Of a stretch of DNA of 64,000 nucleotides, positions 1 to 64,000 are shown piece by piece. The number at the start of each line of letters is the position of its first letter. Positions within the stretch are counted from its first letter, which is position 1. Made by a program: the position numbers and the translations under genes. The DNA comes from Mesorhizobium sp. (GTDB lineage: Bacteria; Pseudomonadota; Alphaproteobacteria; Rhizobiales; Rhizobiaceae), in the NCBI GenBank assembly GCA_004017275.1, contig SAKE01000015.1, positions 62,001-126,000 on the forward strand. The letters are read 5' to 3'. Under the pieces are notes generated by a model. It was not told the origin of the DNA and ran no database searches. It worked only from the letters and a program-made list of their open reading frames with translations.

Positions 1-656
1 AGGGCAAGCTCGAACCTGGCATGCAGGCCGCGCTGCGCCGAGAACGGAATGCCGGCGACGGTGCCGGCAATGTCGCGATGGACGTGACCGAAGAAGATGT
101 GGCGGACATCGCCATGGCGCCTGAGCAGGCCCAGCAACCGTTCGGGCTGCTCGAGGGCCAGCGGATCGAGCTGCGGCAGGCCGAGCGCGACCGGCGGATG
201 ATGCATGAAGACATAGGCGGGCCTGCCGGCCGTTTCCTCGAGCCGGGCTTCCAGCCAGGCCAGCCGCCTGTCGCACAATTCGCCTTCGACGCGCCCTTCC
301 GCCAGGCAGTCGAGGAACAGCAGCACCTCGTCGGCCGTTTGATGGGCAGACTGTACGAAGCCGTTCTCATCGAGCGGAATTTCGGGAAAGGCTGCGACCA
401 GATTGGCCCGCCGGTCGTGATTGCCCGGCAACAGCCGCCAGGGCACCGACAGTTCGCTCAACGCCGTCCTGAGATCGGCATAGCTCTCGGGCGCACCGGT
501 CTCGGTCAGGTCGCCGGTGAAGACGCAAAATGCGGCATCGGCATGATGCGCATTGATGTGAGCGATGCATGAAGCCAGCCGCTGATGCAGGTCGGCGCCA
601 TAGCGGCGCTCGCCTTGCCGGCCAAGATGGATATCGGTGACCTGAATAATTTTCAT
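1..656 (-). CDS. metallophosphoesterase / phosphodiesterase (partial, runs off the left edge)
   Basis: Reverse-strand reading from ATG at 656 gives MKIIQVTDIHLGRQGERRYGADLHQRLASCIAHINAHHADAAFCVFTGDLTETG, with metallophosphoesterase motifs (D-x-H, GDLTE). It follows ugpC on the same strand. Confidence 0.85.
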   Translation of the reverse strand, partial: MKIIQVTDIHLGRQGERRYGADLHQRLASCIAHINAHHADAAFCVFTGDLTETGAPESYADLRTALSELSVPWRLLPGNHDRRANLVAAFPEIPLDENGFVQSAHQTADEVLLFLDCLAEGRVEGELCDRRLAWLEARLEETAGRPAYVFMHHPPVALGLPQLDPLALEQPERLLGLLRRHGDVRHIFFGHVHRDIAGTVAGIPFSAQRGLHARFELA

Positions 657-722
657 TGCGCGTTTCTTAGACTTGCCGGTGGCGACTGCGCCATCATCGG
701 CGATAATGGCTGGCTTCAGAAA

Positions 723-1823
723 TTAAAGTGCCGGCTCCGGAACGGAGGCCTTGAAGACGTCGAGACGGGTTCCGGTCTCCGACGAAAAGAAATGCATATC
801 CTCCGGCGAAATCTTCAGGCCGACCGCGCTGCCCGGTTCGGGGTGGACGGCCTCCGACGTCATCACCGAAAACGGCGCGCCGTCGAGATCGACGTAGATG
901 ACGCGGCCCGCACCCAGTTCCTCGACGAGATCGACAGTGGCATTGAGCGCACCTGGCGTGCCCGGTGTTACCAACCGGGCGGCTTCAGGCCGGATACCCA
1001 TCGCTACCTTCGAGCCGACCGGCAGTCCCGCTCGGGCCATAGCCAGGCGCCGGCTGCCGCCAAGCAGCGACAGCCCGTCGAGCTCAACCGTGCCTTCGAG
1101 AATGTTCATGGCCGGCGCACCGACGAAGGTGGCGACGAAACGGCTGGCCGGACGGCTGTAGATCTGGGCCGGCGTGCCGACCTGCTCGACGCGCCCGCCA
1201 TTCATCACCACCAGCCGGTCGGCCAGCGTCATCGCCTCGACCTGATCATGCGTGACGAAGACCGAGGTGGCGTTCAGCCGGCGATGCAGTTTGCGGATTT
1301 CCGAGCGCATCTGGACGCGCAGCTTGGCGTCGAGGTTGGACAGCGGTTCGTCGAACAGGAACACTTTCGGCTCGCGGATCATCGCTCGGCCCATGGCGAC
1401 ACGCTGCCTCTGGCCGCCGGAAAGCGCCATCGGCTTGCGGTCGAGCAGATGTTCGAGCTCCAGCGTACGGGCGACCGCCTGGATGCGCTGTGTGCGCTCG
1501 GCCGCAGGAACGCCGGCGACCTTGAGCGAATAGCCAATGTTCTGCGCCACGCTCATATGCGGATAGAGCGCGTAATTCTGGAACACCATGGCGCAGCCGC
1601 GCTCGCGCGGTTCCAGTTTGTTGACGACGGTGCCGTCGATCGCGATCTCGCCGCCGGATATGTCCTCAAGCCCGGCGATCATCCGAAGCAGCGTGGACTT
1701 GCCGCAGCCCGACGGCCCGAGGATGACCACGAACTCGCCGGTGGCGATGTCGAGGTCGACGCCGTGCACGACCTGCATTTTGGCGTAGCTTTTCTTGACG
1801 TCGCGAATGGTTATCGAGGCCAT
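723..1823 (-). CDS. ugpC: sn-glycerol-3-phosphate-type ABC transporter ATP-binding protein
   Basis: ORF 366 aa; Walker [10 protein letters not shown], signature [14 protein letters not shown], Walker [21 protein letters not shown]-like C-terminus; sits in a ugpBAEC-order cluster. Confidence 0.9.
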
Positions 1824-1842
1824 TGGCCGTCTCCTTTCCAGG

Positions 1843-2781
1843 TCACTTCTCGGTGGCGATCAGGCCGCGCACGAACCAGCGTTGCATGAGCACCACGACA
1901 ATCAGCGGCGGCAGCATGACGATAAGCGTTCCGGCCATGGCGATGTTCCATTCCGGAATGCCGCCGACATTGGGAATGAGCTGCTTCAGCTCGGTGACCG
2001 CCGTCGCATGCGACTGATCGGTGGTGATCAGCAGCGGCCACAGATACTGGTTCCACGCCCACAGGAACATGATGGTCCCAAGTGCTGCCATGTTGTTGCG
2101 CGACAGCGGCAGCAGGATATCGATGAAGAAGCGCAATGCGCCGGCGCCATCCATGCGCGCGGCTTCGGTCAACTCATCCGGCACGGTCAGGAAGAACTGC
2201 CGATACAGAAAAGTGCCGGTCGCCGTCGCGATCAGCGGCATGATAAGCCCGGAATAGGAATTGAGCAGCCCGAGGCTGAGCGAGACCTGTACGCCCGAGA
2301 CTTTTTCGATGAGCCAGCTCAGACCGGTCACATCGAGGATAGCCTGATAGGGCGACAAGACGTTGGCGACGACCGCGTAGGTCGGCACGATGCGCACTTC
2401 CAGCGGCAGCATCAGCGTCACGAAGATCAGCCAGAAGATCAAGGTGCGGCCGGGATAGCGGAAATAGACGATCGAGAAGGCGGTGAGCGCCGAGATGATG
2501 ACTTTGCCTGCCGCGACGCCGGCGGCCATGATGAAACTGTTCAGAAGCTTGGGGCCAAGGTCTGCCGTCGTCCATGCCGTCTTGATGTTGAGCCAGAAGT
2601 CGCTGCCCGGCAGCAGCGACATCGGCACATCGTTGACATCCCTGAGATTGTGCGAGGCGGCGATGGCGACGACCACGAACGGCGCGATGCAAAGCACGAA
2701 GCCGACGAACAGGATCACATGCGTGAAGAAATTGAGGAACGGGGTGCGCTCTACCATGCCGGCCTCACCTGTAGTGCACAC
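1843..2781 (-). CDS. ugpE: sugar/glycerol-3-phosphate ABC transporter permease (UgpE-like)
   Basis: ORF 312 aa, membrane protein with the EAA motif ([25 protein letters not shown]). Confidence 0.9.
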
Positions 2782-3670
2782 GCCGCTCGATGAAGCGGAA
2801 CTGGAAGATCGTCAGCACGACGATGAGCACCATCAGGATGATGCTCTGTGCGGCGGCGCCGGAGTAGTCGAGGCCTTTGAAGCCGTCGGAATAGATCTTG
2901 TAGACCATCAGATTGGTGGCGTTCGCCGGCCCGCCCGAGGTCATGATGTCGACGATGCCGAAAGAATCCTGGAAGCTCTCGGTGATGTTGATGACCAAAA
3001 GGAAGAAGATCGTCGGCGTGATCAGCGGGAACTGGATGTCCCAGAAGCGTCTGACGACGCCGGAGCCGTCCATTGCGGCTGCCTCTATCAGCGAACGCGG
3101 GATGGCCTGGAACGCGGCGAGGAAGAAGATGAAATTGTAGCCGACATATTTCCAGGAAAAGGCAATGATGATCGAAGCCATGGCGTCAGTGCCATCAAGG
3201 CCGGGGTCCCAGAAACCGGGCCAGACCTGGTTGACGACGGCCATGAAGCCGGCTTCCGGCGCCAGGATGAAGCGGAACGCCATGGCCAGTGCCGGCGCCG
3301 CGATGCCGTAGGGCCAGATCAACACCACGCGGTAAAAGCGCGACCCGGTCAGTTGCCGATCGGTCAAGGCGGCCAGCACGAGGCCGACGAACATCGCAAG
3401 CCCGGCGCTGATGCCGGCAAAGACAAGGCTGGCGGTGATCGAGTTCCAGTAGTCGGCGTTGGCCAAGATCGAGCGGAAATTGTCGAGCCCGACCCATATG
3501 TTGCCGCCGCCCCAGGGCTGCTGCAGCGTCAGCGACCAGTACACGGCCTGACCGGCAGGCCAGTAGAAGAACGTGAAGATCAAGAGGAGCTGCGGCACCG
3601 CGAAAAGGATGCCGATCGTCCAGCTGCCAAAGGTAACGCGTTTTTCCATCGGTCCGCCGATGCCGCTCAA
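2765..3670 (-). CDS. ugpA: sugar/glycerol-3-phosphate ABC transporter permease (UgpA-like)
   Basis: ORF 301 aa, EAA motif (SLIEAAAMDGSGVVRRFWDIQFPLITP); overlaps ugpE. The start may be the internal MEKRVTFGSW. Confidence 0.9.
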   Translation of the reverse strand: MSGIGGPMEKRVTFGSWTIGILFAVPQLLLIFTFFYWPAGQAVYWSLTLQQPWGGGNIWVGLDNFRSILANADYWNSITASLVFAGISAGLAMFVGLVLAALTDRQLTGSRFYRVVLIWPYGIAAPALAMAFRFILAPEAGFMAVVNQVWPGFWDPGLDGTDAMASIIIAFSWKYVGYNFIFFLAAFQAIPRSLIEAAAMDGSGVVRRFWDIQFPLITPTIFFLLVINITESFQDSFGIVDIMTSGGPANATNLMVYKIYSDGFKGLDYSGAAAQSIILMVLIVVLTIFQFRFIERRVHYR

Positions 3671-3718
3671 CGGCCACTTAGAGCAAGATTAATAACGAAA
3701 TGGCCGCCCGTCGACCCA

Positions 3719-3752
3719 AGCATGGATCCCGAATTTTCGGAAAGATCATGCT
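3719..3752. repeat. dispersed palindromic element, copy A (degenerate)
   Basis: AGCATGGATCCCGAATTTTCGGAAAGATCATGCT; imperfect inverted repeat similar to the elements at 13313 and 45064; lies between ugpB and ugpA. Confidence 0.65.
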
Positions 3753-3789
3753 CGGAGAAGACCGGCTGGCGGCCGCGCAAATTACAGGA

Positions 3790-5142
3790 TCAAGGCAGGG
3801 TCTTGCCCGGATAGGTCTGCTGGAAGCGATCGAGGATGGCGTCGCCATTCTTGACCAGCGTATCGAGGCCTTCCTGGACGCTTACCTTGTTGGCGAAGAT
3901 CGCCTGCATCTGCGTGCCGAACTCGGCGCGGATCTGGGTGAAGTTGCCCAAGCGGATACCGCGGGTGACTTCGGTCGGCTCGGACGCGGTCAGGCTGGCG
4001 ATCGCGACTTCACGGCCCTTATACGGCGCCTTGTCGTAGAAGCCGGTGGACTTCATGTAATCGAAGCCCGACTTCGTCACTGGGATGTAGCCGGTGTTGG
4101 TCGACCAGAACAAAGCGGTCTTGGGATCGTGGATGAAGTTGAGGAACGCGGCCGCGCCCTTGTATTCCGCATCCGACTTGCCCGAGAGCACCCACAGCGA
4201 AGCGCCGCCGACGAGTGAATTCTTGCGCTCGGTGCCGGCATAGACCGGCAGTTCGGCGACATCCCAGTTCATGCCTTCCTTCCGCGTCTTGCCGACGGTG
4301 CCGTGATCGCCGACCGAGGTCATGATGACCTGGCAGGTGCCGGAAGCGAAGGCCTGGACCATATCCTGGCCGAGATCCTTGGACTTGATCTTGATCAGGC
4401 CGGCGTCATACCACTTCTTCAGGTCGGTGACGTATTGGACGAACTTGGTCTTGTTGACTTCCAGACGCGCGTCGAGGCCGTCATAGCCGTTGTTCTTGGT
4501 CGCGATCGGCTGGTTGTGGAGGGCCGAGAACTGCTCCATCAGCTGCCAGCTTTCATTGGCCGAGATGTTGATCGCCATCGGACATTCGTAGCCGGCGTCC
4601 TTCATCGCCTGGAGGTCGGCGCCAACATCTTCCCAGGTCTTGGGCGCTTCGGTCTTACCGATCTTGGCGAAGGCGTCCTTGTTCCAGTACATCAGCGCGG
4701 TCGAGGAATTGAACGGGAAGGACAGCATCTCGCCCTGCGAGGTCGCGTAATAGCGGGCGATGCCGGGGAAATAGTCTGCATAGTCGATCTTGTAGCCGTT
4801 TTCTTCCATCAGCTTGTCGGCCGGCTTGTAGGCGCCCGAGAGCATCATGGTGGCGGTGCCGACGTCATAGACCTGGACGACGGCGGGCTGCTTGCCGGCG
4901 CGGAAGGCGGCGATCGTGTTCTGCAGCGTGGCGTCGTAATTGCCCTGGCTGGTGCAGACGACTTCATAGTCGGCCTGCGAGGCGTTGAAGTTCTTGCACA
5001 GCGTGTCGACGACGCGCGCCAGATCGCCCGAAAGGCCGAACCAGAAATCGAATTTTACCGGCTCTGCGACGGCAGGCACCGCAAGCACTGCGCTGAGCGC
5101 GCCCGCGGCAAGGGCGGCAAGGCCCCGCTTGATGATGGTCAT
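3790..5142 (-). CDS. ugpB: sn-glycerol-3-phosphate-type ABC transporter substrate-binding protein
   Basis: ORF 450 aa with signal peptide (MTIIKRGLAALAAGALSAVLAVPAVAEP) and extracellular solute-binding protein family 1 features. Confidence 0.9.
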   Translation of the reverse strand: MTIIKRGLAALAAGALSAVLAVPAVAEPVKFDFWFGLSGDLARVVDTLCKNFNASQADYEVVCTSQGNYDATLQNTIAAFRAGKQPAVVQVYDVGTATMMLSGAYKPADKLMEENGYKIDYADYFPGIARYYATSQGEMLSFPFNSSTALMYWNKDAFAKIGKTEAPKTWEDVGADLQAMKDAGYECPMAINISANESWQLMEQFSALHNQPIATKNNGYDGLDARLEVNKTKFVQYVTDLKKWYDAGLIKIKSKDLGQDMVQAFASGTCQVIMTSVGDHGTVGKTRKEGMNWDVAELPVYAGTERKNSLVGGASLWVLSGKSDAEYKGAAAFLNFIHDPKTALFWSTNTGYIPVTKSGFDYMKSTGFYDKAPYKGREVAIASLTASEPTEVTRGIRLGNFTQIRAEFGTQMQAIFANKVSVQEGLDTLVKNGDAILDRFQQTYPGKTLP

Positions 5143-5284
5143 GATTTCTTCCCTCTTGAGTGGCTGTTGACAAGGGTCTTGCGCAAGTCCTTGCCCGCTC
5201 TCTTAGAGAAGGTATGTGACAGTTCTGCTGTGGCCTCCCAGGCCTGTGGACAGCCCGTCTCTCCTCCCCTCCGGCGGTTGCATT

Positions 5285-5324
5285 GGCATGAAAATGTCAT
5301 GCCGGCGCCCTAGGTAGCTAGGGC
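5285..5324. promoter_or_regulatory. two adjacent inverted repeats upstream of ugpB (possible operators or structured sites)
   Basis: GGCATGA-AAATG-TCATGCC (5285-5303) and GCCCTA-GGTAGC-TAGGGC (5307-5324), both with perfect arms. Confidence 0.4.
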
Positions 5325-5600
5325 GGCTGCCGAGGACGTAAAGACCGTGAAGAACAGCATAATTATCCGGCTAAAGGGATCGATGAAATGCTGGTGCCAC
5401 GGCTGACGCATGTTCCTCTTGCTGAGCGCCAGGCGATGCGCGATGGGCTGCGCGGCCAGCCGGCTTCCACCAGGAGAAGCCGGCGGCTCTCCATCGGAAA
5501 AGCACGCCAGGGTTGCAAGCGCACTTAATCGATCCTTCAACGGCAAAGCGCTACTCAATCCAGCTACCCTGTTTATTTCCAATAGATCAGGTGAAATAAG

Positions 5601-8039
5601 ATGCTGACGGTCTACAATTGTATCGTCAACCAACACGACCTGAGACTGGTCGCACTCGCCGCGCTGATCTGCGGAATTTCCTGTTTCTCTGCCGTCAACC
5701 TGCTTCATCACATCAGCCGCTCCACAGATCGGAACCGGCTTGCCTGGCTGATGATCGCGGCCACTTCGACCGGCTTCGGCATCTGGGCAACGCATTTCAT
5801 CGCCATGCTTGCGTTCACGCCGGGCATACCCAGCGCCTACGATCCGGCGCTCTCCGTGCTTTCGCTCGCTGGTTCGGTCGCGCTGACGGCGGCCGGCATG
5901 TGGATCGCCACCTTGCGCGACGAATTCGATTATCATCTCGTCGGCGGCGCCGTCCTGGGCGGCGGTATCGGAGCCATGCACTACATCGGCATGGCGGCAT
6001 TCGAGGTCCAGGGCCGGATCGAATGGAACCTGTTGCTTGTCGCCGTTTCCTTGCTGGCGGGCGTGACGCTTGCCGCGCTCGCGCTGCGTGTCGTGCAGCG
6101 CCGCCCCTCCCTGAAGGCGACATCCGTCGGCGCGGCGCTTCTGACGCTGGCGATCTGCACCTTGCATTTCATCGGCATGGGCGCTGTCTCGATCTTTCCC
6201 GATTCCTCGATCTCCATATCCGAATACACGATCGAGCCGACCTCGCAGGCTTTCGCAGCCGCGGCCGCCACGCTGGTGATCCTGGTGCTGTCGGCATCGG
6301 CACTGTGGATCGATCTGCGCTTCCGTCGCCAGAAGCTCGAGGTCGACCGTATGCATGGCCTGGCCAATGCCGCCGTGGAGGGCCTGATCGTCTGCGACGG
6401 CAACCGCATCATCAGCGCCAATGACAGCATTGCAAGGCTGACCGGCATGGCGACCGCGACGCTGAACGGAATGCAGCTCGGCGATCTCTTCGGGTCCGAT
6501 ATATCAGGTTTCGGCGAGCAGCCGCAGGAGGTCGAATTGAGCGGCCGCGACGGCACTAGCATTCCTGTCGAGCTGATCGCCAGGAGCATCGACTATTGTG
6601 GCAAACCTCATAACGTGGTCGCGGTCCGCGACATCCGCGAGCGCAAGAAGGCCGAACAGGAGATCCTGCGCCTTGCTCATTTCGATCCGTTGACCGGGCT
6701 GGCCAATCGCCGCAGCTTCTCCGGCCGGCTGGAGGCGGAAATTGCTGCAATGGGTCGGACCAGGAAAGGCAGCCACCTTGCGCTTCTTCTGCTCGATCTC
6801 GACCGCTTCAAGGAAGTCAACGACCTGTACGGGCACGGCGCCGGCGACGCCATGCTGCAGAAGGTTGCGCATTGCACCACCGGCATCCTTCGTCAAGGAC
6901 AGATGGTGGCGCGGCTGGGCGGCGACGAATTCGCCATCATCGCCCCGAACCTGACCGACCCGTTGGAGGCCGGCCGTATCGCCAACGCAGTGCTTACAGC
7001 CATGCGCGAGGAAAACCGCCTCTCGGTCGGCGGCGGCCTTGTGTCGGCCAGCATCGGCATTGCGCTCTATCCGTCGGATGCCGAAAACCAGGCCAGCCTG
7101 ATAAGCCACGCCGATACGGCGCTCTACCGGGCCAAGACCGAAGGCAAGGACACATACCGCTATTTCGAGGCCTCGATGGGGGCCGAGGCTCGCGACAAGC
7201 GCGTGATGGAGCACGAACTGCGCCAGGCGGTCGCGCGCCAGGAGTTCTACCTCGTCTACCAGCCGCAGAAGGAGATCAGCAGCGGAAAGATGATCGGCTT
7301 CGAAGCCCTGATCCGTTGGCGACATCCGACACGCGGCGACGTGCCTCCGAGCATCTTCATCCCGGTGGCCGAAGACAGCGGAGCCATTGGCCAGATTGGC
7401 GATTGGGTGCTGACGGCGGCCTGCGCGGAAGCCGCCCGCTGGGAAAATCCGCTGACGGTAGCCGTCAACGTCTCGGCGGTGCAGCTTCACAATACGAATT
7501 TCAGCCGCAAGGTCCATGAAACACTGCTGAATTCCGGCTTGGCGCCCGGCAGGCTCGAACTGGAGATCACCGAAACGGCGCTGGTGAAGGACATGCCGCG
7601 CGCGCTGGCGACCTTGCGGCAGGTCAAGGCGCTGGGCGTGCGCGTGGCCATGGACGATTTTGGAACCGGCTATTCCTCGCTCTCCAACCTTCGCGCCTTC
7701 CCCTTCGACAAGATCAAGATCGATGGCTCCTTCATCAAGTCCGTGGACAAGAACGGCCAGGTCGCGGCGATCGTGCGCGCCGTCCTGGGACTTGGGCGCG
7801 GCCTCGGCCTGCCGGTTCTGGCGGAGGGTGTCGAGACGCTCGGCGAACTGAAATTCCTGGACGCCGAAGCCTGCGAGATCGGCCAGGGCTACTATATCGG
7901 CAGGCCAGCTCTCATCGAGGAATTCGGCGACCTGACCGGTGTCGCCGCACCCACGGTCGGCAACAAAGCCGCCAGCCTGCGCGACAGAAGCGTTCTGACC
8001 TTCGCACCCGCGCCTGTCCTTGGTCTGAACAGGGCTTGA
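5601..8039 (+). CDS. MHYT-domain-containing GGDEF/EAL cyclic-di-GMP signalling protein
   Basis: ORF 812 aa; N-terminal MHYT-type membrane sensor (ATHFIAMLAF, MHYIGMAAF, LHFIGMGA), PAS-like region, degenerate-looking GGDEF (RLGGDEFAI), EAL (GFEALIRWRHP). Confidence 0.93.
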   Translation: MLTVYNCIVNQHDLRLVALAALICGISCFSAVNLLHHISRSTDRNRLAWLMIAATSTGFGIWATHFIAMLAFTPGIPSAYDPALSVLSLAGSVALTAAGMWIATLRDEFDYHLVGGAVLGGGIGAMHYIGMAAFEVQGRIEWNLLLVAVSLLAGVTLAALALRVVQRRPSLKATSVGAALLTLAICTLHFIGMGAVSIFPDSSISISEYTIEPTSQAFAAAAATLVILVLSASALWIDLRFRRQKLEVDRMHGLANAAVEGLIVCDGNRIISANDSIARLTGMATATLNGMQLGDLFGSDISGFGEQPQEVELSGRDGTSIPVELIARSIDYCGKPHNVVAVRDIRERKKAEQEILRLAHFDPLTGLANRRSFSGRLEAEIAAMGRTRKGSHLALLLLDLDRFKEVNDLYGHGAGDAMLQKVAHCTTGILRQGQMVARLGGDEFAIIAPNLTDPLEAGRIANAVLTAMREENRLSVGGGLVSASIGIALYPSDAENQASLISHADTALYRAKTEGKDTYRYFEASMGAEARDKRVMEHELRQAVARQEFYLVYQPQKEISSGKMIGFEALIRWRHPTRGDVPPSIFIPVAEDSGAIGQIGDWVLTAACAEAARWENPLTVAVNVSAVQLHNTNFSRKVHETLLNSGLAPGRLELEITETALVKDMPRALATLRQVKALGVRVAMDDFGTGYSSLSNLRAFPFDKIKIDGSFIKSVDKNGQVAAIVRAVLGLGRGLGLPVLAEGVETLGELKFLDAEACEIGQGYYIGRPALIEEFGDLTGVAAPTVGNKAASLRDRSVLTFAPAPVLGLNRA

Positions 8040-8041
8040 TC

Positions 8042-8055
8042 GCCCGAAAGGGCAC
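8042..8055. terminator. small hairpin between convergent genes
   Basis: GCCC-GAAA-GGGC just after the MHYT gene stop; no T-run. Confidence 0.3.
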
Positions 8056-8078
8056 AGCGGTTTCGGGACGACGCGCCT

Positions 8079-8792
8079 TTAGAGGCTGTCGGGCTTGAGC
8101 GCCGCCTCGACCAGCCGCTTGGCATCCGGCCCCGACCATTCCGCCGGGCCGTTCATATGAGCGATCAGGCAGCCCTCGCCGTCGATCAGCATGGTGACGG
8201 GAAGGCCGAGCGCCAGGCCGCGCGTCTTGAGGTCGTTGAACAGCGCCATCGTCGAATCCCTGAAATAGCCGAGCGTCGCGACGCCGGTATCGGCGAGGAA
8301 CTTCTTCGGCTTCACATCGTCGCCGACATCGACGTTGACGGCGACCACCTGAAAGGCATCGCTGCCCTTTTCCTTCTGCAGCGCATCGAGCGCCGGCATT
8401 TCGGCGCGGCACGGCGCGCACCATGTCGCCCACAGATTGAGCAGCACCGTCTTGCCGGCATGATCGGCGAGCGTCATCGGCTTGCCGTCCGGACCGTTGA
8501 AGGCGAGGTTCTTCAAGGATTGCGGCGGATCGGCCGGCAAAAGCGCCGCGACCTCACCGGTGGCCGAGGCCGCGACCTTCTTGGCGCGGTCGCTCTTGGC
8601 GGCGCAGGCGACGTCGTCCTTGCTCTCGCCGACAGCAGCTTGTGCCGGTGCATTGTTGCCAGACCGGCTCTCGCTGACATATACCGCGACCGCGCTGGCC
8701 AGCGCGCCCGCCACCAAGGCCGCGAGGATTAGGCGCGGGGCCGGGAAGAATCTATTACCGTCTGCCATTTTCTCAAAACTGCTCCGAAGCAC
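8079..8792 (-). CDS. tlpA: TlpA-family thiol:disulfide interchange protein
   Basis: ORF 237 aa, N-terminal membrane anchor and thioredoxin active site [13 protein letters not shown]. Confidence 0.92.
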
Positions 8793-8803
8793 GGGTTATA
8801 GCC

Positions 8804-10204
8804 ATGAGCGACAAGAAAACCAGCAACCAGATGTGGGGCGGACGTTTTGCCTCTGGTCCGGCCGCGATCATGGAAGCGATCAACGCGTCGATCTCGTTCG
8901 ACCGCAAACTCTATGCGCAGGACATCAAAGGCTCGATCGCCCATAGCGAGATGCTGGCGCAAACGGGCATTATTTCGGCGGCCGATCAAGAAAAAATCGC
9001 TCACGGGCTGAACACGATCCTGAAAGAGATCGAGGCCGGCAGCTTCGAGTTCTCGACGCGTCTCGAAGACATCCACATGAATATCGAGGCACGCCTTGCC
9101 GATCTGATCGGCCCGGCGGCCGGCCGGCTGCACACCGCACGCTCGCGCAACGACCAGGTTGCGGTCGATCTGAGACTGTGGGTCAAGGACGAGTGCTTTC
9201 GCGTCGCCGAGGCGTTGAAAGGGCTGATCACGGCGCTGCTGGAGCGGGCCGAGGAGCATGCGGCGACCGTGATGCCGGGTTTCACCCATATGCAGGCAGC
9301 CCAGCCGGTGACCTTCGGCCATCACTGCATGGCTTATGTCGAGATGTTTTCGCGCGACCTGTCGCGTGTGCGCGATGCGATCGAACGGATGGACGAAAGC
9401 CCGCTCGGTGCCGCGGCCCTTGCCGGCACCAGTTTCCCGATCGACCGTCACCGGACCGCCAAGGCGCTCGGCTTCCGCGAGCCGATGCGCAATTCGCTCG
9501 ACAGCGTCTCCGATCGCGATTTCGCGCTCGAGTTCCTCGGCATGGCGGCGATCTGCGCCACGCATCTGTCGCGACTGGCCGAGGAGATCATCATCTGGTC
9601 GACGCCGCAATTCGGCTTCGTCAGGCTGTCGGACTCGTTTTCCACCGGCTCCTCGATCATGCCGCAGAAGAAGAACCCCGACGCCGCCGAACTGGTGCGC
9701 GGCAAGACCGGCCGCGTCACCGGCCATCTGGTCGGCCTGCTGACGGTGATGAAGGGCATGCCTTTGACCTATGGCAAGGACATGCAGGAAGACAAGGAAT
9801 CTGTCTTCGATGCCGCCGAGACGCTCGACCTGATGCTGGCGGCGATGACCGGCATGGTCTCGGACATGACGATCAATGCGGCCCCGATGAAGAAGGCCGC
9901 CGGATCCGGCCACGCGACCGCCACCGATCTTGCCGACTGGTTGGTGCGCACGCTCGGCCTGCCGTTCCGCGAAGCGCATCATGTCACCGGCCGGGCGGTG
10001 GCGCTGGCCGAAGAGAAGAAGGTAGGGCTGGACAAGCTTTCGCTGGAGGACCTGCAGTCGATCAATCCCGGCATCACGGCGGACATATTTTCGGTGCTGG
10101 CGGTGCAGAACTCGGTCAAGAGCCGCACCAGTTTCGGCGGCACCGCGCCATCGGAAGTCAGGAAGCAGATCCGCAGCTGGAAGAAGCGACTGGCCAACGC
10201 GTGA
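8804..10204 (+). CDS. argH: argininosuccinate lyase
   Basis: ORF 466 aa; [11 protein letters not shown] start and signature [12 protein letters not shown]. Confidence 0.97.
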
Positions 10205-10206
10205 CG

Positions 10207-10254
10207 TCGGATATTGCGACCAGCAATATCTCGGATATCGCGACCAGCAATATC
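10207..10254. repeat. tandem 24-bp direct repeat; each unit is a hairpin
   Basis: tcggatattgcgaccagcaatatc / tcggatatcgcgaccagcaatatc; unit 1 contains GATATTGC-gacca-GCAATATC, and unit 2 the same with one mismatch. Confidence 0.85.
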
Positions 10255-10329
10255 CAACAATATCCGGGGTGCAATACGCCGAGAACTCGGCTAAAAGCGG
10301 CGGCTGGCAATTTTCGGACGGATGGATCG

Positions 10330-10536
10330 ATGACCGGAAGCAGGATTTTGGTGACGCTGACGCTGCTGGTGGCGATCGCGGCTGTCTCGGCCTGCGGCAG
10401 GAGGAGCGGTCTCGACACGCCCTATGAGGCAGCCGTGCAGGCGCGCAAGGATGCCTCGAAGGCTCACCAGCCGGTGCCGCCGGAGCCGGAGAAACCGGTC
10501 GTGGACAAGAAGTTCATCCTCGACCCGCTGATCTAG
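10330..10536 (+). CDS. lptM: small lipoprotein, LptM/YifL-like
   Basis: 68 aa MTGSRILVTLTLLVAIAAVSACGRRSGLDTPYEAAVQ...; lipobox VSAC; located between argH and lysA. Confidence 0.85.
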   Translation: MTGSRILVTLTLLVAIAAVSACGRRSGLDTPYEAAVQARKDASKAHQPVPPEPEKPVVDKKFILDPLI

Positions 10537-10601
10537 AGCCGACAAGACCGGGGCTTTCAAAACCCGATCCCATCGCGCTCCAACTTTCCGGAACCACTCC
10601 C

Positions 10602-11870
10602 GTGAACCATTTCGACTACCGCGACGGCGTGCTGCATGCCGAGGACGTGGCGATCCCCGATATCGCCGCACAAATCGGCACGCCGTTCTACTGCTATTCG
10701 ACGGCCACCTTGACCAGGCACTACCGGGTGTTTGCGCAAGCCTTTGCCGGGCTCGACGCGCTTGTTTGCTACGCCATGAAGGCCAATTCCAACCAAGCCG
10801 TCCTGCGGACACTGGCGAAGCTCGGCGCCGGCGCCGACGTGGTCTCGGAAGGTGAACTGCGCCGGGCGCTGGCTGCCGGCATTCCGGCCAGCAAGATCCT
10901 GTTTTCGGGAGTCGGCAAGACCGCCCGCGAAATGGATTTTGCCCTTGCCGCCGGCATCCTCTGCTTCAACGTCGAATCTGAGCCAGAACTCGAGCTCTTG
11001 TCAGCCCGTGCCGTTGCCCTTGGCAGGGTGGCGTCGATCTCGCTGCGCATCAATCCCGATGTCGACGCCAGGACCCACAAGAAGATCTCCACCGGTAAGG
11101 CCGAGAACAAGTTCGGCATCCCGTGGCAGCGGGCGCGTCAGGTCTATGCCCGCGCGGCAAAGCTTCCCGGCATCAAGATCACCGGCATCGACACCCATAT
11201 CGGCAGCCAGATCACCGAGCTGCAGCCCTTCGACGACGCCTTCGCGCTGCTTGTCGATCTGGTCGGCGCGCTGCGGGCGGACGGCCATGCCATCGAGCAT
11301 ATCGATCTCGGCGGCGGCCTCGGCATTCCCTACCGCGTCGACAACAACCCGCCGCCGCTGCCCGACGCCTATGCCCAGATCGTCAGGAAGCATGTCACCA
11401 AGCTCGGGCTGAAGGTGATGTTCGAGCCGGGCCGGCTGATATCAGGCAATGCCGGCATCCTCGTCTCGGAGGTGATCTTCGTGAAGGAAGGCGACGCCAA
11501 GAACTTCCTCGTCGTCGACGCCGCCATGAACGATCTCATCCGGCCGACGCTCTACGATGCTTTCCACGACATAAGGCCGGTCGTGCAGCCGCCGGCCCAT
11601 ACGCCACGTATGATGGTCGACGTGGTCGGCCCGGTCTGCGAGACCGGCGATTATATCGGCCTAGACCGCGATCTGCCCAGGCTAAAGGCCGGCGACCTGA
11701 TTTCCGTCTCCACCGCCGGCGCCTATGGCGCGGTGCAGGCCGGCACCTACAACACCCGCCTGCTGGTGCCCGAAGTGCTGGTCGACGGCGACCGGTTCCA
11801 CGTCGTGCGTCCGCGCCTGACCTATGACGACCTGATCGGGCTGGATTCGGTACCCGACTGGCTCGCATAG
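10602..11870 (+). CDS. lysA: diaminopimelate decarboxylase
   Basis: ORF 422 aa, GTG start; YAMKANSN PLP-lysine motif and C-terminal CETGDYIG / GAYGAVQAGTYN. Confidence 0.97.
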   Translation: MNHFDYRDGVLHAEDVAIPDIAAQIGTPFYCYSTATLTRHYRVFAQAFAGLDALVCYAMKANSNQAVLRTLAKLGAGADVVSEGELRRALAAGIPASKILFSGVGKTAREMDFALAAGILCFNVESEPELELLSARAVALGRVASISLRINPDVDARTHKKISTGKAENKFGIPWQRARQVYARAAKLPGIKITGIDTHIGSQITELQPFDDAFALLVDLVGALRADGHAIEHIDLGGGLGIPYRVDNNPPPLPDAYAQIVRKHVTKLGLKVMFEPGRLISGNAGILVSEVIFVKEGDAKNFLVVDAAMNDLIRPTLYDAFHDIRPVVQPPAHTPRMMVDVVGPVCETGDYIGLDRDLPRLKAGDLISVSTAGAYGAVQAGTYNTRLLVPEVLVDGDRFHVVRPRLTYDDLIGLDSVPDWLA

Positions 11871-11897
11871 AAGCCGCTCGACCTGGATGCCGGAACG

Positions 11898-12200
11898 CTA
11901 CAGCCGGCTCTGGATGAGCGCCCTGATGCCGGCGATCCTGTCCTCGTCGCGGCGGTAGAACGTCCATTGCTTGATGCGCCTGGCGCGCAGCAGGCCGGCC
12001 TGGGTGAGCACGCGCATATGCTCGCTGAGCGTGGCTTGCGTGATGCCGAGCTTTTCGGCGATCAGCAGCGCGCAAACGCCGTCTTCGACCAGATCGCCAT
12101 CGACCTGGACCCGGAAATGCGCGCGCGGATCCTTCAGCCAGTGGAGGATCTGCAGCCTGCGTTCGTTGGCGAGCGCCTTGAAGACATCAACCTCTTGCAT
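11898..12200 (-). CDS. ArsR-family HTH transcriptional regulator
   Basis: ORF 100 aa; KALANERRLQILHWL...ITQATLSEHMRVLTQAGLLRARR winged HTH. Confidence 0.88.
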   Translation of the reverse strand: MQEVDVFKALANERRLQILHWLKDPRAHFRVQVDGDLVEDGVCALLIAEKLGITQATLSEHMRVLTQAGLLRARRIKQWTFYRRDEDRIAGIRALIQSRL

Positions 12201-12250
12201 TTAGCCATTTTGCCAAGTTACTAATTGCTGTCAATCCCAGGGAGAACGCC

Positions 12251-13192
12251 ATGACGAACGGCAACACCGTCACACGCGAGCGCATTGCCGCGATGGAACC
12301 GCGCATCCGCCCCTACATCAGACACACGCCGGTGCTGCGCGTCGACATGGCCGACTTCGACCGGCCGCCGCTGGCCGTCGACCTGAAGCTTGAATGCCTG
12401 CAGCATTCCGGCTCGTTCAAAGCGCGCGGCGCCTTCACCAACCTTTTGGAGCGGGCGGTCCCCGAAGTCGGTGTCGTCGCCGCATCGGGCGGCAACCATG
12501 GTGCGGCCGTCGCCTATGCCGCCATGCGGCTCGGCCACAAGGCGACCATCTTCGTTCCCGAGGTGAGTCCGCCGGCCAAGTTGGAGCGGATCCGCTCCTA
12601 CGGCGCCGAGTTGATCGTCGGCGGCGCCCGCTACGCCGAAGCGCTGTCCGCCAGCGAACGTTTCGCCGAGGAAACCGGCGCCTTGCAGATCCATGCCTTC
12701 AACCAGGAGGAAACGCTGGTCGGCCAGGGCACGCTCGGGCTCGAAATCGAGAGCGATTTGCCTCAGATCGACACGCTACTGGTCGCCGTCGGCGGTGGCG
12801 GCCTGATCGGCGGCATCGCCGCCTGGTTTGCCGGCCGCATCCGCATCGTCGCCGTCGAGCCGGAAGGCGCGCCGACGCTGCATCGCGCCTTCGAGGCGGG
12901 ACATCCCGTCGATGCGCCAGCCGAGGGCATCGCCGCTGATTCGCTGGCGCCAAAGCGCGTCGGCGAAATGATGTTCCCGATCGCCGAAGCCTTTGTCGAA
13001 CGCTCGATCCTGGTCAGCGACGACGACATCATCGCCGCGCAGAAGGCGCTGTGGAACCGGGTGCGCATCATCTCCGAGCCGGGTGGCGCCGCGGCCTTTG
13101 CCGCAGTCCTGTCAGGCCGTTATGCCCCGGCGCCGGGCGAACGCATCGCCGTGCTGGTCTGCGGGGCGAACGCCAACCCCGCAACCTTCTGA
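12251..13192 (+). CDS. threonine/serine dehydratase-like PLP enzyme
   Basis: ORF 313 aa; SGSFKARGAF PLP lysine, ASGGNHGAAVAYAA, VGGGGLIGGIAAW. Confidence 0.92.
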   Translation: MTNGNTVTRERIAAMEPRIRPYIRHTPVLRVDMADFDRPPLAVDLKLECLQHSGSFKARGAFTNLLERAVPEVGVVAASGGNHGAAVAYAAMRLGHKATIFVPEVSPPAKLERIRSYGAELIVGGARYAEALSASERFAEETGALQIHAFNQEETLVGQGTLGLEIESDLPQIDTLLVAVGGGGLIGGIAAWFAGRIRIVAVEPEGAPTLHRAFEAGHPVDAPAEGIAADSLAPKRVGEMMFPIAEAFVERSILVSDDDIIAAQKALWNRVRIISEPGGAAAFAAVLSGRYAPAPGERIAVLVCGANANPATF

Positions 13193-13312
13193 CCGCACCA
13201 TGACTATGAATCAATAATGGCGGTCTTCACGTTTTTCCAAACTGCCTCGCCTTTGCCGTGTTTGCTGGTATTCTTCGAGTCGTGAGGCGTTGGGCTATCC
13301 TGCCCGCCCCAC

Positions 13313-13358
13313 AGCATGATCTCGAAAAGTGGAACCGGTTTTCGGGACAGATCATGCT
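13313..13358. repeat. dispersed palindromic element, copy B
   Basis: AGCATGATCT...AGATCATGCT, perfect 10-bp arms; inner CGAAAA...TTTTCG pairing. Confidence 0.8.
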
Positions 13359-13417
13359 CAAGGAGATAGAGCCCCCTCCCGGTTCTTTCGGGACCAAATA
13401 GGCTCTAGGAAGGGCCG

Positions 13418-16018
13418 ATGACGGAACGACCCACCTTCAGCAGCGATCGCGGCTTGGCCGGGCGCCTTGCCTTGAGCCGGCTGGCGACGCGGGTCTCGAT
13501 AATGGTCGAGCGTGGCTGGCCGTTGCTGCTTCCGCTCGTCATCATCGCCAGCCTGTTCTTCAGCGTCTCCTGGCTCGGGCTCTTCACCCGGCTTCCGGAC
13601 ATGGCGCGCATCGGCCTCGTCGCCGCATTCGCCATCGCTGCATTGGCCGCGCTCTATCCGCTGCGCTTCTTCCGCCTGCCTGGCGCCGCCGAAATCGACC
13701 GCCGCATCGAGGCGGCCAATCAATTGTTGCACAGCCCGGTGCTGGTACAGACCGACCGGCCAAGCGGCAGGGAAAGCAGCTTTTCGCAAGCGCTGTGGCG
13801 CGAGCACCAGAAGCGCATGGCCGGAAAGCTCGACAACCTCGGCGCCGACCTGCCGCGCACACGCGTGCCGGAACGCGACCCCTGGGGGCTGCGCGCGGTT
13901 GCGGCACTTTTGCTCGTTACCGCCTTTGCCTTCTCCTTCGGGCCGACAGGCGGCAGGATCAGCGACGGGTTCACTGCGCATGGCGCGCGCGATATCGTGC
14001 CGCCGCGCATCGACGCCTGGGTCACGCCACCAGCCTATACCGGCAAGCCGCCGATCTTCCTGACCGCCGACGCCAACCAGGCAACGCCGACCTTCACCGT
14101 TCCCGAAGGCAGCGATGTCTCGCTGCGCGTGACCGGCGGTTCGGGCGAGGAAACCCTTGCCTTTGCCGACAAGAATGGCAATTCCCGCGCCATCGACCCG
14201 GCCGGGCCGCAGGCGGCTCCCACCACGGCCAAGCCCGTGGCAAGCGCGGCGCCGCCGTCGAAGGTGCGCCAGTTCACCGGCAAGCTGACCGGCGACGGCA
14301 TGCTGACGCTGACATCGGGCGAGGACCAACTCGGCCGCTGGGCCTTCTCGATCATAACCGACAAGCCGCCGCAGATCCGGTTCGTCGGCGAGCCGAAGCG
14401 CGCCGCCAACGGCGCTTTCGAGCTCAATTACCAGATCAACGACGATTATGGCGCCGCCACCGCCAAGGCGGTGTTCACGCTTGCCGATCCGCAGGCGCCG
14501 AATGCGCGTCCGCTCTATGGTCCGCCTGAAATGCCGCTGTCGCTGCCGCGCCGCGGCGGCAAGTCGAACGCAGTCAGGACCTCGAAGGACCTGACCGAGC
14601 ATGTCTGGGCCGGCAGCAGCATCAAGTTGACGCTGGTTGCCACCGACGATGCCGGGCACACCGCATCGAGCGAAACCAAGACGTTGCCGATGCCGGAACG
14701 TCCGTTTGCCAATCCGCTGGCGCGCGCCGTGATCGAGCAGCGCCGCCTGCTGGCGCTCGACGCCAATGCCAAGCCGCGGGTGCTTGACCTGATGGATGCC
14801 ATCACGCTGCGTCCGGAAGACACCTTCGACAACATGTCCCACTACCTCGCCATCATGAGCGCCCGCAGCCGGCTGAAAATAGCCGACAGCGACGATCAAT
14901 CGCGCAACGAGGTCTCCTATCTCTGGGAAATCGCGCTCGGCATCGAGGAAGGCAATCTCTCGGCCGCCGAAAAGCGGCTGCGCCAGGCGCAGCAGGCGCT
15001 GCAGGACGCCATCAAGAATGGCGCCAGCGACGCTGAAATCGAAAAGGCGATGAAGGAACTGCGCGAGGCGATGAACCAGTTCCTGCAGGAATTCGCGGAG
15101 CGCGCCAAGCAGAATCCCAACGCCCCGCAGATGCAGCAGAACGGCCAGGAACTGCGCCAGAGCGACATCGATCGCATGATGGACCAGATCGAGAATCTGG
15201 CGAAGTCGGGCGATCGCGACAAGGCCCAGCAATTGCTGTCGCAACTGCAGGACATGATGAACAACCTGCAGGCCGGCCGTCAGCAGCAGGGCGGCCAGCA
15301 GGACAGCGAGATGCGCCAGCAGATGGACAAGCTCGGCGAGATCCTGCGGCGCCAGCAGGAGATGATGAACGACACCTTCCGCATGGACCAGATGCAGCGC
15401 GGCGAGCGCCAGCGTGGACAGAACCGCGACGAGCAGCTCGGCGAAGATGGCGGCCAGGATGAGGACAAGCCAGGGGTCGGCGAGGACCGCGATCCGCTCG
15501 CCCGGCAAAAGCCGATGACGCCACAGGAATTCGCCGACGCGCTGAAGCAGCTGCAGCAGGGCCAGGGCCAGCTGAAAAGCGACCTCGACCAGCTGAAGAA
15601 GGGGCTCGAAGGCATGGGCATGGAGCCCAATGAAGGATTTGGCGAGGCCGGCAAGTCCATGGGCAATGCAGAACAGGCGCTCGGTGAGGGCGAAGGCGAT
15701 GAGGCCGTCGGCCATCAGGGCCGGGCGCTGGAAGCGCTGCGCAAGGGCGCCAAGGACATGATGAAGCAGATGCAGGCCATGCAGGGCGACCAGGGCGGTG
15801 GCGAAGAAGGCGGCCGCCAGCAGAACGCCGATCGTGACCCGCTCGGCCGGCCGCGCGCCAGCCAGGGTCCCGACTTCGGCGATTCGGTGAAAGTGCCCGA
15901 CGAGATCGACGTGCAGCGCGCCCGCCAGATTCTGGAAGCGATCCGCAAGCGGCTCGGCAATGCGCTGAGCCCCGACATTGAGCGCAGCTATCTGGAACGG
16001 CTGCTCGAGCTGAAATAG
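13418..16018 (+). CDS. TIGR02302-family (DUF4175) membrane-anchored protein with Gln/Met-rich C-terminal half
   Basis: ORF 866 aa; N-terminal TM segments, Gln-rich coiled-coil-like region (QQALQDAIKNGASDAEIEKAMKELREAMNQFLQEFAERA...). Confidence 0.88.
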   Translation: MTERPTFSSDRGLAGRLALSRLATRVSIMVERGWPLLLPLVIIASLFFSVSWLGLFTRLPDMARIGLVAAFAIAALAALYPLRFFRLPGAAEIDRRIEAANQLLHSPVLVQTDRPSGRESSFSQALWREHQKRMAGKLDNLGADLPRTRVPERDPWGLRAVAALLLVTAFAFSFGPTGGRISDGFTAHGARDIVPPRIDAWVTPPAYTGKPPIFLTADANQATPTFTVPEGSDVSLRVTGGSGEETLAFADKNGNSRAIDPAGPQAAPTTAKPVASAAPPSKVRQFTGKLTGDGMLTLTSGEDQLGRWAFSIITDKPPQIRFVGEPKRAANGAFELNYQINDDYGAATAKAVFTLADPQAPNARPLYGPPEMPLSLPRRGGKSNAVRTSKDLTEHVWAGSSIKLTLVATDDAGHTASSETKTLPMPERPFANPLARAVIEQRRLLALDANAKPRVLDLMDAITLRPEDTFDNMSHYLAIMSARSRLKIADSDDQSRNEVSYLWEIALGIEEGNLSAAEKRLRQAQQALQDAIKNGASDAEIEKAMKELREAMNQFLQEFAERAKQNPNAPQMQQNGQELRQSDIDRMMDQIENLAKSGDRDKAQQLLSQLQDMMNNLQAGRQQQGGQQDSEMRQQMDKLGEILRRQQEMMNDTFRMDQMQRGERQRGQNRDEQLGEDGGQDEDKPGVGEDRDPLARQKPMTPQEFADALKQLQQGQGQLKSDLDQLKKGLEGMGMEPNEGFGEAGKSMGNAEQALGEGEGDEAVGHQGRALEALRKGAKDMMKQMQAMQGDQGGGEEGGRQQNADRDPLGRPRASQGPDFGDSVKVPDEIDVQRARQILEAIRKRLGNALSPDIERSYLERLLELK

Positions 16019-16073
16019 GGATTGCAGCCCGCCTCCATCCGACCTGAAAACCCTCTCGCACGGTTGCATCACC

Positions 16074-16445
16074 ATGCCTAGATTTGGCGCTGTCACACCC
16101 ATCCTGCGCATCTTCGACATCGCCAAGGCGCGTGAATTCTATGTCGGCTTCCTTGGCTTCGAGATGCAGTGGGAGCATCGCTTCGACGACAACGCGCCGC
16201 TCTACATGTCGATTGGCCGCGATAGCTGCGTCCTGCATCTCAGCGAACATCACGGCGATGGTGCGCCTGGCGTTGCCGTGCGCATCAAGGTCGAGGACAT
16301 CGCAGCACTGCATCGCGAACTGATCGGCAAGAAATACCGCTTCGCCAGGCCGGGCTTGGAAGAAACGCCGTGGAGGACCCGCGAGGTATCGGTCGCCGAT
16401 CCATTTGGCAACCGCCTGCATTTCTACGAGGATGCCGCCGGCTGA
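16074..16445 (+). CDS. glyoxalase / bleomycin-resistance-like (VOC) family protein
   Basis: ORF 123 aa; PILRIFDIAKAREFYVGFLGFEMQWEHRF ... VADPFGNRLHFYE. Confidence 0.88.
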   Translation: MPRFGAVTPILRIFDIAKAREFYVGFLGFEMQWEHRFDDNAPLYMSIGRDSCVLHLSEHHGDGAPGVAVRIKVEDIAALHRELIGKKYRFARPGLEETPWRTREVSVADPFGNRLHFYEDAAG

Positions 16446-17323
16446 TTCAGCCGGTTGACGAACGCTTCGCGGATTGCCTCCTGCATGCCGTCGATCGCCT
16501 CACCGGAGGCATTCGGGTTGCGGTGCATCACCACATTCGAGGAATCGATGGCGCCGAACCCGTCCGCGGTCGTCAGTTCACGACAACCGTCCGGAATGTT
16601 GCTGCGCGAAATCGGCGCGATCGCCAGTCCGGAGGTGACGGCGAGCTTGAGGCCGCCGGTGGTGTCGCTGGTATAGGCAACACGATAGGCAAGATCGCGT
16701 TGCTCCAGTGATTTGATGGCGAAGTCCTTGCACCAGCCTGCGCGGTTGTAGAGTGCGATCGGCACCGGCTGTTCCTCGTGCATGTGGTGCAGGGTCGACG
16801 TCACCCACACGGTCGGGTCGTGCATCAGCACTTCGCCACCGGTGGGATCCTGCCATTCGAACACCACGCACAGATCGAGTTCGCCGGCAGCGAGCGCGGC
16901 TATCTGTGCCCCCGAATGGGCATAGCGCACGGTGACCTCGACCTGCGTGTGACGCTTCGAAAAGGCGCCGAGCGCGCGCGACAGGATGGCATGGCCATAC
17001 TCCTCAGGAATGCCGATGCGCACCAGCCCGCCGAGCGGCGCCGCCGCCATCGAGGCCGCCGTCTCATCGAGCAGCGAGACGATGCGGCGGGCATTGACGA
17101 TGAGTTCACCACCGCGCCGCGTCAGTGCGACGCCGCGCGAACCACGCTCGAACAGGCTGTCGCCGATCAACTCTTCGAGCTTCTTCATCTGCATCGAAAC
17201 CGCCGACTGGGTGCGGCCGGCCTGCTCCGCCGCCTTGGTGAAATTGCCGGTCTCGGCAATGGCCACGAAGGTGCGCAGGAGGTCGCTGTCGAGGGTCGGC
17301 CGCATGAAATCCGCCATAAGCAA
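16424..17323 (-). CDS. LysR-family transcriptional regulator
   Basis: ORF 299 aa; N-terminal LysR HTH (LLRTFVAIAETGNFTKAAEQAGRTQSAVSMQMKKLEE). Confidence 0.93.
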   Translation of the reverse strand: MLMADFMRPTLDSDLLRTFVAIAETGNFTKAAEQAGRTQSAVSMQMKKLEELIGDSLFERGSRGVALTRRGGELIVNARRIVSLLDETAASMAAAPLGGLVRIGIPEEYGHAILSRALGAFSKRHTQVEVTVRYAHSGAQIAALAAGELDLCVVFEWQDPTGGEVLMHDPTVWVTSTLHHMHEEQPVPIALYNRAGWCKDFAIKSLEQRDLAYRVAYTSDTTGGLKLAVTSGLAIAPISRSNIPDGCRELTTADGFGAIDSSNVVMHRNPNASGEAIDGMQEAIREAFVNRLNQPAASS

Positions 17324-17527
17324 ATCTGATTGCTGGCATCATTCCAATTCGTTTGCAACATGTCAAACGCAGGATGATAGTGGCCTCACCCATTGGATAT
17401 GCGGCTGCGAAATCAGCCGCGGACCAATCAAGAGTCCTCACTCGTGCCCGCTGCCCGAAACGGTGGCGGGTTCTTTTTCACTTGCAGCAAGCGTGCTTGC
17501 GGGCGCGCTACTGGAGCCTGGATCCTC

Positions 17528-18475
17528 ATGCAGAACCGGATGGTGCGCGGCATCCTGAGCCTGTGTCTGGGTGTGCTGGTCTTCTCGCTGCAGGATCCGC
17601 TCGTCAAAGCCGTGTCGAGCGGCTATCCGGTGACCGAGGTGATGGCGATCCGCTCGGTCATCGCTCTGCCGATCTTGATTCTTCTCGTCCACGCCGATGT
17701 CGGCCTTCGGGCAGTTCTGTCGAAGCGGTTCGGCATGCTGACGATGCGTGCCTTCATCCAGTTCACCTCCTATACGGTCTACTATCTAGCCATCGCCGCC
17801 CTGCCGCTGGCCGACGCAGTGGCGCTCTATTTCATGGCGCCGCTGTTCATCATGGTGCTGGCCGGGCCTTATCTCGGCGAGCGCGTCTCCTGGCAGACGC
17901 TGGCGACCGTGCTGATCGGGCTGTTCGGCGTCCTCGTGATGCTGCGCCCGGGCGCCGGGCTGTTCGACTGGGCGGCGCTGCTGTCGCTGGGCTCGGCGGC
18001 GCTCTACGGTTTTTCACAGCTGATGGCTCGAAAGATCGGCGACACCGAAGCATCCACCGTCATGGCCTTCTATCAAAACGGCGCCTATGTGGTTGGCGCC
18101 GCAATGGTTGCCGGCGCGTTTCACCTTGCCGGCATAACTCACGCCGTCCACCCCAGCCTGGAATTCCTGGTGCGGTCCTGGCTGTGGCCGACGCTGCCGG
18201 ATTTTCTCAAGATGGCGGCCTGCGGCTTCGTCGCCTCGGCCGGCATGATCCTGCTGTCGCAAGCCTACCGGATAGCGCCGGCCAACCGCGTTGCCACCTT
18301 CGAATACACCGGCATCCTGTGGTCGCCGCTGTGGGGTTTCCTCTTCTTTGCCGAGGTGCCGCGGGCGACGACCGTGATCGGTGCTGCCCTGATCATCGGT
18401 GCCGGCCTGCTGGCGCTCAACACAGAGCGCCGCAAGAGCGGTCCACCAGTGCTCACTGCTGCCGATCCAGCCTGA
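17528..18475 (+). CDS. DMT-superfamily (EamA) transporter
   Basis: 315 aa from MQNRMVRGILSLCLG; ~10 TM segments with duplicated EamA architecture. Confidence 0.9.
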   Translation: MQNRMVRGILSLCLGVLVFSLQDPLVKAVSSGYPVTEVMAIRSVIALPILILLVHADVGLRAVLSKRFGMLTMRAFIQFTSYTVYYLAIAALPLADAVALYFMAPLFIMVLAGPYLGERVSWQTLATVLIGLFGVLVMLRPGAGLFDWAALLSLGSAALYGFSQLMARKIGDTEASTVMAFYQNGAYVVGAAMVAGAFHLAGITHAVHPSLEFLVRSWLWPTLPDFLKMAACGFVASAGMILLSQAYRIAPANRVATFEYTGILWSPLWGFLFFAEVPRATTVIGAALIIGAGLLALNTERRKSGPPVLTAADPA

Positions 18476-18847
18476 TCAGGCAAAGCAGATCAGCGCCCGT
18501 TCGACGCGCGAGCGGATTTCGGCCAACGTGAAGGGCTTCTGCACGACATCGAGGATGATGCCGTTCAATTCCTCGGCACGCTCGCGCTGGTCGGCATAGC
18601 CGGTCATCAACATGATTTTCATCGACGGGAAGAGCGTTGCCGCCGCAATCGCCATCTCGATGCCGTCCATCCCCGGCATGCGGATGTCGGAGACGACGAG
18701 ATCATAGCCGCCACGCGCGGCCTGGATCAGCGAAAGGCCTTGCGCGCCGTCCGCTGCGATATCGATTGTATGCCCGGCACGCTCAAGCGCGCGGGCGGCC
18801 AGGGTGCGGACGGACTCATCGTCCTCGACGATCAGAAGCTTTGCCAT
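18476..18847 (-). CDS. cpdR: single-domain response regulator, CpdR-like
   Basis: MAKLLIVEDDESVRTLAARALERAGHTIDIAADGAQGLSLI...DLVVSDIRMPGMDGIEM...MTGYADQRERAEEL...VQKPFTLAEI; receiver domain only, close to alphaproteobacterial CpdR. Confidence 0.85.
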   Translation of the reverse strand: MAKLLIVEDDESVRTLAARALERAGHTIDIAADGAQGLSLIQAARGGYDLVVSDIRMPGMDGIEMAIAAATLFPSMKIMLMTGYADQRERAEELNGIILDVVQKPFTLAEIRSRVERALICFA

Positions 18848-18920
18848 GGCCGGCATATTTGGCCGCGAAAAGTTGACTTTTCCTGAAAGTGGGGAGGGTC
18901 AACGAGCTTTTTGGAAATCC

Positions 18921-19463
18921 TCAGACATCGCCCTTGACGACGCCGACGAAGGGCAACTCGCGAAAAGCGTGCGCAACGTCCATCCCGTAACCGACGACGA
19001 AGTAGTCGGGGCAGTCGAAGCCGACATAGTCGGCATTGAGCGCGGTCTGGCGGCGCATGCGCTTGTCGAGCAGCACGGCGATGGAACAGCTTTTGGCGCC
19101 GCGCGACAGCATCAGATCGCGGGTGAAGCTCAGCGTCTTGCCCGATTCGAGAATGTCGTCGATCAACAGCACGTCGCGGCCGGCGACCTCATTGTCGATG
19201 TCGCGCAGCACCCTCACCTCGCCGCTGGTGGTGCCGGCGCCGTAGCTGGAAATGAAGATGAATTCGACCTCCGGCGACAGGCCGACATCGTGCATGGCGC
19301 GGATGAGATCGGCGGCGAAGATGAACGAGCCCTTCAGCACCGAGATCACCAGCAGATCGTGATAGTCGTGCGCGGCTATCTCCTTGGCGAGTTCGAGATT
19401 GCGCCGAGCGATCGCCGATGCCGAAAACAGGACTTCGATGTCCTTGCCGCGTACGATGGGCAT
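18921..19463 (-). CDS. hpt: hypoxanthine phosphoribosyltransferase
   Basis: ORF 180 aa; PRPP motif DVLLIDDILESGKTL. Confidence 0.93.
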   Translation of the reverse strand: MPIVRGKDIEVLFSASAIARRNLELAKEIAAHDYHDLLVISVLKGSFIFAADLIRAMHDVGLSPEVEFIFISSYGAGTTSGEVRVLRDIDNEVAGRDVLLIDDILESGKTLSFTRDLMLSRGAKSCSIAVLLDKRMRRQTALNADYVGFDCPDYFVVGYGMDVAHAFRELPFVGVVKGDV

Positions 19464-19488
19464 GATAGTTCTTCCCCGGTGATCGCGT

Positions 19489-20184
19489 CTACTGCGCGAA
19501 GGTGACCGATACGGCCCTTACGCCGTTCTTAGGCACATCGAGCCGGCTGGCAAAGCCGAATCTTTCGCCCGACGCCAGCGCCCGGCCGGATGTCCCCAAC
19601 GTATACCGGATCGTGCGCCCGTCATTGCCGGTCACCCGGATTTCGAGCGGCGGCAACTGCACTGGTTTCGCGCCGTCATTGGTGGCCTCGCCATCAACGA
19701 ACAGCGCGGGGTTCGGCCCGGAAGCGTCGATGCGTGACGTGACACCTGAAATGCTGAGCGACGACGCCTGCGCGCCGGACAGGAACGGGGACTGGCGCAC
19801 CAACGCATGCCCGCCGGAGACCCAGAAAGCGGCCAACGCGGCGCCAATGCCGGCGATCCAGAAGATCGGTCCGCCGCGCGACGCCGGCAGTCGTTCCGCC
19901 GGAGTCTCGGGCTTGCGCAACATGTCCATGCCTTCGATGGACGGTGTGACGATCGAGCGCGGCAGCGGCGAAACGCTTTCCAAGGCAGGGACTAGGCGCG
20001 GCATCACCACATAGTCGGCATCGACGATGTCGACAGTCGAACCACGCATGGACCGGTCCGCCGCGGCGATTGCCGCCGGATCGGTCATGATTTCGCCGGA
20101 AACCGGGCGCGCGGTTCGATCGTCAGCCATCATGGCCCCAGCAGTGCAGCACGTGTTCGCTTTTCGTTTCTTTTGCGTAAACAC
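19489..20184 (-). CDS. conserved hypothetical membrane protein (DUF3426-like C-terminus)
   Basis: ORF 231 aa, single TM (PIFWIAGIGAALAAFWVSGG) and a C-terminal beta-rich domain; divergent from ftsE. The start may be an internal Met (MMADDRTARP). Confidence 0.6.
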   Translation of the reverse strand: MFTQKKRKANTCCTAGAMMADDRTARPVSGEIMTDPAAIAAADRSMRGSTVDIVDADYVVMPRLVPALESVSPLPRSIVTPSIEGMDMLRKPETPAERLPASRGGPIFWIAGIGAALAAFWVSGGHALVRQSPFLSGAQASSLSISGVTSRIDASGPNPALFVDGEATNDGAKPVQLPPLEIRVTGNDGRTIRYTLGTSGRALASGERFGFASRLDVPKNGVRAVSVTFAQ

Positions 20185-20240
20185 AAATGGTTAACGCTTC
20201 CCCATCGGAGCCCTCGTGACGAGCCGAAACAGCCCAGGAA

Positions 20241-20255
20241 TTAACCGCCGGTTAA
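20241..20255. promoter_or_regulatory. candidate CtrA binding site upstream of ftsE
   Basis: TTAACCGCCGGTTAA = TTAA-N7-TTAA, followed by CCAT. Confidence 0.6.
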
Positions 20256-20325
20256 CCATGCCGGCCGATGGTCTTTACCCAGAACAGGCCGGCTCGCCGC
20301 CGTGCCGAATTTCAGGTCGCTGCAA

Positions 20326-20985
20326 TTGATTCGTTTCGAAAATGTCGGCCTCCGCTATGGCATGGGTCCGGAAATCCTCCGCGACATCTCCCTGCACATT
20401 CCGGAGCGCTCCTTCCAGTTCCTCAGCGGGCCTTCGGGCGCCGGCAAGACGACGTTGCTGCGCCTGCTGTTCATGTCGCTGAAGCCGACGCGCGGTCTGA
20501 TCACCATCTTCGGCAAGGATCGCTCGCGCATCTCGCGCACCGAACTGCCGCACCTCAGACGCCGCATCGGCGTGGTCTTCCAGGATTTTCGACTGCTCGA
20601 CCACATGACCACCTACGAGAACGTCGCGCTGCCGCTGCGCGTGCGCGGACGCGAGGAAGCGAGCTACCGGACCGATGTCACCGAGTTGCTGAAATGGGTC
20701 GGGCTGGGCGAACGCATGCATGTGCTGCCGCCGGTTCTGTCCGGCGGCGAGAAGCAGCGCGCCGCGATCGCTCGTGCACTGATCGAGCAGCCGGAAATCC
20801 TGCTCGCCGACGAGCCGACCGGCAATGTCGAACCGCCGCTGGCGCGACGCCTGCTGCGGCTGTTCATCGAGCTCAACCGTCTCGGCACCGCCGTAGTGAT
20901 CGCCACCCACGACCTCGGGCTGATGGAACAGGTCGACGCGCGCCGCATGATTCTGGCCGGCGGAAGGCTGGACATCTATGACTGA
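20326..20985 (+). CDS. ftsE: cell division ATP-binding protein FtsE
   Basis: Walker A GPSGAGKTTLLRLL, signature LSGGEKQRAAIARAL, Walker B ILLADEPTGNV; probable TTG start (M)IRFENVGLRYG inside the ORF that starts at 20302. Confidence 0.95.
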   Translation: MIRFENVGLRYGMGPEILRDISLHIPERSFQFLSGPSGAGKTTLLRLLFMSLKPTRGLITIFGKDRSRISRTELPHLRRRIGVVFQDFRLLDHMTTYENVALPLRVRGREEASYRTDVTELLKWVGLGERMHVLPPVLSGGEKQRAAIARALIEQPEILLADEPTGNVEPPLARRLLRLFIELNRLGTAVVIATHDLGLMEQVDARRMILAGGRLDIYD

Positions 20986-21973
20986 GCTGTCCGCCGAACA
21001 TCTTGTGGAACGAGAGCAGGACGCCGAGGCGACCGGGGCAAAGCCGCGCGTCCAGCGCAGGATGGCGCCGATCGTGCCGGCACAGAACATCGCCGGCCGG
21101 GCGCTGGTGCTGGTCATCGCCATCATGACCTTCCTGTCCTGCCTGACCTTTGGCGCGGTGACGCTGGTGCGCGACACGGCTTCCGTCTGGGAGAACCAGA
21201 TTTCGCGCGAGGCGACGATCCAGATCAAGCCGGTCGAGGGCCTCGACATGGAGGCGGCCCTTGCCCAGGCCTCTCAAATCGCCGGCGAATTCCCCGGCGT
21301 GAAGGCGACCCGGATTATCGATCGCGAAGCAACCGCGCGGCTCCTGGAGCCGTGGCTGGGCTCTGGCCTGAACATCGACGAGCTGCCGGTGCCGCGACTG
21401 ATCATCGTCACCATCGACGAGAACAGCCCGCCCGATTTCGCCGCCATGCGCGCCGCTATCACACCGAAACTGGCGAGCGCGTCGCTCGACGATCACCGCA
21501 CCTGGGTCGACCGGCTGGTGGCCATGGCGCGCACCACGGTGACCATCGGCATCGCCGTGCTGGCGCTGATGCTGTCGGCGACGGTGCTGACCGTGGTGTT
21601 CGCCACGCGCGGCGCCATGGCCGGCAACGGCCACATCATCGAGGTGCTGCATTTCGTCGGCGCCGAGGCACAATTCATCGCACGCGAATTCCGCCGGCAT
21701 TTCCTGGTCACCGGCATGAAGGGCGCGGCCGCCGGCGGTGCCGCCGCAGTGCTCGTCTTCATCGTCTTTTCCTGGTGGTCGTCGCGCAACATGGCGACGC
21801 CGCAGGCCGACCAGGCGACCGCCCTGTTCGGCAATTTCGCCATCGGTTCGGCAGGTTATCTCGGTGTCGTGTTGATGGTGCTGGTGATCGGTGGGCTGAC
21901 TGCAGCAACCTCGCACGCCACCGTTGTCGCCTATCTCAGCGACATCGACGTCCGCCAACCGGATGCAGGGTGA
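20978..21973 (+). CDS. ftsX: cell division protein FtsX (permease-like)
   Basis: ORF 331 aa overlapping the ftsE 3' end; 4 TM topology with an extracytoplasmic domain. Confidence 0.92.
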   Translation: MTELSAEHLVEREQDAEATGAKPRVQRRMAPIVPAQNIAGRALVLVIAIMTFLSCLTFGAVTLVRDTASVWENQISREATIQIKPVEGLDMEAALAQASQIAGEFPGVKATRIIDREATARLLEPWLGSGLNIDELPVPRLIIVTIDENSPPDFAAMRAAITPKLASASLDDHRTWVDRLVAMARTTVTIGIAVLALMLSATVLTVVFATRGAMAGNGHIIEVLHFVGAEAQFIAREFRRHFLVTGMKGAAAGGAAAVLVFIVFSWWSSRNMATPQADQATALFGNFAIGSAGYLGVVLMVLVIGGLTAATSHATVVAYLSDIDVRQPDAG

Positions 21974-22046
21974 TCACGGATGGAGAATTCGCGTAACGCA
22001 AAGTGCGTCTTTTACCTACCCAAGGCCTCATTTGAGGGTTAACCAT

Positions 22047-22772
22047 ATGGCGATGGACGCGCGGGATTCGACCGATACGGCTGGACAGATGCCAGTGGTG
22101 GGTGGCCGTTCGCGTGACCGCCGCACGGTGAGCCGTCTAGGTGCAGCGTTGCGTCTATCCGCTCTCTTCGTGCTCGTCCTTGCAACTTTGTTTGCCGGCG
22201 GCTTCGGCTGGTTCGCCAACAAGGTCAGCCATCTGACAACGCCAGCCAATCCGGCCAGGGCAGACGCCATCATTGTACTCACAGGCGGCCAGTCACGCCT
22301 TGATGCCGCGATGGACCTGCTGGCGTCCGGCAAGGGCGCGCGGCTTTTGATCAGCGGCGTGCATCCCTCCGCCAGCCGTCGCCAGTTGCAGGCGGCGACC
22401 GGTGGTGACGTCAGGCTGTTCTCCTGCTGCGTCGACATCGACCGCGCCGCGCTCGACACGATCGGCAATGCCGAGGAAAGCGCCAAATGGGTCGAGAGCC
22501 ACGCCTATGGCACGGTGATCCTGGTCACCAACAATTACCATATGCCGCGCAGCCTGCTCGAAATGGGCCGGTTGCTGCATGGCGCCAAGCTTGAGCCCTA
22601 TCCGGTGGTTAATTCCAACCTCGACAAGGGCGGCTGGCTGACCAAGCCGCGGGCCTTGCGCGTGCTGTTCACCGAATACAACAAATATCTGCTGGCGCTG
22701 GCGCGCGGCATCGTGCCGGTCAAGCCGACGCCCAGCGGCATCGCGCTGGCCGAAACCGCGGCCGGCGGCTGA
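22047..22772 (+). CDS. YdcF family (DUF218) protein
   Basis: 241 aa from MAMDARDSTDTAG; ADAIIVLTGGQSRLDAAMDLLASGKGARLLISGVHP ... ESAKWVESHAYGTVILVTNNYHMPRS. Confidence 0.9.
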   Translation: MAMDARDSTDTAGQMPVVGGRSRDRRTVSRLGAALRLSALFVLVLATLFAGGFGWFANKVSHLTTPANPARADAIIVLTGGQSRLDAAMDLLASGKGARLLISGVHPSASRRQLQAATGGDVRLFSCCVDIDRAALDTIGNAEESAKWVESHAYGTVILVTNNYHMPRSLLEMGRLLHGAKLEPYPVVNSNLDKGGWLTKPRALRVLFTEYNKYLLALARGIVPVKPTPSGIALAETAAGG

Positions 22773-23438
22773 TCATTCCTCCGCGGTGTCTACCCCGGTG
22801 GCAGCACCTGCCCTGGCGGCAGTGACCGAATTCCCCTCGAGCCTTGCGACCTCCTGTTCAAGACGCTCAATCCGCTTGTCCCGCTCTGCAAGTGCCGCAG
22901 CCACGTCGGCCGCCTCGAACCGCTGCGGGATATGTTGCGGGCAATTGGCGTCCCAGGCGGAGACCGTGAACAAGATGACCTGCTCGGGGCGGGCCTTGTA
23001 GTCCTGCGGCATCAGTTTCGCCATCAGCTCCACTTCGTTTTCGACGACGCGCGCCGTACCCCAGATCTTGATGCGCTGCCGGTGGGCATAGTCGATCAGG
23101 AACAGGAACGCCCTTGAATTGTCGGTCAGATTGCCCTGCGTGATGAACTGCCGGTTGCCGGAGAAATCCGCGAAGCCTATCGTGTGTTCATCCAGCACCT
23201 TGAGGAAGCCGGCCGGCCCGCCGCGATGCTGGATGTAGGGCTGGCCATCGCCATTGGCCGTCGACAGGAAGACGCTGGTCTGCATCTCAATGAAGGCGGC
23301 AAGGTCAGGCGTGATGCCGGCCTGCCAGCCGCCACGCTCCTCGACGCGGGCATAGGACTGGCGCGAACCTTTGCGGGCCTGGATCGCCTTGACCGTCGGC
23401 GTGAAGGCCACGTCGCTGGTGAAAGCATGCACGTTCAT
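22773..23438 (-). CDS. pyridoxamine 5'-phosphate oxidase family protein
   Basis: ORF 221 aa; AFIEMQTSVFLSTANGDGQPYIQHRGGPAGFLKVLDEHTIGFADFSGNRQFITQGNL. Confidence 0.88.
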   Translation of the reverse strand: MNVHAFTSDVAFTPTVKAIQARKGSRQSYARVEERGGWQAGITPDLAAFIEMQTSVFLSTANGDGQPYIQHRGGPAGFLKVLDEHTIGFADFSGNRQFITQGNLTDNSRAFLFLIDYAHRQRIKIWGTARVVENEVELMAKLMPQDYKARPEQVILFTVSAWDANCPQHIPQRFEAADVAAALAERDKRIERLEQEVARLEGNSVTAARAGAATGVDTAEE

Positions 23439-23464
23439 CGAAAGCCTCCTTGTCCGGGACGATC

Positions 23465-23935
23465 TTAAAGCCCGAGTTCAGACAGTGACGGATGATCATC
23501 CGGCCGCCGGCCGAGCGGCCAGTGATATTTGCGGTCGGCCGCACCGATCGGCAGGTCGTTGATGCTGGCGATGCGCAGACGCATCAGCCCGTATTCGTCG
23601 AATTCCCAGTTCTCGTTGCCGTAGCTGCGGAACCATGAATCGCTGTCGTCGTGCCATTCGTAGGCGAAGCGCACGGCGATGCGATTGCCGTGGAAGGCCC
23701 AGACCTCCTTGATCAGCCGGTAGTCGAGTTCCCGGCTCCATTTGCGTGTCAGGAAGGCCTGAATGGCATCGCGCCCCTGGAGGAATTCAGCGCGGTTGCG
23801 CCAGCGGCTGTCCGTTGTGTAGGCGAGCGCGACGCGAGCCGGATCGCGCGAATTCCATGCATCCTCGGCCATACGCGCCTTCTGCGCTGCGGTCTCGGCG
23901 GTGAATGGCGGCAGCGGCGGGCGGGCTTCAGACAT
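23465..23935 (-). CDS. DUF1348 / NTF2-like family protein
   Basis: ORF 156 aa; [58 protein letters not shown]. Confidence 0.88.
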
Positions 23936-24051
23936 GGCAACTCCTTTGCGAGGCCATGCTGAAGGCAGGCCGACAGCCTGAATATAAGCCTTCCATCATT
24001 CAAGGCAGATGGCATATTCGCAACCAGTCCTTCCATTTTCCGGAAGAAGCT

Positions 24052-24954
24052 ATGGATCGTTTCGAAGCCATGTCGCTCTTTGTCGCCGCGGTGGAGGCTG
24101 GCAGCCTTTCCGCGGCCAGCCGCCGCTTCGGCGTTCCGCTGGCGACGGTCAGCCGCAAGATTTCCGATCTCGAGCGACATCTGAACACACGCCTCCTGAA
24201 TCGCTCGACGCGCCGGCTGACGCCGACCGATGCCGGCCAGGCCTATCTTGCCGCCTGCCGCCGCATCCTGGACGATATCGGTGAGGCCGAACGCACGGCC
24301 GCCGGCGAATACAGCGCTCCGACCGGTGAACTGGCCATCACCGCGCCGGTCGTCTTTGGTCGCCTGCACGTGCTGCCGGTCGTCACCGGCTTTCTCGCAG
24401 CCTATCCTGACGTGGACATCCGCCTGACGCTGGCGGACCGCATAACCCAACTGGTCGAGGACCATTTCGACCTTGCCATCCGCATTGGCCAACTGCCCGA
24501 TTCGAGCCTGGTTGCCATTGGCGTCGGCGCGATCCACCGCGTCGTTTGCGCCAGCCCGGCCTATCTGGCCGAACACGGCACGCCGGCGACCCCACAAGAT
24601 CTGAAAACACACAGTTGCATCACCTTCGAGGGACTTGCCTCCGCCGCCACCTGGAGCTTCACCAGGGGTAAGGCGGAAATCCCGGTTCAGGTCCGCTCGC
24701 GGCTTCAGGTCAACACCGCCGAAGCGGCCATCGATGCGGCCATTGCCGGTGTCGGGCTGACCAAAGTGCTCTCCTACCAGATCGAAGCCGCGCTGCGGTC
24801 CGGCACGCTGCGCGTCCTGCTGGAGGAGTTCGAGCCAGCGCCGTGGCCGGTAAGCCTGGTGCATGCAGGCCACGGCCTGCTGCCGGTCAAGCTGCGTGCC
24901 TTCCTCGATTTTGCCGCCCCGCGCCTGAAGGAGCGGCTGGCGCGGCTGATGTAG
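24052..24954 (+). CDS. LysR-family transcriptional regulator
   Basis: 300 aa from MDRFEAMSLFVAAVEAGSLSAASRRFGVPLATVSRKISDLERHLNTRLLNRSTRRLTPT. Confidence 0.93.
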   Translation: MDRFEAMSLFVAAVEAGSLSAASRRFGVPLATVSRKISDLERHLNTRLLNRSTRRLTPTDAGQAYLAACRRILDDIGEAERTAAGEYSAPTGELAITAPVVFGRLHVLPVVTGFLAAYPDVDIRLTLADRITQLVEDHFDLAIRIGQLPDSSLVAIGVGAIHRVVCASPAYLAEHGTPATPQDLKTHSCITFEGLASAATWSFTRGKAEIPVQVRSRLQVNTAEAAIDAAIAGVGLTKVLSYQIEAALRSGTLRVLLEEFEPAPWPVSLVHAGHGLLPVKLRAFLDFAAPRLKERLARLM

Positions 24955-25074
24955 CGCAACCGGGCCAACCTCAAACCGTGACCGTTCTTGATCGCCAGTC
25001 AAAGCGCCCTGCGGCCATTTCCTTTTTCCCCGTGCTTGGTGTAACCAACGCTCACCTCCTCACCGGGCCTCCCC

Positions 25075-25875
25075 ATGCTCTATTTCAGATCGCTGACGTT
25101 CAATTTCGTCTTCTACGTCAACCTGATCGTCCAGATGATCGTCTGGACCCCCTATTATTTCCTGTCGCCCCGTCACCGCGCCTGGTTCGTGCCGAAATTC
25201 TGGTCGCGCAGCTCGATGTGGCTCCATGACAAGATCGCCGGAACGAAGAACGACATCACCGGCCAGGAAAACTTGCCCGAAGGCTCCTTCATCCTGGCGC
25301 CCAAGCACCAGTCGTTCTGGGACGCGATCGCCTTCTTCCCTTTCCTTCAGGACCCGCTCTACATCCTCAAGCGCGAGCTGACCTGGATCCCGTTCTTCGG
25401 CTGGTACATCATGAAGATGCGGATGATCCCGGTTCACCGCGGCAGCCGCTCGAAAGCGCTGAAGGCGGTGGTCGCCGCGACCAAGGAAGAGATGGCGCGC
25501 AACCCCCGCCAGCTCATCATCTACCCCGAAGGTACGAGACGCGCGCCGGGTGACGAGCCGGCCTACAAATACGGCATCGTCGAAATCTATGCGCAGCTTG
25601 GCGTTCCGGTGGTGCCGGTCGCTCATGTCGCCGGCCTCTATTGGCCGCGCCGCAAATTCCTGCGTTTTCCTGGCACCATCAAGGCACGCTTCCTGCCGCC
25701 GATCCCGCCTGGCCTAGGCAAGGATGAATTCATGGCGCGGCTGATCGGCGAGACGGAGGCTGCCTGCGATCAGCTGCTCATCGAGGCGTCCCGGGCGCCC
25801 AATCCGCCGGCCCTGCCGCCGACGGCGGTGAAGCGATTGCAAGAGTTGGACGCGGCCGCAAAAACCAAGGCCTGA
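25075..25875 (+). CDS. plsC: 1-acyl-sn-glycerol-3-phosphate acyltransferase
   Basis: ORF 266 aa; acyltransferase motifs KHQSFWDAIAF and IIYPEGTRRAPGD. Confidence 0.93.
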   Translation: MLYFRSLTFNFVFYVNLIVQMIVWTPYYFLSPRHRAWFVPKFWSRSSMWLHDKIAGTKNDITGQENLPEGSFILAPKHQSFWDAIAFFPFLQDPLYILKRELTWIPFFGWYIMKMRMIPVHRGSRSKALKAVVAATKEEMARNPRQLIIYPEGTRRAPGDEPAYKYGIVEIYAQLGVPVVPVAHVAGLYWPRRKFLRFPGTIKARFLPPIPPGLGKDEFMARLIGETEAACDQLLIEASRAPNPPALPPTAVKRLQELDAAAKTKA

Positions 25876-25901
25876 ACCCGAAAGTCCTCGGCTGGCCGTT
25901 C

Positions 25902-26528
25902 TCAGCCAAACATGGCCAGCGCTGTCGTCAACACCAGCGTCGCCGCAAAGACCAGGTTGATGATCCGCGAGGCCGCCGGCCGGCGCAGGAAGCGCGCGAA
26001 CGCTGCCCCCGCGACAAGCCACACGGCATGGATGGCGACGATCATCAGCGCCAGAACTGTCAGCTTCAGCCATAGACCAAGCTCGACTGCACCCTGTTTC
26101 GACAAAGCACCGGCGAACACCGCGGCGATCGCCACATAGGCCTTTGGGTTGGCAGCAGCCAGCAGAAACCCAGCCAGCCATGTCGGCCGCGAAGCCTCGC
26201 CGGTGCGTGCCGCCAAGGGTGGCGCCGTGGCGATCTTGAAGGCGAGATAGAGGATGTAGGCCGCGGAAGCGACGGCCAGCAACGGCGCCAGCTTCGGCAT
26301 CGAGGCAAGCATCGCCACCACCCCGGTTGCCACCACCAGCAGCACAGCGATGGTGCCCAGGATGATCCCCCACGCATAACCCAATGAGTGGCGCAAGCCG
26401 AAGGCCGCGCCGACGGCCGTGACGCTTATCGTTGCCGGCCCCGGGCTGCCCATAACTACCGTAGCGGCAAGCACCAGCGCGAGCAGCTGGCGCCAAAGAT
26501 CCGGCTGCGAAAGAAGCGGCTCAGTCAT
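25902..26528 (-). CDS. LysE/RhtB family amino-acid exporter
   Basis: 208 aa from MTEPLLSQPDLWRQLLALVLAATVVMGSPGPATISV; six-TM LysE pattern. Confidence 0.9.
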   Translation of the reverse strand: MTEPLLSQPDLWRQLLALVLAATVVMGSPGPATISVTAVGAAFGLRHSLGYAWGIILGTIAVLLVVATGVVAMLASMPKLAPLLAVASAAYILYLAFKIATAPPLAARTGEASRPTWLAGFLLAAANPKAYVAIAAVFAGALSKQGAVELGLWLKLTVLALMIVAIHAVWLVAGAAFARFLRRPAASRIINLVFAATLVLTTALAMFG

Positions 26529-26614
26529 TGCACTCTCTGTCCTGCCCCGTGCGAAGGGGTGGTATGGCAGGACAAGATGGGTGTCTTGGACGTTCGTGCG
26601 AGGAGCGCCGCCGC

Positions 26615-27592
26615 TCAGCCGCTCGCTTTGTCGAGTTCGGCCATGTCGTCGGCGGTCAGCTTCAGCGACGCTGCCTTGATCAGGCTGTCCATCTGCTCGG
26701 GCTTGGTGGCGCTGGCGATCGGTGCCGTGACGCCGGGCCGCGCGATCACCCAGGCAAGCACAATCTCCGCCTGCTTGGCCGAATGCCTGGCCGAAACCGC
26801 GTCCAGCGCCGCAAGGATGCGCATGCCGCGGGCATTGAGGTAGTCTTTCACCCCACCACCGCGCGGGCTTTGACCAAGATCGGCCTCGCTGCGGTATTTG
26901 CCGCTGAGAAAGCCCTTGGCCAGGCTGAAATAGGTAATGACGCCGATGTCCTCGGCTACGCACAGATCGCGCAAGGGTCCATCAAAGGACGAGCGGTCGT
27001 AGAGATTGTATTCCGGCTGCAGCACCTCGTAGCGCGGCAGGCTGCGCAGGCTCGCCACATCGAGTGCGGCACGCAACTGGGCGGCGTCGAGGTTCGAGCA
27101 GCCGGCATAACGGATCTTGCCCTTGGCGAGCAGCTTCTCGTAGGCGCCGAGGGTTTCCTCATAGGGCGTCGTCGGGTCCGGCCAGTGCGACAGATAGAGG
27201 TCGATGAATTCGGTCTGCAGCCGCTTCAGCGATGCGTCAACGGCCCTTTCGATGTAGGCAGCCGACAGATCCTTGTGCCCCTGCCCCATATCCGAACCAA
27301 CCTTGGTGATCACCACGACCTTGTCACGATTGCCACGGTCTTTCATCCATTTGCCGATGATGGTTTCCGATTCACCGCCCTCGTGGCCGGAGACCCAGCG
27401 CGAATAGGAGTCTGCCGTATCGACTGCATTGAAGCCGGCGCCGACGAAGCGGTCGAGCAGGTCGAAGGAGGTTTTCTCGTCAGCCGTCCAGCCGAAGACA
27501 TTGCCACCCAGAACCAGCGGCGCGATGGACAGGTCGGTGCGACCGAGACGACGTTTCTGCAAGGCTGATCTCCGGGATGACGGGGCAGGCAA
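26615..27592 (-). CDS. aldo/keto reductase
   Basis: ORF 325 aa; GFNAVDTADSYSRWVSGHEGGESETIIGKWMKDRGNRDKVVVITKVG ... IDLYLSHWPDPTTPYEETLGAYEKL. Confidence 0.93.
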   Translation of the reverse strand: MPAPSSRRSALQKRRLGRTDLSIAPLVLGGNVFGWTADEKTSFDLLDRFVGAGFNAVDTADSYSRWVSGHEGGESETIIGKWMKDRGNRDKVVVITKVGSDMGQGHKDLSAAYIERAVDASLKRLQTEFIDLYLSHWPDPTTPYEETLGAYEKLLAKGKIRYAGCSNLDAAQLRAALDVASLRSLPRYEVLQPEYNLYDRSSFDGPLRDLCVAEDIGVITYFSLAKGFLSGKYRSEADLGQSPRGGGVKDYLNARGMRILAALDAVSARHSAKQAEIVLAWVIARPGVTAPIASATKPEQMDSLIKAASLKLTADDMAELDKASG

Positions 27593-27819
27593 ATGGCGCC
27601 CGCGGGCTGAGGTTCGGACCCTAACCTAGGTCTTGCCTGATCGCGGTCAAAGGCCTTGCCGGCTTTTTCCGCAGAGCCAGCTTCACAAAGGCGCGACCCG
27701 GCGTGCCGCTGCCGGGCATGGAGCAGGATCAACGCGTCCATCCGTAGGGGTGGCTCGCCTGGTTCGAAACGAAGTCCGGGCAGAGGGCTCACCAGAACCC
27801 TCCGTGGCTCGCTTGATGT

Positions 27820-27862
27820 GAATTGGCAGTTTTTGCACATAGATTGTCAAATCTGCCAATTC
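27820..27862. promoter_or_regulatory. 43-bp nested inverted repeat (candidate operator)
   Basis: GAATTGGCAG...CTGCCAATTC (perfect 10-bp arms) with inner AGATT-GTCA-AATCT; 77 bp upstream of the CDS at 27940. Confidence 0.7.
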
Positions 27863-27939
27863 TCATTTTTCCGGGGCGACCTAGCTTCCTGGCATTGTTG
27901 ACGCGGCGGTCGCGCCAACGTTCGCCATTGGAAGCTGAC

Positions 27940-28920
27940 ATGAAAGCAATTGTATTCGACAGGATTGGTTCGCCACGGGACGTACTCCATCTCGACGACA
28001 TTCCCGTTCCCCAAATCGGCGACAATGAGGTGCTGGTCAGGATGGTTTCGGCCTCGATCAACCCTGGCGATTTCCTGTTCATCGAAAATCTCTATCCCGA
28101 GCCGAAGAAGCCGGTGTTTCCCCGGCAGGTGGCCGGAAACCACGGGGCCGGCATTGTCGAGCGGGCAGGTGCAAATGTCAGCCTTCGACCGGGCACGCTG
28201 GTCGCCTTTAGTTACTACAACAGCTGGGCCGAATACGCCGCCGTGCCCGCCAAGTGGCTGATCCCGTTGCCCGCGGATTATCCACTCGAACGGGCGGGGC
28301 AGATGGTCAATCCCATCACCGCATGGGACCTGCTGGACGATTCACGTGTCCAGCCCGGTCAGTGGCTGGCCGTCACTGCCGGCTATTCGTCGGTCTCGAC
28401 GATGGTCATGCAATTCGCCCAGCGGCGTGGCATCAATGTGTTGTCCGTGGTGCGGCGCGCGCATGACGGACTGGACCTGAAAATGATCGGCGCGAGCGCC
28501 GTCCTCGACCTCTCGGACCTCAAGGGCGACGTCCGGGAAACGGTTCTGGAGATGACCGGGGGTACCGGATTGAACGGCATCATCGACAATGTCGGCGGAC
28601 CCGTCAGCGGCGAACTGATCCGCAGCCTCGCAATGGGCGGCCAGATGGTCATCAATGGCGGCATGAGCACGGAACGCTATGAGCTGCATAATTTCGACGT
28701 GCTGCTTAGCGGTGTCGAAATCAGGGCCAACATCTATCGCTATTTCTTTTCGCCGCCCGTCGAGACCGACGGTCCGGTCCTGCGCCAGATTGTCGACGCC
28801 TTCGGCCAGCCGGAGTTCCATGTTCCCGTCGGCGGGCTTCACCCGTTGGCGTCCTTCAGGCTTGCCGTCACCAACAGCCTGGACCGAGCCGACCTCGGAA
28901 AGCAGATCTTCACGATGTAG
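27940..28920 (+). CDS. zinc-type/quinone oxidoreductase (MDR superfamily)
   Basis: 326 aa from MKAIVFDRIGSPRDVLHLDDIPVPQIGDNEVLVRMVSASINPGDFLFIEN ... NHGAGIVERAG. Confidence 0.9.
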   Translation: MKAIVFDRIGSPRDVLHLDDIPVPQIGDNEVLVRMVSASINPGDFLFIENLYPEPKKPVFPRQVAGNHGAGIVERAGANVSLRPGTLVAFSYYNSWAEYAAVPAKWLIPLPADYPLERAGQMVNPITAWDLLDDSRVQPGQWLAVTAGYSSVSTMVMQFAQRRGINVLSVVRRAHDGLDLKMIGASAVLDLSDLKGDVRETVLEMTGGTGLNGIIDNVGGPVSGELIRSLAMGGQMVINGGMSTERYELHNFDVLLSGVEIRANIYRYFFSPPVETDGPVLRQIVDAFGQPEFHVPVGGLHPLASFRLAVTNSLDRADLGKQIFTM

Positions 28921-29440
28921 CGTTCGGCGCGACCAACCTTGCCACCTCTTCCAGCCAATGGTCGCGGATGCCTAGCGCCTCGAGATGCTCCAGCGTGCTC
29001 AGCACATAATCCTCGTTGATGCCGGATTGGCCGACCGCGCCGCGCACCACGGCCGCTGCCTCCGCCGCATCGAGCGCGCCGGCATATTGCTTGTGCTGGC
29101 GGTCGACGATGTAAGCCACCGCGTCGACCGTGCCGCCGTCGTCGAGGCGAATTTTGAGCATGCGTTCGAGATAGACATTGGTGACCAGCTCGCGCTCGCG
29201 CAGATAGGCGATGACCTCATCGCGCAAGTCGCCGGGAACGCGGAACGCCAGGCCGACGCAGGAGCCGCCACGATCGAGGCCGAGCACCAGTCCCGGTCGT
29301 TCACGCGTGCCGCGATGCACGAAGGAATAGACGCAGAGCGACCGGCGGTAGCCATGCAGGCGGGCGCGCTGTGTCTCGACATGCGCGAAACCCGGTCGCC
29401 AGATCAGCGAGCCATAGCCAAACACCCAAAAATCGCCCAT
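28910..29440 (-). CDS. gamma-glutamylcyclotransferase (ChaC-like)
   Basis: From MGDFWVFGYGSLIWRPGFAHVETQRARLHGYRRSLCVYSFVHRGTRERPGLVLGLDRGGSCVGLAFRV; ChaC signature. Confidence 0.92.
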   Translation of the reverse strand: MGDFWVFGYGSLIWRPGFAHVETQRARLHGYRRSLCVYSFVHRGTRERPGLVLGLDRGGSCVGLAFRVPGDLRDEVIAYLRERELVTNVYLERMLKIRLDDGGTVDAVAYIVDRQHKQYAGALDAAEAAAVVRGAVGQSGINEDYVLSTLEHLEALGIRDHWLEEVARLVAPNATS

Positions 29441-29592
29441 ATCGCCGCGCCTGATTGCAAAAGATGCCAACACCGCACCGGGGACCGGTGTTTTTTCCGC
29501 CCGTCCCGTCTAACTATTCGTCTCTGTCTACCTATCGTTGGCGGAATCGACTTGTCCGTCCGCAACATCCATGCGTTAACGAGAGCCAAAGC

Positions 29593-30591
29593 ATGACGTC
29601 AAGTGACGAACGCCAGCCGAGTAGTCGTCGCCGCCTGTTCTGGCTTGCCGCGTTCATCGTCGTGCTGTTTGCCATCTACAGCGGCGGCTGGTTCTATTTG
29701 GCTGACCGGGTCAGGAGCGAAGCCGATAAGGCGGTCGCCACGCTCAACAAGAATGGCGTCGAGGCCGGCTGCGCCAACCTCCAGGTCAGCGGCTATCCCC
29801 TGAGCTTTACCGTCTCCTGCGACAACCTGGCCTACGAGGACGATGCCAGGAACATCGCAGCCTCGGCCGGCAGCTTTAGCGCAGTCGCCCAGATCATCCA
29901 GCCTCTGTCACCGGTCGCCAATCTGCGCGGTCCGCTCAGGACCTCGGTTCCGGACATGATGCCGCTGTGGATCGACTGGGACAATCTGCAGGCCAATTTC
30001 AAATTGTGGTGGCCGCTGCCGCGCCAGATCTCGCTGCAGGCCGAGGGTCTGTCCGGCCAGACCGATCCGGCCGACGATACCGATCCGGTGCAATTGTTCA
30101 GCGCCGGCAAGGCCACCGGCCAGTTGCAGCCAAATGGGGCAGATATCGACTATGTCGGCAGTTTTGGCGATCTCGAGATCGACCCTGAGGCGATCGGCGG
30201 GCGCGTGCTGCCGGCGCTCGATGCCAGCGGCGACCTCACGCTGAAGAACGGCTCCGCGCTGATCGGCACGCAAGTGAAGAGCCTGCGCGGCCAGGCAATC
30301 GAAATCCGCAACCTCGATTTGTCGTCGGGCACGGCACGCATCACCGTTTCGGGATCGCTCTCGGTCGATGCCGAAGGCCTTGTCAACGCCGATCTCATGA
30401 TCAAGCTTAAGGACCCGAAGGCGGTGGCGGCTATCCTCGGCGACGCCATACCCGAGCAGAAAAACCAGATCGAGCAGGGCTTTTCTGCCCTGGCGGTGCT
30501 CGGCAACGAACCATCGATGCCGCTGAAGGTGGTCAAGGGCAAGGCCTCGCTCGGCTTCATTCCGCTGGGCAAGATCAAGCCGGTAGAATAG
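29593..30591 (+). CDS. DUF2125 domain-containing protein
   Basis: 332 aa from MTSSDERQPSSRRRLFWLAAFIVVLFAIYSGGWFYLADRVRSEADKAV; pattern typical of rhizobial DUF2125 proteins. Confidence 0.85.
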   Translation: MTSSDERQPSSRRRLFWLAAFIVVLFAIYSGGWFYLADRVRSEADKAVATLNKNGVEAGCANLQVSGYPLSFTVSCDNLAYEDDARNIAASAGSFSAVAQIIQPLSPVANLRGPLRTSVPDMMPLWIDWDNLQANFKLWWPLPRQISLQAEGLSGQTDPADDTDPVQLFSAGKATGQLQPNGADIDYVGSFGDLEIDPEAIGGRVLPALDASGDLTLKNGSALIGTQVKSLRGQAIEIRNLDLSSGTARITVSGSLSVDAEGLVNADLMIKLKDPKAVAAILGDAIPEQKNQIEQGFSALAVLGNEPSMPLKVVKGKASLGFIPLGKIKPVE

Positions 30592-30598
30592 CTCCATT

Positions 30599-31522
30599 AT
30601 GGCAAGACCCGTGAAGCTGCTGAGTGTTGGCGCACTGACGCTGGACACCATCCTGCGTGTCGAGACACTGCCCGTGCATCAGGGCAAGTTCATCGCCTCC
30701 GACGGCGTCCAGATTGCGTCGGGCATGGCCACGAGCGCTGCCTGCGCCGCGCATCGCCTGGGCGCCGACGTGTCGCTGTGGGCGAGCGCCGGCGACGATG
30801 CCGTGGCCGACCAGCTCATCGCCGGTATCGAGGCCGAAGGCGTCGATTGCAGCTTTGTGCGCCGCGTCAGGGGCGCCCGCTCGGCGCTGGCATCGATCCT
30901 GGTCGACGCGCATGGCGAGCGCATCATCGTGCCGTTCTATGACAGGCTTGCCCAGGCCGATCCCGAAGCCTTGCCGGTCGCCGACCTCACCGCATTCGAC
31001 GCCGTGCTGGTCGACGTCCGTTGGCCAGGTGCGGCGGCACTCGCCCTCAATGCGGCACGCGCCCTCGGCCATCCGGCGATCCTCGATGCCGACACCGCGT
31101 CGCTGGAGGTCCTGGAACAGCTGTTGCCGCTCGCCACGCACATCGTCGCTTCTGAGCCGGCGGCGCGCATTGTCTGCGGCCAGGCGCTCGATCCGGAAAC
31201 GGCTTGCGCCGATCTCGCCAGCCGCACCGACGCCTTTGTCGCGGTGACCGGCGGCGCGGCGGGCAGTTGGTGGCACGACCGTCGCGCAGGCTGTGTGCGC
31301 CATGTCGCGGCGCCAAGGATCAAGGCGGTTGACACGCTGGCCGCCGGCGACGTCTTTCACGGCGCCTTCGCTGTAGGACTGGCAGAAGCCATGCCGGTCG
31401 AGCAGGCTTTGCGCTTTGCCAGTGCGGCCGCCGCACTCAAATGCCTGCGCTTTGGCGGTAGGCTGGGCGCGCCAAATAGGGCCGAGACGCTGGCCATGGT
31501 TGCCGCGACCTGGCCGGCCTGA
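30599..31522 (+). CDS. PfkB-family sugar kinase
   Basis: ORF 307 aa; C-terminal DTLAAGDVFHGAFAVGLAEAM PfkB motif. Confidence 0.92.
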   Translation: MARPVKLLSVGALTLDTILRVETLPVHQGKFIASDGVQIASGMATSAACAAHRLGADVSLWASAGDDAVADQLIAGIEAEGVDCSFVRRVRGARSALASILVDAHGERIIVPFYDRLAQADPEALPVADLTAFDAVLVDVRWPGAAALALNAARALGHPAILDADTASLEVLEQLLPLATHIVASEPAARIVCGQALDPETACADLASRTDAFVAVTGGAAGSWWHDRRAGCVRHVAAPRIKAVDTLAAGDVFHGAFAVGLAEAMPVEQALRFASAAAALKCLRFGGRLGAPNRAETLAMVAATWPA

Positions 31523-31528
31523 AACAGT

Positions 31529-32464
31529 TTAGTTTTTTGCCGGATGTTCAACCGCCTGGCGGCCGAAGTCGGGCACGTCGATGTCCTGACCGGCCTCGAT
31601 AATCGAGCGGCGCACGGCGCGGGTGCGGGTGAACAGGTCGAAGAGTTTTTCGCCGTCGCCCCAGCGGATCGCGCGTTGCAACGACGCCAGATCTTCCGAA
31701 AACCGCGCCAGCATTTCGAGGATGGCGTCCTTGTTGTGCAGGCACACGTCGCGCCACATGGTCGGATCGGAGGCCGCGAGGCGGGTAAAGTCGCGAAAAC
31801 CGGAAGCCGAATATTTGATCACTTCGGACTTGGTCACCGACTGCAGATCATCGGCGGTGCCGACGATGTTGTAGGCGATGATGTGCGGCAGGTGCGAGAC
31901 GATGGCCAGAGTCATGTCGTGATGCTGCGGGTCCATCGTGTCGATGTTGGCGCCGCAACGACGCCAGAATTCCGACAGCCGCTCCAGCGCATCCGGGTCG
32001 GTATCGGGCACCGGCGTGAAGATGCACCAGCGATTGTCGAACAGGTCGGCGAAGCCGGCATCGGGGCCGGATTTTTCAGTGCCGGCCAGTGGGTGGCCAG
32101 GGATGAAATGGACGCCGGCTGGCACATAAGGCTGCATCTGCGCGATGACCGATGCCTTGGTCGAGCCGACATCGGTGAGGATCGCGCCCGGCTTCAGCGC
32201 CGGCGCGATTTCCTCGGCCACCGCGCCGGACGAGCCGACCGGCACCGAGACGATGACCAGATCGGCATCACGGACCGCTTCCCTCGCATCGGTGGTGTAG
32301 CTATCGCCCAGCCCAAGTTGCTTTGCGCGCGCCAGCGTCGCGGCGCTGCGGGTCGAGATGGCGACGTGACCAGCCAGACCCTCGCGGCGGATGACGCGAG
32401 CCAGCGATGAGCCGATCAGGCCGATGCCGACCAGCGCGATCTTTTCAAACATCGGTGATGTCAT
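31529..32464 (-). CDS. tyrC: prephenate/arogenate dehydrogenase family protein
   Basis: ORF 311 aa; KIALVGIGLIGSSLARVIRREGL Rossmann motif, GAILTDVGSTKASVI, HFIPGHPLAGTEKSGPDAG. Confidence 0.9.
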   Translation of the reverse strand: MTSPMFEKIALVGIGLIGSSLARVIRREGLAGHVAISTRSAATLARAKQLGLGDSYTTDAREAVRDADLVIVSVPVGSSGAVAEEIAPALKPGAILTDVGSTKASVIAQMQPYVPAGVHFIPGHPLAGTEKSGPDAGFADLFDNRWCIFTPVPDTDPDALERLSEFWRRCGANIDTMDPQHHDMTLAIVSHLPHIIAYNIVGTADDLQSVTKSEVIKYSASGFRDFTRLAASDPTMWRDVCLHNKDAILEMLARFSEDLASLQRAIRWGDGEKLFDLFTRTRAVRRSIIEAGQDIDVPDFGRQAVEHPAKN

Positions 32465-32470
32465 GGTGTT

Positions 32471-33580
32471 CTAGCTTTTCAGGAATGTCGTGAGTGCGGC
32501 GACAACGCCGCGATTGGCCTCTTCGGTGCCGACGGTCATGCGCAGCGCGTTGGGAAAGCCATAGCCGGAAACGCGCCGCAAGATATAGCCGCGTGCCGTC
32601 AGATAGTCGTCCGCCGCTGCTGCGGAATGTTTCTGATCGTTGGGAAAGTGGATGAGGATGAAATTGCCGACGCTGGGTGTCACCCTCAGTCCAAGCTTTG
32701 TGAACTCCTCACTCAGCCAGGCCAGCCAGGTCTCGTTGTGAGCCACGCTGCGCTCGACATGGGCGCGGTCGCGGATCGCGGCGATGCCGGCCTCGATGGC
32801 TGTCGCATTGACGTTGAAGGGACCGCGCACGCGGTTGATAGCATCAACGATATGCATTGGCGCATACATCCAGCCGATCCGCGCCCCGCCAAGGCCGATC
32901 TTGGAGAAGGTTCGGGTCATCACCACGTTTTCAGTGCCGCCGACCAGTTCGATGCCGGCTTCATAGTCGTTGCGGCGGACATATTCGGCATAGGCCGCGT
33001 CGAGCACCAGAAGCACGTGCCTGGGCAGACCGGCATGCAACCGGCGCACCTCCTGAAACGGCACATAGGTGCCGGTCGGGTTGTTGGGATTGGCCAGGAA
33101 CACGATTTTCGTGCGCGGCGTGACGGCAGCAAGGATGGCGTCGATGTCGGCGCGCTCGTCTCTTTCCTTGATCGTCACCGGAACGGCACCGGCCGACTGG
33201 ATGTAGATCTTGTAGACCATGAAGGCATGTTCGGTGATGACAGCCTCGTCGCCGGGCGCCAGATAGGTCTGCGCCAACAGGCCGAGGATTTCGTCGGAGC
33301 CGTTGGAACAGATGATATTCTGAGGATTGAGGCCATGCACCTCGGCGATCGCTTCACGCAGCCGCCTGGCGGTGCCGTCGGGATAGACGTCGAGCCTTCC
33401 GGCGATCTCGCGCGCGGCTTCGATCGCCTTTGGTGACGGACCGAGCGGATTCTCGTTCGAGGACAGCTTGTAGATCTTGGCGACGCCGGCGGGCGCTGTG
33501 CTCTTGCCCGGCACATAGGCGTCGATGTCCATGATGCCCGCGCGCGGGGTTGGACGTGCCTTGTCCGGTGTCTGGCTCAT
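32471..33580 (-). CDS. hisC: histidinol-phosphate aminotransferase
   Basis: 369 aa from [61 protein letters not shown]. Confidence 0.93.
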
Positions 33581-33722
33581 GTCGCAAAATCCGTCGAGAA
33601 CGCTTCCGCAGGGAAGCCGCAGCGGAAATACAAGCCGTAGCCCGCAATGTCGAGAGGTGAGAGCTGAGGACCAGGGCTGGCCGTTGACGCCGGCGCGCCA
33701 CGGCCCTAGAAGAGGTGACTTC

Positions 33723-33774
33723 CGTGGTGATTTGGCCGGTCGGCTTGCAGCCACGTTAAACAACTTGCTAAAGG
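33723..33774 (+). ncRNA. SAM-II riboswitch (metA/metX leader)
   Basis: CGTGGTGATTTGGCCGGTCGGCTTGCAGCCACGTTAAACAACTTGCTAAAG; P1 CGTGG/CCACG, GATTTGGCC...GCTTGCAGCCACGTTAAA...GCTAAA SAM-II signature; upstream of metX. Confidence 0.95.
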
Positions 33775-33790
33775 GCCGTTTGCATCCTGT

Positions 33791-33822
33791 AACCGGCTTT
33801 GCGATCGCAATGCCGGTTTTTT
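33791..33822 (+). terminator. intrinsic terminator downstream of the SAM-II aptamer
   Basis: AACCGGC-T-TTGCGA/TCGCAA-T-GCCGGTT followed by TTTT; near-perfect stem ending in a T-run. Confidence 0.85.
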
Positions 33823-33905
33823 GTTGTCCGCGCCGGCCGGACACCACATTGGCATCGATTTTCGAAGTGCACGGTGCCGTGGATGCAAAGTGTGAGATGG
33901 ATGTC

Positions 33906-35075
33906 ATGGCCGTTCTGCGCGCCCGCAAACCCAACAACGAGGCCGACCAGCCGTCGAGTCCGGTTTTGCGTTTTGGGTCCGACAAGCCGCTCAAGCTGGA
34001 CGCCGGCACGCTGTTGTCGCCGTTCCAGATCGCCTACCAGACCTACGGCACGTTGAACGATGCCCGTTCCAACGCCATTCTCGTCTGCCATGCGCTGACC
34101 GGCGACCAGCACGTCGCCAGCACCAATCCGGTGACCGGGAAGCCGGGCTGGTGGGAGGTGCTGATCGGCCCCGGCAAGATCATCGACACCAGCCGCTTCT
34201 TCGTCATCTGCTCCAACGTCATCGGCGGTTGTCTCGGTTCCACCGGCCCCGCCTCGACCAATCCCGCCACCGGCAAGCCCTACGGGCTCGACCTGCCTGT
34301 TATCACCATCCGCGACATGGTGCGGGCGCAGCAAATGCTGATCGATCATTTCGGCATCGAAAAGCTGTTCAGCGTGCTCGGCGGCTCGATGGGCGGCATG
34401 CAGGTGCTGGAATGGGCGTCGAGCTATCCGGAGCGCGTCTTTTCGGCACTGCCGATCGCCACCGGCGCGCGCCATTCCTCGCAGAACATTGCCTTCCATG
34501 AGGTCGGCCGGCAAGCCGTCATGGCCGATCCGGACTGGCATGGCGGCAAATATTTCGAGCACGGCAAACGCCCGGAAAAGGGCTTGGCGGTGGCGCGCAT
34601 GGCCGCCCACATCACCTATCTGTCGGAAGCCGCCCTGCACCGGAAATTCGGCCGCAATCTGCAGGACCGCGAAGCGTTGACCTTCGGCTTCGACGCCGAC
34701 TTTCAGATCGAAAGCTATTTGCGCCACCAGGGCATGACCTTCGTCGACCGCTTCGACGCCAATTCCTACCTCTACATGACGCGGTCGATGGACTATTTCG
34801 ACCTTGCCGCCGACCATGGCGGCCGGTTGGCCGATGCCTTTGCCGGCACGAAAACCCGTTTCTGCCTGGTGTCCTTCACGTCGGATTGGCTGTTTCCGAC
34901 CGAAGAGAGCCGCTCGATCGTGCATGCGCTGAACGCCGCCGGCGCATCGGTGTCCTTCGTCGAGATCGAGACCGACCGCGGCCATGACGCCTTCCTGCTC
35001 GACGAGCCGGAATTGTTTGCCGCCATCAACGGCTTCATCGGCTCGGCGGCCCGGGCGAGAGGGCTGAGCGCATGA
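33906..35075 (+). CDS. metX: homoserine O-acetyltransferase (MetX)
   Basis: 389 aa from [60 protein letters not shown] nucleophile elbow. Confidence 0.95.
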
Positions 35076-35136
35076 CTCCGGAAAATTGCAGACTTGTCCC
35101 TCCGGGATTGTGCACCATACAGGAGGCGGAGACATC

Positions 35137-35751
35137 ATGAGCGTCAACGGCAGCCAGCGCGTCGACCTCGAGGTCGTCGCCAACCTCATCCCGCCGCAAT
35201 CGCGCGTGCTCGATGTCGGCTCGGGCGACGGCTCGCTGCTCGAGCTCTTGCAGGACACCAAGCAGGTCGACGGCCGTGGACTTGAGCTGTCTCAGCGCGG
35301 CGTCAACGAATGCGTGGCGCGCGGCCTCTCGGTCATCCAGGGCGATGCCGACAAGGACCTGGAATTCTATCCCGACAAGGGTTTTGACTTCGTCGTCCTG
35401 TCGCAGACGCTGCAGGCCACCCGCAACCCGAAGCTGGTGCTCGACGAACTGCTCAGGATCGGCAACCGCGCCATCGTCTCCTTCCCCAATTTCGGCCATT
35501 GGCGGGTGCGTCTGTCGCTGTTCCTCAACGGCCGCATGCCGGTGACCAAGGACCTGCCCTATTCCTGGTACGACACGCCCAACATCCACTTCTGCACCAT
35601 CCGCGATTTCGTCAATCTGTGCGACGAGCTCGGCGCCACCGTCGAAAAGGCAACCGCGCTCGATGCCAATGGCCAGAGGATCGGGTTGTCGATGCCGTGG
35701 TGGTTCTGGAATTTCTTCGGCCAGCAGGCGGTTTTCTTATTGAAGCGGTGA
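35137..35751 (+). CDS. metW: methionine biosynthesis protein MetW
   Basis: 204 aa from MSVNGSQRVDLEVVANLIPPQSRVLDVGSGDGSLLELL; immediately downstream of metX. Confidence 0.93.
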   Translation: MSVNGSQRVDLEVVANLIPPQSRVLDVGSGDGSLLELLQDTKQVDGRGLELSQRGVNECVARGLSVIQGDADKDLEFYPDKGFDFVVLSQTLQATRNPKLVLDELLRIGNRAIVSFPNFGHWRVRLSLFLNGRMPVTKDLPYSWYDTPNIHFCTIRDFVNLCDELGATVEKATALDANGQRIGLSMPWWFWNFFGQQAVFLLKR

Positions 35752-35759
35752 GCCGCAAG

Positions 35760-36080
35760 CTATCCCAGAACATCCGTCGCCTTGTGTGGATGTTCGACGC
35801 CGTCGGCGAACACCACATCGGCCTCCGAATTGTCCGTACGCAGCGCCAGTATCGCTTGGTAGGCTGGTGAATTGTACCATCCGTGCACATGCTGCCTGTC
35901 GGGGAATTCGATGATGATCAGATGGCCAGGCCAGCTGTTCTCGATCACCTCCACATCGCCGCCATGAACCAGAAAGCGGCCGCCGAAAGGTTTCAGCGTG
36001 GCATCGATCTTGTGCAGGTACTCGACGATCTGCGGCCCCATCGTGGCTTGGCGCATATGGGCAACGGCGTAAGTGGTCAT
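35760..36080 (-). CDS. DUF1330 domain-containing protein
   Basis: From MTTYAVAHMRQATMGPQIVEYLHKIDATLKPFGGRFLVHGGDVEVIENSWPGHLIIIEFPD. Confidence 0.9.
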   Translation of the reverse strand: MTTYAVAHMRQATMGPQIVEYLHKIDATLKPFGGRFLVHGGDVEVIENSWPGHLIIIEFPDRQHVHGWYNSPAYQAILALRTDNSEADVVFADGVEHPHKATDVLG

Positions 36081-36229
36081 GATTGTACTCCCTTTGGATC
36101 GAAGTCGACCCGGCCTCCTAAGGGCAATCTGCCGAAACACCGATCTCAAAGCGATTACGTCTGAGGTAATGGGGTACATGTTAGCCAGTACGGCGGGCGC
36201 CTCCGCCTAGCGCGCAAAATCGGCTAAGC

Positions 36230-37045
36230 CTACCGGTCAAGTTCGGGAAAATAGGGATCCGATAAGAATCGCCTGTCCCGCTCGCCTTGCAGACAGTCTA
36301 TCGGCGTGGCCGCGTCGATGGGGATGATCCCGGCCTTGTCCCGAATGCCGCTTACTTCGAGGATCAACTTGCGCCGGATCGCCGTCGAGAATTCGGCGGC
36401 CGCATAGATCGGCAGCACGAAGGAACCGGGGCCTCCGGTCACGCACTGCGCATAATATTGGTCGAGATGACTGAAGGTGGGCGACGGGCTGATCAGGATT
36501 GGCAGGCCATTGACGACGATGCCTTTTGCGGTCGCCACATCACGCGTCACGGTGACAGGCGGCCCGATATTGTTCGGACCGTCACCCGAAATATCGATGA
36601 CGCTGCGTTTGCCCTCGAAGGAAGTGCGATCGAAAAGCTCTGTGCCAAAGGCCAGCGCACCGGAAATCGAGGTGCCGCGGAAGCTCCGGAACGGGCGGGC
36701 CGCGACCTTGTCGGCGAAGCTGTTGGCGCTCTCTGCACTGTCGATGATCTGCCAGCCGATGATCGCGTCGTCGCGCACCGTGCCGGCCCATTCGAAATAA
36801 GTGAGCGCGATGCGGCCCGTGGCGCCGCCGCGGACAGCCTTGATAAAGTCCGGATGCCGCAGCGCCTCGACATAGCCGGCGCGCTGCAAGGCGAACTCCT
36901 TTTCGTCCATCGACAGCGAGATGTCGACCGCCAGCACCAGCTCGACGTCGACGTCGACGGCAAGCGCATCCGGCGGCGAGGCGGCGGGAGCAGCCTGGGC
37001 ACAGACAAGACAGGCAAGCAGGCGCAGAGCATCAAGCATGGCCAT
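36230..37045 (-). CDS. DUF1194 (von Willebrand A-like) secreted protein
   Basis: ORF 271 aa; signal peptide then VELVLAVDISLSMDEKEFALQRAGYVEALRHP ... VIDISGDGPNN. Confidence 0.88.
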   Translation of the reverse strand: MAMLDALRLLACLVCAQAAPAASPPDALAVDVDVELVLAVDISLSMDEKEFALQRAGYVEALRHPDFIKAVRGGATGRIALTYFEWAGTVRDDAIIGWQIIDSAESANSFADKVAARPFRSFRGTSISGALAFGTELFDRTSFEGKRSVIDISGDGPNNIGPPVTVTRDVATAKGIVVNGLPILISPSPTFSHLDQYYAQCVTGGPGSFVLPIYAAAEFSTAIRRKLILEVSGIRDKAGIIPIDAATPIDCLQGERDRRFLSDPYFPELDR

Positions 37046-37124
37046 CGCCAGGGTTGTTTCTCCCGAAGAGCTTCCCTCGCGATCGCGGCAAAATAAAGCT
37101 TTGCACCGACAATCCGAACAGCGC

Positions 37125-38972
37125 CTATGTATTGTGGCGAGCTGCGACTGGCGGCGGTTCTATCGCGCCGGCCCTGACGCGGGCGGGCTTCAGAGCCGGC
37201 GCACCGGAATCCTTGACGATCGTCAACGCGCGCGCAAAGAACTGATTGTTGTGCTGGCCGCGGCCGATGTTGAGGATCGCGGTCCCGGGCAAGCGCTTCC
37301 CGAGCATCGACAGCACCCGTCTTAGCGACGGGCCGTCGAACGCATCCAGGGCTTCGTCGATGATCACCCATTTCGGCTGCCGCAAGGCAAGCCTGGCGAA
37401 GGCCAGCGAACGTTGCTCGTCATCGCCCAGCTCGTGGTCCCAGCGCCGGGTGCGATCAATCGACGACGACAACCGTTCCAGACCGACCTCGGCAAGCACC
37501 GCCGAAATGTCTGCATCGCTCGCCGGCGCAGGTCCGTCCGGGTGATCGAGGACCTCGCGCAATGTACCGGTCGGGAAATAAGGAACGCGCGGCACGAATA
37601 TGGGGGTTTCTCCCGCCGGCAGTCCGATCCGTCCGCTTCCCCACGGCCACAATCCGGCAAGAGCGCGGAAGAACAGCGTCTTGCCGGCGCCCGGATCACC
37701 GGTGATCATGACGCGCTCGCCGGGGCGGATTTCGACATGCTGGTCGGCGAGCCTGGCGCAACCCTCCGGCGAGGCGACTTTAAGCTTCTCGAAAGTCAGG
37801 TTGCCATTGGCGTTCTCGCCGAAGAAGATGCGCTTTTCCGTGTCGTGCAGCACATCGGTTTCATTGAGCGCGATGCGGAAATCGGCGACGCGCATCAGCG
37901 TGGCGCGCCAATCGGCAATGCCGCCGATGTTGTTGATGAACCAGCGCAGGGACGAGTGGACCTGATTGAAGGCGCCGACCGCCATCATCAGCCCGCCAAA
38001 GCTGATGTCGCCTGCGAAATAAACCGGCGAGGCGACCAGGATGGGTGCCACGACGGTGATCCAGCCATAGGTATCGGTCACCCAGGACAGGTTGATCTGG
38101 GCGCTGTAGATGCGCCGCATGGCACCCAGCACCGTGCCGAGGTCGAGTTCAAGCCGTCGCCTGGCGTCGGGCTCGCCACGATACAACGCAATGGCATCGA
38201 CATTCTCGTTGACGCGCACCATCGAGGAGCGCAGCTCGGCCTCGCGCGTGTAGCGATCGCTGTTCAGGCGGATGAGCGGGCGCCCGACCAGCCAACTCAG
38301 CCAGGAGGCGGTGCCGGCATAGAGGATGGCGGCCCAAACCATGTAGCCCGGTATGGCCAGCGAGGTCCCGCCAATGTGGAACACGAAGCCCGAGGACAGT
38401 TCCCACAGCACGCCGACGAAGGACACGAGCAGGATGCACGACTGCAGCAAGCCGACGCCGAGATCCGTCGACAGGTCGGAAAGATGCGCGGCGTCCTGCT
38501 GCATGCGCTGGTCCGGATTGACGCCGATGGCGCCCGCATTGGCCAGCCGAAAGGCGCGCGCCGGCCGCATCCACTGGTCGATCAGGTCCAGCGTCAGCGC
38601 CTCGCGCAGCTTGAGCCTGATCATCTGGTTGAGCCAGGTCTGGCCGACGTTGAGCACCAGAAGTCCACCGGCTATTGCCGCAAAGACGAGAAGCTGGTGC
38701 AGGAAGGCCGCCATGTCGCGGCGGGCGAGCGCATCGTAGAAAGGCTGATTCCATCGGTTGAGCAGAACCTGGCCGATCGACGTCGCGATGATCACTGCCA
38801 TGATGCCGACCGATGTCCACAGCAACCACTTGCGAACCGGCGATCCCGCCAGCGCCCGCCGGATTGTCGCCACCTGATCGCTCAGGCTGCTTGCTTCGAT
38901 CGCCACGGCAACCGGCTGAACGGCGGCGGCATTGTCCGGTTGATCAGCCATAGCCGAGGTCCTTGCGTTCAT
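37125..38972 (-). CDS. ABC transporter ATP-binding/permease fusion (SbmA/BacA-YddA-like)
   Basis: ORF 615 aa; N-terminal TMD with SbmA/YddA features (NRWNQPFYDALARRD), Walker A GDPGAGKT, Walker B KWVIIDEALDAFD. Confidence 0.9.
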   Translation of the reverse strand: MNARTSAMADQPDNAAAVQPVAVAIEASSLSDQVATIRRALAGSPVRKWLLWTSVGIMAVIIATSIGQVLLNRWNQPFYDALARRDMAAFLHQLLVFAAIAGGLLVLNVGQTWLNQMIRLKLREALTLDLIDQWMRPARAFRLANAGAIGVNPDQRMQQDAAHLSDLSTDLGVGLLQSCILLVSFVGVLWELSSGFVFHIGGTSLAIPGYMVWAAILYAGTASWLSWLVGRPLIRLNSDRYTREAELRSSMVRVNENVDAIALYRGEPDARRRLELDLGTVLGAMRRIYSAQINLSWVTDTYGWITVVAPILVASPVYFAGDISFGGLMMAVGAFNQVHSSLRWFINNIGGIADWRATLMRVADFRIALNETDVLHDTEKRIFFGENANGNLTFEKLKVASPEGCARLADQHVEIRPGERVMITGDPGAGKTLFFRALAGLWPWGSGRIGLPAGETPIFVPRVPYFPTGTLREVLDHPDGPAPASDADISAVLAEVGLERLSSSIDRTRRWDHELGDDEQRSLAFARLALRQPKWVIIDEALDAFDGPSLRRVLSMLGKRLPGTAILNIGRGQHNNQFFARALTIVKDSGAPALKPARVRAGAIEPPPVAARHNT

Positions 38973-39090
38973 TGCTGAAACCGGTTGGGGAGACTTGAAG
39001 GCGTCCGTCGTTCAAATGGACTGCCAGATGGGCTGTCAGTCCACCTACGACAGATAGGCGGGAAAAAGACCGCAGGCACTCTTGCCGTGA

Positions 39091-39879
39091 TCACGAAGCC
39101 GTCACCCGCGCAACCGATGGCTCGGTGTCTCCGGCCTCATTGCGACGGCCAAGCCGGGTGGCGCCATGCGGCGACAGCACCGGCACGAAGACGCGGCGCG
39201 AGGCGCGCTGGGCGACCGGCACGCCTTGATAGAGCCGCTTCTGCGCCTCGACGACGATGACCCCGGAAAAGATCGGCCACAGCCGCCGGCCGGCGCGTTC
39301 CAGCACATTGTGGAACCGCATCATGAAACGCCGCCGTGATGGCGGAAAGAACAGCGCATCGGACCACGCGGCGGGCGTGAAATTCGCCTCGCGCAGCAAT
39401 TCGGTGAGCTGCCCGCGCGAAAAGGGCCGGCCATTGCCGAATGGGGTGTGCTCGAAGCGTGCCCAGACGCCACGCCGGTTGGGCACGACGATGACGACGC
39501 GACCCGCCGGCGACAGCACGCGCCAAATCTCGTTCAGCGTTTCGCGCGGGTTCTCGACATGTTCAAGCGAATGGACGAGCAACATGCGGTCGATGCAGGA
39601 ATCGACCAGCGGCAGTTCTTCGTCGAAGACCAGTGCCGTCGCCGTAGGCCCTGTCGCCGGCCACACCACCGCACCTTGCGTTGCCGGCATGAAGGCGAAG
39701 ACCCGCTCGGCGTCGGTTCCGAAGCGCTCCAGCCATGGCAAGGTGTAGCCGAGACCGACCAGCCGCTCGTTGGGTACGGCTGCCCATATCGACGACAACG
39801 CCATTGTGATCGAACGTTCGGCGAACCGGCCGAGCGTTGTCGAATAGAAGGAGCGAAGATCGACGATGTCGGAATGCAT
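39091..39879 (-). CDS. class I SAM-dependent methyltransferase
   Basis: ORF 262 aa; DRMLLVHSLEHVENPRETLNEIWRVLSPAGRVVIVVPNRRGVWARFE. Confidence 0.88.
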   Translation of the reverse strand: MHSDIVDLRSFYSTTLGRFAERSITMALSSIWAAVPNERLVGLGYTLPWLERFGTDAERVFAFMPATQGAVVWPATGPTATALVFDEELPLVDSCIDRMLLVHSLEHVENPRETLNEIWRVLSPAGRVVIVVPNRRGVWARFEHTPFGNGRPFSRGQLTELLREANFTPAAWSDALFFPPSRRRFMMRFHNVLERAGRRLWPIFSGVIVVEAQKRLYQGVPVAQRASRRVFVPVLSPHGATRLGRRNEAGDTEPSVARVTAS

Positions 39880-39978
39880 GGCAGGGATGTAGCCGTGATA
39901 TCAGCGGGTTTCAACAACATGCTGGGATGACATCCGCGCGCCAGCGCCCTATGTCTGCGGCGACAACGGAGAGATGCG

Positions 39979-40746
39979 ATGCCGGTCGAAATCGAACAGT
40001 TCATGTGCCGCAGCGACAATTTCGGCGTCCTGGTGCATGATCCCAAAAGCGGCCAGACCGCAATCATCGACGCGCCCGAGGAAGCGCCGATCCTGGCCGC
40101 GCTCAGGCGCACCGGTTGGACGCCGACGGCGATCCTGACCACGCATCACCATGTCGACCACGTCGAGGCCAACCTGGCGCTGAAGGAGCGCTTCAAGCTG
40201 CGCATCGTCGGCCCGGAAGCCGAAAAGGCGAAGATCCCCGGCATCGACGAGACCGTCGAAGACGGCTCGGTTCTCCATCTTGGCGATGAAAAGATCGAAG
40301 TGATCGCCACGCCCGGCCACACCGCCGGCCACGTCTCCTACTACCTGCCCGCGTCGAATGTGGCATTCACCGCCGACACGCTGTTTGCGCTGGGCTGCGG
40401 GCGGCTGTTCGAATGCAAGCCGCCGGTCATGTACGATTCGCTGAAAAAGCTGGCTGCACTTCCGGCTGAGACGGTCATCTATTGCGGCCACGAATACACG
40501 CTCGCCAACGCCCGTTTCGCCCTGACCGTCGACCCGACCAATTCGGCATTGAAGGAGCGTGCTGCCAAGATCGAAAAGCTGCGCGCCGACAACAAGCCGA
40601 CGCTGCCGACGACGATCGGCGAGGAGCTGTCGACCAATCCCTTCCTGCGCTGGCACGATCCGGCGATCCGCAAGCATCTCGGCCTGGAGAAAGCCTCGGA
40701 CGCCGAGGTTTTTGCCGAAATCCGCAAACGCAAGGACAACTTCTAG
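39979..40746 (+). CDS. gloB: hydroxyacylglutathione hydrolase (glyoxalase II)
   Basis: ORF 255 aa; [12 protein letters not shown] metallo-beta-lactamase motif and C-terminal HAGH domain ([15 protein letters not shown]). Confidence 0.95.
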
Positions 40747-40769
40747 ACCCCGAGGGTATCGTAGGCGCC

Positions 40770-41204
40770 ATGACCAGTTCGGCCGAAATCATCGCGACGC
40801 TCGGCCTGAAACCGCATCCGGAAGGCGGCTGGTACGCAGAGACCTTTCGCGATAGCGCTGGCGGCCCGCGCGGTCATTCGACCGCGATTTACTTCCTGCT
40901 GGAGCAGCATCAGGTTTCGGCCTGGCATCGGGTCAAGGACGCCGCCGAGGTCTGGCATTTCCATGCCGGCGCCCCGCTGGCGCTGACGATGTGGGAAGAA
41001 GACGGCCCAAAGGTTGATCAGGTCATAGAGCAGGTGCTCGGCATCGATCTCGCAGCCGGTGAGCGGCCGCAGATCGTCGTACCGGCAGGCTGGTGGCAGT
41101 CGGCGCGCAGCCTGGGTGAATGGACGCTGGTCGGCTGCACCGTCGCGCCGGGCTTCGAGTTTGCCGCCTTTGAGCTGGCCGAACCCGGCTGGCAACCGAA
41201 ATAA
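40770..41204 (+). CDS. cupin family protein (DUF985)
   Basis: 144 aa from MTSSAEIIATLGLKPHPEGGWYAETFRDSAGGPRGHSTAIYFLLEQHQVSAWHRV. Confidence 0.92.
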   Translation: MTSSAEIIATLGLKPHPEGGWYAETFRDSAGGPRGHSTAIYFLLEQHQVSAWHRVKDAAEVWHFHAGAPLALTMWEEDGPKVDQVIEQVLGIDLAAGERPQIVVPAGWWQSARSLGEWTLVGCTVAPGFEFAAFELAEPGWQPK

Positions 41205-41211
41205 CCCTGAC

Positions 41212-41892
41212 TCAATAAGAACCCAAATTTAGCAAGAACCCAAGGGCAATCGCGAGTTGGGCGGCGTAGTACAGCGTCCAGACCGCGAAACGCATCCAGA
41301 CGCGATGCGGCGAGATGGCGGCCACCAGGAATTTTTCCGCCGCCAGCAGCCCGTCCGATGCCATGAACAACAGTGCGCCGCCGACAATCGAGACGCTGCC
41401 TGTCGTCAGCGCCGAAACGCCCATCGCCAGGATCGCAGCGGTATAGACGGTGATCGGAACGCGCAGGCTTGGGCCGACGCGCCGCCACAGCGCCACCAGC
41501 ATGACGAGTGCAAAGACGGCCATTGCGAGCGCAATCGCTCCGCGCCACGATTCAGCGCCGAGCACTCCCAGTCCGCTACCGCTGCGCAGGAACAGCGCGA
41601 CATAGACGATGTGCGCGATGAGAAAACTGGCCAGCCCGCCGAGAAAGGCCTTTTCGCCGTCGCGCGACAGGAAGGCGTCGCCAACGGCGCTGAACGCAAG
41701 GGCTGCGACCAGCAACTGCGGACCGCCTTGCAGTGCCGCCAGCACGGCAAGCAGCGCCACGGCGAGCGTCTTTGCCGCCGAGCGGGCAAGCGTCGGCGGC
41801 ATGCCTAATGTGAACGCATAGATCACCGCCGCCACCAACGAAAAGATCAGCGTCGCATTGGCGTTGGAGTCGATGCCGCCTGGAAACGGCAT
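41212..41892 (-). CDS. YhhN/TMEM86-family (lysoplasmalogenase-like) membrane protein
   Basis: 226 aa from MPFPGGIDSNANATLIFSLVAAVIYAF; multi-TM, AALAFSAVGDAFLSRDGEKAFLGGLASFLIAHIVYVALF. Confidence 0.88.
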   Translation of the reverse strand: MPFPGGIDSNANATLIFSLVAAVIYAFTLGMPPTLARSAAKTLAVALLAVLAALQGGPQLLVAALAFSAVGDAFLSRDGEKAFLGGLASFLIAHIVYVALFLRSGSGLGVLGAESWRGAIALAMAVFALVMLVALWRRVGPSLRVPITVYTAAILAMGVSALTTGSVSIVGGALLFMASDGLLAAEKFLVAAISPHRVWMRFAVWTLYYAAQLAIALGFLLNLGSY

Positions 41893-41894
41893 CG

Positions 41895-42830
41895 TCACGC
41901 CCGGGCTCCGCCTTCGGATGCCCGGGCTCCGCTTTCGGATGCCCCGGCTCCGCTTTCGGTCGCGGACGGCTTGCGCAGGAACAGTGACTTTGCCGCCAGC
42001 GCCGCACCGCCGGTGATCAGCACGCAGGCGGCGAGGATGCGCAGCGACGGCTCGGCGACGCCGGCCGCGATCAGCACCAGCGTCGACAACAGCGGCGCGG
42101 CGTAGCTTGCGGCACCCAGCACCTGGATGTTGCCGCGCTTGACGCCGATGTCCCAGGCATAGAAGGCGGCCCCGACCGGCATCAGGCCGAGGCCGAGCAC
42201 GGCCAGCCACTGGCTGACGCCGTCAGGCAAAACCGTTTCCTCCAGCGCCAAATGGCAGGCGAGCGACAGCACCGCAGTGGCGGCGCAGAACCAGGTGACG
42301 ATGCTGGTCGGCACCGACGGGAAGCGCCGCGACAACAGCGAATAGGATGACCACAGCAAGGCGCAAACGGCGGCCATGGCATAGCCGAAGGTGTAGCGAG
42401 CGTCGAAGGCCAGCCCGCCGCCCTTGGTGACGATCAGCACCGTGCCGGCAAGGCCGAGCAGCGCGCCGACGACATGGTTCCAGGCCAGCCGCTCACCCGG
42501 CATCAGCGCCGAACCGAGCACGATCAGCAGTGGCCACAGATAGGCGATCAGGCTCGCTTCCACCGCCGGCGCGTTGCGCAGCGCGGTGAAGTAGAAGAAG
42601 TGGTAGCCGAACAGGCCGGCAATGCCGATCAGCCAAACTTGCGGCGGTATCTTCTGGCTTTTGTCGGGTGCCGGCATGAACAGCCGCGCAACGACCCCTA
42701 CCCCGGTGCCGATCGAGAAGGTGATTGCCGACAAAAGGAACGGCGGCACCTGGCCTGATGCATCGGTGAGCAGCGCCAGCAGCGCCCACATGGCGACCGC
42801 CGAAAACCCGATCAGTGTTGCGCGCGCCAT
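41895..42830 (-). CDS. EamA/YddG-like aromatic amino-acid exporter (DMT superfamily)
   Basis: ORF 311 aa; ~10 TM, MARATLIGFSAVAMWALLALLTDASGQVPPFLLSAITF. Confidence 0.9.
   Translation of the reverse strand: MARATLIGFSAVAMWALLALLTDASGQVPPFLLSAITFSIGTGVGVVARLFMPAPDKSQKIPPQVWLIGIAGLFGYHFFYFTALRNAPAVEASLIAYLWPLLIVLGSALMPGERLAWNHVVGALLGLAGTVLIVTKGGGLAFDARYTFGYAMAAVCALLWSSYSLLSRRFPSVPTSIVTWFCAATAVLSLACHLALEETVLPDGVSQWLAVLGLGLMPVGAAFYAWDIGVKRGNIQVLGAASYAAPLLSTLVLIAAGVAEPSLRILAACVLITGGAALAAKSLFLRKPSATESGAGASESGARASEGGARA
41899..41961. repeat. 3 x 21-bp tandem repeat in the 3' end of the YddG-like gene
   Basis: gcccgggctccgccttcggat / gcccgggctccgctttcggat / gccccggctccgctttcggtc; encodes 7-aa C-terminal repeats (ESGAGAS ESGARAS EGGARA). 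Confidence 0.9.
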
Positions 42831-42862
42831 TCTGTCTCCATGGTGCGCGTGTGGCGCCTCGC

Positions 42863-43651
42863 CTATTGTACCGCTTCGAAACGCCCGGCACTGATGGTCA
42901 AGGTGCCGATCTGCGTGCCCACCGTGGCACGGATCGGCGCATATACGCCGGTTTGGCCGAGTGGTGCAAACGTCACCATCATGCGGCTTTTGTTCTTGAG
43001 ATAGTTGAGCGCCTTGCGCCCCTTTCGATAGCCTGCCACCGGCTCGAATCCCATCCGGCAGGTGACCGTATCGCCCTTGTAGCCCGGCACCGAGATCGTG
43101 CCTTTCGACGCGTAGGTCAGTGTCAGGTCGGCGCGCATCTCGCCGTCATAGAACTTCACGGTGCGGCCGCAGACCTGGTCGAGACTGTCGGCATGGATGA
43201 CGGTGGCGGCCATCGGATCGAGCACCGAGGCTAGGTCACCGGCGCTGATCGGCACCCAGCTGTTGGGGTCTCGTTTGCCCGGCGCCGGAATGACCTGCGT
43301 CGAGGCGACCGTGCCGTTGGCAAAGCGGATATCGACCACCGATGCCTTCTTGCCGGAGGTGTAATCGGCACGGAATGCCTGCGGCACCATCTTCTTGCCC
43401 GCAATCGTGCCTTTGGAAGAGACAGTGCCACGCGTGTCGTCGAACAGCTTGGCCAGACCCGCCGCTGTGACGCTGCCTTCGATCGCATAGGCGCCGTTCT
43501 CGTAGCGGCTTGAAAACGTTGATTTTGCTATCGAAAGACCAAGGAACGAGACCGTGTACTCGCCCTTGAACGACTGCGGCGAGGCAGCTGTGGCGGCGGA
43601 CGGCAAGGCAATGGCAAGCATGGCGACAACGGCATGAGACGAACGGAGCAT
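42863..43651 (-). CDS. DUF3108 domain-containing protein
   Basis: From MLRSSHAVVAMLAIALPSAATAASPQSFKGEYTVSFLGLSIAKSTFSSRYENGAY (signal peptide plus DUF3108-like). Confidence 0.85.
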   Translation of the reverse strand: MLRSSHAVVAMLAIALPSAATAASPQSFKGEYTVSFLGLSIAKSTFSSRYENGAYAIEGSVTAAGLAKLFDDTRGTVSSKGTIAGKKMVPQAFRADYTSGKKASVVDIRFANGTVASTQVIPAPGKRDPNSWVPISAGDLASVLDPMAATVIHADSLDQVCGRTVKFYDGEMRADLTLTYASKGTISVPGYKGDTVTCRMGFEPVAGYRKGRKALNYLKNKSRMMVTFAPLGQTGVYAPIRATVGTQIGTLTISAGRFEAVQ

Positions 43652-43925
43652 GACGGGATCGGGTCCTTGATTTTCGGCCGGAGGCGGGCGACTCCAGTCT
43701 GGCATGTCCCTATGAGACCGCTTATAGGATGAATTCCGGCCTTAATATGAAAATGCCGGGTGCGCCGGTGGGCAATGCAGGAGCTGGGCAAGCCGGAGCT
43801 TGACGCCTCGGCGAAATGCAACTATGGAACGCCAACTTTTTCCATAAGGCCGCCTGACCAGAACCGCGCGCCACCCGGCGTGGGCACAAAGGTTTGGCAG
43901 ACCCCGAGAACTGAAGGTTAGAACC

Positions 43926-44222
43926 ATGTCCCGCACCTGCGAACTCACTGCCAAGGCAGTCATGTCCGGCAACAATGTGAGCCACGCCAACAACAAGACC
44001 AAGCGTCGCTTCCTGCCGAACCTCGTCAATGTGACGCTGATTTCGGAAGCGCTGAACCAGAATGTGCGCCTGCGCATCTCGGCCAACGCGCTGCGTTCGG
44101 TCGAACATCGCGGCGGCCTCGACGCCTTCCTGGCCAAGGCCGACGTCAAGGAATTGTCGCAGCGCGCGCGTCTGCTGAAGAAGCAGATCGCCAAGAAGGT
44201 CGCCGAACAGGCTGCCGCTTAA
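43926..44222 (+). CDS. rpmB: 50S ribosomal protein L28
   Basis: ORF 98 aa; [33 protein letters not shown]. Confidence 0.97.
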
Positions 44223-44233
44223 CCTCGTTCAAA

Positions 44234-44271
44234 GGCGGGGGACGACCGCCCTGGCCAACTTCTTGTTGGCC
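44234..44271 (+). terminator. two tandem hairpins after rpmB
   Basis: GGCGG...CCGCC then GGCCAAC-TTCTT-GTTGGCC; no U-tract. Confidence 0.5.
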
Positions 44272-44356
44272 TAGGCATCGGATCGAAGCTGCAAGGTTTT
44301 GGCAATCCGGTGCTCAAATACGAAGCGAGCGTGATCCGGTTTCGGTAGGCGCTCCG

Positions 44357-44385
44357 CTGGTTCCATTACCCAGGATAAAAAAATG
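44357..44385 (+). ncRNA. preQ1-I-type riboswitch overlapping the start codon
   Basis: CTGGTTCCATTACCCAGGATAAAAAAATG; P1 CTGG/CCAG, conserved GGTTC and ACCC, A-rich tail GATAAAAAAA, P2 CAT(T):(A)ATG; directly upstream of a DUF165/YhhQ queuosine-precursor transporter. Confidence 0.85.
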
Positions 44386-45063
44386 ACTTCCTTCTCCCGA
44401 TATTTGCCATTCGTGGCCGCCATGGCGCTTGTCGTCGTAGCATCGAACATTCTCGTGCAGTTCCCGATGCAGGGCCAGATCGGCGGCCTGTCGCTGGCCG
44501 ACCTTTTGACCTGGGGCGCCTTCACCTACCCCTTCTCCTTCCTGGTCACCGACCTCGCCAACCGCCGCTACGGGCCTGCTGTGGCGCGCCGGATCGTCTT
44601 TGTCGGCTTCATGACAGCGGTGGTCTGCTCGATCCTCGTCCCGCCCTTCCTGTTCCGCCACGGCCTGATCGAATTTGAGACCGCCGCCGACCGGCTGGTG
44701 CGCATCGCGGCGGCGTCAGGCGCGGCGTTCCTTGCCGCGCAACTGCTGGATGTCACCGTGTTCAACCGGCTGCGCCAGCAGAGCTGGTGGCGGGCGCCGA
44801 TCGTCGGCACGCTGGTCGGATCGGTATTCGACACCGCCGTGTTCTTCACCGTCGCGTTCTCGGCTGCCTTTGCCTTCGCTGGTCCGAATGACAGCTTTGC
44901 GCTGGAAACCGCACCGCTGATGGGCGTGTTCCATATCGACGCCATGCGTTGGATTTCATGGGCGCTTGGCGATCTCTCGGTGAAACTGGTCATCGCCGTG
45001 GTGGCATTGATCCCCTACCGGCTGCTCGCCACCCGCTGGAGCCAGCCGGCGATCGCTGCTTAA
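44383..45063 (+). CDS. queuosine precursor transporter (YhhQ/DUF165 family)
   Basis: ORF 226 aa; multi-TM, ASNILVQFPMQGQIGGLSLADLLTWGAFTYPFSFLVTDLANRRYGP typical of the family. Confidence 0.93.
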   Translation: MTSFSRYLPFVAAMALVVVASNILVQFPMQGQIGGLSLADLLTWGAFTYPFSFLVTDLANRRYGPAVARRIVFVGFMTAVVCSILVPPFLFRHGLIEFETAADRLVRIAAASGAAFLAAQLLDVTVFNRLRQQSWWRAPIVGTLVGSVFDTAVFFTVAFSAAFAFAGPNDSFALETAPLMGVFHIDAMRWISWALGDLSVKLVIAVVALIPYRLLATRWSQPAIAA

Positions 45064-45131
45064 ACCATGATCCCGAACCGAAGGTCCGCGTTTGCGAAAC
45101 TTGGGACCCGGTCTTCGGAAAAGATCATGGT
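45064..45131. repeat. dispersed palindromic element, copy C
   Basis: ACCATGATC...GATCATGGT perfect 9-bp arms; inner CCGAA...TTCGG; followed by AGAGCATGATTCC. Confidence 0.75.
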
Positions 45132-45143
45132 CGGACCAAGAGC

Positions 45144-45824
45144 ATGATTCCCTGGGTCCAGCTCGATTCGGCGAAGACCCCGGATGGCGCGCAGGAACTT
45201 CGCCTCAAGCGGCGCGGGTCAGAATTCTCGATCATGCTCGGCAGCAACGAGCTGATGAACAGCCGCCTCAGCGGCTCCGAGGAAGCTCTGGCGAGACTGT
45301 CGTGCGAGCGGATCGCCGACCGGCGGGAGCCAAGAATTCTGATCGGCGGGCTTGGCATGGGTTTTACGCTGCGCGCCGCTTTGGCCGGACTCGGCAAGGA
45401 TGCCGGCGTCGTTGTGGCGGAGCTGGTGCCGGCGGTCGTCGCATGGGCGCGCGGCCCGATGGCCGAGGTCTTTGGCGGCTCTCTCGACGATCCGCGCGTC
45501 ACCATCCAGGAGACCGATGTCGGGCAGCTGATATGGTCGCGGCCCACAGCCTGGGACGCCATCCTGCTTGATGTCGACAACGGCCCGGAAGGCATCGTCC
45601 ACAAATCCAACGACGCGCTCTACAGCCTGCAGGGCCTCGCAGCCGCACGCAGCGCACTGAAACCCGGCGGCGTGCTGGCGGTGTGGTCGCAAGGCCCCGA
45701 CAGCGGCTTCGCGCGACGGCTGAAGCAGGCAGGTTTTTCGGTCGAGGAGGTCAACACGCGCGCCAACGGCAAACGTGGCGCGCGCCATGTCATCTGGATC
45801 GCCGCCAACGGCTCACGATCCTGA
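45144..45824 (+). CDS. spermidine synthase-like methyltransferase-fold protein
   Basis: 226 aa from MIPWVQLDSAKTPDGAQELRLKRRGSEFSIMLGSNELMNSRLSGSEEALARLSCERIADR; ILIGGLGMGFTLRAAL. Confidence 0.88.
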   Translation: MIPWVQLDSAKTPDGAQELRLKRRGSEFSIMLGSNELMNSRLSGSEEALARLSCERIADRREPRILIGGLGMGFTLRAALAGLGKDAGVVVAELVPAVVAWARGPMAEVFGGSLDDPRVTIQETDVGQLIWSRPTAWDAILLDVDNGPEGIVHKSNDALYSLQGLAAARSALKPGGVLAVWSQGPDSGFARRLKQAGFSVEEVNTRANGKRGARHVIWIAANGSRS

Positions 45825-46301
45825 CTTCTGAAGATCCGCGGCAAGGGCTTCCAACAGCCCACGGGTTCCCTCTTCTCGACCCTTGGCGGAATCGACACTG
45901 TCGAAAAAGGCGCCCTGCTCGGTGTAGGTCAGCCTCGTGCCATCGCCTGAAGGCATCAGCTCGACAGTAGTAAGGGATGCCGACATCGGCTGCGGCCCGA
46001 TCGCCATCCGGTAGGAAAACACGATGCGTTGGCCGGGAACGATGTCCTGAAACTGCGCGTCGAGTCTGATCTCCGGACCGCCAGCATAGCTGAATCGCGA
46101 CACTTCGCCACCGCCGACGCGGAAGTCGAAGCTGAATTCAGCGATGGCAAAACCATCGCCTTCGATCCGCCAGCGCCGCACGGTCGCCTTATCGGCGAAG
46201 GCATGGAACACACGGGTTGGCGATTGCGGATAGGTCCGCTCGATGGTGAATGTGGAGTGGATGACGGAATGCTCATCTTTGACGGAGGCGGTCTGGTTCA
46301 T
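45813..46301 (-). CDS. SRPBCC/AHSA1-family protein
   Basis: ORF 162 aa; FTIERTYPQSPTRVFHAFADKATVRRWRIEGDGFAIAEFSFDFRVGGGEVSRF. Confidence 0.9.
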   Translation of the reverse strand: MNQTASVKDEHSVIHSTFTIERTYPQSPTRVFHAFADKATVRRWRIEGDGFAIAEFSFDFRVGGGEVSRFSYAGGPEIRLDAQFQDIVPGQRIVFSYRMAIGPQPMSASLTTVELMPSGDGTRLTYTEQGAFFDSVDSAKGREEGTRGLLEALAADLQKSGS

Positions 46302-46666
46302 GGTTGTTCGTCCTTTTCCTGGTCCTGACTCTTCTTGGGGGATTGATCCGCCTCCGCCAGGATTTGGCCGAGACGGTCGAGGTGGCGTTCCGCAGGTATG
46401 CGGCGTTCGGTGATCCAGTCGGCGAGCGGGGTAAGCCCGCCCGGTTCGATCCGGCAGGTACGCACCCGTCCGATCTTTTCGCTGCGGATCAGCCCGCAGG
46501 CCTCCAGCGCCTGCAGATGTTGCAGAACTGCCGCGAACGTCATGCCGAAAGGCTCCGCCAGCTGGCTGACGGTGGCCGGTCCATGGCTCAACCTTTCCAG
46601 TATCTGCCGGCGTGTCGGCTCGACAAGAGCGCGAAGGATGCTGTCGACCTCGGAATAGTTAAGCAT
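46298..46666 (-). CDS. ArsR-family transcriptional regulator
   Basis: From MLNYSEVDSILRALVEPTRRQILERLSHGPATVSQLAEPFGMTFAAVLQHLQALEACGLI; overlaps the downstream SRPBCC gene by 4 bp. Confidence 0.92.
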   Translation of the reverse strand: MLNYSEVDSILRALVEPTRRQILERLSHGPATVSQLAEPFGMTFAAVLQHLQALEACGLIRSEKIGRVRTCRIEPGGLTPLADWITERRIPAERHLDRLGQILAEADQSPKKSQDQEKDEQP

Positions 46667-46745
46667 GACCTTGACTATTACGGGGTTGGCGTCAATTGTC
46701 AAGTCTGGACTAAAGTGTTTTGGCTCGAGTTAATCGAGTGATGAA

Positions 46746-46905
46746 CACTCCGTCGAGCTTCGCTCGCCACCTCTCCCCCGATCGACGGGTAGAGGAAGGG
46801 CGTTTCCCCATCGACGGCTAGAGGAAGGACATGCGTTCGCCAAACCAGACTCCTTCCTCTCCCTCCGGAGGGGGAGAGGTGGCGCTGCGAAGCAGCGACG
46901 GAGTG
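46746..46905. repeat. long intergenic inverted repeat (~34-36-bp arms)
   Basis: CACTCCGTCGAGCTTCGCTCGCCACCTCTCCCCC (46746-46779) versus GGGGGAGAGGTGGCGCTGCGAAGCAGCGACGGAGTG (46870-46905), with internal repeats of 'cgacgg(g)tagaggaagg'. Confidence 0.85.
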
Positions 46906-46976
46906 GGGAAGGCGTCCGATCGAATCGAACACGCCGTTGAAAGCCCTCAACTTCGGGTTCGCAGTTGGAGCGTCGC

Positions 46977-48005
46977 TCAATCCTGGTGCAGGATGAATTC
47001 CAGATAGAGGTTGCGCTGCAGGATCGAGTGGTTGTCGTCGGAGATCAGCGACACCATCAGCGCGCCGTCATTGCGGGTCCAGACGTCGAGCCCTTCCATA
47101 TTGTCGATCTGATAGCCCATGTCGGCCTCCAGCAGCACCGGCCCGTCGGCGACGGCACCCTTTTCGACGCTCTCGCCATAGATGCGCCGCAGCCGCATCT
47201 TGACGCCGCTGGCCATCGAAAAACTGCGCTCCAGAAGCAGCAGGTCGCCATCCGGCAGGAAGGCACCGTCGGTTATGTCGAAATCGCCATTGCGCTTGAC
47301 GGTGAAGACGCCCTTGTGCGGCCCTTCGATGATGGCGGCATAGATGTTGCCGGCCTTGTCGAGGCTCTTCTCGGAGACCACCACCAGCCCGCCCTGATGC
47401 TGGCCGTTGGCATTGGCGTGGGTAACGGTCTCGAAGCCGCGATTCTGGCGCAGTTCCCGGGCCGGCACCAGGAAATCCAGCTGCTTGAACGGAGCCTTCA
47501 TGTCGGCAGGGTCGATTTTGAACTGGGCGACATGGTGATCGCGCTCGAAGCCGACCGTGGCGACGCTGTCCTTGACCGCAAGGCCTTCGGCGTCGACCTC
47601 CCACTTCTCCTCGATCGCCCGCCCCGTTTCGTTGACCATCTGCTGCATGCGGAAATTCTGGATGCCGGACGGCCGGCTGTCGGCGTCGCGGACCACTGTT
47701 CCGAAGAACCAGAAGCCGGTGTCGGCAACGCCGATGAAATCGCTGCCGGCTTTCAGGAAACGGAAGGCCGACAGCGCGCCGAAATCGCGCGTCGGCGAGG
47801 TCATCTCCAGCCCGCCGACGAATTCGAGCGGGCCGAACTGCTTGTCGGCATGGCTAATATGGAATTCGGCAATCGGGCGGGCCGAGACTTCGACCGGTTC
47901 GACCGCGCTTGAGCCAGCCGAACCGGCTGCCGCCGAAGCCACGCCGGAAAGCAGAGCGATGGCGGCGAAAAGCGTCTGCCGTAAGCCGCCGCGCTTGGAT
48001 TTCAT
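46977..48005 (-). CDS. esterase-like activity of phytase family protein
   Basis: ORF 342 aa with signal peptide; [46 protein letters not shown] ... [14 protein letters not shown]. Confidence 0.85.
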
Positions 48006-49900
48006 CCGGCGCGCCGCATGCCGCCGCGCCGCGTGTCCTTCGCGCTCTCCTCGGCGAACAGCGAAGCCAGTTGCTCGGTCATGGCGCCGGCCAGTTCCTC
48101 GGCATCGACGATGGTGACGGCACGGCGATAATAGCGCGTGACGTCATGGCCGATGCCGATGGCCAGCAGTTCCACCGGCGAACGCGTCTCGATCAGTTCG
48201 ATGACGGCGCGCAGATGGCGCTCGAGATAGTTGCCCGGATTGACCGACAGCGTCGAATCGTCGACCGGCGCACCGTCCGAGATCATCATCAGGATCTTGC
48301 GCTGCTCCGGCCGGGCGATCAGGCGGTTATGCGCCCACAGCAGGGCCTCGCCGTCAATGTTTTCCTTGAGCAGCCCTTCGCGCATCATCAGGCCGAGATT
48401 GCGCCGTGCCCGCCGCCACGGATGGTCGGCGGATTTGTAGATGATGTGGCGCAAATCGTTGAGCCGGCCGGGGTTCGGCGGCTTGCCGTCCTTCAGCCAC
48501 TTCTCGCGCGCCTGCCCGCCTTTCCAGGCTCGTGTCGTGAAGCCGAGGATCTCGACCGAGACGCCGCAACGCTCCAGCGTGCGTGCCAGGATGTCGGCGC
48601 AGGTGGCGGCAACCGTGATCGGCCGGCCGCGCATCGAGCCGGAATTGTCGAGCACCAGCGTCACCACCGTGTCACGGAATTTGGTGTCGCGCTCCTGCTT
48701 GAAGGACAGCGGCTGCATTGGGTCGATGACGACCCGAACCAGCCGTGCCGGGTCAAGGTAACCCTCTTCCAGATCGAAATCCCAGGAGCGGTTCTGCTGC
48801 GCCATCAGCCGGCGCTGCAGCCGGTTGGCGAGCCGGCCGACGACGCCGGACAGATTGGCAAGCTGCTTGTCGAGAAAGGCGCGTAACCGGTCGAGTTCTT
48901 CCTCCTCGCACAGCTCCTCGGCCCCGACGGTCTCGTCGAAAGCGGTGGTGAAGACCTTGTAGTCGATTTCCTTCGGCAGGTTGGTGAAGGGATTGTCGTT
49001 GCGGCGCGCCTCGCCGGGTGTCTCGGCGTCCGCATCGTCATCGTCGGAGAGGTCGTCGGCGGTAGCGTCGGAGGCTTCCGTCTCGGCCGACTGCTCGTCA
49101 TCGGCCGAAGCCTCGGCATCCTCGGACTGCGACTGCTCGGAGCCGGAATCCTCTTCGCCGCCCTCCTCGCTCTGTTCCTCGCCTTGCGGCTGGTTGTCGT
49201 CATTGTCCTCGGAGTCTTCCGTCTCCTGATCGTCGCCGAGTTCCTCGGCCATCTCCATGGAGGCGAGCATCTCGCGCACGACGCGGGCGAAGGCCTGCTG
49301 GTCGCCGAGCTTTGCCGAAAGTCCGTCGAGATCGGCCTTGGCCTTTTCCTCGACCCAAGGCCGCCAGAGTTCGACCAGCCGCTCACCGCTCTTCGGGATC
49401 GGCCGGCCGGTCAGCTTCTCGCGCACCATCAGCGCCAGCGCTTCTTCGATCGGCGCGTCCGCCTTGTCCTTGATGTCGACAAGGTTGGCCTTGGCGTATT
49501 TGTCCTCCAGCATCGAGCCGATATTGTCGGCGACGCCTTGCATGGCGCGGGAGCCGATCGCCTCGACACGGGCCTGCTCGACCGCGTCATAAATGGCGCG
49601 GGCCGCCTTGCCTTCCGGCGCCAGCTTGGTGTGGATGCGCACATCGTGGCAAGCGCGCTTCAGCGCCATGGAATCGCCGAGGCCGCGGGTAATCGCGATA
49701 TCAGTCTTCGACGCTTTCTTCGGCAGTTCTGGCAAACGCGCACGGCTGCCGGCGAGTGCCGGCCTGTCCTTGGCGAAACCGACTTCCAGTTCCTTGTCGC
49801 CGGCAATGGCACGCATGCAGACCGTGACGGCGCGCTTGAAGCTGTCGGCTTCAGACCCCGTCTTCGACTTGTTGCGCGTGTTGTCGCCCGGACCCGCCAT
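48002..49900 (-). CDS. cobT: cobaltochelatase subunit CobT
   Basis: ORF 632 aa; acidic Glu/Ser/Asp-rich linker and C-terminal vWA domain ([36 protein letters not shown]). Confidence 0.96.
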
Positions 49901-49911
49901 CGAGACTCTGC

Positions 49912-50898
49912 TTAGCCCAGCACCACGTTCGCGGCGCTCTCGGGCAGATCCTCGCCGAAGGCGCGTTGGTAGAACTCGGCCACCACCGAGCGCTCAAGCT
50001 CGTCGCACTTGTTGAGGAAGGTCAGCCGGAACGCCATGCCGATATTGCCGAAGATCTCGGCATTCTCGGCCCAGGTGATCACCGTACGCGGGCTCATCAC
50101 GGTCGACAGATCGCCATTGATGAAGGCCGAGCGCGTCATGTCGGCGACGCGCACCATCTTGTTGACGATCTCCTTGCCCTTGCCGTCGCGATAGTGCTTG
50201 GCCTTGGCCAGCACGATGTTCACTTCATTGTCGTGCGGCAAATAGTTCAGCGTGGTGACGATCGACCAGCGGTCCATCTGCGCCTGGTTGATCTGCTGGG
50301 TGCCGTGATAGAGGCCGGTGGTGTCGCCGAGACCGACCGTGTTGGCGGTCGAAAACAGCCGGAACGCCGGATGCGGACGAATGACCCGGCTCTGGTCGAG
50401 CAGCGTCAGCCGGCCCGACGATTCCAGCACGCGCTGAATGACGAACATCACATCCGGACGGCCGGCGTCATACTCGTCGAAGCACAGCGCGACATTGTGC
50501 TGGTAGGCCCAGGGCAGGATGCCGTCGCGGAATTCGGTGATCTGCAAGCCGTCCTTGACGACGATCGCGTCCTTGCCGACGAGATCGATACGGCTGACAT
50601 GGCTGTCGAGGTTGACGCGCACGCAGGGCCAGTTGAGGCGGGCTGCGACCTGTTCGATATGGGTCGACTTGCCGGTGCCGTGATAGCCCGACACCATGAC
50701 GCGGCGGTTGTAGGCAAAGCCCGCGAGGATCGCCATCGTCGTGTTCTTGTCGAACAGATAGTCCGGATCGATGTCGGGCACATGCTCTGATGTCACCGAA
50801 TAGGCCGGAACCACCATCTTGGACTCGAAGCCGAATTTCTCCTTCACCGACACCGTCGTGTCGGGCAGGTTGGCGATGTCACGATCGACCTTGTTCAT
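49912..50898 (-). CDS. cobS: cobaltochelatase subunit CobS (AAA+ ATPase)
   Basis: From [50 protein letters not shown]; Walker [35 protein letters not shown]. The ORF extends to 51006 with an alternative start. Confidence 0.95.
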
Positions 50899-51021
50899 AT
50901 CTCTCAACATCTCCACGGGCGAAAAGCCTGATTTCGCCGGCAATCGATTTTGTCCGGGGGCGGTCTTAGAGCCTTTTCCAACCTTATGAAAGTTGGAAAA
51001 CGACACGAACCGAATGGTCGC

Positions 51022-51642
51022 TCAGCACAGGCCCGCCTGTTTGAGCACGCGATAGGCCTGCAGCACATCGCGGAACCGGTCTTCCGAACCTCTGTCGCCA
51101 CCATTCGCATCCGGATGGTGGAGTTTCACCAGTTCCTTATAGCGCGCCTTGATCTCCTTGCCAGTCGCCTTTGTATCAAGGCCAAGCGTTTCCAGCGCCT
51201 TGGCCTCAAGCGGCTTGGCCTTGCGCTCGCGCGCCTCGCGCGGATCCTTCGGCCCCTTGAACAGGTCGAATGGGTCGCGCATGCGGTTGTAGTAGCCGGC
51301 GCGGCCGGAGCGCATCTGCGCCATATCGGGCGACGATCGCGTCGAGGGGCCGGTGGCGCCCATCTTCCAGGTTGGCCGGTGGCCGGTCATCGCTTCCTTC
51401 TGGAAGCGCGCGACCTCGGTGTCCGGCACGCCGGAGAAATAGTTGAAGCCCTTGTTGTACTCGCGCACATGATCGAAGCAGAAGCGGAAATACTCGCCCT
51501 CCTTCATGCGCCCGACCGGCGCGCGATGGGTGCCCGCCTCCTTGCAGCCGTCCCACTGGCAGATCGGCGAGTGCGACTTCAGCTCCGCGTCCTTGTCGGG
51601 GCGGACGCGAATCTTCTCGAAATATTTGGGGTACGGCTTCAT
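51022..51642 (-). CDS. J-domain (DnaJ-like) protein
   Basis: ORF 206 aa; C-terminal ALETLGLDTKATGKEIKARYKELVKLHHPDANGGDRGSEDRFRDVLQAYRVL with HPD motif. Confidence 0.93.
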   Translation of the reverse strand: MKPYPKYFEKIRVRPDKDAELKSHSPICQWDGCKEAGTHRAPVGRMKEGEYFRFCFDHVREYNKGFNYFSGVPDTEVARFQKEAMTGHRPTWKMGATGPSTRSSPDMAQMRSGRAGYYNRMRDPFDLFKGPKDPREARERKAKPLEAKALETLGLDTKATGKEIKARYKELVKLHHPDANGGDRGSEDRFRDVLQAYRVLKQAGLC

Positions 51643-51831
51643 CTAACCCATTTATGGGGCGTTCGCAGATGCGAAACAAGAATTGACATTTTCGCGATCA
51701 TCGCCCTAACCGCTGAATCGCGGCATAAAGCAGGCGAATGGCTGATTTTGTTGCGTGGTAGTGGCTTTGCGAAGATCGATTTTCGGTTTCGAGGCCGATG
51801 TGCCGGCCATATGTGGTGAAGGGAGACGGCG

Positions 51832-52134
51832 ATGTCCATACAGACGACCATGGAAGACAAGCTCAACAAGGCGTTTTCGCCGGACCGGCTGGTCATCATC
51901 AACGAGAGCCATCTCCATGCCGGCCATCACCACAATGGCTCCGACCATCACGGCACTTATGACGGCACCGGCGAGACGCATTTTCGCGTCCGCGTCGTCG
52001 CTTCCGCCTTTGCCGGCATGAGCCGTATCGACCGTCACCGAGCCGTCAACGAACTGCTTGCCGACGAACTGAAGGCCGGCGTGCACGCGTTGGCGATCGA
52101 GCCGGCGGCTCCCGGCGAAAAGACCCGCTGGTAG
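51832..52134 (+). CDS. bolA: BolA family protein
   Basis: ORF 100 aa; LVIINESHLHAGHHHNGSDHHGTYDGTGETHFRVRVVASAFAGMSRIDRHRAVNELLADEL. Confidence 0.95.
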   Translation: MSIQTTMEDKLNKAFSPDRLVIINESHLHAGHHHNGSDHHGTYDGTGETHFRVRVVASAFAGMSRIDRHRAVNELLADELKAGVHALAIEPAAPGEKTRW

Positions 52135-52150
52135 CTCGTTTTCGCCGCGC

Positions 52151-53704
52151 TCAGAGCACCGCTTCGATCAGGAACGGTCCGCGCCGCGACAAGGCGCTGT
52201 CCAGCAGTGCGTCGAAGCGTTCGCATGTATCGGCGCGAGCCGCCTCGACGCCCATCCCTTTGGCGAGCGAAACCCAGTCCAGCGACGGATGGTCGAGGTC
52301 GAGCATGCGCCGAGCATTTTCACCGATGGCGCCGACGCCGACATTCTTCATCTCGCCATGCAGGATCGCATAGGTCCGGTTGGAAAACACGATCGTCACC
52401 ACGTCGAGATTTTCCCGCGCCTGCGTCCACAGCCCCTGCACCGTGTACATGCCGCTGCCGTCGGCCTCGAGATTGATCACCTTGCGGTCCGGACAGGCGA
52501 TCGCCGCCCCGGTCGCCAGCGGAATGCCGCCGCCGATCGATCCGCCCGTGCCCATCATGTAGTCGTGCGGCGCGGCAAAGGCCGACAGCGCGAAGAATCG
52601 CCGCGCCGAGGTGACCGCTTCGTCGCAGATGATCGCATCCACTGGAAGCTTGCGCGCCACCGACAGCGCAACCGCATCTTCCGTCAGCCTGCCGTTCGGC
52701 ATTGTCTCGTCGGGAAAACCGGTTGCGGACACCTGTTGTTGCGACGGCTTGATGCCGAGTTCGTCGCGGAGCGCTTCCAGAGCCGCATGCAGGTCGTCGC
52801 CATGCGCCGCCAGCGTCAGCACCTGGCAACCTTCACGGATAAGTCGTCCCGGTTTTCCCGGATAGGCGAAGAAGGCAACCGGTTCCTTCCCGCCGACCAG
52901 GATCAGGACGTCGACTTCGCTCAGCATAGCCGTCGCTGCGTCGACCGGATAAGGGATGCGGGTCGGCGCGACACGCCCGCGCCCGCGCTGCATCCGGGCG
53001 ATCAGAACCTCGCTGAACAGGCGGACATCGCTGCCCGCCGAGATCTGCCCGGCGATGGCGAGCGCATCGGCTCGTGCGGCCTTCCCACGAACGACCATGC
53101 CGACGCGGCCCGGAGCGGAACGGATCGCCCCGGCGATCTTGTGTACCGCCTCCATGTCGACAGCGGGCGGCGGTGCCAGCCTCACCTTGCCAACCGAAAC
53201 CACCCCGACTTCACCCCAGGCGGCATCCGCCGGCAAGACCAGCGTTGCAACGCCCGGAGGCGTCAGCGAGGCGCGAAAGGCCGCTTCAGCTGCCGGCGCC
53301 ACATCGGCCGGTCCCTTGACGCGGCCGACCCAGTTTGACATCGGCCTCGCAACGCCTTCGATATCGCTGGTGAGCGGCGCATCGAGCGGCAGATGGTAGG
53401 AGGCGTGGTCGCCGACGATGTTGATCATCGGGCTGAGCGCGCGCCGCGCATTGTGCATGTTGGCGAGGCCATTGGCCAAGCCTGGCCCAGTATGCATCAG
53501 CGTCGCTGCGGGGCGGTCGGTCATGCGCGCGTAGCCGTCGGCAGCACCCGTCACCACGCCTTCGAACAGGCCGAGCACGCAACGCATCTGCGGCTTGCGG
53601 TCAAGTGCTGCAACAAAATGCATTTCGGAGGTGCCGGGGTTGGCGAAGCAGACCATCACATCATTGGCCAGAAGCACGTCACACAGGACATCGGCGCCGT
53701 TCAT
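52151..53704 (-). CDS. thiamine-pyrophosphate enzyme, acetolactate synthase large-subunit-like
   Basis: ORF 517 aa; CFANPGTSEMHFVAALD...LGLFEGVVTGAADGYARM, C-terminal ThDP motif (LEADGSGMYTVQGLWTQARENLDVVTIVFSN). Confidence 0.9.
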   Translation of the reverse strand: MNGADVLCDVLLANDVMVCFANPGTSEMHFVAALDRKPQMRCVLGLFEGVVTGAADGYARMTDRPAATLMHTGPGLANGLANMHNARRALSPMINIVGDHASYHLPLDAPLTSDIEGVARPMSNWVGRVKGPADVAPAAEAAFRASLTPPGVATLVLPADAAWGEVGVVSVGKVRLAPPPAVDMEAVHKIAGAIRSAPGRVGMVVRGKAARADALAIAGQISAGSDVRLFSEVLIARMQRGRGRVAPTRIPYPVDAATAMLSEVDVLILVGGKEPVAFFAYPGKPGRLIREGCQVLTLAAHGDDLHAALEALRDELGIKPSQQQVSATGFPDETMPNGRLTEDAVALSVARKLPVDAIICDEAVTSARRFFALSAFAAPHDYMMGTGGSIGGGIPLATGAAIACPDRKVINLEADGSGMYTVQGLWTQARENLDVVTIVFSNRTYAILHGEMKNVGVGAIGENARRMLDLDHPSLDWVSLAKGMGVEAARADTCERFDALLDSALSRRGPFLIEAVL

Positions 53705-53815
53705 GCAATTCTCTCCCGCTCAAGATCGCACAGCAATTGCACCCACGAACATCCGCACAGCAATATCCCGCCAGTGCTTTTTGATCTGATCCAGTCGCCA
53801 ACACACGAGCTTCAA

Positions 53816-54625
53816 TCAGCCGACCGCCGATTTCAGGAATGCCAGCGCCGCCGTGGTCAGCGCGTCGCCGTCCTCGCCGAAATCGCGATTGATCGACATA
53901 TGCGTATAGGCGCTGCCGTCGAACAGTGTAACCTTGGTGCCGGTCGCGCGCAGACGCTCGGCAAAGGCCTTCGAAACCTCGCTACGCCCAGATGCTCTGG
54001 AATAGGCAATGAAAGTCGGCGGATGCTTGCGGCTGTCGACATAACTGGCCGGCGAAAGTGCCGCCCATTGCGAAGGGTCGGAAAAGACGCGCGCGTAGGC
54101 TCGCACCATGCCGCCATTTTTGGCAAGTGCGGCAAGATCATAGGCCCTTGTATCATCGAGGATGAGCGCTGCGACGCCGGGCAGCCCGCCGCGCATGCCG
54201 GTCAGCGCAATCAGATGGCAGCCAGCCGAATGGCCCATCCCGACGATGCGGTTGGGGTCGCCGCCATGCCGGGCGATGTTGGCTCTGATATAGGCATAGG
54301 CCTTTTCGACGTCACCGGCCTGGGTGGCGACGTTGGCCTCCGGTAACAGGCGGTAGTCGATGGAGACGAAACAGAACCCATTGGCGACCAGGAAGGCTGG
54401 CTTGGCGTTGACCTGGATGCGTTTGCCGAACTGCCAGGTGCCGCCATGGACGAAAAAGACGACCGGCATGCCGCTCGCGCCCTCGGGCGCATAAATGTCG
54501 AGCTTGGCCGGCCCGTAATCGAAGGTTTTTGGCGCGGGTTGGCGCGGGCGCCGCGCGGCCGATGCTCCCAATGGCAGCATCGCCGCCACGGAGGCCAGAA
54601 TGAAGCTTCGTCGATCGATCATCAT
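53816..54625 (-). CDS. alpha/beta hydrolase (esterase/lipase-like)
   Basis: From MMIDRRSFILASVAAMLPLGASAARR (Tat-like signal); VVFFVHGGTWQFGKR, GMGHSAGCHLIALTG. Confidence 0.9.
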   Translation of the reverse strand: MMIDRRSFILASVAAMLPLGASAARRPRQPAPKTFDYGPAKLDIYAPEGASGMPVVFFVHGGTWQFGKRIQVNAKPAFLVANGFCFVSIDYRLLPEANVATQAGDVEKAYAYIRANIARHGGDPNRIVGMGHSAGCHLIALTGMRGGLPGVAALILDDTRAYDLAALAKNGGMVRAYARVFSDPSQWAALSPASYVDSRKHPPTFIAYSRASGRSEVSKAFAERLRATGTKVTLFDGSAYTHMSINRDFGEDGDALTTAALAFLKSAVG

Positions 54626-55006
54626 GGTCTCCCGACCGTGTAGGCCAACAGTGCCCCCAGGCGCCACGAGCGTCCAGTTACGGATTGGTGATACCCAGAG
54701 GAGAGGTCTGGCTCGGCGATCGATCATCGATCCGGACCTCGAATGGCACTCGAGCTTTTGGGGCTCATCCGCTGTAGAGAAGGCCGGATCAACCGGCTTC
54801 GTCGAACTCGCATTGGGGCGCAACTCTCGCAGCATCAGGCCGCATCAAATGCACTTCCCTTGCAGTTCAGTTCACGAAATCAATATCTGCCCCTTGACGG
54901 CCTCATCTGGCCATCACCACCTAAGTATTTGGGCAAGCATTCCAGCCACATGAGTGGTGTCCCCGGGTTTCAAATGCCAGATGCACGCGCTCTCCTTCAT
55001 GTGAAG

Positions 55007-55031
55007 GGAACCACAATGCTTTCCAGCAGTT
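55007..55031 (+). promoter_or_regulatory. candidate EcfG/RpoE2-type general-stress promoter upstream of prkA
   Basis: GGAAC (55007-55011) - N18 - TT (55030-55031). Confidence 0.45.
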
Positions 55032-55084
55032 GAATCTATGATGAGCCGTCAGGCACCCAGAACGGCTCCGAGGGCAAGAACATC

Positions 55085-57034
55085 ATGCGAGAGAACCAGT
55101 CTGACGTCTTCGATCTGTTTTCGGAAATTTATACGGGCGCGGCGCAGGAGGAGATAAGCCTCCAGCAATATCTCCTTGCCTGCAGCGAGGACAGATCGAT
55201 GTATGCCTCGGCGCCTGAGCGGATGGTCGAGGCGATCGGCGAGCCGAACCTGGTCGACACCAGCAAGGATGAGCGGCTTGGCCGCATTTTCTCCAACCGG
55301 ACCGTCAAAGTGTACCCCTCCTTTGCAGATTTCTATGGCATGGAGGACACGATCGAGCGCATCGCCGGCTACTTTCGCTATGCCTCCCAAGGGCTCGAGG
55401 AACGCAAGCAGATACTCTATCTCCTAGGCCCGGTCGGTGGCGGCAAATCCTCCCTTGCCGAACGGCTGAAGAAATTGATGGAGCAGCGCCCGATCTACAC
55501 GCTGAAGGTCGGTAACCAGATCAGCCCGGTTTTCGAATCGCCGCTTGGCCTTTTCCATCCCGATCGCATGGGCGACCTGCTGCAGGATAAATACGGCATA
55601 GCCCGGCGCCGACTGAACGGACTCATCTCGCCATGGGCGGCCAAGCGCCTCGACGAACTGTCCGGTGACATTTCCAAGTTCAGCGTGGTCAAGCTGATGC
55701 CTTCGCGGTTGCGCCAGATCGGCATCGCCAAGACCGAGCCCGGCGATGAGAACAATCAGGACGTCTCGGCCCTGGTCGGCAAGGTCGACATCCGGCAATT
55801 GGAAAATTTCAGCCAGTCCGATCCGGACGCCTATTCCTACAGTGGCGGACTGAACCGGACCACCCAGGGCCTGCTCGAATTCGTCGAGATGTTCAAGGCG
55901 CCTATCAAGGTCCTGCATCCGTTGCTGACGGCGACCCAGGAAGGCAGCTACAATGGCACCGAAAACTTCGGCGCCTTTCCCTACCAAGGGATCATCGTGG
56001 CCCATTCCAACGAGTCGGAATGGCTGCAGTTCAAGAACAACAAGAACAACGAGGCCTTTCTCGATCGCATCCTGGTGGTCAAGGTGCCGTATTGCCTGCG
56101 GATAACCGAAGAGCGGCAGATCTACGAAAAGCTGCTGCGGGAGAGCGAGTTGGCCGCCAGCCCTTGCGCTCCCGAGGTGCTGGACATTCTCAGCCGGTTC
56201 ACCGTCTCGACCCGCCTTGCCGAGCATGACAATTCGCCGCTCTACACCAAGATGCGCGCCTATGACGGCGAAAACCTGAAAGATGTAGATCCCAAGGCGA
56301 AGTCGGTCCAGGAATATCGCGACGCCGCCGGCGTCGCCGAAGGCATGACCGGCGTCAGCACACGCTTCGCCTTCAAGATCCTGTCGCAGACATTCAACTA
56401 CGACACGAAGGAGGTGGCTGCCGATCCCGTGCATCTGATGTACGTCCTGGAAGAGGCGATCAAGCGCGAGCAGTTTCCAAAGGAGATGGAAGCTGCCTAT
56501 CTTGAGTTCATCAAGTCGGAACTGGCAACGCGCTATGCCGAGTTCATCGGCCACGAAATCCAGAAGGCCTATCTGGAATCGTACAGCGAGTATGGCCAGA
56601 ACCTCTTCGACCGTTACATCGCCTATGCCGATGCCTGGATCGAGGATCAGGACTACAAGGACCCCGATACCGGCCAGGTGCTCAATCGCGAGGTATTGGA
56701 CAAGGAACTGTCCCAGGTCGAAAAACCGGCCGGCATCGCCAATCCCAAGGACTTCCGCAATGAGGTTGTGAAGTTCACGCTGCGCGCTCGCGCAAGGAAC
56801 GACGGCCGCAACCCGTCATGGACGAGTTATGAAAAGCTGCGCGAAGTGATCGAGAAGCGGATGTTCGGACAGGTCGAAGATCTCTTGCCGGTGATCAGCT
56901 TCGGTTCCAAGCAGGACAGCGTCACGGAAAAACGCCACAATGAATTCGTGCAGCGGATGGTTGAGCGCGGCTACACCCAGCGGCAGGTGCGTCGCCTTGT
57001 GGATTGGTATATGCGAGTGAACAAGGCGGGTTGA
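55085..57034 (+). CDS. prkA: PrkA-family serine protein kinase (YeaG)
   Basis: ORF 649 aa; YLLGPVGGGKSSLAERLKKLM Walker A, PIYTLKVGNQISPVFESPLGLFHPDR. Confidence 0.96.
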   Translation: MRENQSDVFDLFSEIYTGAAQEEISLQQYLLACSEDRSMYASAPERMVEAIGEPNLVDTSKDERLGRIFSNRTVKVYPSFADFYGMEDTIERIAGYFRYASQGLEERKQILYLLGPVGGGKSSLAERLKKLMEQRPIYTLKVGNQISPVFESPLGLFHPDRMGDLLQDKYGIARRRLNGLISPWAAKRLDELSGDISKFSVVKLMPSRLRQIGIAKTEPGDENNQDVSALVGKVDIRQLENFSQSDPDAYSYSGGLNRTTQGLLEFVEMFKAPIKVLHPLLTATQEGSYNGTENFGAFPYQGIIVAHSNESEWLQFKNNKNNEAFLDRILVVKVPYCLRITEERQIYEKLLRESELAASPCAPEVLDILSRFTVSTRLAEHDNSPLYTKMRAYDGENLKDVDPKAKSVQEYRDAAGVAEGMTGVSTRFAFKILSQTFNYDTKEVAADPVHLMYVLEEAIKREQFPKEMEAAYLEFIKSELATRYAEFIGHEIQKAYLESYSEYGQNLFDRYIAYADAWIEDQDYKDPDTGQVLNREVLDKELSQVEKPAGIANPKDFRNEVVKFTLRARARNDGRNPSWTSYEKLREVIEKRMFGQVEDLLPVISFGSKQDSVTEKRHNEFVQRMVERGYTQRQVRRLVDWYMRVNKAG

Positions 57035-57052
57035 GAGAGCCCGGATGGGTCC

Positions 57053-58360
57053 ATGCCGATCTTCATCGACCGTCGCCTGAATCCGAAGGACAAGAGCCTC
57101 GGCAATCGCCAGCGCTTTCTCAGGCGCGCGCGCGAGGAACTGAAGCGGAGCATACGCGATCAGATCCGCACCGGCAGGATCGCCGACGTGGATGCCGAGC
57201 ACGCCGTACCCATGCCTGAAACAGGCACAGCCGAGCCGAGCTTCAATAACGCCTGGAACAGCGGCAAGCGCCAGCACATCCTGCCGGGCAACAAGCATTT
57301 CTCCCCTGGAGACCTGATCCCCAAGCCCGGCGGAGGCGCGGGAGCGTCGTCCCCGGGAAACACGGCGTCTGAAGACGACTTTCGTTTCGTGCTGTCACGC
57401 GAGGAGGTGCTCGATCTTTTTTTCGAGGATCTCGAACTCCCAGATATGGTCAAGCTCAACCTCAAGGAGATCCTAGCCTTCAAGCCGCGCCGGGCTGGCT
57501 TCGCCGCCACCGGTTCACCGACCAACATCAATGTTGGGCGCACGATGCGTAACAGCCATGGCCGCCGCATTGCGTTGAGGCGTCCTAAGCAGGAGGAGTT
57601 GGACGCGATCCTCCGGGAAATCGCCACGTTTGAGGAGGTGCCATCCAGTGCAGCGACGCGCCAGCGTATTGCGGCATTGCGCGAAGAGCTTGACCGGCTG
57701 GAGCGGCGGCGCAGGCGAATTGCCTATGTCGATCCGGTCGACATTCGGTTCAACCGCTTCGATCCCCGGCCGGTGCCGAACGCCAATGCCGTCATGTTCT
57801 GTCTGATGGACGTGTCCGGGTCCATGGGCGAGCGCGAGAAGGATCTGGCCAAGCGCTTCTTCGTGCTGCTGCACCTGTTCTTGAAACGGCGCTACGACCG
57901 CATCGAAATCGTCTTCATCCGCCACACGCATCTGGCCCAGGAGGTCGACGAGGAAACATTCTTCTACAACACGCAAAGCGGCGGCACTGTCGTTTCAACC
58001 GCGCTGGAGGAAATGCACCGCATTATTGACGAACGTTACCCCGTCCACGAATGGAACATCTACGCCGCCCAGGCCTCGGACGGCGACAATTTCGCCGGCG
58101 ATTCCGAGCGATGCATAGCATTGCTCAACGACAAGCTCATGCGATTGTGCCAGTATTTTGCCTATGTCGAGATCATCGACGAGCGTGAAGCCCATATCTT
58201 CGGCACGACCGAAAATGGGACATCGCTGTGGCGTGCCTATAGCGCGATCGACGAGAGATGGCCGAACTTCCAGATGAGCCGCATAGCCACGCCCGCCGAT
58301 ATCTACCCGGTCTTTCGCCAGCTCTTCGGCAGACAGCCGGCTTCCCTCAAGCGGGCGTGA
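57053..58360 (+). CDS. yeaH: YeaH/YhbH family protein (DUF444)
   Basis: ORF 435 aa; MPIFIDRRLNPKDKSLGNRQRFLRRAREELKRSIRDQI, vWA-like VMFCLMDVSGSMGEREKDLAKRFFVLLHLFLKRRY. Confidence 0.95.
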   Translation: MPIFIDRRLNPKDKSLGNRQRFLRRAREELKRSIRDQIRTGRIADVDAEHAVPMPETGTAEPSFNNAWNSGKRQHILPGNKHFSPGDLIPKPGGGAGASSPGNTASEDDFRFVLSREEVLDLFFEDLELPDMVKLNLKEILAFKPRRAGFAATGSPTNINVGRTMRNSHGRRIALRRPKQEELDAILREIATFEEVPSSAATRQRIAALREELDRLERRRRRIAYVDPVDIRFNRFDPRPVPNANAVMFCLMDVSGSMGEREKDLAKRFFVLLHLFLKRRYDRIEIVFIRHTHLAQEVDEETFFYNTQSGGTVVSTALEEMHRIIDERYPVHEWNIYAAQASDGDNFAGDSERCIALLNDKLMRLCQYFAYVEIIDEREAHIFGTTENGTSLWRAYSAIDERWPNFQMSRIATPADIYPVFRQLFGRQPASLKRA

Positions 58361-58369
58361 GGGTTCCCG

Positions 58370-59911
58370 ATGGCCAGACAAGCCAGCAAATCCAGCCTGC
58401 TTTTTTCAGGATCCGACTGGGATTTCAAGACATTGTCGCGGGCATTTGACGCGATCGAGGCACTCGCGGTCGAAGAGCTTCATCTGGATACCTATCCCGT
58501 GCAGATGGAGATCATCTCCTCACAGCAGATGCTCGATGCCTATTCATCCGTCGGCATGCCACTGATGTACCGTCACTGGTCTTTCGGCAAACATTTCCTC
58601 CACCAGGATCTGCTCTATCGCAAAGGCGGGCGGGGACTTGCCTACGAACTCGTCATCAATTCCAATCCCTGCATCGTCTATCTGATGGAGGAAAACACCA
58701 TGGCCCTGCAGGCCTTGGTGACGGCCCATGCAGCGCTCGGGCACAACCATTTCTTCAAGAACAATCAGCTGTTTAAACAGTGGACGGATGCTGGTGCTAT
58801 CCTCAGCTACCTGGACTTCGCCAAGGGCTACATAGTCCGTTGCGAGGAGCGGCACGGCCTCGCTGCCGTCGAGGCTGTTCTTGATTCCGCCCACGCACTG
58901 ATGGATCAGGGCGTATTTCGCTATCACCGGCCGCCGAGGCTGTCGTCGGAACGGCAGCGCGAAGGGCTTCGCGAGCGTCTCGAATACGAGGAGCGCACCT
59001 ACAATGATTTATGGCGTACGCTGCCGCCTTCGCAGCAGGGGGCCAACGACAAGGGTCCGGACCCGGAGCGGAAGAAATCGCTTAATCTGCCTGAGGAAAA
59101 CCTGCTCTATTTCCTGGAAAAGAACAGTCAGGTCCTGAAGCCTTGGCAGCGCGAGATCGTCAGGATCGTTCGTGTCATCGCGCAATATTTTTACCCGCAG
59201 CGGCAGACACAGGTAATGAACGAGGGCTGTGCCACTTTCGTGCATTATACGCTGATGAACATGCTGTTTGACCGCGGCCAGATCAGCGAAGGCGCCATGC
59301 TCGAAATCCTGCGCAATCATTCGAACGTGATTTTCCAGCCGGCGTTCGACGATCCGCGCTTTTCCGGCATCAACCCGTATGCTCTCGGCCTCGACATGAT
59401 GCAGGACATTCAGCGCATCTCGACCAAACCGACGGCCGAGGACCGCGATTGGTTCCCCGACATCGCCGGCCATGGCAACTGGCGCGAGATCCTGCTCGAC
59501 GCCTGGGCTGACCACCGCGACGAATCCTTCATCCGCCAGTATCTCAGTCCCGCTCTGATCCGGAAATGGCGGTTTTTTGTGCTCGGCGACACTGCCGACC
59601 AGCCGCATTGCCAGGTCACCTCGATCCACGACGAGCGCGGCTATGACAAGATACGCGCCGCGCTCGCCAACAGTTATGATCTCGGCGCGAAGCGACCGGA
59701 CATTCAGGTGGTGGATGTCGATCTGCTCGGCGACCGCCATTTGCGACTGCAGCACAAAGTCAATCACGGCATCCTTCTCGAGGATACCAGCCGCGATGCC
59801 ACGCTTCGTCACATCCGCAGGCTTTGGGGTTATGACGTCAGCTTGGCGGCAGTGGACGCCGAGACCGGCGCGACTCTCCACGAGCGCTCGACGAGCCAGA
59901 TCGCGGAATGA
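58370..59911 (+). CDS. spoVR: SpoVR family protein (YcgB)
   Basis: ORF 513 aa; MQMEIISSQQMLDAYSSVGMPLMYRHWSFGKHF, QYFYPQRQTQVMNEGCATFVHYTLMN. Confidence 0.96.
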   Translation: MARQASKSSLLFSGSDWDFKTLSRAFDAIEALAVEELHLDTYPVQMEIISSQQMLDAYSSVGMPLMYRHWSFGKHFLHQDLLYRKGGRGLAYELVINSNPCIVYLMEENTMALQALVTAHAALGHNHFFKNNQLFKQWTDAGAILSYLDFAKGYIVRCEERHGLAAVEAVLDSAHALMDQGVFRYHRPPRLSSERQREGLRERLEYEERTYNDLWRTLPPSQQGANDKGPDPERKKSLNLPEENLLYFLEKNSQVLKPWQREIVRIVRVIAQYFYPQRQTQVMNEGCATFVHYTLMNMLFDRGQISEGAMLEILRNHSNVIFQPAFDDPRFSGINPYALGLDMMQDIQRISTKPTAEDRDWFPDIAGHGNWREILLDAWADHRDESFIRQYLSPALIRKWRFFVLGDTADQPHCQVTSIHDERGYDKIRAALANSYDLGAKRPDIQVVDVDLLGDRHLRLQHKVNHGILLEDTSRDATLRHIRRLWGYDVSLAAVDAETGATLHERSTSQIAE

Positions 59912-59943
59912 GGTTGCCCGGTTCTCGTGGCCCTCGACGCGCT

Positions 59944-60837
59944 TCAGGCGTCGCCGGCCGGCCTGATCCGCAGCCTGGCGATCCGGTTCTTGTCGCGTTT
60001 CATGACGGTGAAGCGCTTGCCGTGGAACGTGAAAGCCTGCTTCTCCTCGGGGATCGACTGCGTCTCGTGGATGACGAGGCCGGCAATGGTTGTGGCCTCC
60101 TCGTCCGGCAGGTTCCAGTCGAGCGCGCGATTGAGGTCGCGGATAGGCACAGTGCCGTCGACGACGACCGAGCCGTCGGCCTCCTGCTTGACGCCCTGGA
60201 TATCGACATCATGCTCGTCGGCGATCTCGCCGACGATCTCCTCGATGATGTCCTCCAGCGTCACCAGCCCTTCGACCTCGCCATATTCGTCGACGACGAC
60301 GGCGAAATGCGCCTTGCGGCGCAGGAAGGCGTTGAGCTGTTCCTGCAAGGTCGTCGTATCGGGCACGAACCAGGGTTTCGAGGCGATCTTCATCACGTCG
60401 ATCCGGGAGAAATCATTGCCGACTTCGTTCAAGGCGCGCAGCAGATCCTTGGCGTGCAGCACGCCGACGATGTTGTCGAGTGAGCCCTTCCACAACGGCA
60501 TGCGGGTGTGCGGGCTCTGCAGGATCTCGCGCACCACCGCTTCCGGCGCGTTGTCCGCATTGACCGAGCGCATGTTGGTGCGGTGGACCATGATGTCGGA
60601 AACCTCGAGTTCGGCGAGATCGAACAGGCCGCCGACGCGGTCGCGGTCCTCGCGCACCACCTGGCCGTCACGGCGGAAATCGTCGACCGCGCCGCGCAAC
60701 TCGTCCTGGCTCGAACGCTGCGGCTCGATGCGCGACAGCTCGTAGCCGAATATGGCGAGCAGGCGCGTGCGCACGGCAACGAGCAGCAGGATGAGGATGG
60801 CAAGGACGGCGACGACGATCCAGCCGGGCTCGTTCAT
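59944..60837 (-). CDS. CorC/HlyC-family CBS-pair protein, apparently lacking the DUF21 membrane domain
   Basis: 297 aa from [42 protein letters not shown] pair and CorC_HlyC C-terminal domain ([33 protein letters not shown]). ATG overlaps the aroB stop (ATGA). Confidence 0.9.
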
Positions 60838-61970
60838 CTCCGGTCGCTTTCCTTTGGGTGGTTCTCCCTCAGAAACGACAGCACTTCCGATGCCGGAACA
60901 TCCTTGGCAATGAAGGCCTGGCCAATGCCGCGCGTCAGGATGAAGGTCAGAGCGCCGCGCGACACCTTCTTGTCCTGGGTGATGAAGGCAAGCAGCGCCT
61001 CGGCATCGGGCAAATCGCCTGGAACGTCGGCAATCCGCCAGGGCAGGCCGACGGCGCGCAGATGCGCCTCGACGCGCGCGGCATCGTCGGGGCTGGCCAG
61101 ATTGAGCCGCGACGAGAACCGGTACGCCAGCGCCATGCCGATGGCGACGCCCTCGCCATGGACGAGGCGGCTTCCGTCGTACCGCGTGGCGGCCTCCAGC
61201 GCGTGGCCGAATGTGTGGCCGAGGTTGAGCAGCGCGCGGTCGCCGGTCTCGAACTCGTCGCGCGCAACGACGTCGGCCTTGGCGCGGCAGGCTTCGGCAA
61301 TCGCCTGCGCCCTCTCCGGCCCGCCAGCAAACACATTCGCCCAATTCTCTTCCAGCCAGGCGAAAAATTCCGGCCGGTCGATGAGCCCGTATTTGGCAAG
61401 CTCGGCGTAGCCGGCGCGGAATTCGCGGATCGGCAGCGTATCGAGCACTCCGGTGTCGGCCAGCACCAGCTTCGGCTGATGGAAGACGCCGACAAGGTTC
61501 TTGCCGCGCGCACTGTTGATGCCGGTCTTGCCGCCGACCGAGGAATCGACCTGCGCCAGCAACGAGGTCGGGATTTGCACGAAATTCATGCCGCGGCGCA
61601 CGATGCCGGCGGCAAAGCCGGCAAGGTCGCCGACAACACCGCCGCCGAAAGCGATGACGATGTCGCCGCGCTCCAGCCTGGCGGCCAGCACACCGTCGAC
61701 CACCTCTTCGAGATGGGCAAAACTCTTGGTCTTCTCGCCGGGCGGAAGCGTGATGACGGCCGGCTGGATGCCACTCGTTTCGAGGCCGGCCTTCAGCGCA
61801 TCGAGATGCGCTGCCGCGACATTGGCGTCGGTGATGACCGCGGCGCGCGTGCCCGGCAGGCGGCGCGAAATCTCGGCACCCGCGCGTGACAACAATCCCG
61901 AGCCGATCAGGATGTCGTAAGTCCGCTCGCCAAGGCCGACTTCGACGGTGACTGGCTCGTCCGCGCTCAC
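60834..61970 (-). CDS. aroB: 3-dehydroquinate synthase
   Basis: ORF 378 aa; [50 protein letters not shown]. Confidence 0.97.
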
Positions 61971-62581
61971 GATCCTACCCCGCCTGTGGCGGCAGTCTCA
62001 TCGATGCCGAAATGCCGGCAGAGCGCCTCTACCACCTCGGTGGCGATGACCTCCTTGCGGTCGTCGCGGGTCGGCACGGTGACGTCGGATGTTGCGTAGA
62101 CCGGATAGCGCTCGCCCATCAGCCGCTCCAGCACGGCGCGGGGGTCGGCGCTTTTCAGGAGCGGCCGGTTCTGTTTCTTGGAGACGCGGTCCATCAAAAG
62201 GTCGAGCTCGGCCTTCAGCCACACCGACACACCGTGCGCGGCGATCGCCTCGCGCGTCTGCGCGTTCATGAAGGCGCCGCCGCCGGTCGACAGCACTTGC
62301 GGGCCGTTTTCCAGCACGCGCAGGATGACGCGCTGCTCCAGCGCCCTGAATTCCGTCTCGCCATAGCGCTCGAACAGCTCCGGAACGGTCATGCGCGAGA
62401 CGCTTTCGATCTCCTGGTCGCTGTCGATGAAGGGCAGCGCAAGCATCGTCGCCACCTTCCGGCCGATCGCCGTCTTGCCGGCGCCCATCAGCCCGACAAA
62501 GACAACGGAACGGCTGCCCAGCCGGCCAAGCAGCCCGGCGTGGGTGGTCTCGTCTGGAGGATTTGCTGGCAGCGCGTTCAT
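61967..62581 (-). CDS. aroK: shikimate kinase
   Basis: 204 aa from [51 protein letters not shown]. Confidence 0.95.
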
Positions 62582-62791
62582 AAAATGTTTCGAGGACCCT
62601 CTTTGCCGGCGTATCGACATGAAAAGCCGGTTTGCGTCAAGCACGGCGAGCGCCTTAAGCCCTATATGGACTGGCAAGGTCTGCATCGGAAGTTGCAAAC
62701 AGGCCTCAGCTTCTTTCTTGAATTGGCCGGATTGGCGTCCCATAAGGGGACAGGGTTTGGAAACGCAGAACAAGAAGACGGGCGAAAATTG

Positions 62792-62944
62792 ATGCCGACA
62801 CTGTTTCGCTTTGTCGTGATAACGGCGATTCTGGCTGGCATTGCCTATGGTACGATGTTCGCGCTGGTGATGTTCGTCGAGCCCAGAAAGGGTGAGATGA
62901 GCGTGCGCATCCCACCGGAAAAGCTCAATCCCAAGAAAAGCTGA
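62792..62944 (+). CDS. small single-TM membrane protein, unknown function
   Basis: 50 aa [50 protein letters not shown]; ends directly before the xerD ATG (TGA-ATG). Confidence 0.75.
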
Positions 62945-63862
62945 ATGAACAGCGCCGCCCGCATCGAAGCCTTCCTGGAAATGATGAGCGCCGAGCGGGG
63001 CGCTGCCGAAAACACGCTTTCCTCCTACCGCCGCGACCTCGAGGACGCTTCGGACGCGATCGATGGCGGGCTCGCCGGTGCCGCGCCCGCCGATATCCGC
63101 GCTTATCTCGACGACATCGCCGCGCGCGGCTTTGCACCGACATCGCAGGCGCGCAAACTGTCGGCGATCCGCCAGTTCTTCAAATTCCTCTACGCCGAAG
63201 GCCTGCGCGGCGATGACCCGACCGGCACACTGGACAGTCCAAAAAAGGGCCGCCCGCTGCCCAAGACAATGAACGAGGCCGACACCGGCCGGCTGATCGA
63301 CCGTGCGGCGCAGGAGGCTGGCGATGTGTCGCTTGGCGATGGCGACAGGCTGGCTTCACTGCGCCTGCATGCGCTGGTGGAGGTGCTTTATGCCACCGGC
63401 CTGCGCGTTTCCGAGCTGGTCGGCCTGCCGGTGACGGTGGCTCAGCGCGACGACCGCTTCTTCATGGTGCGCGGCAAGGGCGACAAGGAGCGCATGGTGC
63501 CGCTCTCGGCCAAGGCGCGCACGGCGATGAAAGCCTGGCTTGCCGCCCGCGCCAGGGTTCCCGCTTTCGCCGACAGCCCGTTCCTGTTCCCGGCTGCCTC
63601 CGACAGCGGCTATCTCTCGCGCCAGGTCTTCGCCCGCGACCTGAAAGGGCTGGCGGCAAGGGCCGGCATCGCCTCGGCGAAAATCTCGCCGCACGTGCTG
63701 CGCCATGCCTTTGCCAGCCATCTCCTGCAGAACGGCGCCGATCTCAGGGCCGTGCAGCAACTGCTCGGCCATGCCGACATATCGACGACACAGATTTACA
63801 CCCATGTTCTGGAAGAGCGGCTGGTACGGCTGGTCAACGATCATCATCCGCTTGCCGACTAG
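62945..63862 (+). CDS. xerD: tyrosine recombinase XerD
   Basis: ORF 305 aa; N-terminal SAM-like domain, catalytic [39 protein letters not shown]. Confidence 0.95.
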
Positions 63863-63863
63863 G

Positions 63864-63883
63864 CCTCATATCGCTATGTGAGG
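63864..63883 (+). terminator. hairpin after xerD
   Basis: CCTCATAT-CGCT-ATGTGAGG (8-bp stem with one T-G wobble); no U-tract. Confidence 0.4.
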
Positions 63884-63961
63884 ACGACGTTTCACCGCCC
63901 GGAGCCTTGGATTCAAGGGTTCCGTCAGCCATTGCCTTCCGATGTATCGGTCCGCTCACGC

Positions 63962-64000
63962 ATGTATAATTACCTCGACTTCGAAAAGCCGGTGCAGGAC
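63962..64000 (+). CDS. accA: acetyl-CoA carboxylase carboxyltransferase subunit alpha (partial, N-terminus only)
   Basis: ATG TATAATTACCTCGACTTCGAAAAGCCGGTGCAGGAC = MYNYLDFEKPVQD, the typical rhizobial AccA N-terminus. Confidence 0.8.
   Translation, partial: MYNYLDFEKPVQD

Follow-up and report, generated by a model that had tools for sequence, protein, structure and literature searches.

A probable type III-like preQ1-I riboswitch in Mesorhizobium that would take the start codon of its transporter gene into the pseudoknot

Can a metabolite riboswitch use the start codon of the gene it controls as one strand of the pseudoknot that closes its ligand pocket? This question is raised by a short leader in the window, i.e. 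the whole stretch of 64,000 nucleotides of Mesorhizobium sp. DNA that was analysed. The 29 nucleotides at 44357-44385 (CTGGTTCCATTACCCAGGATAAAAAAATG) lie directly 5' of a transporter gene and include its start, and they read in the window exactly in the order CTGG-TTCCATTAC-CCAG-GATAAAAAA-ATG, as the sequence-only reading had it from position 44357 onwards. We regard this element as very probably a translational preQ1-I riboswitch resembling type III, in which the loop triplet CAU pairs with the gene's own start codon to make P2, and in which the Shine-Dalgarno sequence (SD) AGGA overlaps the P1 3' strand. Its parts and the gene are as follows.

44357-44385, plus strand: whole element, a probable preQ1-I aptamer resembling type III that includes the translation start; 22 of 29 columns invariant in the family
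44357-44360, plus strand: P1 5' strand CTGG, pairing with 44370-44373; P1 covaries against the gammaproteobacterial type III set
44360, plus strand: G44360, counterpart of E. coli G5 in the pocket floor (role of G5-C15: PMC10622847)
44361-44369: loop TTCCATTAC
44361, plus strand: equivalent of U6 in L1, invariant in all loci; a ligand contact in the E. coli structure
44364-44366, plus strand: P2 5' strand CAU (positions 9-11), the anti-start-codon, invariant; A10-U29 here
44369, plus strand: equivalent of C14, the preQ1 specificity base (role: PMC10622847), invariant in the family loci
44370-44373, plus strand: P1 3' strand CCAG
44372-44375, plus strand: Shine-Dalgarno sequence AGGA, overlapping the P1 3' strand and the start of L3; 7-nt spacer to the AUG
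44374-44382, plus strand: L3 GATAAAAAA; A-tract length constant in most loci
44377-44382, plus strand: A-tract, predicted to lie in the minor groove of P1 and in the floor of the pocket (roles: PMC10622847)
44380-44382, plus strand: A25-A27 in the numbering of the E. coli crystal
44383-44385, plus strand: start codon AUG as predicted P2 3' strand (A28, U29, G30), in frame, no intervening stop
44383-45063, plus strand: queuosine-precursor (preQ0/preQ1) transporter of the YhhQ/COG1738/DUF165 family (PF02592, TIGR00697)

P1 is closed by G5-C15, and its GG/CC is invariant in the family as well as in the gammaproteobacterial set. The overlap of the SD with the P1 3' strand, which had been proposed from the letters, is borne out by these coordinates. 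In the loop, six of the seven positions 6-12 are pyrimidines, the purine being A10; TT occupies 44361-44362 in the window, where relatives with UG differ, and the AC ahead of the P1 3' strand corresponds to A44368 and C44369 (among 202 distinct leaders C14 is invariant and A13 present in 93%). P2 comprises three pairs between positions 9-11 and 28-30 (C-G, A-U and U-A), and the four to five adenines that type III carries before P2 are found in the A-tract at 44377-44382.

The ATG at 44383 starts an open reading frame of 226 amino acids ending at 45063, which scores 98.8 bits against PF02592 Vut_1 (cut-off 27.2) and 106.5 bits against TIGR00697, the queuosine precursor transporter model (cut-off 50.95). 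The downstream gene is thus, as had been assumed, a transporter for precursors of the tRNA base queuosine, and the yhhQ association typical of type III is present. The next gene upstream is rpmB (L28; 43926-44222), which lies directly 5' of the transporter in 247 of the 248 element-bearing loci; the same adjacency occurs in most loci of other families that have no element, hence this gene order is more widely spread than the riboswitch. An inverted repeat, GGCGG-GGGACGA-CCGCC, follows right after the rpmB stop at 44234-44250, with no T-run 3' of it in the window, and is also found in the leaders of many relatives. The genome encodes TGT and two QueC-family proteins. Relatives of the transporter were not found in viral contigs. 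The sole Rfam family above threshold in the window is SAM_alpha (SAM-II), a riboswitch at 33714-33791 on the plus strand with 77.4 bits, well above its gathering score.

Orthologous leaders were gathered by protein search within the genus, the family and the order. A loose pattern recovered the element from 248 of the 252 loci in the window's family, a set that is partly redundant because two collections overlap, and one of the four misses (L088) does carry it with a P1 mismatch; 11 loci from other families of the order lacked it by the same pattern. In a later set, 23 of 30 further family genomes carry the element. Over the 202 distinct leaders its columns show a mean identity of 96% with 22 of 29 invariant, compared with 35% and 47% in upstream stretches and 57% at downstream third codon positions of the same leaders. 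Variation falls on loop positions 7 and 8 (UC, GC or GG), on positions 12 and 13 and on a single base of L3, and neither CAU nor AUG varies at all. The alignment of orthologous leaders for which the sequence-only reading had called, with a view to invariance or covariation of CAT and ATG, therefore returned two invariant triplets next to variable neighbours at 7, 8, 12 and 13. Run against 249 genomes of the order, a pattern for the element matched once per genome and only in the window's family, and a reversed control pattern gave zero matches in the same 249 genomes. The element is real and far from a chance occurrence.

Among the sampled Alphaproteobacteria, the element is best read as confined to the window's family. 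A covariance model run over 385 genomes of the class returned the window alone as significant and no intermediate form in other alphaproteobacterial families; weaker matches had no transporter homologue nearby and looked like chance. A further pattern match with G10-U29 in another alphaproteobacterial family (L282) was dropped, since no transporter reading frame lies downstream of it. Several small genomes of 1.1-2.0 Mb (L389, L390, L392, L393, L395, L396) have lost the element or carry a degraded form of it, as have a few of larger size (L195, L202, L264, L367). In L393, from a genome of about 1.5 Mb, the leader reads CTGGTTCCATTACCAAGATTAAGAATG with a broken P1 3' strand and is apparently decaying, which makes it, judged by its sequence, a candidate for recent loss. 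Most of 28 checked family genomes have no QueC above the TIGR00364 cut-off, and all 28 have TGT, which suggests that many of them rely on an imported precursor. The idea that loss of the element tracks loss of preQ1 synthesis was rejected, because many genomes that lack QueC by this cut-off have the element, and some that possess QueC do not.

A match to the Rfam preQ1-I family RF00522 had been predicted and did not appear: in a scan of the window and seven comparison loci (gathering threshold 39 bits) the window gave none, even at E = 10. However, the same model also misses the E. coli yhhQ type III riboswitch, a crystallised RNA, so that the failed match is uninformative; RF00522 leaves out type III. 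The current Rfam model accordingly detects neither the rhizobial branch nor the type III riboswitch of E. coli. Thermodynamic folding of the region was no better than for shuffled sequence (z = 0.66), as expected for a structure made of a 4-bp hairpin plus a pseudoknot, and this result gives no support either. A more ordinary preQ1-I element with an AAGG tail was seen in another family of the order (genome G181, locus L129, 1501-1543, minus strand), with 35.2 bits against RF00522, i.e. under gathering.

When 399 genomes of the phylum were scanned with positions 10 and 29 left free, the pair 10-29 was C-G in the gammaproteobacterial matches followed to yhhQ and A-U in all matches of the window's family. 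When 13 rhizobial elements were aligned with 13 from Gammaproteobacteria, the seven pairs were formed in 100% of the cells; with the partner shifted by -3 to +3 columns the figure was at most 63%. Three pairs that the search pattern did not fix change on both sides, two in P1 (C-G/U-A/A-U and U-A/G-C) and one in P2 (A-U/C-G), but this covariation is mostly one split between the two groups and thus represents few evolutionary events; inside the family, P1 and P2 are nearly without variation. The change of G29 to U together with C10 to A turns AAAAAGG, a Shine-Dalgarno sequence, into AAAAAUG, a start codon.

Is the AUG of P2 then the start codon in use? An AGG at the junction of P1 and L3 occurs in 242 of 248 loci, and each of these 242 reads from the P2 AUG into the transporter frame without an intervening stop. 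Moreover, no alternative in-frame ATG, GTG or TTG precedes the conserved protein in 226 of the 243 loci with an in-frame P2 AUG. The six loci without the junction AGG look different. Five of them have an out-of-frame P2 AUG and, exactly 13 nt downstream, an ATG that is in frame and preceded by UGGA; the sixth has an in-frame P2 AUG and a GTG at +15. A seventh AGG-less locus from the later set (L380) again has an out-of-frame P2 AUG, with one ATG at +13 and another at +7. The association between AGG presence and AUG frame (242/242 versus 1/6) gives a Fisher p of 8e-10, uncorrected for phylogeny. In the AGG-less loci P1 can be extended to five or six pairs, as if, to go by the sequences, it had been released from supplying the SD. 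The P2 AUG is kept there though mostly not the start, which is expected if pairing with CAU is needed, and the true start of the out-of-frame loci is likely the ATG 13 nt downstream. These loci are best read as a natural swap between start-codon burial and Shine-Dalgarno burial. On the protein tree the six SD-type loci fall into two supported clades among AUG-type loci, i.e. a minimum of two changes, and a single origin is found in 4% of bootstrap trees. The earlier proposal that the start codon itself forms the P2 3' strand gains from all of this: CAU and AUG are invariant amid variable loop positions, the pair 10-29 is compensatory with respect to E. coli (C-G to A-U), and the AUG, always in frame where AGG is present, persists in the seven SD-less loci, in six of them out of frame.

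Other explanations have to be weighed against this. A conserved protein or small RNA site, or a constrained ribosome-binding site, would likewise leave a near-invariant short sequence at a start codon, but a ribosome-binding site needs neither the loop CAU nor C14 nor the P1 5' strand, and the position-by-position match to E. coli type III on a homologous gene, with compensatory changes, makes it very improbable that there is no riboswitch here at all. It is also hard to believe that the element is an ordinary SD-burying type III riboswitch with an incidental P2 AUG and a real start further downstream. The loci without an upstream SD do appear to be built in this way, with AUGGA as SD and the likely start 13 nt on; however, the AGG-bearing loci, with their P2 AUG consistently in frame, speak against it, as do the scarcity of other in-frame starts and the spacing of AGGA, which is correct for the P2 AUG.

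An unlikely alternative of a different kind would leave pseudoknot and start-codon burial unchanged and replace the ligand by preQ0, queuine or another 7-deazaguanine. Proteins of the transporter family move preQ0 and preQ1, some of them also queuine (PMC11570991), and the many family genomes without QueC above the cut-off may depend on import. Furthermore, some relatives have UGC rather than UUC at loop positions 6-8, and a large subgroup with TGGCAT loops (e.g. L204, L212, L231, L386) has UGG there, which alters residues adjoining the ligand. In the E. coli structure U7 and C8 form base triples (PMC10622847), so that UGC and UGG loops need another solution, and by analogy folding or ligand selection may differ in the UGG-loop elements. 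Against another ligand stand the equivalents of the E. coli residues that select preQ1 (G5, U6, C14 and A27), which are invariant, and the strong preference of the E. coli type III riboswitch for preQ1 over preQ0 (PMC10622847).

We hence return to a preQ1-responsive element that buries its own start codon. Alongside the observed conservation, fold-level covariation, reading frame, gene family and exchange between AUG and SD, we infer preQ1 as the ligand from the conserved pocket residues and the gene context, repression by the ligand from the architecture and the E. coli relative, and likewise affinity and direction of control. At low preQ1, the AUG and the A-rich tail would be free, the ribosome would reach AGGA and the transporter would be made. 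When preQ1 is abundant, it would dock on G44360/C44370 against C44369, the A-tract would lie in the P1 groove, and the AUG would be locked above the ligand as P2. The SD, held in P1 and the turn between P1 and L3, and the start codon would then both be closed, and uptake would stop. Overall, we consider it probable that this is a natural metabolite riboswitch in which the start codon serves as the pseudoknot strand forming the pocket ceiling, and that relatives switched, probably twice, to SD burial through a start shifted by 13 nt.

If this is true, sensor and translation initiation site coincide completely. Type III has been described as almost exclusively gammaproteobacterial and SD-burying (PMC10622847); the window's family extends it by a branch in Alphaproteobacteria, very well conserved, that would bury the start codon. 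The phrase 'start codon' is absent from this structure paper and from a review, both of which treat type III as SD-burying. A start-codon-sequestering riboswitch did not turn up in the titles and abstracts searched, to which the 2014 paper defining type III did not belong; alphaproteobacterial members may already be listed there. A recent review treats regulation independent of SD burial (PMC11625349). The related genomes, where the same aptamer appears to bury the start codon in some and the SD in others, offer a natural experiment, and the share of AUG occlusion in repression, as opposed to SD occlusion, becomes testable.

Among known systems, the sequence-only reading had taken the preQ1-I element of B. 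subtilis as its model. That type II element (RF00522) shares GGUUC, ACCC, the A-rich tail and the H-type pseudoknot, but it has a longer loop and acts through a transcriptional terminator, and in loop length and key residues the gammaproteobacterial yhhQ type III element fits better. The E. coli yhhQ leader, TTGGG-TTCCCTCAC-CCCAA-TGGTTAATC-AAAAAGG followed 6 nt later by the start codon, is the type III preQ1-I riboswitch that has been crystallised and whose KD is close to 58 nM (Schroeder et al. 2023, PMC10622847). Its contacts comprise the G5-C15 floor, U6, the specificity base C14 and A25-A27, its P2 pairs are U11-A28, C10-G29 and C9-G30 in crystal numbering, and the mutant U6C loses 35,000-fold in affinity (PMC10622847). 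Both elements have a 9-nt loop with U6, C9, U11 and C14, the G5-C15 floor, a short GC-rich P1, an A-rich L3 and a three-pair P2, and both precede a transporter of the same family in a translational arrangement. The published contact positions are identical except for C10 to A and G29 to U, and the only other loop change is at position 12, where the window has U and E. coli and many relatives have C. This likeness is one of sequence and fold and does not imply common descent, as no intermediates were found in other alphaproteobacterial families. The two differ in the P2 3' strand, AUG in the window with A10 compensating and AGG in E. coli, where this strand is the SD; in the window the SD is shifted upstream, to the P1 3' strand and L3, and a separate expression platform 3' of P2, as in E. 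coli, is missing. Since type III is characterised by a P2 3' strand that is the SD (AAGG) and AAUG stands here, we file the element as a variant and not as a plain member. Finally, it resembles direct-occlusion riboswitches such as SAM-II, in which aptamer and ribosome-binding site form one H-type pseudoknot (PMC10907184); SAM-II is described as burying the SD (PMC10907184), whereas in the window the 3' pseudoknot strand would be the start codon itself.
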